From Candidatus Krumholzibacteriia bacterium (GTDB lineage: Bacteria; Krumholzibacteriota; Krumholzibacteriia; JAJRXK01), in the NCBI GenBank assembly GCA_035268685.1, contig DATFKK010000092.1, positions 1-33,625 of the forward strand: a stretch of DNA of 33,625 bases, written 5' to 3'. The notes beneath the pieces are model-generated. The model was given only the letters and a program-made list of their open reading frames with translations, had not been told where the DNA came from and searched no databases. Numbering within the stretch: position 1 is the first letter of the stretch; each line of letters begins with the position of its first letter. Position numbers and translations under genes: made by a program. Positions 1 through 33,625 of the stretch are shown piece after piece.

Positions 1-945
1 CACCGACACCACCATCGTCATCAACCCCGCCGCCGCCAGCGAGAAGGCCACGCTGTGCAACAGCACCCAGTGCACCGGCACCGCCTCCTGGAACCACCCG
101 AAGAGGGCGCCGGCCACCAGCAGGATCAGCATGACCAGCACGCCGAAGACCACGGCGAACAGCACCTTGGCGTTCACCAGCGCCGCCACCGGCACCGGGG
201 TGGCCAGCTGCCGCCGCAGCATGCCGGTGCGCTGGTCCTCGTACAGGTCCGTGACCGCGCGGATCGCCACGAACAGCACGCTCATCACGCTCACCATGAC
301 CAGCACGTAGCCGAACAGGTTCGGCCGCGGTGCGCCCTCCTCCTTGGTGCTGCCGATGCTCACCACGGGAGGGAAGAGATAGGTCTCGGCCTGGGAAATG
401 CGTTCGTAGAAGGCGGCCGACAGCTGGGTGACCATGAGGACCGACGGCATCTCGTCGCTCTCGAACATGTCGAACATCTGTTCGAGCTCTTCGCCGAGCA
501 CCTTCACCGCCACGTCGAGGTAGGTGGCGATCACGTACGTGCCCTGCTCGAGGATCTCGGGCTTGATGCTCTCGGCCGGGTTGCGGACCAGGCGCAGCGT
601 GGTGGTGCGGCCCTCGATCAGGTCCTCGGTGAAGCTCTCGGGGATCACCAGCATGGCCGACGCCTCGCCGTTCTCCATGCGGGCGAAGCCCTCCTCGCCC
701 ACCTTCTCCACCTCGAGCCGGAAGCCGGAGTCCTCGGGCACGGCTCCGCCGGTGAGGAAGCCCCCGAGCAGGCCGTCCTCGCGGTCGAGCACGAAGAGCG
801 TCGTGGGCGGGATCTGGTCGCTGGGGCCGCTGCTGATCGCGCCGATCATCCCGGCCATCATGAACGGGAACAGCAGCATGACCAGCGTGCTGGCCGGACT
901 GCGCCACCGACGGATCAGGTCCTTGCGGATCAGGCTCCAGAACAC
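1..945 (-). CDS. ABC-2 type transporter permease, partial (C-terminus beyond window)
   Basis: This is the membrane subunit of an ABC-2 exporter in the inner membrane; the substrate is unknown. Translating the minus strand from a GTG at 945 gives 315 residues with no stop before the window edge. The N-terminus (FWSLIRKDLIRRWRSP) is the usual cytoplasmic start of this family. It is followed by a first membrane segment at about residues 17-37, a large extracytoplasmic domain of about 170 residues, and then membrane segments starting NLFGYVLVMVSVMSVLF, VLFAVVFGVLVMLILLV and a final incomplete one. The long loop between helices 1 and 2 fits the ABC2_membrane_3 (NatB/YhaP-like) type. A GAGAGGAGGT Shine-Dalgarno lies just ahead of the GTG, and the ATPase gene ends only 12 nt upstream, so the two are one operon. 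Further permease or fusion-protein genes may lie beyond the left edge. Confidence 0.88.
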   Translation of the reverse strand, partial: MFWSLIRKDLIRRWRSPASTLVMLLFPFMMAGMIGAISSGPSDQIPPTTLFVLDREDGLLGGFLTGGAVPEDSGFRLEVEKVGEEGFARMENGEASAMLVIPESFTEDLIEGRTTTLRLVRNPAESIKPEILEQGTYVIATYLDVAVKVLGEELEQMFDMFESDEMPSVLMVTQLSAAFYERISQAETYLFPPVVSIGSTKEEGAPRPNLFGYVLVMVSVMSVLFVAIRAVTDLYEDQRTGMLRRQLATPVPVAALVNAKVLFAVVFGVLVMLILLVAGALFGWFQEAVPVHWVLLHSVAFSLAAAGLMTMVVSV

Positions 946-957
946 GGCGACCTCCTC

Positions 958-1887
958 TCAGTCACGCAGCTCGCGGCCGGTGAGCTTGAGGAACAGGTCC
1001 TCGAGGTTGGGCTCCTTCACCGTGATCCCGCTCAGGGGCAGTCCCGAGCCGTACAGCGCCTTGAGCGTGTGTCCGACGCCATCGGAACCGAGCGGCACGT
1101 TCACCAGGGCGCGGCCGTCGTCGAGCTCGAGCAGGCGCGCGCCGTCGAGGTCCTCGACCACGCGGGCCACGTCCTCCTTCTCGAAGGCGCCCTGCACGGT
1201 CAACACGCTGCCCTCGCCCAGTTCGGCCTTGAGCTCGGCGATCGTGCCCTTGGCGTGGATGGTGCCGTGGTCCATGATCGCCAGCTCGTCGCACAGATCC
1301 TCGGCCTCTTCGAGGTAGTGCGTGGTGTAGAGCACCGTGGTACCGCCGGCGACGATGTCACGGACCACGTCGAGGATGTTGATCCGTGCCTGCGGATCGA
1401 TGCCCACCGTGGGCTCGTCGAGCAGCACCAGCCGGGGCCGGTGCACCAGGCCCAGGGCCAGGTTCAGCCGGCGCTTCATGCCGCCCGAGAAGTTCTTCAC
1501 GGGCTCGCGGGCGCGGTCGGCCAGGCCCACCAGCTCGAGCAGTTCGTCGCGGCGGTGGTCCATCTCCTTGCCGCGCAGCCCGTAGATCCCGCCCCAGAAG
1601 GCCAGGTTCTCGCGGGCGGTCAGGTCCTCGTACAGGGCGATCTCCTGGGGCACGACGCCCAGACGCCGCTTCACGGCCGCCGGATCGCGGGCGAGGTCGA
1701 TGCCGTCGACCTCGACGCGTCCCGTGGCCGGCGACACCAGGCCGGCGATCATGGAGATGATGGTGGTCTTGCCGGCCCCGTTCGGGCCGAGCAGGCCGAA
1801 GATCCGCCCGGCGGCGACGTCGAATCCGACGCCGTCGACCGCACGGATCTCCCCGTAGTGCTTGGAGAGATTGGTGACGCTGAGCAT
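958..1887 (-). CDS. ABC transporter ATP-binding protein (ABC-2 exporter)
   Basis: This is the ATPase subunit, 309 residues, that would energise export through the permease encoded just downstream. All nucleotide-binding motifs are intact: Walker A GPNGAGKT (34-41), Q-loop Gln81, signature FSGGM (133-137), Walker B LVLLDE (153-158) and switch His190 in TTHYLEEAE. About 100 residues follow the nucleotide-binding core. They carry the C-terminal extension common in the DrrA/NatA/CcmA-like branch and end with the typical PNLEDLFLKLTGRELRD. The start is the first ATG that keeps the family N-terminus (MLSVTNLSKHYG); no strong Shine-Dalgarno precedes it. It lies 107 nt downstream of the NHL lipoprotein gene on the same strand, with a hairpin between, so it may be a separate unit or a read-through tail of the big operon. 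The transported molecule cannot be told from sequence. Confidence 0.95.
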   Translation of the reverse strand: MLSVTNLSKHYGEIRAVDGVGFDVAAGRIFGLLGPNGAGKTTIISMIAGLVSPATGRVEVDGIDLARDPAAVKRRLGVVPQEIALYEDLTARENLAFWGGIYGLRGKEMDHRRDELLELVGLADRAREPVKNFSGGMKRRLNLALGLVHRPRLVLLDEPTVGIDPQARINILDVVRDIVAGGTTVLYTTHYLEEAEDLCDELAIMDHGTIHAKGTIAELKAELGEGSVLTVQGAFEKEDVARVVEDLDGARLLELDDGRALVNVPLGSDGVGHTLKALYGSGLPLSGITVKEPNLEDLFLKLTGRELRD

Positions 1888-1924
1888 GGCGGGCGCGAGC
1901 CTCGGCGAGAGGGGACCAGCAAAG

Positions 1925-1942
1925 GGGGAGCGATGACTCCCC
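1925..1942 (-). terminator. hairpin, possible weak terminator after the five-gene operon
   Basis: GGGGAG (1925-1930) and CTCCCC (1937-1942) form a perfect 6-bp stem with a 6-nt loop. Read on the minus strand it is followed by CTTTGC, a poor T-tract. It sits 53 nt after the stop of the NHL lipoprotein gene and before the ABC ATPase gene, so it may attenuate or end the operon transcript. Confidence 0.35.
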
Positions 1943-1994
1943 TACGGGGCCGGACCCGGAATGTTGCGCGCTCGCTCGCGGTTGCGGTGCGCGG

Positions 1995-3188
1995 TCAGCC
2001 CTGGTTGCGGAACGGGGTCCAGCGGCTGTCCTCGTAGATTCGCAGACGGCCGTTGGCCGCGTCCACGACGAAGACGCGCGCGCCAGGGATGTCGATGGTC
2101 GCCGCCGGGGTGATGGCGAAGCCGTCCCAGGTGGCCAGGCGCACGGGCTGCTGCAGCTCGTCCTCGCCGGTGGCCAGGCCGGGACCGAAGTCCGAGTCGA
2201 ACGCGCCCTCGGATGTGAAGCGCTGGATCCGCCCGTTCATGCGATCGGCCACGTACAGGTTGCCATCGCCGTCGACCGCCACTCCGCTCGGAACGTGGAA
2301 CTCGCCGGCGGCTTCGCTGGGGTCGGCGTCGAAATCGGCCGGCGGATTGCACGGAGGCGCCTTGCCCAGCGTGCTGGCCTCGATCGAGAACACGTCGCCG
2401 CAGCGGACGCTCTGGTCGAAGGCATCGACCCCACGGGCCAGTTCCTCGCGCGTGGGTCCGAAGATCACGCTCTGTCCGCGATCGGTCTCCACGCCGCTGG
2501 CCGGAATCGGGTCGTAGCGCAGGACCCAGTTTCGCGTGGAGTCGGAATCGCACACCACGAGCATTCCGGAGTCGTCCATGGTCATTCCGGCGGGTACCGA
2601 CACCACCTGCGGGCTGAACTGGTCGAACTGATCGGGGTCCTCGGCCATCACGGTGCCCGCGTAGGTCAGACCCGTGAGACCCATGGCTGCGTCGAAGGTG
2701 TAGCGGTGCACCGTACGCGCCACGGGGTCGCTCACGTACAGGTGATCGCCGTCGCTGGCGATGTCGGCCACCGACTGCACCTCGGCGCTCAGCGGTACCG
2801 TCCCCTGGACCTCGAGCCGCGTGTCGATCGCCGAGACCTCGTAGCCGGCGCCAGTGTCCTCGACGACCAGCAACAGACTGCGCCGGGAGTCGGTCTCGAG
2901 CGCGATGGGTCCGCGCAGCCCCTCGACGGGGTCGCGGAAGGTGTCGACCCGACCGTCGTCGTACACCAGGACGACGCGCCCGCCGGCGGAGTCGCTCACG
3001 GCGAAGATCCCGCCGAAGGGTTCGACATCGGTCACGAAGCCGAGCTGCTCGTTCAGGCTCCCCGGGGTGACGTCGGTGTAGTCACTGACCACCGCGATGC
3101 CCTCGGCCTCGGGCAGCGTGATCTTCTCACCGCATCCGGCAGTGAGCAGCAGCAGGAACACGATCAGCGGGAGGATTCGACGCGTCAT
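1995..3188 (-). CDS. NHL-repeat (beta-propeller) lipoprotein
   Basis: A 397-residue predicted lipoprotein and the last gene of the five-gene envelope operon. The chosen ATG (3188) gives a textbook lipoprotein signal, MTRRILPLIVFLLLLTAGC, with lipobox TAGC and lipidated Cys19. Longer upstream starts would bury this signal. The mature part is a beta-propeller. The clearest NHL blade is at about residues 297-325 (VPSGVAVDGDGNLYVADR), another blade is near 367-387 (ARVFVVDAANGRLRIYE), and weaker blades precede them. Such propellers bind proteins or ligands and usually have no enzymatic activity. The start codon overlaps the stop of the PorV-like gene as ATGA, so the two are translationally coupled. 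Four cysteines (including CDSDS, RCGDVF and PPCNPP) could form disulfides. A partner role with the TonB receptor or barrel upstream is inferred from the operon only. Confidence 0.85.
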   Translation of the reverse strand: MTRRILPLIVFLLLLTAGCGEKITLPEAEGIAVVSDYTDVTPGSLNEQLGFVTDVEPFGGIFAVSDSAGGRVVLVYDDGRVDTFRDPVEGLRGPIALETDSRRSLLLVVEDTGAGYEVSAIDTRLEVQGTVPLSAEVQSVADIASDGDHLYVSDPVARTVHRYTFDAAMGLTGLTYAGTVMAEDPDQFDQFSPQVVSVPAGMTMDDSGMLVVCDSDSTRNWVLRYDPIPASGVETDRGQSVIFGPTREELARGVDAFDQSVRCGDVFSIEASTLGKAPPCNPPADFDADPSEAAGEFHVPSGVAVDGDGNLYVADRMNGRIQRFTSEGAFDSDFGPGLATGEDELQQPVRLATWDGFAITPAATIDIPGARVFVVDAANGRLRIYEDSRWTPFRNQG

Positions 3189-4174
3189 CGTTCGATCTCC
3201 AGCGTGATGGTGTGCAACAGACCGAAGCTGCCCCGATCGACGAATCCGTAGTCGAGGTGCACCGGCCGCTCGGCGATCGGCCATTCGAGACCCAGCCCAC
3301 CGGAGAAGACCTCGATCTCGTCGCTCTGCCGGTAGGCGGCCCGCAGCGCCAGGGTGCCGCGCAGACTGAGTTCGCTGGCCAGGACGATCGATTCGGCCTC
3401 GTCGGTCGGGTGCAGGAAGTCCAGACCCACGGTCAGGATGTTCTCGCTGCCGATCGTGGGCGTGTCGTAGGCGAAGCCGAACGACGCCATGGTCGGCGCC
3501 GGAAAGCTCTGCCACTCGCCGCTGAAGCCGGCGTCGGCCGGCGGCTCACCGTTCAGGCGCAGGTCGGGCCCGAAGTTGTTCACGGCGAAGCCGATCCGCG
3601 CGGTGCGATACCCGATGTAGTAGAGCGCGCCCAGATCGAGCAGGATCCCGCGGCTCTCGAAGTCGTCCAGCGACTCCTGCAACAGCTTGACCGAAGCCCC
3701 CAGTGTGATGCGGTCGGTCAGCAGACGTGCCGCACTCAGGGTGGCGACGAACTGATCGGCCTCGAAGGTCTGACCGGTACCCTCGGGCTGACGCTCGGTC
3801 GTCCGCTCGATCTCGCCGCTGTCGAGGACCCCCAGGCCGACGCCGTACTGCCAACTTCCCGAACGCCGCACGTAGCCCAGGTGATGGACGTCGATACCGG
3901 CGGCGTACGCGAAGTGCGAGGCGAACAGGCTGTGTTCGAAGCGCACCGTGGACATGGCGCCGGGGTTGCTGAAGATGGCCGTGGCACCCCGAGCCAGGGC
4001 GGCGCTCGCATTGCCCAGTCCGACCGCGCGCGCGCCCACCGGTATGCGCAGGAACTGACCGGCGCTGCCGCCGACGCGCTCGTCGCCGTAGAGTTCGATC
4101 AGATCGGCACTCGCTGCCGACGGAAGCAGCAGCACGACCGACAGCAGGAAGCAGGACACACGACGGATCACCAT
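3185..4174 (-). CDS. PorV/PorQ-family outer-membrane beta-barrel protein
   Basis: A 329-residue exported barrel. It starts with a signal peptide (about residues 1-23, ending PSAASA). This is followed by the hallmark N-terminal block of the PorV/PorQ family (UPF0164-like): AGQFLRIPVGARAVGLGNASAAL and then TAIFSNPGAM. The rest alternates in short amphipathic strands and ends ITLEIER. In Bacteroidetes, PorV shuttles type IX cargo to the attachment complex; many FCB genomes carry several paralogues whose roles are unknown. Its start overlaps the TonB receptor stop by 7 nt and its stop overlaps the next lipoprotein start (ATGA), so it is firmly inside the operon. The first gene of the operon encodes a protein with a sorting-like C-terminal domain, which makes a secretion-related role attractive. 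A plain porin is the alternative. Confidence 0.82.
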   Translation of the reverse strand: MVIRRVSCFLLSVVLLLPSAASADLIELYGDERVGGSAGQFLRIPVGARAVGLGNASAALARGATAIFSNPGAMSTVRFEHSLFASHFAYAAGIDVHHLGYVRRSGSWQYGVGLGVLDSGEIERTTERQPEGTGQTFEADQFVATLSAARLLTDRITLGASVKLLQESLDDFESRGILLDLGALYYIGYRTARIGFAVNNFGPDLRLNGEPPADAGFSGEWQSFPAPTMASFGFAYDTPTIGSENILTVGLDFLHPTDEAESIVLASELSLRGTLALRAAYRQSDEIEVFSGGLGLEWPIAERPVHLDYGFVDRGSFGLLHTITLEIER

Positions 4175-7059
4175 TCCCAGCTCACCCCCATCAGCAGGCG
4201 CCGCGGGTTCGTGCGGTGGCTGGGGTTGACCCGGTCCTCTTCGTAGAAGACGGAGTTCACGCGCGGACCGGTGTCGTTCTCCTCACCGAAGGCCAGACGC
4301 CGCTCGGCGATGCTGCCGTCCCAGTTGCCACGGAAGTAGGGCTCGCCCGTCCACGGGTTCACCCGACGGTAGTTGTCGTGATCCAGGACGTTCTGCACTT
4401 CCAGGCTGAAGGTCACGCGCTGGCCGAAGGGCGCGTCGTACCACTTGCGGAAGGCGATGTCGAAGGACGACCGATACGGACCGAGTTTTCCATTGACGTT
4501 GCGGGAGACGTCGGTCGACCCGTCGGGCAGCAGGAACACCTCGGTGTAGCGGGTGCCCGCCCAGGCCCGGTAGAGCAGATTCAGGTTCCAGTTCCGCGGC
4601 GTCTGCCAACCGAAGATCTTCGGCGACTGGTTGCTGCCGGCACGAATGTTCAGATTGGCGGTCACCGACCAGGGACGATCCCACGCCAGGGGATTCGGAC
4701 GCACCCCCTGTTCGGTCTCGGAGCTCTGGGAGCCCTGTTCCAACTGGGCCAGCAGGAAGTTCTGGTTGGCGTCACTGTTCGTCCCGGTCACGCGGCTCAG
4801 CTCGACGGCCAGACGACCGCTGACGAAACGGGTGGCTCGCTTCTCCACGGTCATCTCCACGCCGAGCGAACGCGCCGCATCGGCGTTGAAGAAGCGTACC
4901 GGACTGATCTCGATCACGCGGTCGTCGTTGGGATCGGGAGTCTGGTCGGGCGTGATCGTCACCCCGTTCAGCTGTACCGCCTGCGCATAGCCGTAGATGT
5001 CGTTGCTGAAGAAGGTGAGCCCGGCCGTCCATCGACCCGCGAACTCGCGCTGGATCCCGGTCTCGTACTGGACCGTGACCTTCGGGTCGAGATCCGGATT
5101 GCCCAATAGACGAAGGTCGGTTCCGAAGTCCGTCTCGAGCTGCGAATAGACGTAGTTCCAGCGCGGCCACTGGCTGAAGTGACCGTAGTTGAAGAAGAAC
5201 TTGTCCTGCTCGCTGATCGGGAAGCTCAGCCCGAGTCGGGGACTCAGTCGCTGCTTCCAGCGCAAGCCGAGGAGCTCGGTCGTCTTGCTCTTGTAGCTCT
5301 CGACATCGGCGTCGAAGATGAAGACGAAATCGTCGGGGTTGTTCATCACCCGATCGACCTCGGGCCCGGGCGCCCAGGCGTCGTAGCGCAGGCCCATGTT
5401 CAGGATCAGCCCCTTGTAGGAGAAGCGATCCTGGAAGTAGCCGGCCGCCACGCGTGGCGTCGCCGCGAACACGTCCTCGGCCGTGGCGATCCGTCCTGGC
5501 TGCGGAATGTCGAAGTCGCGCTGGAAGTCACCGAGCTGGATCTCGTTGTAGCTGAACTCGATGCCCGTCTTGAACTTGTTGTTCTCGTCGCCCACCCAGG
5601 CCCAGTCGGCCTTGATCGAGTAGATGTCGGCGTAGTGGTCGTGCCAGCGCTCGTTGTCGCCGCCGATGAACGCACCCTCGACCCACCGGTTGCCGGCCGG
5701 ATCCCGGCTGATCTGCAACTCCGGCCCGCTGTAGTTGTCGAAGTCGGGCTCACCGTTCTTGTGCGAGTTCTGACGGCTGAACTGGCGGCCCACGGTGACT
5801 TCGTAGAACGAGTCCTCGCCCAGCACGTGCTTCCAGTTGGCCTGGCTCTGGATGCTCTGCAGGTAGAAGACGTCGTAGTTGTCGAGCAGGTTCCGGAACT
5901 TGTTCGGCCAGCCCTCGGCCGGCAGGAAGAAGCCCATGCTGATCGACTGCTGGTAGTTGTGCGTCAGGTTGAGCTTGCGCTCGGGGCCGAACTTCCAGGT
6001 GAGCTTGCCCAGCGCGCTCCACTCGTTGTCGGCCCGCGGCGACCAGAAGTCGTCGGCCTCCGACGACTGGAGGGGTCCGGTCAGAGAACCCGTGGGAAGG
6101 TAGGTGTCGGTGAGATCGCTCGAGAAACTGGCGATCCAGTATTGCTCGCCCGGCAGCTTCAGCCCGGTCTTCTTCAGGCCCTGCCACAGGACGTTCGGGC
6201 CGCTCAGCGTGATGCGGGCGCGATCGGTGTCGTAGTCGATCTCCTCGGGAGCCACCCGGTCGGTCTTGTAGGTGAGCTTGCCCTCGAAGCGCTCCCCACC
6301 CTCCTTGGTGGACACGCGCACGACACCGCTCACCGCCTGCCCGTACTCCGCGCTGAAGCCGCCCGTGAGCACCTCGATCTCGTTGATCAGATCCTCGTTG
6401 AAGGAGGCGCCGTAGCGACCGGCCGACAGCGGGTCGTTCACGCTCACTCCGTCCACGTAGAACTGCGTGTCGTCGGCCCGACCACCGCGGATGTGGATGG
6501 TGTTGTCCTCCTTCACCACACCGGCCTGCAGCGAGACGATCTCTTCGACGTCGTCGAGGGCGAGGTTCTCGATCTCGTCGGCACCGATGCGACGGGACGT
6601 GCCCGTCTCCTGAAGGACGATGAGTTGCCGCTCGGCGCGCACGTCGAAGGGGTCGAAGAGGACCGGCTTCAGCGAAAGCACGAAGCGGATGTCGATCACG
6701 TCGCCGGGTCGAACCACGATCTCGGCGCGTCCCTCGTCGAAGCCCAGGTACCGGGCCTTGATCGCATAGCGCCCGGCGGTGAGCCCGCGCAACCAGAAAC
6801 GCCCTCCACCCAGGGCCATGGTCCCGTAGTCGGTGCCCTCGACGAAGATGTTGGTGTACTCGAGGGGTTTGCCGGTCTCGCCGTCGATCACCGTGCCCTG
6901 CACGACGATCGGAAGATCGGCCTCGTCGCGGTTCGTGGCCCGCTGCAGGTAGGTGATCGTCGCGTCCTCCTGCACCACCTCTTCGGGCTGCGCCGCGGCC
7001 GGGGGCGCGGCTCCGATCGCGATGGCCACGAGCAGGGCGAACAGCATCCGTGCGTTCAT
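4168..7059 (-). CDS. TonB-dependent receptor with N-terminal carboxypeptidase-regulatory-like domain
   Basis: A 963-residue outer-membrane active transporter, energised by TonB-ExbBD; the substrate is unknown. From the ATG at 7059 there is a signal peptide (about 1-23, ending AAPPAAAQ). A CarboxypepD_reg-like beta-sandwich follows at 51-130 (VVQGTVIDGETGKPLEYTNIFV), then a TonB-box-like stretch (FDPFDVRAERQLI, 135-147). The plug domain is at about 150-255, with IHIRGGRADDTQFYVDGVSVNDP and the plug-barrel junction GFSAEYGQAVSGVVRVSTKEGG. The 22-strand barrel region runs to the end (MGVSWEW). The domain order resembles SusC-like receptors, but no SusD-type gene is adjacent. An in-frame extension to 7323 has no family features and was rejected. 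The start overlaps the preceding lipoprotein stop as ATGA. Confidence 0.95.
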   Translation of the reverse strand: MNARMLFALLVAIAIGAAPPAAAQPEEVVQEDATITYLQRATNRDEADLPIVVQGTVIDGETGKPLEYTNIFVEGTDYGTMALGGGRFWLRGLTAGRYAIKARYLGFDEGRAEIVVRPGDVIDIRFVLSLKPVLFDPFDVRAERQLIVLQETGTSRRIGADEIENLALDDVEEIVSLQAGVVKEDNTIHIRGGRADDTQFYVDGVSVNDPLSAGRYGASFNEDLINEIEVLTGGFSAEYGQAVSGVVRVSTKEGGERFEGKLTYKTDRVAPEEIDYDTDRARITLSGPNVLWQGLKKTGLKLPGEQYWIASFSSDLTDTYLPTGSLTGPLQSSEADDFWSPRADNEWSALGKLTWKFGPERKLNLTHNYQQSISMGFFLPAEGWPNKFRNLLDNYDVFYLQSIQSQANWKHVLGEDSFYEVTVGRQFSRQNSHKNGEPDFDNYSGPELQISRDPAGNRWVEGAFIGGDNERWHDHYADIYSIKADWAWVGDENNKFKTGIEFSYNEIQLGDFQRDFDIPQPGRIATAEDVFAATPRVAAGYFQDRFSYKGLILNMGLRYDAWAPGPEVDRVMNNPDDFVFIFDADVESYKSKTTELLGLRWKQRLSPRLGLSFPISEQDKFFFNYGHFSQWPRWNYVYSQLETDFGTDLRLLGNPDLDPKVTVQYETGIQREFAGRWTAGLTFFSNDIYGYAQAVQLNGVTITPDQTPDPNDDRVIEISPVRFFNADAARSLGVEMTVEKRATRFVSGRLAVELSRVTGTNSDANQNFLLAQLEQGSQSSETEQGVRPNPLAWDRPWSVTANLNIRAGSNQSPKIFGWQTPRNWNLNLLYRAWAGTRYTEVFLLPDGSTDVSRNVNGKLGPYRSSFDIAFRKWYDAPFGQRVTFSLEVQNVLDHDNYRRVNPWTGEPYFRGNWDGSIAERRLAFGEENDTGPRVNSVFYEEDRVNPSHRTNPRRLLMGVSWEW

Positions 7060-8585
7060 CGTCCTCCCCCCATCGGCCGCGCCCCGTCGACGGGCTCCAG
7101 ACCCATCTGGCCGCTCCACATGAGCCGCAGCGCCTCCTGCGCATTGCCCAGGTCGTTGGCCAGCTCGATCTGAGGGCTCATCACGACGACACGTGCGTCT
7201 CCCGTGGCGGGCCACCGCGAGGCCACCACCGGCTCGCAGCCGGTGCGGCAACGCCGGCTGTTCCAGCGGGCCGACTCGAATCGGTACAGGGGTTGGGCGT
7301 CCGAGGCCGGACCGATCGGCCACACGTCGAAGTAGGTCACACTGCCCGTGCCGGTGTAGACCAGGTCGGGCAGACCCGGCACCTGGGCCAGGATGTCGAG
7401 CTGGGGACCGGTCTCCCCGATCACACTCGGGGGACCGACGATCGAGCCCTCCAACGGATTCGCCAGCACGTGCAGGTACTGCTCCCGGAACAGATCGTTC
7501 AGGCCTCCGCTCTGAGCGGGAGTTCCCACGTACTGGTAGTCGAGATAGAGCTGGCCGGCCTGGACGCCCGGCGTGTCCGGGTCGCGGTCGGAACTCAGGA
7601 AGGTGGTCAACGCCTCGCGCGAGTTCTCGAGATTCACGCGACTGCCCTGGCGCTTCACGTACCAGATGATGGTCTCGAAGGGCTCGAAGGTCGCCTGGAA
7701 CACCTCGGGCTCGCCACGGAGGTTCGTGGCCTCGATCGTGTTGAAGGCATCGCCGAAGTGAGCCCGCGCCGCGTCGCCGAAGAACGCGTCGCGCGAATCG
7801 CTGACCGAGTCGTCGTCGTCGACGAGCAGCACGCTGCCGCGGACCGGGGGTACACGCCAGGTGTGCGTGAAGACCGTCGCCGCACCGGCGTCGTCGGCCA
7901 CGCGCATGTACACGGTCTGCTCGTCGCCCAGCGCCGGTTCTCCGGGCGGTACGTCGCGCAGGCGCAGGCGGAAGCCCCGGCGCGGGCGCGGAGCCCGGAC
8001 CCAGCCCTCCGTGGGATCGGCCAGTGAGTCGTCGGCGTCGAAGAAGAGGTCGGGATCACTGCCTTCGTAGCGATAGTGCACGTGGTCGAGCAGGGTCTCG
8101 TCGCCGTCGATGTCGAAGGTGAAGAAGTCGAGATCGATCGCCCGGAAGCTCTGCGTGGGCGGGACGAATTCCTCCTGGTACTCGACCACCGGTGGTGAGT
8201 TCACCAGCGGGAACTGCACACGCGCGGTGTCGCTCGGAGCACCGCGGTCGTCGACCGCCACCACGTGCAGCGTGGGGACCACGCTCCCGTCGGCGCGCGT
8301 CTGGTAGGTGGCCGTGGTGTCGGTGTCGGTGGTGAACAGCCACTCGGGGTCGGTGTCGTCGATCGAGATCGCGACCCAGAAGCCCACCACGAAACCGTCG
8401 GCGTCGCTGCCCGACCAGGCGAAGCGCGCGTCGGTGTAGCTGGTCGGGGCGATGGTCTCGACGTGATCGACCGAGATCCGCGCGACCGGCGGTTTGTTCC
8501 CCAACGACTCGGGATCGAAGGGATCGTTGGTGCACCCGGCGAAGGCGGCCAGCACCGCCACGGCGATCAGGCTCCAGCGCATCAT
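7056..8585 (-). CDS. exported lipoprotein with Ig-like domains, function unknown
   Basis: A 509-residue lipoprotein of unrecognised family. The start at 8585 (MMRWSLIAVAVLAAFAGC) gives a clear lipobox (FAGC, Cys18) and an ATGA overlap with the upstream gene; the second ATG at 8582 is an equally possible start. After a short linker there are two fibronectin/cadherin-like beta-sandwich segments (PPVARISVDHV, with ARFAWSGSDADGFVVGFWVAI, and then SPPVVEYQEEF). The C-terminal half begins with a strand and acidic turn, GSVLLVDDDDSVSDSR. With its later strand TIIWYVKRQ, this resembles the alpha/beta fold of ThuA/gingipain-like 'VLLVDD' proteins, but I see no Cys-His catalytic pair. Two cysteines in RRCRTGCEP are close together. 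From its place between a sorting-domain protein and a TonB receptor I infer a periplasmic or surface partner of the receptor. Confidence 0.75.
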   Translation of the reverse strand: MMRWSLIAVAVLAAFAGCTNDPFDPESLGNKPPVARISVDHVETIAPTSYTDARFAWSGSDADGFVVGFWVAISIDDTDPEWLFTTDTDTTATYQTRADGSVVPTLHVVAVDDRGAPSDTARVQFPLVNSPPVVEYQEEFVPPTQSFRAIDLDFFTFDIDGDETLLDHVHYRYEGSDPDLFFDADDSLADPTEGWVRAPRPRRGFRLRLRDVPPGEPALGDEQTVYMRVADDAGAATVFTHTWRVPPVRGSVLLVDDDDSVSDSRDAFFGDAARAHFGDAFNTIEATNLRGEPEVFQATFEPFETIIWYVKRQGSRVNLENSREALTTFLSSDRDPDTPGVQAGQLYLDYQYVGTPAQSGGLNDLFREQYLHVLANPLEGSIVGPPSVIGETGPQLDILAQVPGLPDLVYTGTGSVTYFDVWPIGPASDAQPLYRFESARWNSRRCRTGCEPVVASRWPATGDARVVVMSPQIELANDLGNAQEALRLMWSGQMGLEPVDGARPMGGGR

Positions 8586-10729
8586 TTCAGGATCACCAGC
8601 TTTCCGCGCTGGATGTCGCCCGTCTCCAGGTTCTCGACCGCGTAGACGTACAGGCCCGGGGCGATCGCCCGTGTCTCCTCGGACATCACGTTCCACTCCA
8701 CCAGCGTGTCGTCGACACTGCGGTTCTGCAGCTGCACGATGCGCGTCCCGGCCAGGTTGTACACGTCGATGTTCGCGCGCGGCGGGACGTTCGCGAAGAA
8801 GATGCTGCGCCCCAGCTCCCGCGGCTCCCCGCTCGGGAAGCGGTTGTCGTACAGACTCGCCGCCCGGTAGGGATTGGGGTAGACGCTCACCGCGTCGCGC
8901 TCGCTCGCGTCGAGATCGGGGTTGGTCCCCGTGGGGCCACTGCCCGGGACCACCACCACCGAGTTCTCGTTGAAACCGCTCTCGAGCTCCGGCAGCCCCG
9001 CCCGCGGATCGGGCGCCGAGTAGCTCGTGACGGCGTAGCGGTACGGGAATCCGTTGAGCACGTTCCGGTCGACGAACACCCGCTGTCCGTCGACGAGCGG
9101 AGGCAATCCGGTGTTGAACCCTCGATCGTCGGACGTGCCGTCGACGTTCGTGTCGATGTCGAACTCGGCGATCAGCGCTGCCTGCTCGAAGGGGTCCTCG
9201 GTCACGACGTCACCGTCGATCCGGTAGATGCGGTAGCCCTGGAAGTCGGGCTCGTTGGTCAAAACGCTACGGTGGAACTCGGGTGAGGCCGTCGCCGGGT
9301 CGTAGGCTCCGGGCTCGGGACGCTCTCCGGGATCCCAGCGCAGCTCCACCGCGTTGCCCCGGGCCACCGCGTTCAGGTTCGGGCTGGGCGGACCCGACGG
9401 CAGCGTGAAGCCGTTGTCGAAGCTGAACTGGGCGATCGAGCTGTTGTTCAGCATCTCGTCGGCGTCGGCTCCGGCCACCATGGCGATCGCGAAGTTCGCG
9501 CTCTCGCCCGGGTTCAGGGCCGGCCACGGCCCGATCGAGAACATGCCGACCCAGTTGCCCTCCGAGGTGAAGTTCGTCGAGCCCTGGCCCTCACCCGGAC
9601 CGGCGTCGACGACCTGCTCCCCACACCCCTCCGAGAGGTCCGCGAGCAGATCCTCGAGCGGCCGTTCGGGCTCGCATCCCCGCATGTAGGCGTAACGGGC
9701 CGGATCGCCGTACTCCGCCTCGTTCGGGATGCCGCCGGTGCTGCTGTACTGCCACTGCCGATAGTTGAAGTAGGCGCCGTCGGGCGCGTCCGAGCCCAGG
9801 TAGCGGACGCCCGACCACGAGGTGGCGTCCCCACCGTCGCCGTCGGCGTCGATCCGGTAGACCACCCTCGCCGAGGGGTCGGCCTCCAACAGGCCGGGGT
9901 CGAAGAACTCGCTCGCCGTTTCCTGGGCGATCCGCTCCGGGCCCAGGTAGCCCTGGATGTCGCCGAAGAAGAGATCGCCACCGCTGGCCGGGAACTCGAG
10001 CTTGCCACGGTTCACGACGATCGGCTCGATGTACCAGCCCAGGTGCACGTTCTCGAGGAAACGATCGCCCACGTTGGTGACCTCGAAGAGCATGATCACG
10101 AAGGAATCGGCGAAGCGCGACGCGTAGCCCAGGATGTCACAGCGGACCTCCAGACCCATGGGCACGTGCGGATTCGTGATGCCGCTCTCGTCGCCGCCGG
10201 ACGCGCTCGTGTCGTTGTAGCGCAGGATGAAGTGCTCGTCGGCCAGCGCGTCGAGCCGGAAGTTCTGCTGCAGCGGATTGCGGCTGATCAGCAGGGCCGC
10301 CAGCGGATCCTCGATCACCTGGTCGTCGTCCCCGCCTTCGACCCGCACCGTCTGCGGCGAGAACTCGAATCCCGACGGTGACGACGACCCGGCGTCGAGC
10401 GTGGCGTCGACCACGCCCGCGCTCACCAGCGGCTGCCGCGTGAAACCGTCGATGGCGCCCACCCACAGTCCCGCGGACCAGAGGTGCTCCACCCCTGAAT
10501 TCAGCGGGAACTCGAAACTGGGCCGGCTGCTCTGCCCCGACCCGAACATCTCGCCGATGAAGCCACGGGTGGCGAAGGCCAGGCCGACGTTGCCGATGCT
10601 CACCACCCGCTTGTCGGTGGCGAATTTCAGATCGGAGTCGGTCTGGGCGGACGACGGCAGCGGCACCAGGCAGGCGGCACCGGTGACCACGCCCAGAGCG
10701 AAGGAGCAGAAGAGGGTGCGTTGGCGCAT
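8582..10729 (-). CDS. secreted protein with type IX-sorting/FlgD-like C-terminal domain
   Basis: The first gene of the five-gene operon, encoding 715 residues. A signal peptide (about 1-28, ending PLPSSA) is followed by roughly 480 residues of beta-rich sequence rich in Gly and Asp, without a domain I can name. A fibronectin-like segment follows (SPNLNAVARGNAVELRWDPG, then FQGYRIYRIDGD). The C-terminal domain at about 607-715 is typical of sorting or FlgD-Ig-like tails: VYPNPYR, NIDVYNLAGTRIVQL, APGLYVYAVEN and final GKLVILK. In Bacteroidetes such tails direct export through the type IX system and surface anchoring; whether this lineage uses them so is inference. The ATG at 10729 is preferred because the upstream extension lacks exported-protein features and would cross the promoter. 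No Shine-Dalgarno is evident. Three cysteines surround GCEPERP and GCGEQ. Confidence 0.8.
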   Translation of the reverse strand: MRQRTLFCSFALGVVTGAACLVPLPSSAQTDSDLKFATDKRVVSIGNVGLAFATRGFIGEMFGSGQSSRPSFEFPLNSGVEHLWSAGLWVGAIDGFTRQPLVSAGVVDATLDAGSSSPSGFEFSPQTVRVEGGDDDQVIEDPLAALLISRNPLQQNFRLDALADEHFILRYNDTSASGGDESGITNPHVPMGLEVRCDILGYASRFADSFVIMLFEVTNVGDRFLENVHLGWYIEPIVVNRGKLEFPASGGDLFFGDIQGYLGPERIAQETASEFFDPGLLEADPSARVVYRIDADGDGGDATSWSGVRYLGSDAPDGAYFNYRQWQYSSTGGIPNEAEYGDPARYAYMRGCEPERPLEDLLADLSEGCGEQVVDAGPGEGQGSTNFTSEGNWVGMFSIGPWPALNPGESANFAIAMVAGADADEMLNNSSIAQFSFDNGFTLPSGPPSPNLNAVARGNAVELRWDPGERPEPGAYDPATASPEFHRSVLTNEPDFQGYRIYRIDGDVVTEDPFEQAALIAEFDIDTNVDGTSDDRGFNTGLPPLVDGQRVFVDRNVLNGFPYRYAVTSYSAPDPRAGLPELESGFNENSVVVVPGSGPTGTNPDLDASERDAVSVYPNPYRAASLYDNRFPSGEPRELGRSIFFANVPPRANIDVYNLAGTRIVQLQNRSVDDTLVEWNVMSEETRAIAPGLYVYAVENLETGDIQRGKLVILK

Positions 10730-10772
10730 GGGAGGAAGCCGGGGGCTGCGGGTACCCGCGGGGAACGAGCGG

Positions 10773-10801
10773 AACTTAGGTCCCTGGTCGGGCGGTGTCA
10801 A
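10773..10801 (-). promoter_or_regulatory. sigma70-like promoter of the five-gene envelope operon
   Basis: On the minus strand a perfect TTGACA (10801-10796) is separated by exactly 17 nt from TAAGTT (10778-10773). The transcript would start about 37 nt before the ATG at 10729. The hexamers stand out in this very GC-rich DNA and lie immediately upstream of the first operon gene. Confidence 0.6.
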
Positions 10802-10820
10802 CGCGGCGGGGGAGTCGCGA

Positions 10821-10850
10821 CGAACGCCGGCCCCGGTGGACCGGCGTTCG
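10821..10850. repeat. perfect 10-bp inverted repeat upstream of the operon promoter
   Basis: CGAACGCCGG (10821-10830) and CCGGCGTTCG (10841-10850) are exact reverse complements around a 10-nt centre. It lies 20 nt upstream of the TTGACA box on the minus strand, so it could be an operator. It also lies downstream of the OB-fold gene, so it could equally be part of a double terminator. No T-tract follows on either strand. Confidence 0.5.
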
Positions 10851-10864
10851 CATGATGGAGCATG

Positions 10865-10895
10865 GGAGGCCACAGGGAAAGCCCCCGTGGCCTCC
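10865..10895 (-). terminator. hairpin terminator after the OB-fold protein gene
   Basis: GGAGGCCAC (10865-10873) and GTGGCCTCC (10887-10895) form a perfect 9-bp stem, extended inside by GGG/CCC pairs. It begins 15 nt after the stop codon of the minus-strand gene at 10911. There is no T-run, so it is either an atypical high-GC terminator or an RNA-stabilising 3' hairpin. Confidence 0.6.
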
Positions 10896-10910
10896 GGAAG
10901 CGTGATGTCC

Positions 10911-12848
10911 CTACTTCGTCAGGGTCATCTTCTGCACCTGCGCGGCCTCGCCGGCGAAGCGGAGACGCGCGAAGTACACGCCGCTGCTCACCGGAGTCCC
11001 GGTCTGGTCCACGCCCGTCCAGGTCCGCGCGTGCTCACCAGCCGGGAGCTCGCCCGCGGCCAGGGTGGTCACCTTGCGTCCGCGCGAGTCGAAGACCGCC
11101 AGCTCCACCTGACCCTGCTTGGCCAGGGAGAACCGGATCTCGCTGCGGGGGTTGAACGGGTTCGGGGCGATCGACTCGAACTTCGCCGACAGGGCGCGGT
11201 CGGACGGCGGGGCCGACACCGCGTCGGCCAGCACGATGTAGCTGTCGTTGATCGGCACGATCTCGTTCCGTGCGAAACGGGTGTCGAGAAGTCCGGTCAC
11301 GTACATCTCCTGGCCGACGACGCCGGTGATCGTGACGGCCGGGGCCGGATCGACGTACAGCGACGAGTCGCTGGCCGCGTCCTGCACCGTCCACTCGGCG
11401 CCGCCGAAGACCGTGTCGGCCACGGCCGCGCGCGGAGTGGCCACGATCACGCTCTCCCAGGCCTCGGTGGTGTCGAGCACGCTCGTGCTCAGCACCTGCA
11501 CCGGGGGCAGGTCGGCGCCGAACGACACGAAGTCGATCGATGCACCGCTCTGCGGCAGGATCTCGGTGATCCCGTTGAACTCGTCGATGAAGCCCGAGAT
11601 CCGGATCACGTCGCCCTGGAAGAAGGTGTTCGAGCCCGAGCCCTCGAACACGAAGATCCCGCTCCAGGGGCCGCCGGCCGGGTCGGCCACGGCGTAGTTC
11701 GAGGTCCCGCCGGCCTGCAGCTCGCCCGGGGCCGCGGTGACCACGGCCTCGATGTTCACCAGCTGGCCCACGAAGGCGCTGGCGTCGGTGCCGGGCTGCA
11801 GGGTCGACTGGATGTCGACGATCGAGGTGGTGCCCACGGCGACCTCGAGGAAGCTGGCCGGCGCACCACCGGGAAGCAGCGTGGTCTGCGCGGCGTCGTC
11901 GGTGGCCTCGATGTAGTACTCCACGCCGGCAGCACTGGTGCCCGGGATGGGAGCGCTCCAGGTGTCGCCGGTGGTGTTGACCATGGGCGTCGACGTGTAG
12001 CTCGTCGCTCCGCGGTCGCGGTAGAACAGGTTCACGGCGGTCAGCACGGCGTTGTCGGTGACCGTGGCCGAGATGGTGATCGGCTCGCCCGCCTCGGGCG
12101 TCCACGGATTCGGCACGACGTCGGTGACCTGCGGGAAGGGATTCCCGGGGTTCTCGATCAGGTCGGTCACGAACCGGGGCTTCATCTGCAGATTCGCGTT
12201 GAAGATCGAGATCGGAGCGACGATGCGGTACTCGTCGCCCTGCTCGATCGCACCGGTCTCGATGCCCGTCGTGGAGTCGATGAACACCGTGGCGGTGTCG
12301 CCGCTGGCGTTGGCCAGACCGAAGGTGCCCTGGTCCCAGGTGATCGCCGGATCGGCGTCGATGCCCGGACGGAACACCACGGTACCCTCGATGGCCGCCA
12401 GCCAGCCGAGGATCTCGTAGTCGGCGGCCGAGAGGTCGCCACTGCCGTCGTTGTCCACGAACTCCGAGATCGTGTACTCGATCGGATCGGGCACGGTGCC
12501 GTTGGTGATCACGGTGTAGCTGGTCGGCTCGATGTTGATCTCGCCACCGAAGGAACCGATGGTTCCGGTGACCTCGATCTCCTGGCCGAGCAGGAAGGTC
12601 GGCGCGCCGGGGTCGAAGAAGTTGATGCCACCGGTGGCGTCCTGGATGTAGTGGGTCCCGCTGTTCCAGGTTCCCTTCAGGGCGGTCAGCGTGCCACGGA
12701 TGGTGACGGTCGTCCCGGCGAAGGGCGACGCAGGGGCGCCGGCGGCCGAGTAGACCTGGATGTCGTCGATGGGGGTGATCTGCGCGGAGGCGGGCATGGC
12801 CGTCACGGCCAGCAGCCCGAGCAGAGCGAACGCACTGCGGAGCTTCAT
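10911..12848 (-). CDS. secreted multi-OB-fold protein with FlgD-like C-terminal domain
   Basis: A 645-residue exported protein. The signal peptide (1-22, ending MPASA) follows an ATG at 12848 with a GAGGAG Shine-Dalgarno about 10 nt upstream. The body has about four OB-fold-like modules, at roughly 42-115, 148-230, 357-442 and 462-540. They show the recurring pattern 'G..V.I.G.......YIQDATGGI..F......GQ.IEVTG.I..F.G...I'. They resemble the DUF5689/YhcR OB-folds that often flank exported nucleases. An Ig-like segment at about 238-320 separates two pairs, and no nuclease domain is present. The tail (552-645) has APNPFNP, VELAVFDSRGRKV and SSGVYFARL and ends QKMTLTK, a canonical FlgD-Ig/type IX sorting-like domain. 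It is a single-gene unit flanked by its own hairpin terminator and by a 341-nt divergent intergenic region. It may bind extracellular nucleic acid or polysaccharide (inference). Confidence 0.85.
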   Translation of the reverse strand: MKLRSAFALLGLLAVTAMPASAQITPIDDIQVYSAAGAPASPFAGTTVTIRGTLTALKGTWNSGTHYIQDATGGINFFDPGAPTFLLGQEIEVTGTIGSFGGEINIEPTSYTVITNGTVPDPIEYTISEFVDNDGSGDLSAADYEILGWLAAIEGTVVFRPGIDADPAITWDQGTFGLANASGDTATVFIDSTTGIETGAIEQGDEYRIVAPISIFNANLQMKPRFVTDLIENPGNPFPQVTDVVPNPWTPEAGEPITISATVTDNAVLTAVNLFYRDRGATSYTSTPMVNTTGDTWSAPIPGTSAAGVEYYIEATDDAAQTTLLPGGAPASFLEVAVGTTSIVDIQSTLQPGTDASAFVGQLVNIEAVVTAAPGELQAGGTSNYAVADPAGGPWSGIFVFEGSGSNTFFQGDVIRISGFIDEFNGITEILPQSGASIDFVSFGADLPPVQVLSTSVLDTTEAWESVIVATPRAAVADTVFGGAEWTVQDAASDSSLYVDPAPAVTITGVVGQEMYVTGLLDTRFARNEIVPINDSYIVLADAVSAPPSDRALSAKFESIAPNPFNPRSEIRFSLAKQGQVELAVFDSRGRKVTTLAAGELPAGEHARTWTGVDQTGTPVSSGVYFARLRFAGEAAQVQKMTLTK

Positions 12849-13189
12849 GTGGGAGTTCTCCTCAGGGGTCGATACGAGGGTAGCGACCCGCGCGAAGGGT
12901 ACGAACGCACGGGCCGAGGAGTGGGAGCGGCCGGATCGCATGGGTCGCGATCGAAAACCGTGCAACGGTACCACGAATGGACGCACGAAGCCATACGGGG
13001 AGACCGCTCCCATGGCGAACGAACGATGAAGATCCGGTGAGTCCGCACCCGCGGTCCCGGATCCGGCGCCGTCCGAGCGGGTTCCCCTCCGGTCCCACGG
13101 CCCCCGCTCTTCACGTAGCGGTTGCCGACGGGCGGCCCCGCTCCTAGTCTCCCCGGGCTCGCCGACCGCTCCACCGAGCCGAGGTCCCC
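12849..13189. other. 341-nt divergent intergenic region
   Basis: This lies between the minus-strand OB-fold gene and the plus-strand barrel gene and should hold both promoters. I see a plus-strand promoter candidate (listed separately). There is an inverted repeat GATCGC (12934-12939)/GCGATC (12947-12952) about 90 nt upstream of the OB-fold start, which could be an operator, and a small GGGAG/CTCCC hairpin at 12998-13011. No convincing minus-strand promoter and no coding sequence are visible. Confidence 0.45.
13122..13150 (+). promoter_or_regulatory. possible sigma70-like promoter of the barrel gene
   Basis: TTGCCG (13122-13127), a 17-nt spacer and TAGTCT (13145-13150) lie 40 nt ahead of the ATG at 13190. 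Four of six and three of six bases match the consensus, with ideal spacing. Confidence 0.4.
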
Positions 13190-13924
13190 ATGTCCGTCCG
13201 ATCCCGTTGCGTCCTGGCGATCTCCGCGCTCGCCCTCGTGCTTCCCGCGGCGTTCCCGGCCCCCGCCGCGGCCGACGCCTGGTACCGCCCTCGGATCGAG
13301 TTCGGCGCCGCCCCCACCTGGTTCGAACCGCTCGCCGACTTCGTGCGCTTCGAGCAGATCCCGGGCAGTGGAGTCCCGGAGCAGCGCACGATGGAGTACG
13401 AGAGCACGACCTTCACCTCGTTCCGAGTGGCCTTCGACCTCCATCCCGAGCTCCAGTTCGGCTGGACGCGGGCGTGGGCCTCGACCCCGCTGCGGTTCGA
13501 GATCGACGGGCAGGAGCTCGAGACCGGCGATCTGAACGATGGCCAGCCGATCGTCGTGCCCGACTTCGACCTGACCGTCGATCTGCTGACCTTCCGATGG
13601 TGGCCGGACCGCACCCGCTGGAACGGCATCGGGCCCGTGGTGCAGCTCGGCGCCGGGCGCATCGCGCAGGACCAGCAGGGCGAGTTCGGCCCGGACTCGC
13701 AGATCCGGACCTTCGACTGGAGCGACGACGACTTCGCACTGGTCGCGGGCGCCGGCCTCGAGGGCGCCTGGAAGCGCGTGAAGGCCGGGGTGGGTATCGA
13801 TGTCGTCCGCTGGCGCTTCGAAGCGCCCGAGGAGGACGTCAACGGCAACCCCACGAGTGAGACGATTCCCGACGACGTCGCACTGGCCTGGATGCTGACC
13901 GGCCGGCTGTCGTTCCGGTTCTGA
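13190..13924 (+). CDS. small outer-membrane beta-barrel protein
   Basis: A 244-residue exported protein of the generic eight- to ten-strand barrel type. The signal peptide spans about residues 1-28 (ending APAAA). The mature protein is made of short alternating strands with aromatic girdle residues (FGAAPTWFEPL, LQFGWTRAW, LLTFRWWPDRTRW, VVQLGAGRI, KAGVGIDVVRWRF). It ends LSFRF, the C-terminal phenylalanine signature recognised by the BAM machinery. The GAGGT ahead of the ATG is a modest ribosome site. The gene stands alone: its left neighbour is divergent, and the oligopeptidase gene converges on it with only 13 nt between the two stop codons. I cannot assign a substrate; a structural or OmpW-like role is possible. 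Confidence 0.8.
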   Translation: MSVRSRCVLAISALALVLPAAFPAPAAADAWYRPRIEFGAAPTWFEPLADFVRFEQIPGSGVPEQRTMEYESTTFTSFRVAFDLHPELQFGWTRAWASTPLRFEIDGQELETGDLNDGQPIVVPDFDLTVDLLTFRWWPDRTRWNGIGPVVQLGAGRIAQDQQGEFGPDSQIRTFDWSDDDFALVAGAGLEGAWKRVKAGVGIDVVRWRFEAPEEDVNGNPTSETIPDDVALAWMLTGRLSFRF

Positions 13925-13937
13925 TCGGCGGCCCGGC

Positions 13938-15983
13938 TCAGCGGGTCAGCACGCTCTCCGCGCGTTCGATCAGGTAGGCGTACTGCAGGGCGATCTCGCG
14001 GTAACGGTCGTACCGCCCCGACGCCCCGCCGTGGCCCGCGCTCATGTCCGTGCGCAGCAGCAGCAGGTTGTCGTCGGTCTTCGTGGTGCGCAGCTTCGCC
14101 ACCCACTTCGCCGGCTCCCAGTACTGCACCTGCGAGTCGTGCAGACCCGTCATCACGAGCATGTGCGGATACTCCTGCGCTCGCACGTTGTCGTAGGGCG
14201 AGTACGACAGCATGCGCTCGAAGGCGTCCTTCTCGTGCGGGTTGCCCCACTCGTCGTATTCGCCGGTGGTCAGCGGGATGGAGTCGTCGAGCATGGTGGT
14301 GACCACGTCGACGAAGGGCACCTGGACGACCGCTCCCGCGAACAGATCGGGGCGCTCGTTCACCACGCAGCCGACCAACATGCCGCCAGCGCTGCCGCCC
14401 CAGCAGAACAGCCGGTCGGAGTCGGTGAACTCCTCGGCGATCAGGGCCTCGGCACCGTCGATGAAGTCGTGGAAGGTGTTCCACTTGTGTTCCTGCCGGC
14501 CCTGCTCGTACCAGTGCCGGCCCATTTCGCTGCCGCCACGGACGTGGGCGATCGCGAAGATCCAGCCCCGGTCGAGCAGGCTGATCCGGGCAGGCGAGAA
14601 TCCGGCATCGAGCGAGATGCCGTAGGAACCGTAGCCGTACAGGACGCAGGGCGCCGATCCGTCGCGAGCCGTGTCGCGACGACGGACCAGCGAGATGGGA
14701 ACCCGGGCACCGTCGCGCGCGGTCGCCCACACGCGTTCGGTGGTGTAGGCCGCGGAATCGAAGCCGCCGCCGATGGGCTGCACCTTCAGGACCCTCCGCT
14801 CACCGGTGGCCAGGTCGAACTCGAGGGTCGAGGGCGGCGTGCCCATCGAGCTGTACTGCACGCGAACACTCGGCAGGTCGGGTTCCAGGTTGATCCCCAG
14901 GCCGGCCTCGTAGACGGCGTCCTGGAACTCGAGCGCGCGCTGTTCCTGGCCGTCGTGGTCGAGCACTCGCAGGCGGCGCAGGGCGTCGCGGCGCTCGACG
15001 GCCACCATGTGGTCGCGGAACAACACCACGCCGCCGAAGAGCACGTCGTCGCGGTGCCCGACGACCTCCTCCCACGCCTGCTTGCCGTGATCGTCGACCG
15101 GCGCCCGCAACAGCCGGAAGTTGCGAGCGTTCTCGTTGCTCGTGATCCACCACCAGTCGCCGTAATGGTCCACGTCGTATTCGTGTTCGCCTTCACGGGG
15201 CAGGAACACGCTCCAGTCGTCGTGCGGACGGTCGGCGGGCAGATACCGGACCTCGCTGCGCAGGGTGGTGTCGCACACGATCAGCACGAAGCGGCGCGAG
15301 GTGGTCTTGCCCAGACTCACGTAGTAGGTCTCGTCGGTGTCGTGGAAGACGCACTCGTCGTCGGCGGGATCGGCGCCGAGCACGTGCCGGAACACCCGAT
15401 CGGGACGGAGGGTCTGCGGATCCTTCCGCGTGTAGAAGATGGTGCGCCCGTCCTCGGCCCATGCGATGTCGCCGCTGGTGCCCTCGATGCGGTCGGGCAG
15501 GTCCTCGCCCGTGTCCAGGCGTCGGAAGCGGATCTCGTACAGCCGGCGACCCACGGTGTCCACGGCGTAGGCCAGCAGGTCCTGGTCGGCTCCGATGGCC
15601 CGGGCGCCCACGTCGCAGTAGTCCAGGCCCGCGGCCACGGCGTTCTCGTCGAGGACCAGGGAATCGGGACCATCGACAGCCGGTCGGCGGAAGTGGATCG
15701 GGTAGTCCTTGCCGTCCTCCGTGCGCGACAGGTACCAGTGGTCGCGGATCCTCACCGGGACCGACGTGTCGTCCTGGGGAATCCGCTCGCGGAGCTCGTG
15801 GAACAGGGCCTCCCGGAGCTCCTCGCCCGAGGCCAGCACCGAGGCGGTGTAGGCGTTCTCGGCCTCGAGGTACCGGACGACGTCGGGGTCGTCACGTCGA
15901 TTCAGCCAGAACCAGTCGTCCTGACGGACGACACCGTGGTGTTCGAGCCGGTGCGGCCGGCGAGGCGCAGAGGGTGGTTGCAC
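13938..15983 (-). CDS. ptrB: oligopeptidase B (protease II), prolyl oligopeptidase family S9A
   Basis: A cytoplasmic serine peptidase that cleaves short peptides after Arg or Lys. The 681-residue length is nearly that of the E. coli enzyme (686). The N-terminal half is the seven-bladed propeller that screens substrate size, and the C-terminal half is the alpha/beta-hydrolase. The catalytic triad is complete: Ser531 in GGSAGG, Asp616 in TGLHDSQV and His651 in SAGHGG, each one residue off the E. coli positions. Glu575 in TTGEYDEWGNP matches the S1-pocket glutamate that gives basic specificity. I chose a GTG start (15983) because the family N-terminus (PHRLEHHG, then DDWFWL, LEAENAY) begins right after it and a perfect GGAGGT lies 7 nt upstream; no ATG is available nearby. 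There is no signal peptide. The gene is divergent from map; a weak TGGTCG-N17-TACTGT promoter may lie in the gap. Confidence 0.95.
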   Translation of the reverse strand: MQPPSAPRRPHRLEHHGVVRQDDWFWLNRRDDPDVVRYLEAENAYTASVLASGEELREALFHELRERIPQDDTSVPVRIRDHWYLSRTEDGKDYPIHFRRPAVDGPDSLVLDENAVAAGLDYCDVGARAIGADQDLLAYAVDTVGRRLYEIRFRRLDTGEDLPDRIEGTSGDIAWAEDGRTIFYTRKDPQTLRPDRVFRHVLGADPADDECVFHDTDETYYVSLGKTTSRRFVLIVCDTTLRSEVRYLPADRPHDDWSVFLPREGEHEYDVDHYGDWWWITSNENARNFRLLRAPVDDHGKQAWEEVVGHRDDVLFGGVVLFRDHMVAVERRDALRRLRVLDHDGQEQRALEFQDAVYEAGLGINLEPDLPSVRVQYSSMGTPPSTLEFDLATGERRVLKVQPIGGGFDSAAYTTERVWATARDGARVPISLVRRRDTARDGSAPCVLYGYGSYGISLDAGFSPARISLLDRGWIFAIAHVRGGSEMGRHWYEQGRQEHKWNTFHDFIDGAEALIAEEFTDSDRLFCWGGSAGGMLVGCVVNERPDLFAGAVVQVPFVDVVTTMLDDSIPLTTGEYDEWGNPHEKDAFERMLSYSPYDNVRAQEYPHMLVMTGLHDSQVQYWEPAKWVAKLRTTKTDDNLLLLRTDMSAGHGGASGRYDRYREIALQYAYLIERAESVLTR

Positions 15984-16091
15984 GGGCGAGACCTCCGGGC
16001 AGGGCGTGCAGGATCGCAGTACAGTAGCCGACGTTCGGCCGCGCGACCAGCATCGGCCCGGATCCGGCTGGATCCCGGGCCGCGGCGACGA

Positions 16092-16120
16092 TTGACGAAG
16101 CCTCGCGCGGGGCCTATCCA
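16092..16120 (+). promoter_or_regulatory. sigma70-like promoter of map
   Basis: TTGACG (16092-16097), a 17-nt spacer and TATCCA (16115-16120) lie about 50 nt ahead of the map start codon. The -35 box matches five of six consensus bases. It resembles the promoter of the five-gene operon in box sequence and spacing. Confidence 0.6.
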
Positions 16121-16170
16121 TTGCGGACTGCCGGTCGCGCCGCGACCGCGTCCCCGGGGGAGGCCGACGG

Positions 16171-16926
16171 ATGATCGCGAGGAAGTCGCGCGAAGAGATC
16201 GAGACCATGCGGGAATCGTGCCGTCTGGCCGCCCGGACACTCGACCACATCGAACCGCACATCCGGCCCGGGGTGAGCACGGCCGAGATCAACCGCATCG
16301 CCCACGAGTTCATCGTGGGACACGGAGCGTATCCGTCTCCTCTGAACTACCACGGCTTCCCGAAATCGGTCTGCACCTCCCGGAACGAGGTGATCTGCCA
16401 CGGAATTCCCGACGAACACGACGTGATCGAGGACGGAGACATCGTCAACGTCGACGTCACCACCTATCTGAACAAGTTCCACGGCGACACCAACCGGACC
16501 TTTCTCGCCGGAAACGTCAGCGACGAGGCGCGGGAGCTCGTCCGGGTCACGCACGAATGCCTCATGCGAAGCATCGAGGTGGTCCGGCCCGGTGCCCACC
16601 TCGGAGACATCGGCCACGCGATCCAGACCCACGCCGAGGCGCACGGGTACTCGGTGGTGCGTGACTACTGCGGCCACGGCATCGGCTACGAGTTCCACGA
16701 GGACCCGCAGGTCCTCCACTACGGCAAGCCGGGCACCGGGGTCCGTCTGGAGGAAGGGATGACCTTCACCATCGAGCCCATGATCAACATGGGCACCGAC
16801 AAGTCGAAGGTCCTCGCCGACCGGTGGACGGTGATCACCGCCGACGGCAAGCTCTCCGCCCAGTTCGAACACACGATCGCCGTCACCGCCGACGGTTTCG
16901 AGATCCTCACCCTGCTCGACGACTGA
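16171..16926 (+). CDS. map: methionine aminopeptidase, type I
   Basis: A cytoplasmic enzyme that removes the initiator methionine from new proteins. The 251 residues match the short type Ia form without an N-terminal zinc-finger extension. All five metal ligands are present: Asp95 (VNVDVT), Asp106 (HGDTNRT), His169 (CGHGIG), Glu202 (TIEPM) and Glu233 (QFEHT). His77 in VICHGIP and His176 in EFHEDP correspond to the conserved substrate-contact histidines. A GGGGGAGG ribosome site lies 7 nt before the ATG. The gene is monocistronic, with a good promoter upstream and a strong hairpin terminator downstream, and is not in the usual ribosomal-protein/secY setting. Its head-to-head partner is another peptidase, ptrB, and both act in peptide turnover. 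Confidence 0.97.
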   Translation: MIARKSREEIETMRESCRLAARTLDHIEPHIRPGVSTAEINRIAHEFIVGHGAYPSPLNYHGFPKSVCTSRNEVICHGIPDEHDVIEDGDIVNVDVTTYLNKFHGDTNRTFLAGNVSDEARELVRVTHECLMRSIEVVRPGAHLGDIGHAIQTHAEAHGYSVVRDYCGHGIGYEFHEDPQVLHYGKPGTGVRLEEGMTFTIEPMINMGTDKSKVLADRWTVITADGKLSAQFEHTIAVTADGFEILTLLDD

Positions 16927-16949
16927 GGCAGCCACTCGGATCCCTACGC

Positions 16950-16980
16950 GAAAGGCCCCCACCGTTGGCGGGGGCCTTTC
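16950..16980. terminator. bidirectional rho-independent terminator
   Basis: GAAAGGCCCCC (16950-16960) and GGGGGCCTTTC (16970-16980) form a perfect 11-bp stem with a 9-nt loop and A/T-rich feet on both sides. It lies between the convergent stop codons of map and the thioredoxin-fold gene and can serve both. Confidence 0.9.
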
Positions 16981-17012
16981 ACGTTCCCGGTTCGGCTCTC
17001 ATCCGGGGAAGG

Positions 17013-18197
17013 TCATTCGGTCGAGGCGAGGATCTTCTGGAATCGCTCGAGCTGCTGCTGGTAGTAGCCGTCGTCGGGCGCCTCGGCGATCGCTCTCTCG
17101 ATCAGGGTGACCGCATCGCGACAGTTCCCGCGTGCGTTGCAGATCTCCGCAGCGGTGTCGAGGACCTGCGCCTTCTGCTTCCCCGGCTGCGCCAGCTCGA
17201 CGCCACGACGCGCGAGTTGCTCGGCTTCGGCCAGGTCGACGTCGTTCTCGAAGCACCACCAGGCGAAGGAGTTCAACTGGTCGGCGTCGTCGCGCCAGCC
17301 CTCGGGCAGGGTCGACTTCTTCGCCGCAACGGCCTGCTGGGTGTCGCCCGTGATCCGCAGGTGGCCCGCGATCTCGATCGCCGCGCGCGAGCGCGGATCG
17401 ACCTCGTCGGGCCCGGCTGTCTCGAGGGCTCGGAGCGCTGCCTCGAGGAAGGGGCGTTCGAGCTCCGGACGTCCCGCGCGCTGGGCCATCGTCCCCACCA
17501 TCTGCGACGTCATGACGACCAGCGCGGGATCCGCGTCGTCGGTGAGCGCGGCGCTCCGGGCATCGGCGACGAAGGCATCGAGGTCGTAGCCGGCCACACC
17601 CCGACGCAGCTTCATGAACCGCGCCTGGAGGATCTCGGCGGCGTGATCACGGGCGGAGTCGAGTTCCTCGGCCTGCTCGTACAGTGCGATCGCGGCGTCG
17701 TAGTTGCCGGTCCCCGACTCGATCGAGGCGAACTTCTCGGCCAGGGCCGCGGTGGGCCGCTCCTCGAAGGCCGCGCGCTTCGCCGCCAGGGTCCGGGTGT
17801 CGGCCATGGCTTCGTCGAGGGCCGTGAGGAAGTGCTCGGGGCCGCCGTAGCCGGCCCAACGGTCGATCAACTCCCCCTGCGCATCGACGACCACGTAGGT
17901 CGGGAAGCCGGTCACGGTGTATTTCTTCGCCAGTTCGATGCCTTCGCCCTTCTCCGCGTCGATCGACAGGAACACCGCGTCGTCGAGTGCCGCGGCCACG
18001 CCCGTCGACGCGTCGGCGAGATCGCGGTCGAAGTGCTTGCAGTACACGCACCAGTCGGTGAAGAAGTCGATCACGATCGGCACGTCGCGCTCGGCTGCGC
18101 GCTCCTGGGCCGTGGTGAAGTCGAGGGAGGTCTCGGCCGCGGTGGCAGGGGCCGCCGCGAGGACCAGACAGAGAACGAGGAACGGTCGGACGAGCAT
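17013..18197 (-). CDS. exported thioredoxin-fold protein with C-terminal TPR-like region
   Basis: A 394-residue periplasmic protein, probably a disulfide reductase or thiol chaperone. From the ATG at 18197, a signal peptide (1-21, ending ATAAE) leads straight into a thioredoxin domain of the DsbD-gamma/Thioredoxin_7 type. Its active site is WCVYC (Cys50, Cys53), with a preceding FFTDW motif and cis-Pro99 in GFPTYVVVD. Residues from about 145 to the end are alanine- and acid-rich helices in TPR-like pairs (YDAAIALYEQAEELD, then CRDAVTLIERAIAEAPDDGYY), which usually bind partner proteins. AAAGGT about 9 nt upstream is a fair ribosome site. The in-frame extension to 18734 was rejected because it covers the divergent promoter region. 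There is no DsbD-like membrane gene beside it, so the electron donor is unknown. Confidence 0.9.
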   Translation of the reverse strand: MLVRPFLVLCLVLAAAPATAAETSLDFTTAQERAAERDVPIVIDFFTDWCVYCKHFDRDLADASTGVAAALDDAVFLSIDAEKGEGIELAKKYTVTGFPTYVVVDAQGELIDRWAGYGGPEHFLTALDEAMADTRTLAAKRAAFEERPTAALAEKFASIESGTGNYDAAIALYEQAEELDSARDHAAEILQARFMKLRRGVAGYDLDAFVADARSAALTDDADPALVVMTSQMVGTMAQRAGRPELERPFLEAALRALETAGPDEVDPRSRAAIEIAGHLRITGDTQQAVAAKKSTLPEGWRDDADQLNSFAWWCFENDVDLAEAEQLARRGVELAQPGKQKAQVLDTAAEICNARGNCRDAVTLIERAIAEAPDDGYYQQQLERFQKILASTE

Positions 18198-18501
18198 GTC
18201 GGCGCACCTTTCCGTGGAGTGCAGAGAGGCGGAGGAACCGACCCCGAGCACGGTCCGCAGCGGGGCGGAGCCTTCGCCAGGGCGGCGATCGCGCGGGGGA
18301 GGCCTCGTTCCGACGCAGGGCCGTTCGTCGGCGCGAGAAGGGCAACGCCGGTCGAGCCTACACGAATCGCCGATGGTGTGCACGATCCGGAATCGTGAAC
18401 GGGCATCGACGCGCGGCGTGCTCCGAGTACACTTCCACGGCGTCCCGGTTCCCCCCGCCGGACCCGCCTGTTCTTCTCCCGACCTCAACGAGGAATCGAT
18501 C
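18198..18501. other. 304-nt divergent intergenic region with a 17-bp dyad
   Basis: This region separates the thioredoxin-fold gene and the BNR gene. The clear element is an inverted repeat, CACGAT (18381-18386) and ATCGTG (18392-18397) around CCGGA. It is roughly 105 nt ahead of the BNR start and 185 nt ahead of the other start, and is a candidate binding site for a dimeric regulator. I see no strong promoter boxes and no coding sequence. Confidence 0.45.
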
Positions 18502-21495
18502 GTGTTCGAACCGACTTCACAACGATGGATCGTGATCGCGCTCACACTGCTCGTCGTGGGCCTCGCGACCACCGACGCCGACGCCCGGCGGCCGCAGCCC
18601 GACGACCCGACCTCCCTCGAGCAGCGCCGGGCGGCCTGGCAGCAACACCAGCAGATGGACGAGGAGTCGCTGTTCACCGGCCTGCCGTGGCGCAACGTCG
18701 GACCGATCGTCTTCGGCGGCCGTCTCGTCGACATCGAAGTGCATCCCGACGAGCCCTACACCTTCTACGCGGCCTACGCCAGCGGCGGCCTGTGGCGCAC
18801 CGAGAACAACGGACTGTCGTTCGACCCGCTGTTCGACGAGCAGTCCACCGTCATCATGGGCGACGTGGCCATCGATCCCCGGCAACCCGACGTGATCTGG
18901 GTCGGCACCGGCGAGAACAACTCGTCGCGCAGTAGCTACGGCGGACTCGGCGTGTTCCGCAGCGACGACGGCGGTGAGTCCTGGCAGTGGATGGGACTCG
19001 GCGACACCGACCGCATCGGTCGGATCCTCGTCGACCCGCGCGACTCCGACCACGTGCTCGTGGCCTCGGCCGGCCGCCTGTACACCGAGAGCGGCGACCG
19101 CGGCATCTACCTGAGCACCAACGGTGGCGACGACTGGGAGCGCGTGCTCGAGGGCGAGGGCATGACCGGCTTCATCGACCTCGTGCGCCACCCCACCGAG
19201 CCCGACGTGATCTACGCCGCGGCGTGGGACCGCCTGCGCCGACCGCACGAATTCGTCGAGGGCGGCCCCGGCAGCGGCATCTACCGCTCCGACGACAACG
19301 GCGAGACCTGGGAGCGCCTCGACGGCGGATTCCCCGAGGGCGAGAACGTCGGACGCATCGGCCTGGCCGTCAGCGCCGACTCGCCGAACACCGTCTACGC
19401 CTACCTCGACAACCAGGCCAAGCTCCCCGAGGAGGAATGGGACCTCGGCGGCGCGGCGATCACCGCCAAGCGCCTGCGCACCATGACCCGCGAGGAGTTC
19501 CTCCGGCAGGATCCCGACGAGGTCGAGCGCTTCGTCCGCACCAACGACCTACACCCGTCGATCAGCGGCGAGGACCTCACCGAGATGGTCCGCAACGGCG
19601 AGGTCACCATCGACGACCTGATCGCCTCGCTCGAGGACGCCAATGCCAGCCTGTTCGACACCGACATCGAAGGACCGCAGGTGTGGCGCAGCGACGACCG
19701 CGGCGGCTCGTGGCGCCTGATGCACGACGAGCCCATCCGCGACATGGTCTACACCTACGGCTACTACTTCGGGCAGATCCGCGTGTCGCCCCTCGACGTC
19801 GACCGCGTGTACATCCTCGGCGTGCCGATCCTGCGCAGCGACGACGGCGGTGCCACGTGGAAGGGCCTCGACGATCGCGTGATCCACGTCGACTACCAGG
19901 CCATGGTGATCGACGAGGAGCACCACGACCGCATCATGGTGGGCAACGACGGTGGCCTGGCCATGAGCTGGGACGGCGGTCTCACGTGGATCGAGGTCAA
20001 TCGTAATCCCGTGGGTCAGTTCTACACCGTGCACGTCGACGACGCCGAGCCCTACAACATCTACGGCGGCACCCAGGACAACGGCACGTGGAAGGGTCCG
20101 AGCACTGCGGAGTCGGACGACCTGCACGCCTGGACCAAGATCAACGGCGGCGACGGCTTCTACGTGCAGACCGACGGCCGCGACGGCACCACCTACACCG
20201 GCTACCAGTTCGGCTACTACACGCGCATCGATCCCGACGGCAGCCGTCACCGCGTGCGGCCGCGCAACATGATCGACGAGCCGGCCCTGCGCTACAACTG
20301 GATGACCCCGATCCAGCTGTCGTCGCACAACCAGGACATCGTGTACTTCGGTGCGAACAAGCTCTTCCGCTCGATGGACAAGGGCGAGACCTGGACGGCG
20401 ATCAGCGAGGACCTCACCCGCACCACGAAGACCGGCAACGTGCCCTTCGGCACCATCACCACCTTCGACGAGTCCACGCATCGCTTCGGCGAGATCTTCG
20501 TGGGCACCGACGACGGTCAGGTGTGGCGCACCCTCGACGGCGGCGTGAGCTGGACCGACATCGGCGACGGCCTGGCCGGCGACCGCTGGGTCACCCGCGT
20601 GCAGGCCAGCACCCACGACGAGGCCCGCGTGTACGCGAGCCTGAACGGCTACCGCGACGACGACATGACCGCCTACGTCTACCGCAGCGACGACCGCGGC
20701 GACTCGTGGACCTCCATCGCCGACGGCCTGCCCGCCGAACCCGTGAACGTGATCCGCGAGGATCCGCAGAACGAAGACGTCCTGTACGTCGGCACCGATC
20801 GCGGCGCCTACGTGAGCCTCGACCGCGGCGCGTCGTGGATGGCCCTCAGCGGCGGGATCCCGAACGTCCCCGTGCACGACCTGGTGGTCCAACCGCGCGA
20901 GAACGATCTCGTGGCCGGCACCCACGGCCGCAGCATGTGGGTGCTCGACGTCGAGCCGATCCAGTTGCTCGACGCCGAGCTTCGCGAGCAGCCGGTCCAC
21001 CTGTACGCCCTCGAGGAGATCCAGGCCCGCCGCGGCTGGCGCGGCCGTCCGTCCACGTGGTTCCACCGCCCCGAAGAGGACGATCCCACCTACCCCGTGC
21101 GTGCCTGGTCGCGCGACGGCGGTGCGGCCACCGTCGAAATCCTCGACGCCGACGAGCGCGTGCTGCGGCGCTTCGAGGTCGACCTGCTCCGCGGCGTGAA
21201 CCAGTTCGAGTGGGACCTGCGCCTCGATCCCGACCTGGCCGTCGCGGCCGAGGAGGCGCGGATCGAGGCCGAGGACGCCGCGGCCGACGAGGCGATCGAG
21301 CGCACCCTCGCCGACCGGCCGTGGTCCGAGGCCGTGCGGCTCGGCTACCCGCTGTACGTGACCGCCGGCGACTACACGCTGCGCGTGATCCACGGCGGCG
21401 AGACCGCCGAGGAGAGCCTCACCGTGAAGGCCCCACCCGAGTGGGAGCCGCGGATGACCGGACCGCTGACGCGGCCCGGCAAGCTGCACCCCTGA
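18502..21495 (+). CDS. exported Asp-box (BNR/sortilin-like) beta-propeller protein
   Basis: A 997-residue exported protein. The GTG start at 18502 has GAGGA 7 nt upstream and gives a signal-anchor-like N-terminus (WIVIALTLLVVGLATTDADA). The body carries about ten Asp-box motifs of the S-x-D-x-G-x-T/S-W type, for example SDDGGESW (154-161), STNGGDDW, SDDNGETW, SDDRGGSW, SDDGGATW, SMDKGETW, TLDGGVSW, SDDRGDSW and SLDRGASW. That is enough for one ten-bladed sortilin-like propeller or two smaller ones. An insertion near residues 310-380 (TAKRLRTMTREEFLRQDP to DLIASLEDAN) is helical and interrupts the repeat array. The C-terminal 150 residues are an Ig/FlgD-like sandwich (GGAATVEILDADERVLRRF, then YPLYVTAGDYTLRVIHGGE). 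Similar proteins are annotated as 'glycosyl hydrolase', but no sialidase catalytic residues are evident, so ligand or protein binding is more likely. Confidence 0.88.
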   Translation: MFEPTSQRWIVIALTLLVVGLATTDADARRPQPDDPTSLEQRRAAWQQHQQMDEESLFTGLPWRNVGPIVFGGRLVDIEVHPDEPYTFYAAYASGGLWRTENNGLSFDPLFDEQSTVIMGDVAIDPRQPDVIWVGTGENNSSRSSYGGLGVFRSDDGGESWQWMGLGDTDRIGRILVDPRDSDHVLVASAGRLYTESGDRGIYLSTNGGDDWERVLEGEGMTGFIDLVRHPTEPDVIYAAAWDRLRRPHEFVEGGPGSGIYRSDDNGETWERLDGGFPEGENVGRIGLAVSADSPNTVYAYLDNQAKLPEEEWDLGGAAITAKRLRTMTREEFLRQDPDEVERFVRTNDLHPSISGEDLTEMVRNGEVTIDDLIASLEDANASLFDTDIEGPQVWRSDDRGGSWRLMHDEPIRDMVYTYGYYFGQIRVSPLDVDRVYILGVPILRSDDGGATWKGLDDRVIHVDYQAMVIDEEHHDRIMVGNDGGLAMSWDGGLTWIEVNRNPVGQFYTVHVDDAEPYNIYGGTQDNGTWKGPSTAESDDLHAWTKINGGDGFYVQTDGRDGTTYTGYQFGYYTRIDPDGSRHRVRPRNMIDEPALRYNWMTPIQLSSHNQDIVYFGANKLFRSMDKGETWTAISEDLTRTTKTGNVPFGTITTFDESTHRFGEIFVGTDDGQVWRTLDGGVSWTDIGDGLAGDRWVTRVQASTHDEARVYASLNGYRDDDMTAYVYRSDDRGDSWTSIADGLPAEPVNVIREDPQNEDVLYVGTDRGAYVSLDRGASWMALSGGIPNVPVHDLVVQPRENDLVAGTHGRSMWVLDVEPIQLLDAELREQPVHLYALEEIQARRGWRGRPSTWFHRPEEDDPTYPVRAWSRDGGAATVEILDADERVLRRFEVDLLRGVNQFEWDLRLDPDLAVAAEEARIEAEDAAADEAIERTLADRPWSEAVRLGYPLYVTAGDYTLRVIHGGETAEESLTVKAPPEWEPRMTGPLTRPGKLHP

Positions 21496-21521
21496 CGATC
21501 CGGTCGATCGCGCCGGAACGA

Positions 21522-21554
21522 CGACGAGGCGGGCCCGTCGGGTCCGCCTCGTCG
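21522..21554 (+). terminator. hairpin terminator after the BNR gene
   Basis: CGACGAGGCGG (21522-21532) pairs perfectly with CCGCCTCGTCG (21544-21554), and CCC/GGG inside extends the stem. It starts 27 nt after the stop codon. The downstream run is GTTCGTCG rather than T-rich. Confidence 0.6.
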
Positions 21555-21662
21555 GTTCGTCGTCGGGTCGCGGCCCGGGCCCCGAGTCGCGTCCCGGATC
21601 GGTCGTCGTCCGCGCGACCGGGCACCGGGGTCACGCCACGAGCCCGACGCGGAGCCGCGGAC

Positions 21663-22037
21663 TCAGGCGGTGACCGCCTGGACGTCGAAGGCCATGCGCG
21701 CCTGTTGCAGGCGCACGAAGCGTTCGGTGTGGGCCCGGAGGCGTTCGATCTCGTCCTCGGTGCAGAACGTTTCGACCCGGTCCAGATAGGCCAGCATGTC
21801 CCACCGGTCGGCGAAGAAGGGATTCTCCTCTCCGGTCGTGCGCACGGGCAGCCGCAGCAGCATGTCCTGCAGACCTTCGTCGTGGCAGAGGATCTTGGGA
21901 GCGAGCTCGCCGCCCGACTCCACCTTCCACAGACCGATGTCGATCCCCTTGGGGACGAAGGTCCGAAGGTAGAGGGCGATCAGGCGCATCAGGCACCGGG
22001 TCTCGAGCTCGTAGGCGCGGCGGGCGGAGTCGGCCAT
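21663..22037 (-). CDS. small cytoplasmic protein, function unknown
   Basis: A 124-residue protein I do not recognise. The ATG at 22037 has an excellent AGGAGGG Shine-Dalgarno 6 nt upstream, which supports it as a real gene and sets the start; the reading frame runs open further upstream only because of the GC content. There is no signal peptide or membrane segment. It looks mostly helical: an N-terminal helix (ARRAYELETRCLMRLIALYLRT), a short beta part (GIDIGLWKVESGG) and two C-terminal helices with charged heptad-like pattern (TEDEIERLRAHTERFVRLQQARM). It has three cysteines (Cys15 region, ILCHDE, TFCTED). It lies 258 nt downstream of the propeller gene on the same strand and appears to have its own weak promoter. 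Confidence 0.7.
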   Translation of the reverse strand: MADSARRAYELETRCLMRLIALYLRTFVPKGIDIGLWKVESGGELAPKILCHDEGLQDMLLRLPVRTTGEENPFFADRWDMLAYLDRVETFCTEDEIERLRAHTERFVRLQQARMAFDVQAVTA

Positions 22038-22134
22038 GGCGTCCCTCCTGCGTCCCACGCTTCCAGGGTCGACCCTCGGTCCGTCGGGAGCCGACCCTCC
22101 CCGCCGCAGTGGGTGGAGCAACGGGTTCGGGCGC

Positions 22135-22164
22135 ACACTACCCCTCGCCCCCACGACCCGACAA
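22135..22164 (-). promoter_or_regulatory. possible promoter of the small unknown gene
   Basis: On the minus strand TTGTCG (22164-22159), an 18-nt spacer and TAGTGT (22140-22135) precede the ATG at 22037 by about 100 nt, directly downstream of the previous gene's terminator. Matches to the consensus are four of six and three of six. Confidence 0.33.
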
Positions 22165-22179
22165 TGAAAGCTGTGCAAA

Positions 22180-22208
22180 GAGCCCCGGCCCGAATCGGCC
22201 CGGGGCTC
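22180..22208 (-). terminator. rho-independent-like terminator after the six-bladed propeller gene
   Basis: GAGCCCCGG (22180-22188) and CCGGGGCTC (22200-22208) form a perfect 9-bp stem. On the minus strand the stem is followed by TTTGC. It lies 88 nt after the stop codon at 22296 and before the promoter candidate of the next gene. Confidence 0.65.
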
Positions 22209-22295
22209 GGAGTTCACCGAAGTTCTTCAGGGGCAACCACTTGAAGACATCGTCGCCACGACACCCGGGCGCGGTCCCCACGGGCGCGCCGGCGG

Positions 22296-23552
22296 TCAAT
22301 CCGCCCGCGCCAGCGGAGCCAGCTCCATCCGGTAGCAGATGATCTCCATGGGATCGGCATCGGCAGATCCCTCGTCGGGGCCACCCCCCATGAAGGCCTG
22401 CCGCGCCGAGATCAGATCGGTCACCACCAGCAGGTAGCCGCCCGCGAGGAACATGCCGTCGTTCACCGGATCGAACTCGCCCTGCATGCTCACCTGGCGC
22501 TCGAAGCGACCCTGCGCGTCGAAGACGTCGAAGGTGGCGAGCCTGCCCTCGGGCCGATCGTAGGTGCCGCGGCTGGTGCGCACCCAGATCGTACCGTCCT
22601 CGCGCGCGTGCACCGATTCGATCGGGTTCCAGTTCGGTTCGATGTCGTACTCGGGATCCTGGACCCAGCGTCGGATCATCGCACCCCAGCGATTCTCGAT
22701 CCGCTCGATCGCCGCGTCGTCGCGCGCGTGCGGGGCGTACTCGCGTCGGATCACGTGACGCGGCGTCCCGTCGTCGTTCCAGACGTCGATCCGGTACTCC
22801 GTGAACGACGTCCGCGCGGCCACCGTCCCCTCGCGCGAGGCCGACCACGCGCGCTCGAAGCTGTTCCAGTCGGTCTCGACCAGCCGCTGGTCGTTGAACT
22901 GCATGGCCGAGGTCGAGTGGACCAGGTCCGCGACCTCCCCGCCCGACGGGTCGAAGATGCCCAGGCGCGTGGTGCGCCGGAACTCGCCCGCCTCGCGATC
23001 GGGATTGCTCACGCTGTAGACCATGGCCACGTTGCCCCCGACGGTGGTCGCGGCACTCAACCCCGGGAAGCCCTCTCCGCGCGCGGTGATCTCGAAGTTA
23101 CCGGCCGGAAGCCCGTCGCGCGTCAGCAGCACCATCTTGCTCGGCCAGGCCTGGATCACACTCACCGTGCCGTCGGGCATGAGGTTCAGATCACTCGGCC
23201 GACGGAACTCGCCCGGACCCTCGCCCTCGCGGCCGATGGTCCGCAGGTAGGTGCCGGACTGGTCGAAGATCCGCACCTCCGACAACTGCCCGTCGAGCAC
23301 GTAGACGTCGTTCTGGTCGTCGACCACGATGTCGCTGATCACTCCGAAGAACTCTTCGGGAGCGTCACTGTACCCGCCGAGACGCCACATTTCGGTGAGC
23401 GGGATCTCGGTGGGCGGCAGGATCGGATCGGCGGGGTTCCGGACGTGGGCGACGCCGTCGACGTCGACCTCGTCTCCCGTCCAGGACTCGGCGAGAGCGG
23501 CTGGGGACAGGAACAGGGCCAGGGCGGTGGCCCCGAGGATGATCGGACGCAT
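22296..23552 (-). CDS. exported six-bladed beta-propeller protein
   Basis: A 418-residue exported protein of the '6-bladed beta-propeller' (NHL-like) family. The signal peptide covers about residues 1-21 (LFLSPAALAES). The ATG at 23552 has GAGAGG 7 nt upstream. The best blade is residues about 73-125: ISDIVVDDQNDVYVLDG, VRIFDQSGTYLRTIG, then REGEGPGEFRRPSDLNLMPDG, which is the family's signature 'G.GPGEF..P' turn. Further blades run to about residue 380 (SVHAREDGTIWVRTS, with ATFDVFDAQGRF). The last 35 residues are acidic and flexible with CYRMELAPLARAD at the end. Only one cysteine is present in the mature protein. Such proteins are abundant in Bacteroidetes and Gemmatimonadetes and are mostly unstudied. 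It is 86 nt downstream of the heme lipoprotein gene on the same strand, separated by two hairpins. Confidence 0.85.
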   Translation of the reverse strand: MRPIILGATALALFLSPAALAESWTGDEVDVDGVAHVRNPADPILPPTEIPLTEMWRLGGYSDAPEEFFGVISDIVVDDQNDVYVLDGQLSEVRIFDQSGTYLRTIGREGEGPGEFRRPSDLNLMPDGTVSVIQAWPSKMVLLTRDGLPAGNFEITARGEGFPGLSAATTVGGNVAMVYSVSNPDREAGEFRRTTRLGIFDPSGGEVADLVHSTSAMQFNDQRLVETDWNSFERAWSASREGTVAARTSFTEYRIDVWNDDGTPRHVIRREYAPHARDDAAIERIENRWGAMIRRWVQDPEYDIEPNWNPIESVHAREDGTIWVRTSRGTYDRPEGRLATFDVFDAQGRFERQVSMQGEFDPVNDGMFLAGGYLLVVTDLISARQAFMGGGPDEGSADADPMEIICYRMELAPLARAD

Positions 23553-23592
23553 ACGAAGGCCTCTCGGCTGGGGACGACCAGTGCGGGCGATA

Positions 23593-23631
23593 CGGGGGGT
23601 TCGTCCCCCGGCCGCGCGCGGATGCGCGGCC
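23593..23631 (-). terminator. tandem hairpins between the heme lipoprotein and propeller genes
   Basis: There are two adjacent perfect stems: CGGGGG (23593-23598)/CCCCCG (23605-23610) and GGCCGCGC (23610-23617)/GCGCGGCC (23624-23631). They lie right after the minus-strand stop at 23639. No T-run follows, so they may terminate weakly or protect the upstream message from 3' decay. Confidence 0.5.
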
Positions 23632-23638
23632 CTTGCCC

Positions 23639-24244
23639 TCAGCGCACGACGAAGGCCCCGCGCAGGTCGCCGACCTCGAAGCCGGTGGCCCGGTCCTGCG
23701 GGTAGAGTTCGTCCAGCCGTCCCTTCAGTTCCGGCTCGAGCGTGGACTCCGGCCCGTGACAGTTCAGGCACAGCGCCGTGCCGATCCGGATCGCCCGCAT
23801 GTAGGTGCGTTCGCCGTCGCGGGTGAAGACCGTGTCCTGCATCGCCGGCCGGGCCTCGAAGGCTTCCAGGACGGAGGCTTCGACGTCGGAGGGGGCGTTG
23901 GCCGGATTGCGGTTGTTCCTCGACACCCGGGCCACGTCGAGTTCGGTCTGCGTTCCGACTTCGCGGGCGATCTCCGGGGCGCGCGTGTGGCAGACCTCGA
24001 TGGCCGCCACCGGACCGCCTTCCTGCATCGCCGCACTCAGCTCCTTCTTCAGGGCCACCTGCAGGCGATTCGTGGCGGCCTTCGCGTCGGCGGCGAAGTC
24101 CTCGGCACCGGCCTGCTGCGCCGAGCCCTCCGGGCGGTCACCCCGGGCCTCACCGCCGCCTCCACCGCAACCAGCCGCCACGAGAACCAGGGCCACCGCC
24201 ATGCCGGCGGCGGAAAGGAGGGATCGCTGGAATCGCTGGATCAT
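23639..24244 (-). CDS. Tll0287-like (DUF3365) c-type heme lipoprotein
   Basis: A 201-residue lipoprotein with one c-type heme. The ATG at 24244 follows GGAGG and yields a lipoprotein signal with lipobox VAAGC (Cys26), then a Gly-rich linker. The domain from about residue 55 is of the DUF3365/Tll0287 kind: LQVALKKELSAAMQEGGPVAAIEVCHTRAPEIAREVG, followed by RVSRNNRNPANAPSDVEA. The heme site is CLNCH (Cys159, Cys162, His163), and a short beta part ends GDLRGAFVVR. The extra Cys-His in VCHTRAP may supply the second axial ligand or a redox site. Family members act as heme or gas sensors or as small electron carriers in the periplasm; which applies here is unknown. No cytochrome maturation or oxidase genes are in the window. 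The gene is divergent from a seven-helix membrane protein and has a structured upstream region. Confidence 0.9.
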   Translation of the reverse strand: MIQRFQRSLLSAAGMAVALVLVAAGCGGGGGEARGDRPEGSAQQAGAEDFAADAKAATNRLQVALKKELSAAMQEGGPVAAIEVCHTRAPEIAREVGTQTELDVARVSRNNRNPANAPSDVEASVLEAFEARPAMQDTVFTRDGERTYMRAIRIGTALCLNCHGPESTLEPELKGRLDELYPQDRATGFEVGDLRGAFVVR

Positions 24245-24521
24245 GATCGTCCTCCGCCGATGGGAGTCGAGAGATCCGGTCAGTCGACCACATTCCGCCG
24301 GAAAGAGAAAGGGGTGCGGTCCCGACCCTCGTCGTCCCCCTCGCGCTGGGCTTCCGAGGACGGACCCGCACCCCGACGGACAACGACGGCGGGATCCGTC
24401 CGGGTTCCCGGACGGCGAACTTCCGGTCACATTTTTTTCGGGGAACACCGCGGGCCTTTGCCGTGATGCTGGGATTCCGGATCGCACATGTCTTCCCCGA
24501 GCTCGCCGGACCCTGCCGCCC
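24245..24521. other. 277-nt divergent intergenic region with strong RNA-structure potential
   Basis: No coding sequence is seen here. A long-range stem pairs 24311-24322 with 24362-24374 (12 pairs, one bulged C at 24365) and encloses a second stem, CCTCG (24327-24331)/CGAGG (24355-24359). A further perfect hairpin follows, CCGTCCGGG (24396-24404)/CCCGGACGG (24407-24415), and then a run of seven T (24432-24438) that is unique in this window. A dyad TTCCG-C-CGGAA sits at 24293-24303. On the plus strand this could be a small RNA ending at the last hairpin, although the T-run is 16 nt beyond the stem. On the minus strand it could be a structured leader of the heme lipoprotein gene. Promoters are not clear. 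Confidence 0.4.
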
Positions 24522-25367
24522 ATGCTCTACGATCGTCTCGAACAGATCTGGCACGCCGACCCGACGCGCCGCGGCATCGCGTGGCTACTGGTCGTCGTCT
24601 TCCTCGGCGGGCTCGCGCTGATCGAGATCGAGCGTCAGGGCCTCAACCCGTGGCCAGGGCACCTCCCCACGAATCACTTCTACGCCGTCGGCTGGGCGCT
24701 CACGCTGCTGCTGGCCGTCGAGGTCCTCGACCTGGTGTTCTCGCTGTCGGGTTCGGTGAGCCTGTCGGCCGGCAAGCAGCTCGAGATCTTCTCGCTGGTG
24801 CTGCTCCGCAAGAGCTTCAGCGAACTGAAGGAGATGCCCGAGCCGGTGGTGGTCGAAACCTTCAGCGAGCCGATCCGTCACATGGCGGCCGATGCGGCCG
24901 GTGCCCTGGTGATCTTCGCTCTCGTCGGCGTCTACTACGCCATGCAGCGCCACATTCCCATCAGCGAGGACGAGTCCGAGAAGCAGGGCTTCGTCACCAT
25001 GAAGAAACGGATCGCACTGGTCCTTCTGGTGGCCTTCGCCGGGCTGGGGATCCTCGAAATCGCGCGCGCCGCCACGGGGCGTACCGGCGGAGAGGGCTTC
25101 TTCGAGGTCTTCTACACGCTGCTGATCTTCGTCGACGTGCTGATCGCACTCGTCTCGATCCGCTACTCCACCGCCTACCACGTGGTGTTCCGCTACTTCG
25201 GGCTGGCGGTGGTCACCATGTTCATCCGTCTGGCGCTCGCGTCGCCGAGCTACCTGAACGCGCTGCTCGGCATCGGCGCTGCCGCCTACGCGGTGGCCCT
25301 GACCTACGCCGTGAACCGCGTGGTCAACCGCGTGCCGAATCGGGCACTGAAGCGTCCGATCCCATGA
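24522..25367 (+). CDS. multi-pass inner-membrane protein, function unknown
   Basis: A 281-residue integral membrane protein I do not recognise. About seven helices can be seen: residues 18-36, 52-75, 126-142, 163-182, 193-213, 222-240 and 243-264. Between helices 2 and 3 is a 50-residue amphipathic segment (LSAGKQLEIFSLVLLRKSFSELKEM, then ETFSEPIRHMAAD), probably cytoplasmic and partly membrane-lying. The loop after helix 3 is acidic (PISEDESEKQG) and followed by KKR. Charged residues within helices (Glu67, Glu179 and Asp205) hint at ion or proton handling, but no transporter family motif is visible. The ATG at 24522 has no clear Shine-Dalgarno; the reading frame is open further upstream without supporting features. 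Its last 44 nt overlap the 3' end of the convergent CHAT gene, so the two transcripts are complementary at their ends. Confidence 0.75.
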   Translation: MLYDRLEQIWHADPTRRGIAWLLVVVFLGGLALIEIERQGLNPWPGHLPTNHFYAVGWALTLLLAVEVLDLVFSLSGSVSLSAGKQLEIFSLVLLRKSFSELKEMPEPVVVETFSEPIRHMAADAAGALVIFALVGVYYAMQRHIPISEDESEKQGFVTMKKRIALVLLVAFAGLGILEIARAATGRTGGEGFFEVFYTLLIFVDVLIALVSIRYSTAYHVVFRYFGLAVVTMFIRLALASPSYLNALLGIGAAAYAVALTYAVNRVVNRVPNRALKRPIP

Positions 25368-28300
25368 GCACGAAGGGCGCCCAGTAGTAGGGGTGCGCGG
25401 TCTCACGCTCGGACCACAGGGTGGCGCGAGCGCGGTTGAGCGCCTGGTCGACGGGGCGGCCACGGCGCAGCAACTCTTCGTAGAAGCGGGCCATGAGCCG
25501 GCCGGTCGAGGCGTCGGCCACCGGCCACAGGCTGGCCACCACCCGCCGCGCGCCGGCGGCGAGGAAGGCCCGCGTGAGACCCACGGTCCCTTCGCCGCGT
25601 TCCAGCTTGCCGCGGCCGGTGTCGCAGGCGCTCAGGACCACCAGCTCGGTGTCGAGCGGCAGGGCCATGATCTCGAGCGTGTACAGGTAACCGTCGTCGG
25701 TCCCGGTGCGATCGCGGGCGAGCGCGACGCTGGTCAGGGTGGGTTCCTCCCGGTCGACCAGACCGTGGGTGGCGAGGTGGACGATCGACGGACGATCCGA
25801 TTCCAGGCGACGGCGCAGGGCGGTCTCGGTCGCCTCGGCCCCGACCAGACCGATCGTCTCGTCCCGACGCAGGCGTTGCAGCATCTCGATCTCGCGGCGC
25901 GACTGTGGCAACGGAGGCAGGACGTCGTCGGTGCCGACGCGGGAGGAGAGCGATTCGAAGTCGGGATCGGCCAGGGCCAGCACGGTCGCGGTGGCCGCCG
26001 CCGCTCCCTGGTCGCGCAGCTGCAGCAGGAGCGTGGCCGACGGCGCATAGCCGATCGAGACCTCGCGTGCGAGGTAGCGCGCGTCCTGCCAGTCGGGGCG
26101 CTCACCGGCGGGCTCGGTGAGCAGCAGCTCGAAGGGCAGCTCGAAGAGGATCCCGTCGGGCACGATCCACAGCCGCTCGCGGTCTGCGAACCGGGCCGCC
26201 ACCGGTGCCACCAGCTCTCGGTACAGGGCGTGTGCTTCGGAGGCCAGGGCGCGATCGCCGAACCCGGGGGCCTGCAGGGCGTCGCGCAGGGCCACGATCC
26301 GCGCCTGGAGCTGGTCCCGCGGGGGCAGGACGTGCAGGGAATGACCCTCGGCATCGATCGCCCAGAGGTACGAGGCGTCGTCCCCGACGGCGTAGACGAG
26401 CGCGGCGGTCTCGTCGTCGAGCCGGGCGGACAGGTCGGACGGACCGGCCAGTGTCCCACCCGCCTGCAACCAGGGTGCGGTGTCGGCGAGCCGGGCGTCG
26501 AAGTGACGCGCTAGGCGTTCCTGCAGACGCTCACGCCGGGCGACGTCGGCGGAGTCGGCGCGGTCGAGGGCGTAGAGTGAATCGAGCAGGGCGGCGATGG
26601 CCGGATCACCGTCGGCCTCGAACGAGCGGGTCACCAGCTCCAGCAGACCGCGCGCACGCGCCCGCTCGGACGTCCGGAAGGCCAGCTCCGACCATTGCCG
26701 GCGGTCCCTGCGTTCGGCCTGCCGCGCGTAGAAGTGCACCACTTCCTCGTACACGGCGCTCCGCTGCTCGACCAGGTACCCGGTGCGCAACGCGCCGCCG
26801 CCCGCGGCCGCACGATGTCGCTCGAGGGCCTCGAAGGCCGCCTCGTAGTAGGTCCGCGCACTGTCGGGCGCCAGGGTCTCGAACGAGTCCCCGATCCCGG
26901 TCAGCGGGATCCACTCGAGCTCGGCGCGACCGTTGCGCAGCAGCGAAGCGCGAACCGAGCGCAGCTCCTCGCGCGCCGCGCCATAATGCCCCATCGAGGT
27001 GAGCGCGTTGCCGCGCGTCGCCCGCAGGGGCGTGGTCAGGTCGGCCTCGACGTCCGGGTGGCGGTCGAGCGTGGAGCCCGTCAGGTCCAGGGCTTCTCCG
27101 AAGCGTCCGAGTGCGACCAGCGCATCCGCCGCCACGCGAGCGGCGGTCAGCTCGTGGAGGGCGGCATCCGCCTCGCGCGCCAGCTCCAGGGCGCGCCGTG
27201 CCGTGTCGAGCGCGCCCTCGTGATCGCCGGCCGTCGCACGGGCGAGGGCGAGGTTCGTGCGGGCGATCGCCACGAACTCCGGAACGTCGAGCTGCAGTGC
27301 GAGGTCGCGAGCGGCCGCGAGCTCCTCGGCCGCGCGGTCGAGATCACCGAGGGCGAGCAGGGCCTGTCCGCGCTCGGTGCTCAGGCGGAAGGAAAACTGG
27401 GGGTCGATCTCGTCGCCGGCCAGTGCCTCGACCCGTGCGATCTCGTCGATCGATTCCCTCAGGCGCCCCTGTTCGCGCAGAGCGCCGGCCAGGTCCAGAC
27501 GGATGCCCGCCTCGAACTCGGGGGCCGCATCGATCAGCTCCAGGGCCTGGCGCAGGGACTGCGCCGCGTCACCCGTGCGCTGCATGTTCCGGTACAGCGC
27601 TCCCACCGCGTGCAGGGCCTCGAGACGACGCCGGTCGTTCCCGCTGGCCTCGAGCACCGGAACGGCCTCTTCCAGCAGTCGGCGGGCCTCGACCAGACGT
27701 CCCAGCGCCTGCTCGCAGTTCGACGCGTAGGTCAACGACGTCGCCAGGCCCACCCGATCGCCGGTGCGCGTGCGCACTTCGATCGCACGGCGATACCAGC
27801 GCAGGGCCTCCTCGAATTCGTTCTGTTGGAAGTGGACCGACCCCAGGCCGTTGAGCGTGCGGCCCTCGAGGATCCGATCGTCGATCGCGCGCCGCGCCTC
27901 GAGCGCACGCTCGTAGGCCGACTCCACGGCCGCCCAGTCGCCGGCGTACCAGTGGGCGACACCCTGTGTCCCCAGGTTGATCGCCACCGCCCGGCGATCG
28001 CCGATGGACTCGTAGAGGGACCGTGCCTCGCGCAGCAGTTCGACGTCGCGGGCGGGATCGCCCGCCTGCCGGGCCTCGGCCGCCCGGGCCTCGAGCTGCG
28101 CAGCGCGATGCTTCGTCGCGCGGTCGGTATCGCTGCGGTCGCGGTGGGCCGCCACCAGCTGCCCCGGAACGCGCGACCCTCCGTTGCCCATGTGGAGCCC
28201 CGCCAGGCGCGCCGCGAGCTCGACGTTCTCGGCCGCCCCTTCCGGGTCCTCCCCTTCGATCTCGAAGGCGATGTCGAGGAGCTGGCCGACCGCCGCCCCC

Positions 28301-28473
28301 ACGAGCACCGAATTCTCGGCCACCGCGTCGCGCAGCTCCGACGGATCGTCGAGCCCGGCGAGCGAATCCGACTGCACGAGAAAACGCACGACCGGGTCCG
28401 CCCCCGCTTCGCGAACAAAAAGCGAGCAGAAGATCAAGAAAACGAAAAGGAACGAGGAGCGGAAACTCTGCAT
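25324..28473 (-). CDS. exported TPR-CHAT caspase-like cysteine protease
   Basis: A 1049-residue protein joining a tetratricopeptide array to a C-terminal CHAT peptidase. The ATG at 28473 opens a signal peptide (MQSFRSSFLFVFLIFCSLF, cleavage near AGA at 25), so it should leave the cytoplasm. Residues about 110-590 are tandem TPR hairpins (AINLGTQGVAHWYAGDWAAVESAYERAL, then RTLNGLGSVHFQQNEFEEALRWYRRAIEV). The CHAT domain, from about 690, keeps the catalytic pair His903 (VHLATHG) and Cys950 (VVLSACDTGRG), followed by GEGTVGLTRAFL and the usual end YYWAPFVLMG. CHAT enzymes are clan CD relatives of caspases and separase; those with TPRs are normally activated by a binding partner. DNA for the signal peptide is noticeably A-rich. 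There is no good Shine-Dalgarno. A TTGACG box at 28569-28564 on the minus strand may be its -35, but the -10 is unclear. Confidence 0.92.
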   Translation of the reverse strand: MQSFRSSFLFVFLIFCSLFVREAGADPVVRFLVQSDSLAGLDDPSELRDAVAENSVLVGAAVGQLLDIAFEIEGEDPEGAAENVELAARLAGLHMGNGGSRVPGQLVAAHRDRSDTDRATKHRAAQLEARAAEARQAGDPARDVELLREARSLYESIGDRRAVAINLGTQGVAHWYAGDWAAVESAYERALEARRAIDDRILEGRTLNGLGSVHFQQNEFEEALRWYRRAIEVRTRTGDRVGLATSLTYASNCEQALGRLVEARRLLEEAVPVLEASGNDRRRLEALHAVGALYRNMQRTGDAAQSLRQALELIDAAPEFEAGIRLDLAGALREQGRLRESIDEIARVEALAGDEIDPQFSFRLSTERGQALLALGDLDRAAEELAAARDLALQLDVPEFVAIARTNLALARATAGDHEGALDTARRALELAREADAALHELTAARVAADALVALGRFGEALDLTGSTLDRHPDVEADLTTPLRATRGNALTSMGHYGAAREELRSVRASLLRNGRAELEWIPLTGIGDSFETLAPDSARTYYEAAFEALERHRAAAGGGALRTGYLVEQRSAVYEEVVHFYARQAERRDRRQWSELAFRTSERARARGLLELVTRSFEADGDPAIAALLDSLYALDRADSADVARRERLQERLARHFDARLADTAPWLQAGGTLAGPSDLSARLDDETAALVYAVGDDASYLWAIDAEGHSLHVLPPRDQLQARIVALRDALQAPGFGDRALASEAHALYRELVAPVAARFADRERLWIVPDGILFELPFELLLTEPAGERPDWQDARYLAREVSIGYAPSATLLLQLRDQGAAAATATVLALADPDFESLSSRVGTDDVLPPLPQSRREIEMLQRLRRDETIGLVGAEATETALRRRLESDRPSIVHLATHGLVDREEPTLTSVALARDRTGTDDGYLYTLEIMALPLDTELVVLSACDTGRGKLERGEGTVGLTRAFLAAGARRVVASLWPVADASTGRLMARFYEELLRRGRPVDQALNRARATLWSERETAHPYYWAPFVLMGSDASVPDSARG

Positions 28474-28595
28474 GATGGCTCGGAACTCCGGGACACGGCG
28501 GATCGGGGCGGACGACTCCGTGAAGGGCAGGGCGAGATCCAGTACGTCACCAGGACGGATCACCGTCAAGAATCTTCCCGCTCGATTTCTGGACT

Positions 28596-28604
28596 TGCTA
28601 GACT
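28596..28604 (+). promoter_or_regulatory. extended -10 promoter of the matrixin operon
   Basis: TGC directly followed by TAGACT (28599-28604) matches the extended -10 form TGnTATAAT at six of eight informative bases; no good -35 box is needed in this class. It would start transcription about 80 nt before the ATG at 28690. Confidence 0.5.
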
Positions 28605-28689
28605 GTGATCTCTGCGCCCGGAACCGGCAGGTCCGCCGGCTCGCCCCCGACTCGGACACTCCAAACGACCCGAACAGGAGTCATTGCCC

Positions 28690-29247
28690 ATGTGCGCCCG
28701 TCTGCTCCGCGGTCTCGTCCTGCTCACGGCGATCGGTCTCTTCGCCGTGCCGCACGACGCCCACGCCACCCAGGTCCTCGCCCTCGATCTCGACGAGCTC
28801 GGCCGCGAATCGCGGCTCGTCGTCGAGGGCCGCGTCGTCGATCAGCGTGCGTTCTGGAACGAACGCCACACCCACATCCTCACCGCCGTCGACGTCGAGG
28901 TCGACCGTGCCCACAAGGGTGACGCCCCGCGCCGGCTGACGGTGGTCCAGGCGGGGGGCGAACTCGACGGCGTGCGCATGACGGTGCACGGCATCACCCG
29001 GTGGCGCCAGGGCGAGCGCGTGCTGCTCTTCCTCGAGCCGGCCTTCGACCGGTCGTACCGCGTGGCCGGCTTCTCGCAGGGCAAGTTCGACCTGCGCACC
29101 GATCCCGAGACGGGCGAGACGGTGGCCGTGCGGCCCGCGCTCGGCGTCGAGACCATCGGCACGGCGGCCGACACCGATCGCGCCCTGCGGCTGCCGCTGC
29201 GCCGCGTGCTCGAACGCGCCGAACTGAACGTGCGGGAGGAGCGGTGA
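28690..29247 (+). CDS. small exported protein coupled to the matrixin gene
   Basis: A 185-residue exported protein without an assigned family. The ATG at 28690 has AGGAG 9 nt upstream; a TTG two codons earlier is too close to that site. The signal peptide spans about residues 1-26 (LTAIGLFAVPHDAHA). The mature part is a compact beta-rich domain with the pattern 'LDLDELGRESRLVVEGRVVDQRAFW....HILTAVDVEVDRAHKG......TVVQAGGELDGVRMTVHGITRW..GERVLLFLEP'. I recall this pattern from exported proteins found near matrixin-type metalloproteases, but I cannot name the family. The stop TGA shares its A with the ATG of the metalloprotease gene, so translation is coupled. A chaperone, inhibitor or substrate-like partner of the protease is plausible, and the basis is context only. 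Confidence 0.82.
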   Translation: MCARLLRGLVLLTAIGLFAVPHDAHATQVLALDLDELGRESRLVVEGRVVDQRAFWNERHTHILTAVDVEVDRAHKGDAPRRLTVVQAGGELDGVRMTVHGITRWRQGERVLLFLEPAFDRSYRVAGFSQGKFDLRTDPETGETVAVRPALGVETIGTAADTDRALRLPLRRVLERAELNVREER

Positions 29248-32200
29248 TGATGAACAAGCTCCTGCTGCTCACCGCGCTCCTGCTGCTGCCCACCACCGCC
29301 TTCGCCCAGGTCGACACCGACGGCGACGGCGTGCCCGACGTCGACGACGACTGCCCCGCCGACGACGCCAGCTTCTTCGACGGCGACGGTGACGGTTGCA
29401 TCGATCCCTTCGCCCACGCCCGTCACGTCGAGTTCCTCGATCCCGCCGATCTGCCGCTGGAGTACGTGATCCACGAGGACGGCGCGCCGAACATCGCCGA
29501 CGACACCACGCCCTTCGCGCCGGGCGCCGACCTGCAGGCGGTGCAGGACGGGTTCGCCGTGTGGGACGGCGTGGCCGACGCCACGCTGTCGTCGAGCTAT
29601 CTCGGCACCACGACCGAGCGCAACGCCGACGGCATGGACGGCATCAACCACGTGACCTTCCGCGACGAGGACTTCCTGGCGTTGTTCGGCAACGCGGTGA
29701 TCGCGGTGGGCATCACCACGTCGTTCACCGAGCCGACCGAGTTCCAGGGCGCGACCGTCCGACCGGGCCGGATCGTCGACGCCGACATGCTGTTCAATCC
29801 GAACCGCACCTTCAGTGCGGGCACGTCGGACTCGGCGGTGGAGATCGTCGCGGTCGCCACGCACGAGGCCGGGCATCTGTTCGGTCTGAACCACAGCGCC
29901 CTGCCCGACGCGACCATGTTCCCGGCGCTGCCGGCCGGCTTCGACGCCACCACGCTCGAGATCGACGACGAGGTCCTGGCGTACATGTCGTACCCCGACC
30001 CCGCGTCGGTGGCGAACGCGACGCAGATGTCCGGGCTGGTGACCGACGGCACCGCGGGCATTGCCGGCGCGGCCGTCTTCGCGCTGCCGGCCGGCACCGA
30101 CACGCCGGTGGCCGTACAGTTCACGCTCCCCGACGGATCGTGGACCCTCGCGGGCCTACCGCCGGGCGACTACGACGTGTTCGTGGCGCCGCTCGACGGC
30201 GGCGACGCCGTCTCGGGCGTCGTTCCGGGTTACGTCAACGATCTCGTGAACGACACCGCGCAGACCCTCTTCCTGTCGGAGTTCCACAGCACGCCCGAGT
30301 CGCTCGACGACGACCGCGATGCGCGCACCTCGATCACCCTCGCGCCCGGCGCGCCGGTGACCGGGGTGGACGTCGTGACCAATTCCGACCTCGATGCCCC
30401 CGTCGTGCTCACGAGCACACCGACCAACGGCACCGAGGACTACGCCGACGACGGGGTGATCCTCGTGCAGTTCTCCGAGCCGATCGACTTCGACACCCTC
30501 GCCGGGGGCGGAACCGATCGCATCCGGCTCGAGCGGCAGGACACCGGCGGTCCGGTGGCCCTGCAGGGCCAGGTGGTCGGCGTGGGCGACCAGGACGTCG
30601 TGGCCTTCAATCCGGCGGTGCCGCTGCAGTTCGGGGCGACGCACACGCTCACCATCGAACCCGGCGTGACCGACCTCTTCGGCAATCCGTTGGCGAGCAC
30701 CTTCACCGCCGAGTTCACGGTCGAGCCGGCACCCCCGCTCGAACTCACGTCGATCGCACCGCAGCTGATCATCCCCGAAACGGTGGTCGTGATCAGCGGG
30801 CAGGGCTTCGACACGGCCGACCCGAGCTCGAACGTGGTGTCCTTCGACGGAATCACGGTTCCCGCGAGCCAGGCCACGACGACGAACCTGGTGGCCACCG
30901 TGCCCGAGGGCGTTCCCCTGGGTGCGTTCCCGGTGAGCGTCAGCAACTCGCAGGGCGCCGCTCCGGCCCCGCTGTCGGTCGAGGGCGTGACCACCACCGA
31001 CGTGGCCCGCGCCACCCCGATCGCCGACATCGCCCTCGACGGCCGGCCCAACGACCTGGCCGTCCTCCCCGACGCCGACTGGACCCTGGCCGCCACCGAC
31101 TTCGGTCTGGAAGCCGTGGTGACCGAGGGCAGCAGTGCGGCCTTCGGCAACGTCCTGCGCCGCGCCTTCGCCGGCGGACTCGACGGCGTGGCCGTGGCCC
31201 CGGACGGCACCCGCGCCTACGCGGTGACCGCGACGACCGGCACGCTGCACGTCATCGACGTCGACGACGGCGGGGACACCAGCATCCCGTCGTCGACCTT
31301 CGGCACGGGCCTGGCCACCCTCGCGACCGGCGCCACACCCCTCGGCGTGGCCGTCACCCCCGACGGACGCGAGGCCTGGGTCCCCACCGCCGAGGGCGTG
31401 GTGCAGATCTGGGACCTCGATGCCACCCGGCCCGAGACCTTCTTCGAACAGATCGGCGAGGTCTCTCCCGTCGGTGCCGGCCTCGAACCGACGATCGCCT
31501 TCTCGCGGGACGCCACACGTGCCTACCTGCTGACCGACGACGCGCTCGAGATCGTCGAGACGGCGGCTCCCGGAACACCCGACGTCGTGTCGATCCCCGC
31601 CGGTCCGGTGGGCGTGGTCGAGGCACCGCAGGGCAACGTGGTCTACGTGAGTGATCTCGACGGTCAGATCAGTGTGATCCCGGTGGGCGCGAGCACGCCC
31701 AGCCAGGTGATCGACACGTCGGCCTCGCTGCGCGGCATCGCGGTGAGCCCGACCGGCGGACTGGCCTACGCGGCCGACCGTCGCGACGAAGAGGTCACCG
31801 TGGTCGACCTTCGCGAGAGCGAGCCGACCTTCCGGACGGTGTTGGCCGACTTCGCGGTGAGCGAGGATCCGATCGACGTCGTGGTCTCCCCCGACGGCCA
31901 GCGCGTGTTCACCATCAGCGAAGGCGCGCAGACGCTCGGGCTGTACGGGATCGGGTTCGGCCCCGTGATCGAACGGATCTTCCCGCCCTTCGTCCGGCCC
32001 GGCGACCTGATCACCATGGGCGGACGCAGCTTCGCCGTGTGGGACACGACGCTCGTCTTCCCGTCCGGCTACAGCGAGGTCGACTTCGACGGAACCGTGG
32101 TCGGCTTGAACGGGGCGAACCCGAATGCGGTGAGCGCCACCACCGACCAGCTCTGGGCGCGCGTGCCGGCGGCCTACGACGGCGGTCCGATCCGGGTGGT

Positions 32201-33625
32201 CTCGCTGCAGCCCCCGATCACGCGCGCGGTGGACCCGCAGCCGGATCTGCAGTTCTCCAATCCGGCCTTCGTGAACGTGTGGACGGAGGACCAGCTCGAC
32301 CGGACCCGGTTCACGCCGATCGGGGGACCCTCGGTCCCGATCGTCGACCCGACACAGGCATCGGTGAATCCCGCCCCGCTGATGCACCCGCAGGGCGACT
32401 ACCTCCTGGTGGACGACGGCACCACGGCCTACGCCGTGGACGTCCGCGAGGACAGCCCCACCTTCCTGCAGGTGATCGACAGCTTCCCGATGGGCGCCTT
32501 CGACCCCAACTCGCGCGACGGCAACTTCGGAGCGACCCGCGCCTTCACGCCCGACGGCACGAAGATCTACACGCACAATCGCAAGGTGCTGAACTACTAC
32601 GACGCCCGGATCGACAGCCCGACCTTCGGGCAGCGCCTCGGCGTGGTCGACCTGAGCGCCATCGACGTCAGCGACGGCATCTTCCAGTTCGACAGTCTTC
32701 GTTCGCTGGCGATCTCCCCCGACGGGAACACGCTGGTGGTCGGCGTGAGCCTGCGCGAGGGACTGGGCGTGGTCTCGCTCGTCGGTCAGACGGCGAACGA
32801 GGCCATCGCCTTCATCCCGACGAACAGCGGCAGTGCGTCGTGGGACATCGAGTTCCACCCGAACGGGCGCTGGTTCTACTTCGTCGAACCCCAGGACGGT
32901 GGCTTCGAGGTGATCGATCTCGATCCCTTCTCGCCGAACTTCGCGACGTCGGTGGTCGGGTTCCCGGGCGTCGGTGGCGAGAACGTCCAGGACGTCGCCT
33001 TCCGCAAGGACGGCCGCGGCGTATGGGCGCTGACCCGCGACGGCGGCCTCGGCGGCCAGTGGAACCTCTGGCTCGGCGAGTTCACCGACAGCCCGGCCGA
33101 CGTGTCCTTCTCGACGAGTCAGGTGGTCGAGGTCGCCAGTCCCACCGGACGCGCGCAACTCGAACTCCACCCGAACGGCCGCCGTGCGGCCGTGATCATT
33201 CCCGAGCGCCGCGTCGCCTATCTCGATCTGGAACCGAGCTTCGAGGCCGGCAACCCCGACCTGTTCCGCAACAACTTCGGCATCACCTCGCTCGGCCTGT
33301 TCTCGTTCTCGGGAGTGTGGGCGCCCGACGGCGATCGCTTCTACGGCGTGGAACAGACCGACTCGGTGGTGCGCAGCTTCGACTACAGCCTCGGCGGCGT
33401 GGCCATCGGCACGGTGGTGCTCTCGGGCGACGACCAGGTCGGCGTGGCCGGGGAACGGCTGCCCGCTCCGGTGCGCGTGCTCGTCGTCGACGAGGGTGGC
33501 GGCGGCGTGCCCGAGGTGCCGGTCCGCGTGCTCGTCGACGGCGGTGGCACCGTCGACGGCGGCCAGACCGATCGCTACTACGTGTCCGACGAGAACGGCG
33601 AGATCGCGATCGACTGGACCCTCGG
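29247..33625 (+). CDS. giant exported matrixin-type zinc metalloprotease with propeller and Ig-like modules, partial
   Basis: The frame stays open from the ATG at 29247 to the window edge, giving at least 1459 residues. GGAGGA lies 6 nt upstream. The signal peptide (1-20, ending TTAFA) is followed by thrombospondin-3-type Ca2+ loops (DTDGDGVPDVDDDCP, 23-37, and DGDGDG, 45-50). The matrixin domain has the zinc motif HEAGHLFGLNH (206-216) and Met-turn DATMFP (221-226). Next come a carboxypeptidase-regulatory-like domain (about 255-330) and a SbsA-type Ig-like domain (about 382-490, SEPIDF and DLFGNPLAS). After an IPT/TIG domain (about 493-578) there is a YVTN-type propeller (580-900, VAVAPDGTRAYAV, VAVTPDGREAWVP) and a second IPT (904-990, IFPPFVRPGDLITMGG). 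A second propeller (1003-1385, LAISPDGNTLVVG) and the start of an invasin-like Big_1 domain (from 1389) follow. I infer a surface or secreted protease; its C-terminus and any sorting tail lie beyond the window. Confidence 0.93.
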   Translation, partial: MMNKLLLLTALLLLPTTAFAQVDTDGDGVPDVDDDCPADDASFFDGDGDGCIDPFAHARHVEFLDPADLPLEYVIHEDGAPNIADDTTPFAPGADLQAVQDGFAVWDGVADATLSSSYLGTTTERNADGMDGINHVTFRDEDFLALFGNAVIAVGITTSFTEPTEFQGATVRPGRIVDADMLFNPNRTFSAGTSDSAVEIVAVATHEAGHLFGLNHSALPDATMFPALPAGFDATTLEIDDEVLAYMSYPDPASVANATQMSGLVTDGTAGIAGAAVFALPAGTDTPVAVQFTLPDGSWTLAGLPPGDYDVFVAPLDGGDAVSGVVPGYVNDLVNDTAQTLFLSEFHSTPESLDDDRDARTSITLAPGAPVTGVDVVTNSDLDAPVVLTSTPTNGTEDYADDGVILVQFSEPIDFDTLAGGGTDRIRLERQDTGGPVALQGQVVGVGDQDVVAFNPAVPLQFGATHTLTIEPGVTDLFGNPLASTFTAEFTVEPAPPLELTSIAPQLIIPETVVVISGQGFDTADPSSNVVSFDGITVPASQATTTNLVATVPEGVPLGAFPVSVSNSQGAAPAPLSVEGVTTTDVARATPIADIALDGRPNDLAVLPDADWTLAATDFGLEAVVTEGSSAAFGNVLRRAFAGGLDGVAVAPDGTRAYAVTATTGTLHVIDVDDGGDTSIPSSTFGTGLATLATGATPLGVAVTPDGREAWVPTAEGVVQIWDLDATRPETFFEQIGEVSPVGAGLEPTIAFSRDATRAYLLTDDALEIVETAAPGTPDVVSIPAGPVGVVEAPQGNVVYVSDLDGQISVIPVGASTPSQVIDTSASLRGIAVSPTGGLAYAADRRDEEVTVVDLRESEPTFRTVLADFAVSEDPIDVVVSPDGQRVFTISEGAQTLGLYGIGFGPVIERIFPPFVRPGDLITMGGRSFAVWDTTLVFPSGYSEVDFDGTVVGLNGANPNAVSATTDQLWARVPAAYDGGPIRVVSLQPPITRAVDPQPDLQFSNPAFVNVWTEDQLDRTRFTPIGGPSVPIVDPTQASVNPAPLMHPQGDYLLVDDGTTAYAVDVREDSPTFLQVIDSFPMGAFDPNSRDGNFGATRAFTPDGTKIYTHNRKVLNYYDARIDSPTFGQRLGVVDLSAIDVSDGIFQFDSLRSLAISPDGNTLVVGVSLREGLGVVSLVGQTANEAIAFIPTNSGSASWDIEFHPNGRWFYFVEPQDGGFEVIDLDPFSPNFATSVVGFPGVGGENVQDVAFRKDGRGVWALTRDGGLGGQWNLWLGEFTDSPADVSFSTSQVVEVASPTGRAQLELHPNGRRAAVIIPERRVAYLDLEPSFEAGNPDLFRNNFGITSLGLFSFSGVWAPDGDRFYGVEQTDSVVRSFDYSLGGVAIGTVVLSGDDQVGVAGERLPAPVRVLVVDEGGGGVPEVPVRVLVDGGGTVDGGQTDRYYVSDENGEIAIDWTL

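Follow-up and report, generated by a model that had tools for sequence, protein, structure and literature searches.

A conserved and apparently undescribed gene module, in which known protein families and folds occur in a new combination, was found in the genome of a Candidatus Krumholzibacteriia bacterium, within a 33,625-nucleotide stretch of contig DATFKK010000092.1 (hereafter, the window). The module is real, and there is good support both for its gene content and for a link with type IX secretion; that its products form a complex and take up a ligand we infer. The reading that we favour, tentatively and at slightly under even chances, is that the module encodes a TonB-coupled surface complex, the outer subunits of which leave the cell by type IX secretion and are kept in place by a cognate barrel of the PorV family, and that it is an ancient accessory module of the outer membrane. 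The open literature searched contained no account of the module under any name or function; the original prediction likewise did not recognise it as a named system.

Five genes, as read from the sequence, run along the minus strand from position 10729 to position 1995, in the order g1 to g5. They encode a 715-aa secreted protein with a type IX sorting-like C-terminal domain (g1, 10729–8582), a 509-aa lipoprotein (g2, 8585–7056), a 963-aa TonB-dependent receptor (g3, 7059–4168), a 329-aa outer-membrane barrel of the PorV/PorQ family (g4, 4174–3185) and a 397-aa NHL beta-propeller lipoprotein (g5, 3188–1995). A second reading of the sequence confirmed these bounds and the overlaps of 4, 4, 7 and 4 nt at the successive junctions (ATGA, ATGA, ATGGTGA and ATGA), as first described. 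Overlaps of 4 nt are frequent where operons are GC-rich, and in such a genome these junctions are, by themselves, weak evidence; the fixed stoichiometry that had been read into them is unsupported. Their conservation is more telling. In a survey of about 30 genomes of the Krumholzibacteriia, the overlap was 4 nt in 30/30 cases for g1/g2 and in 28/30 for g2/g3, and for g4/g5 it was 4 nt in 19/24 cases and 1 nt in the remainder, with a start picker that favoured 4 nt; the unusual 7-nt overlap of g3/g4, which is the unbiased junction, was kept in 25/26.

The original prediction described a unit of five genes, and these are indeed conserved together, but it omitted a sixth conserved member (X, 12848–10911, minus strand), which lies directly upstream of g1, across a gap of 181 nt. 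This ORF encodes a secreted protein of 645 aa, with tandem OB-fold domains and a type A type IX sorting domain, and scores 270 bits with the HMM built for the gene that separates g1 from g2 in other phyla. The ABC transporter ATPase and permease encoded immediately after g5 (window 1–1887, minus strand) were considered as members and rejected, an adjacent strong copy being found in the same genus only (L039). Elsewhere in the window, a large ORF on the minus strand (25324–28659) looks, by eye, like a tetratricopeptide-repeat protein with a CHAT-type C-terminus.

The association recurs far beyond the source genome. Among the 80 named loci obtained by scanning GTDB genomes with the g1 alignment, 41 have all five genes on one strand and 28 have all six, many of the remaining loci being cut by contig ends. 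Three layouts predominate: g1-X-g2-g3-g4-g5 (23 loci, in the Ignavibacteriota, Fidelibacterota, KSB1 and Fermentibacterota, for example), g3-g4-g5-g1-g2, with or without X after it (10 loci, in WOR-3 and Eisenbacteria, for example), and g1-g2-g3-g4-g5 (eight loci, in the Krumholzibacteriota, counting two that list g2 ahead of g1 because their frames overlap). As g1 had served as bait, the test was repeated with g3 as an independent bait, and g1 lay on the same contig in 50 of the 58 genomes with a g3 match of at least 500 bits, several of the exceptions being at contig ends; a search for related loci with g4 as the sole query returned no relatives. The five families form a shared unit recurring over the FCB superphylum. 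Their not recurring together, which the original prediction had set in advance as a refutation, is clearly not what was found. The phyla with the module include the Krumholzibacteriota, Ignavibacteriota, Fidelibacterota, WOR-3, Eisenbacteria, Fermentibacterota, KSB1 and some Bacteroidota, and within its own class many genomes lack it. At 11 of the 80 loci g1 stands alone, and at a further eight only g1 and X are present, some of these on long contigs, so g1-like proteins are not confined to the module. Two strong copies of g1 in one genome (G350:C285 and C295; G272:C143) suggest duplication of g1 or of the module. In a related genome (G002:C8; L040/L090), X lies near g1 and the g3 ortholog some 13 kb further along the contig, the module being spread out.

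The source genome encodes the SprA translocon (G000:C142, 451.8 bits summed over the frame) and six C25 peptidases, one of them beside a PorV gene (G000:C160), and yields 88 sorting-domain matches. Outside the class, SprA was present in every genome with a g1 ortholog (16/16 versus 75/307; Fisher 4e-11, uncorrected for kinship). Most genomes with SprA, inside and outside the class, lack the module, which is thus an accessory user of the type IX system and not a part of it; a core type IX role was rejected on the same grounds.

The original prediction listed one protein with a sorting-like tail, g1; its tail does have the motifs of a C-terminal sorting domain, but two members, g1 and X, carry such domains. 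In g1, a large beta-sandwich region (about residues 40–440) is followed by an FnIII-like domain and then by the sorting-like domain. The tail scores 15.2 bits against TIGR04183, below the cut-off of 23, and its PNPY, GLY and GK motifs are invariant, or nearly so, among g1 relatives, which are conserved across FCB phyla. The PorZ model was matched by 37 of the 54 members of the g1 alignment, at its C-terminal end in those inspected, and not by g1 of the window itself; with the match limited to the last part of the model, PorZ beta-propellers were not seen in g1 relatives. A search of PDB sequences with g1 gave no matches, and Foldseek with the AlphaFold model (pLDDT 79.9) gave weak matches to GH116/GH94-type beta-sandwich regions, FnIII pairs and PorZ (5m11). 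The sandwich matches are weak (TM <0.3 across the full chain) and are not taken to indicate any ligand. X scores 24.9 bits in the genome search and 22.6 bits in the protein scan against TIGR04183 (cut-off 23) and has PNP and G.Y motifs, and PF18962 was found in 18 of the 19 members of its alignment. It also has an Ig-like domain, and its OB-fold region matches the N-terminal part of 9sf8, a solved protein with an endonuclease/exonuclease/phosphatase domain (E 8e-11). The likenesses of the g1 beta-sandwich and the X OB-fold to known structures are weak.

The barrel g4 matches the PorV/PorQ family model NF033709 with 127.2 bits, above the curated cut-off of 90, and falls below the cut-offs of both equivalog models (PorV, 24.0 bits against 250; PorQ, 79.3 bits against 220). 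Judged from these scores, it is a member of this family but neither PorV nor PorQ proper. The NCBIfam scan returned PorV/PorQ families only, with no PorP/SprF family, and the best solved relative is PorV (6h3i, E 5.9e-21), FadL-type proteins being weak matches. In the g4 tree, the g4 barrels from the modules of other phyla cluster together, apart from the other PorV genes of the genome; weak support at the base and long paralog branches make this grouping suggestive only. Of the seven other PorV-family genes of the genome, five come immediately after a gene whose product ends in a sorting domain (contigs C43, C122, C73, C40 and C160 of G000). One of these five belongs to a second locus of the same genome, which encodes, in this order, a TonB receptor, a g1-like protein and a PorV-family barrel (G000:C13:1-4552 and G000:C40:3991-6578; L213, L206); an identical stretch of protein is encoded at both contig ends, which are probably one locus, a smaller version of the module.

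The receptor g3, 36–58% identical to its relatives, has an N-terminal CarboxypepD_reg domain (54.7 bits) followed by the Plug (44.7 bits) and OMP_b-brl_3 (41.3 bits) matches that identify a TonB-dependent receptor, each above its cut-off. It scores 11 bits against the SusC-family model TIGR04056, for which the cut-off is 368. SusD (PF07980) was not matched in the source genome, nor SusC, at E 1e-50, in the 80-odd genomes of the class. Identity with a SusCD pair was therefore rejected, as the original prediction had it. The module resembles uptake complexes of the SusC/SusD type (RagAB, BtuB-BtuG) in having a TonB-dependent barrel with surface-exposed partners encoded alongside, but these partners bear type IX tails instead of lipid anchors, and the receptor is not SusC. 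With neither SusD nor a SusC match, the capture role would most readily fall to g1 and X. The lipobox cysteine of g2 (Cys18) is invariant in the 47 rows of its alignment. No Pfam family was found for the window member of g2, and a PDB sequence search gave weak matches, mostly of Ig/FnIII type. Its model (pLDDT 86.9) has two FnIII/PKD-like domains with the fold of FnIII pairs, and the secondary structure and an LLVDD motif suggest a third, Rossmann-like domain beginning at that motif. In g5, the NHL match (48.4 bits) recurs in 26 of 27 alignment members, and the lipobox cysteine (Cys19) in >90%.

These components may be assembled as follows. Both g1 and X would start out with a Sec signal peptide, and the C-terminal domain of each, to judge from its tail, would route it through SprA. 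The barrel g4 would then take the sorting domain of g1, and perhaps that of X, and retain it, anchoring the protein at the surface in the way that PorQ anchors PorZ and PorP/SprF barrels their cognate cargo. By this analogy, g1, and perhaps X, would be tethered by g4 at the surface next to g3, where they may act as capture or lid proteins in place of SusD. The lipoproteins g2 and g5 would complete the complex on either face, and g3, powered by TonB, would take up a ligand that may be a polymer. There are precedents for such a pairing of barrel and cargo: published work indicates that PorP/SprF barrels both transport and retain type B cargo of their own (PMC9143113, PMC12618676), and, according to a review, PorZ retains its sorting domain to bind PorQ (PMC10202324). 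The module shares with the former a PorV-like barrel encoded together with the type IX cargo that it would carry and anchor, but its barrel is of the PorV/PorQ family, its tails are type A-like, and a TonB receptor and two lipoproteins are added. The TonB-coupled complex is further favoured by the recurrence of the five genes (41/80 loci; 50/58 genomes with the g3 bait), the link to SprA outside the class (16/16), the motifs of the g1 tail and the PorZ-model matches, the closeness of g4 to PorV among solved structures, the pairs of sorting-domain and PorV genes (5/7), the second TonB receptor locus, and the lack of SusD in the genome and of SusC matches in the class. Against it stand the sub-threshold score of the g1 tail, the position of g4 below both equivalog cut-offs, the weak beta-sandwich and OB-fold likenesses, and the loci with g1 alone (11/80) or g1-X alone (8/80).

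An unlikely alternative is that the module attaches or processes type IX cargo generally, as a device like PorQ/PorZ, and has no part in uptake. The PorQ-PorZ attachment complex likewise pairs a PorV-family barrel with a surface protein that retains its sorting domain; the tails of g1 relatives resemble the C-terminus of PorZ, g4 scores better with PorQ (79 bits) than with PorV (24 bits), and outside the class the module occurs only alongside SprA. However, g1 relatives match the C-terminal end of PorZ alone, without its propellers, most SprA genomes do without this accessory module, and the source genome has its own pair of C25 peptidase and PorV genes (G000:C160). The module also includes a TonB receptor, which is not known to take part in the attachment or processing of type IX cargo. 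We also consider it improbable that the genes encode physically separate surface proteins that are merely co-regulated and form no joint complex. Operons can group genes by regulation alone, but the same set is kept through several rearranged orders across phyla, the genes overlap within the class, and pairs of sorting-domain and PorV genes recur.

The chances are slim that the module aids outer-membrane-protein assembly, akin to the BamG-BamH extension of the BAM complex of the Bacteroidota. BamG is a FadL-type barrel of 14 strands that holds a surface lipoprotein, and BamG and BamH are spread across FCB phyla (PMC12611786, PMC12578637). The g4 profile, however, finds PorV first (E 6e-21) and FadL-type proteins weakly, no BAM subunit was named among the PDB matches of the g4, g2 and g5 profiles, and the module is absent from many genomes of the class, unlike an essential BAM part. 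Least probable, at very low odds, is TonB-driven protein export, with g3 acting outward, as is reported for the receptor Oar and the protease PopC in Myxococcus. PopC secretion requires a TonB-dependent transporter (PMC6434023), and g3 is encoded with two secreted proteins, but their type IX-type tails and the presence of SprA show that a route out already exists.

The TonB-coupled surface complex accommodates both functions originally proposed, an uptake complex and PorV-assisted display, which are compatible, not competing; partly supported, they remain the best readings. The module may be, possibly rather than probably, a SusD-free, TonB-coupled surface machine, ancient enough to extend across the FCB superphylum, in which the outer subunits that bind the ligand would arrive by type IX secretion and be held beside the receptor by a dedicated barrel of the PorV family, with export feeding import. 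It suggests a way in which SusD-less FCB bacteria might capture large ligands, and offers a testable case of a PorV-family protein serving as a permanent anchor instead of a shuttle.
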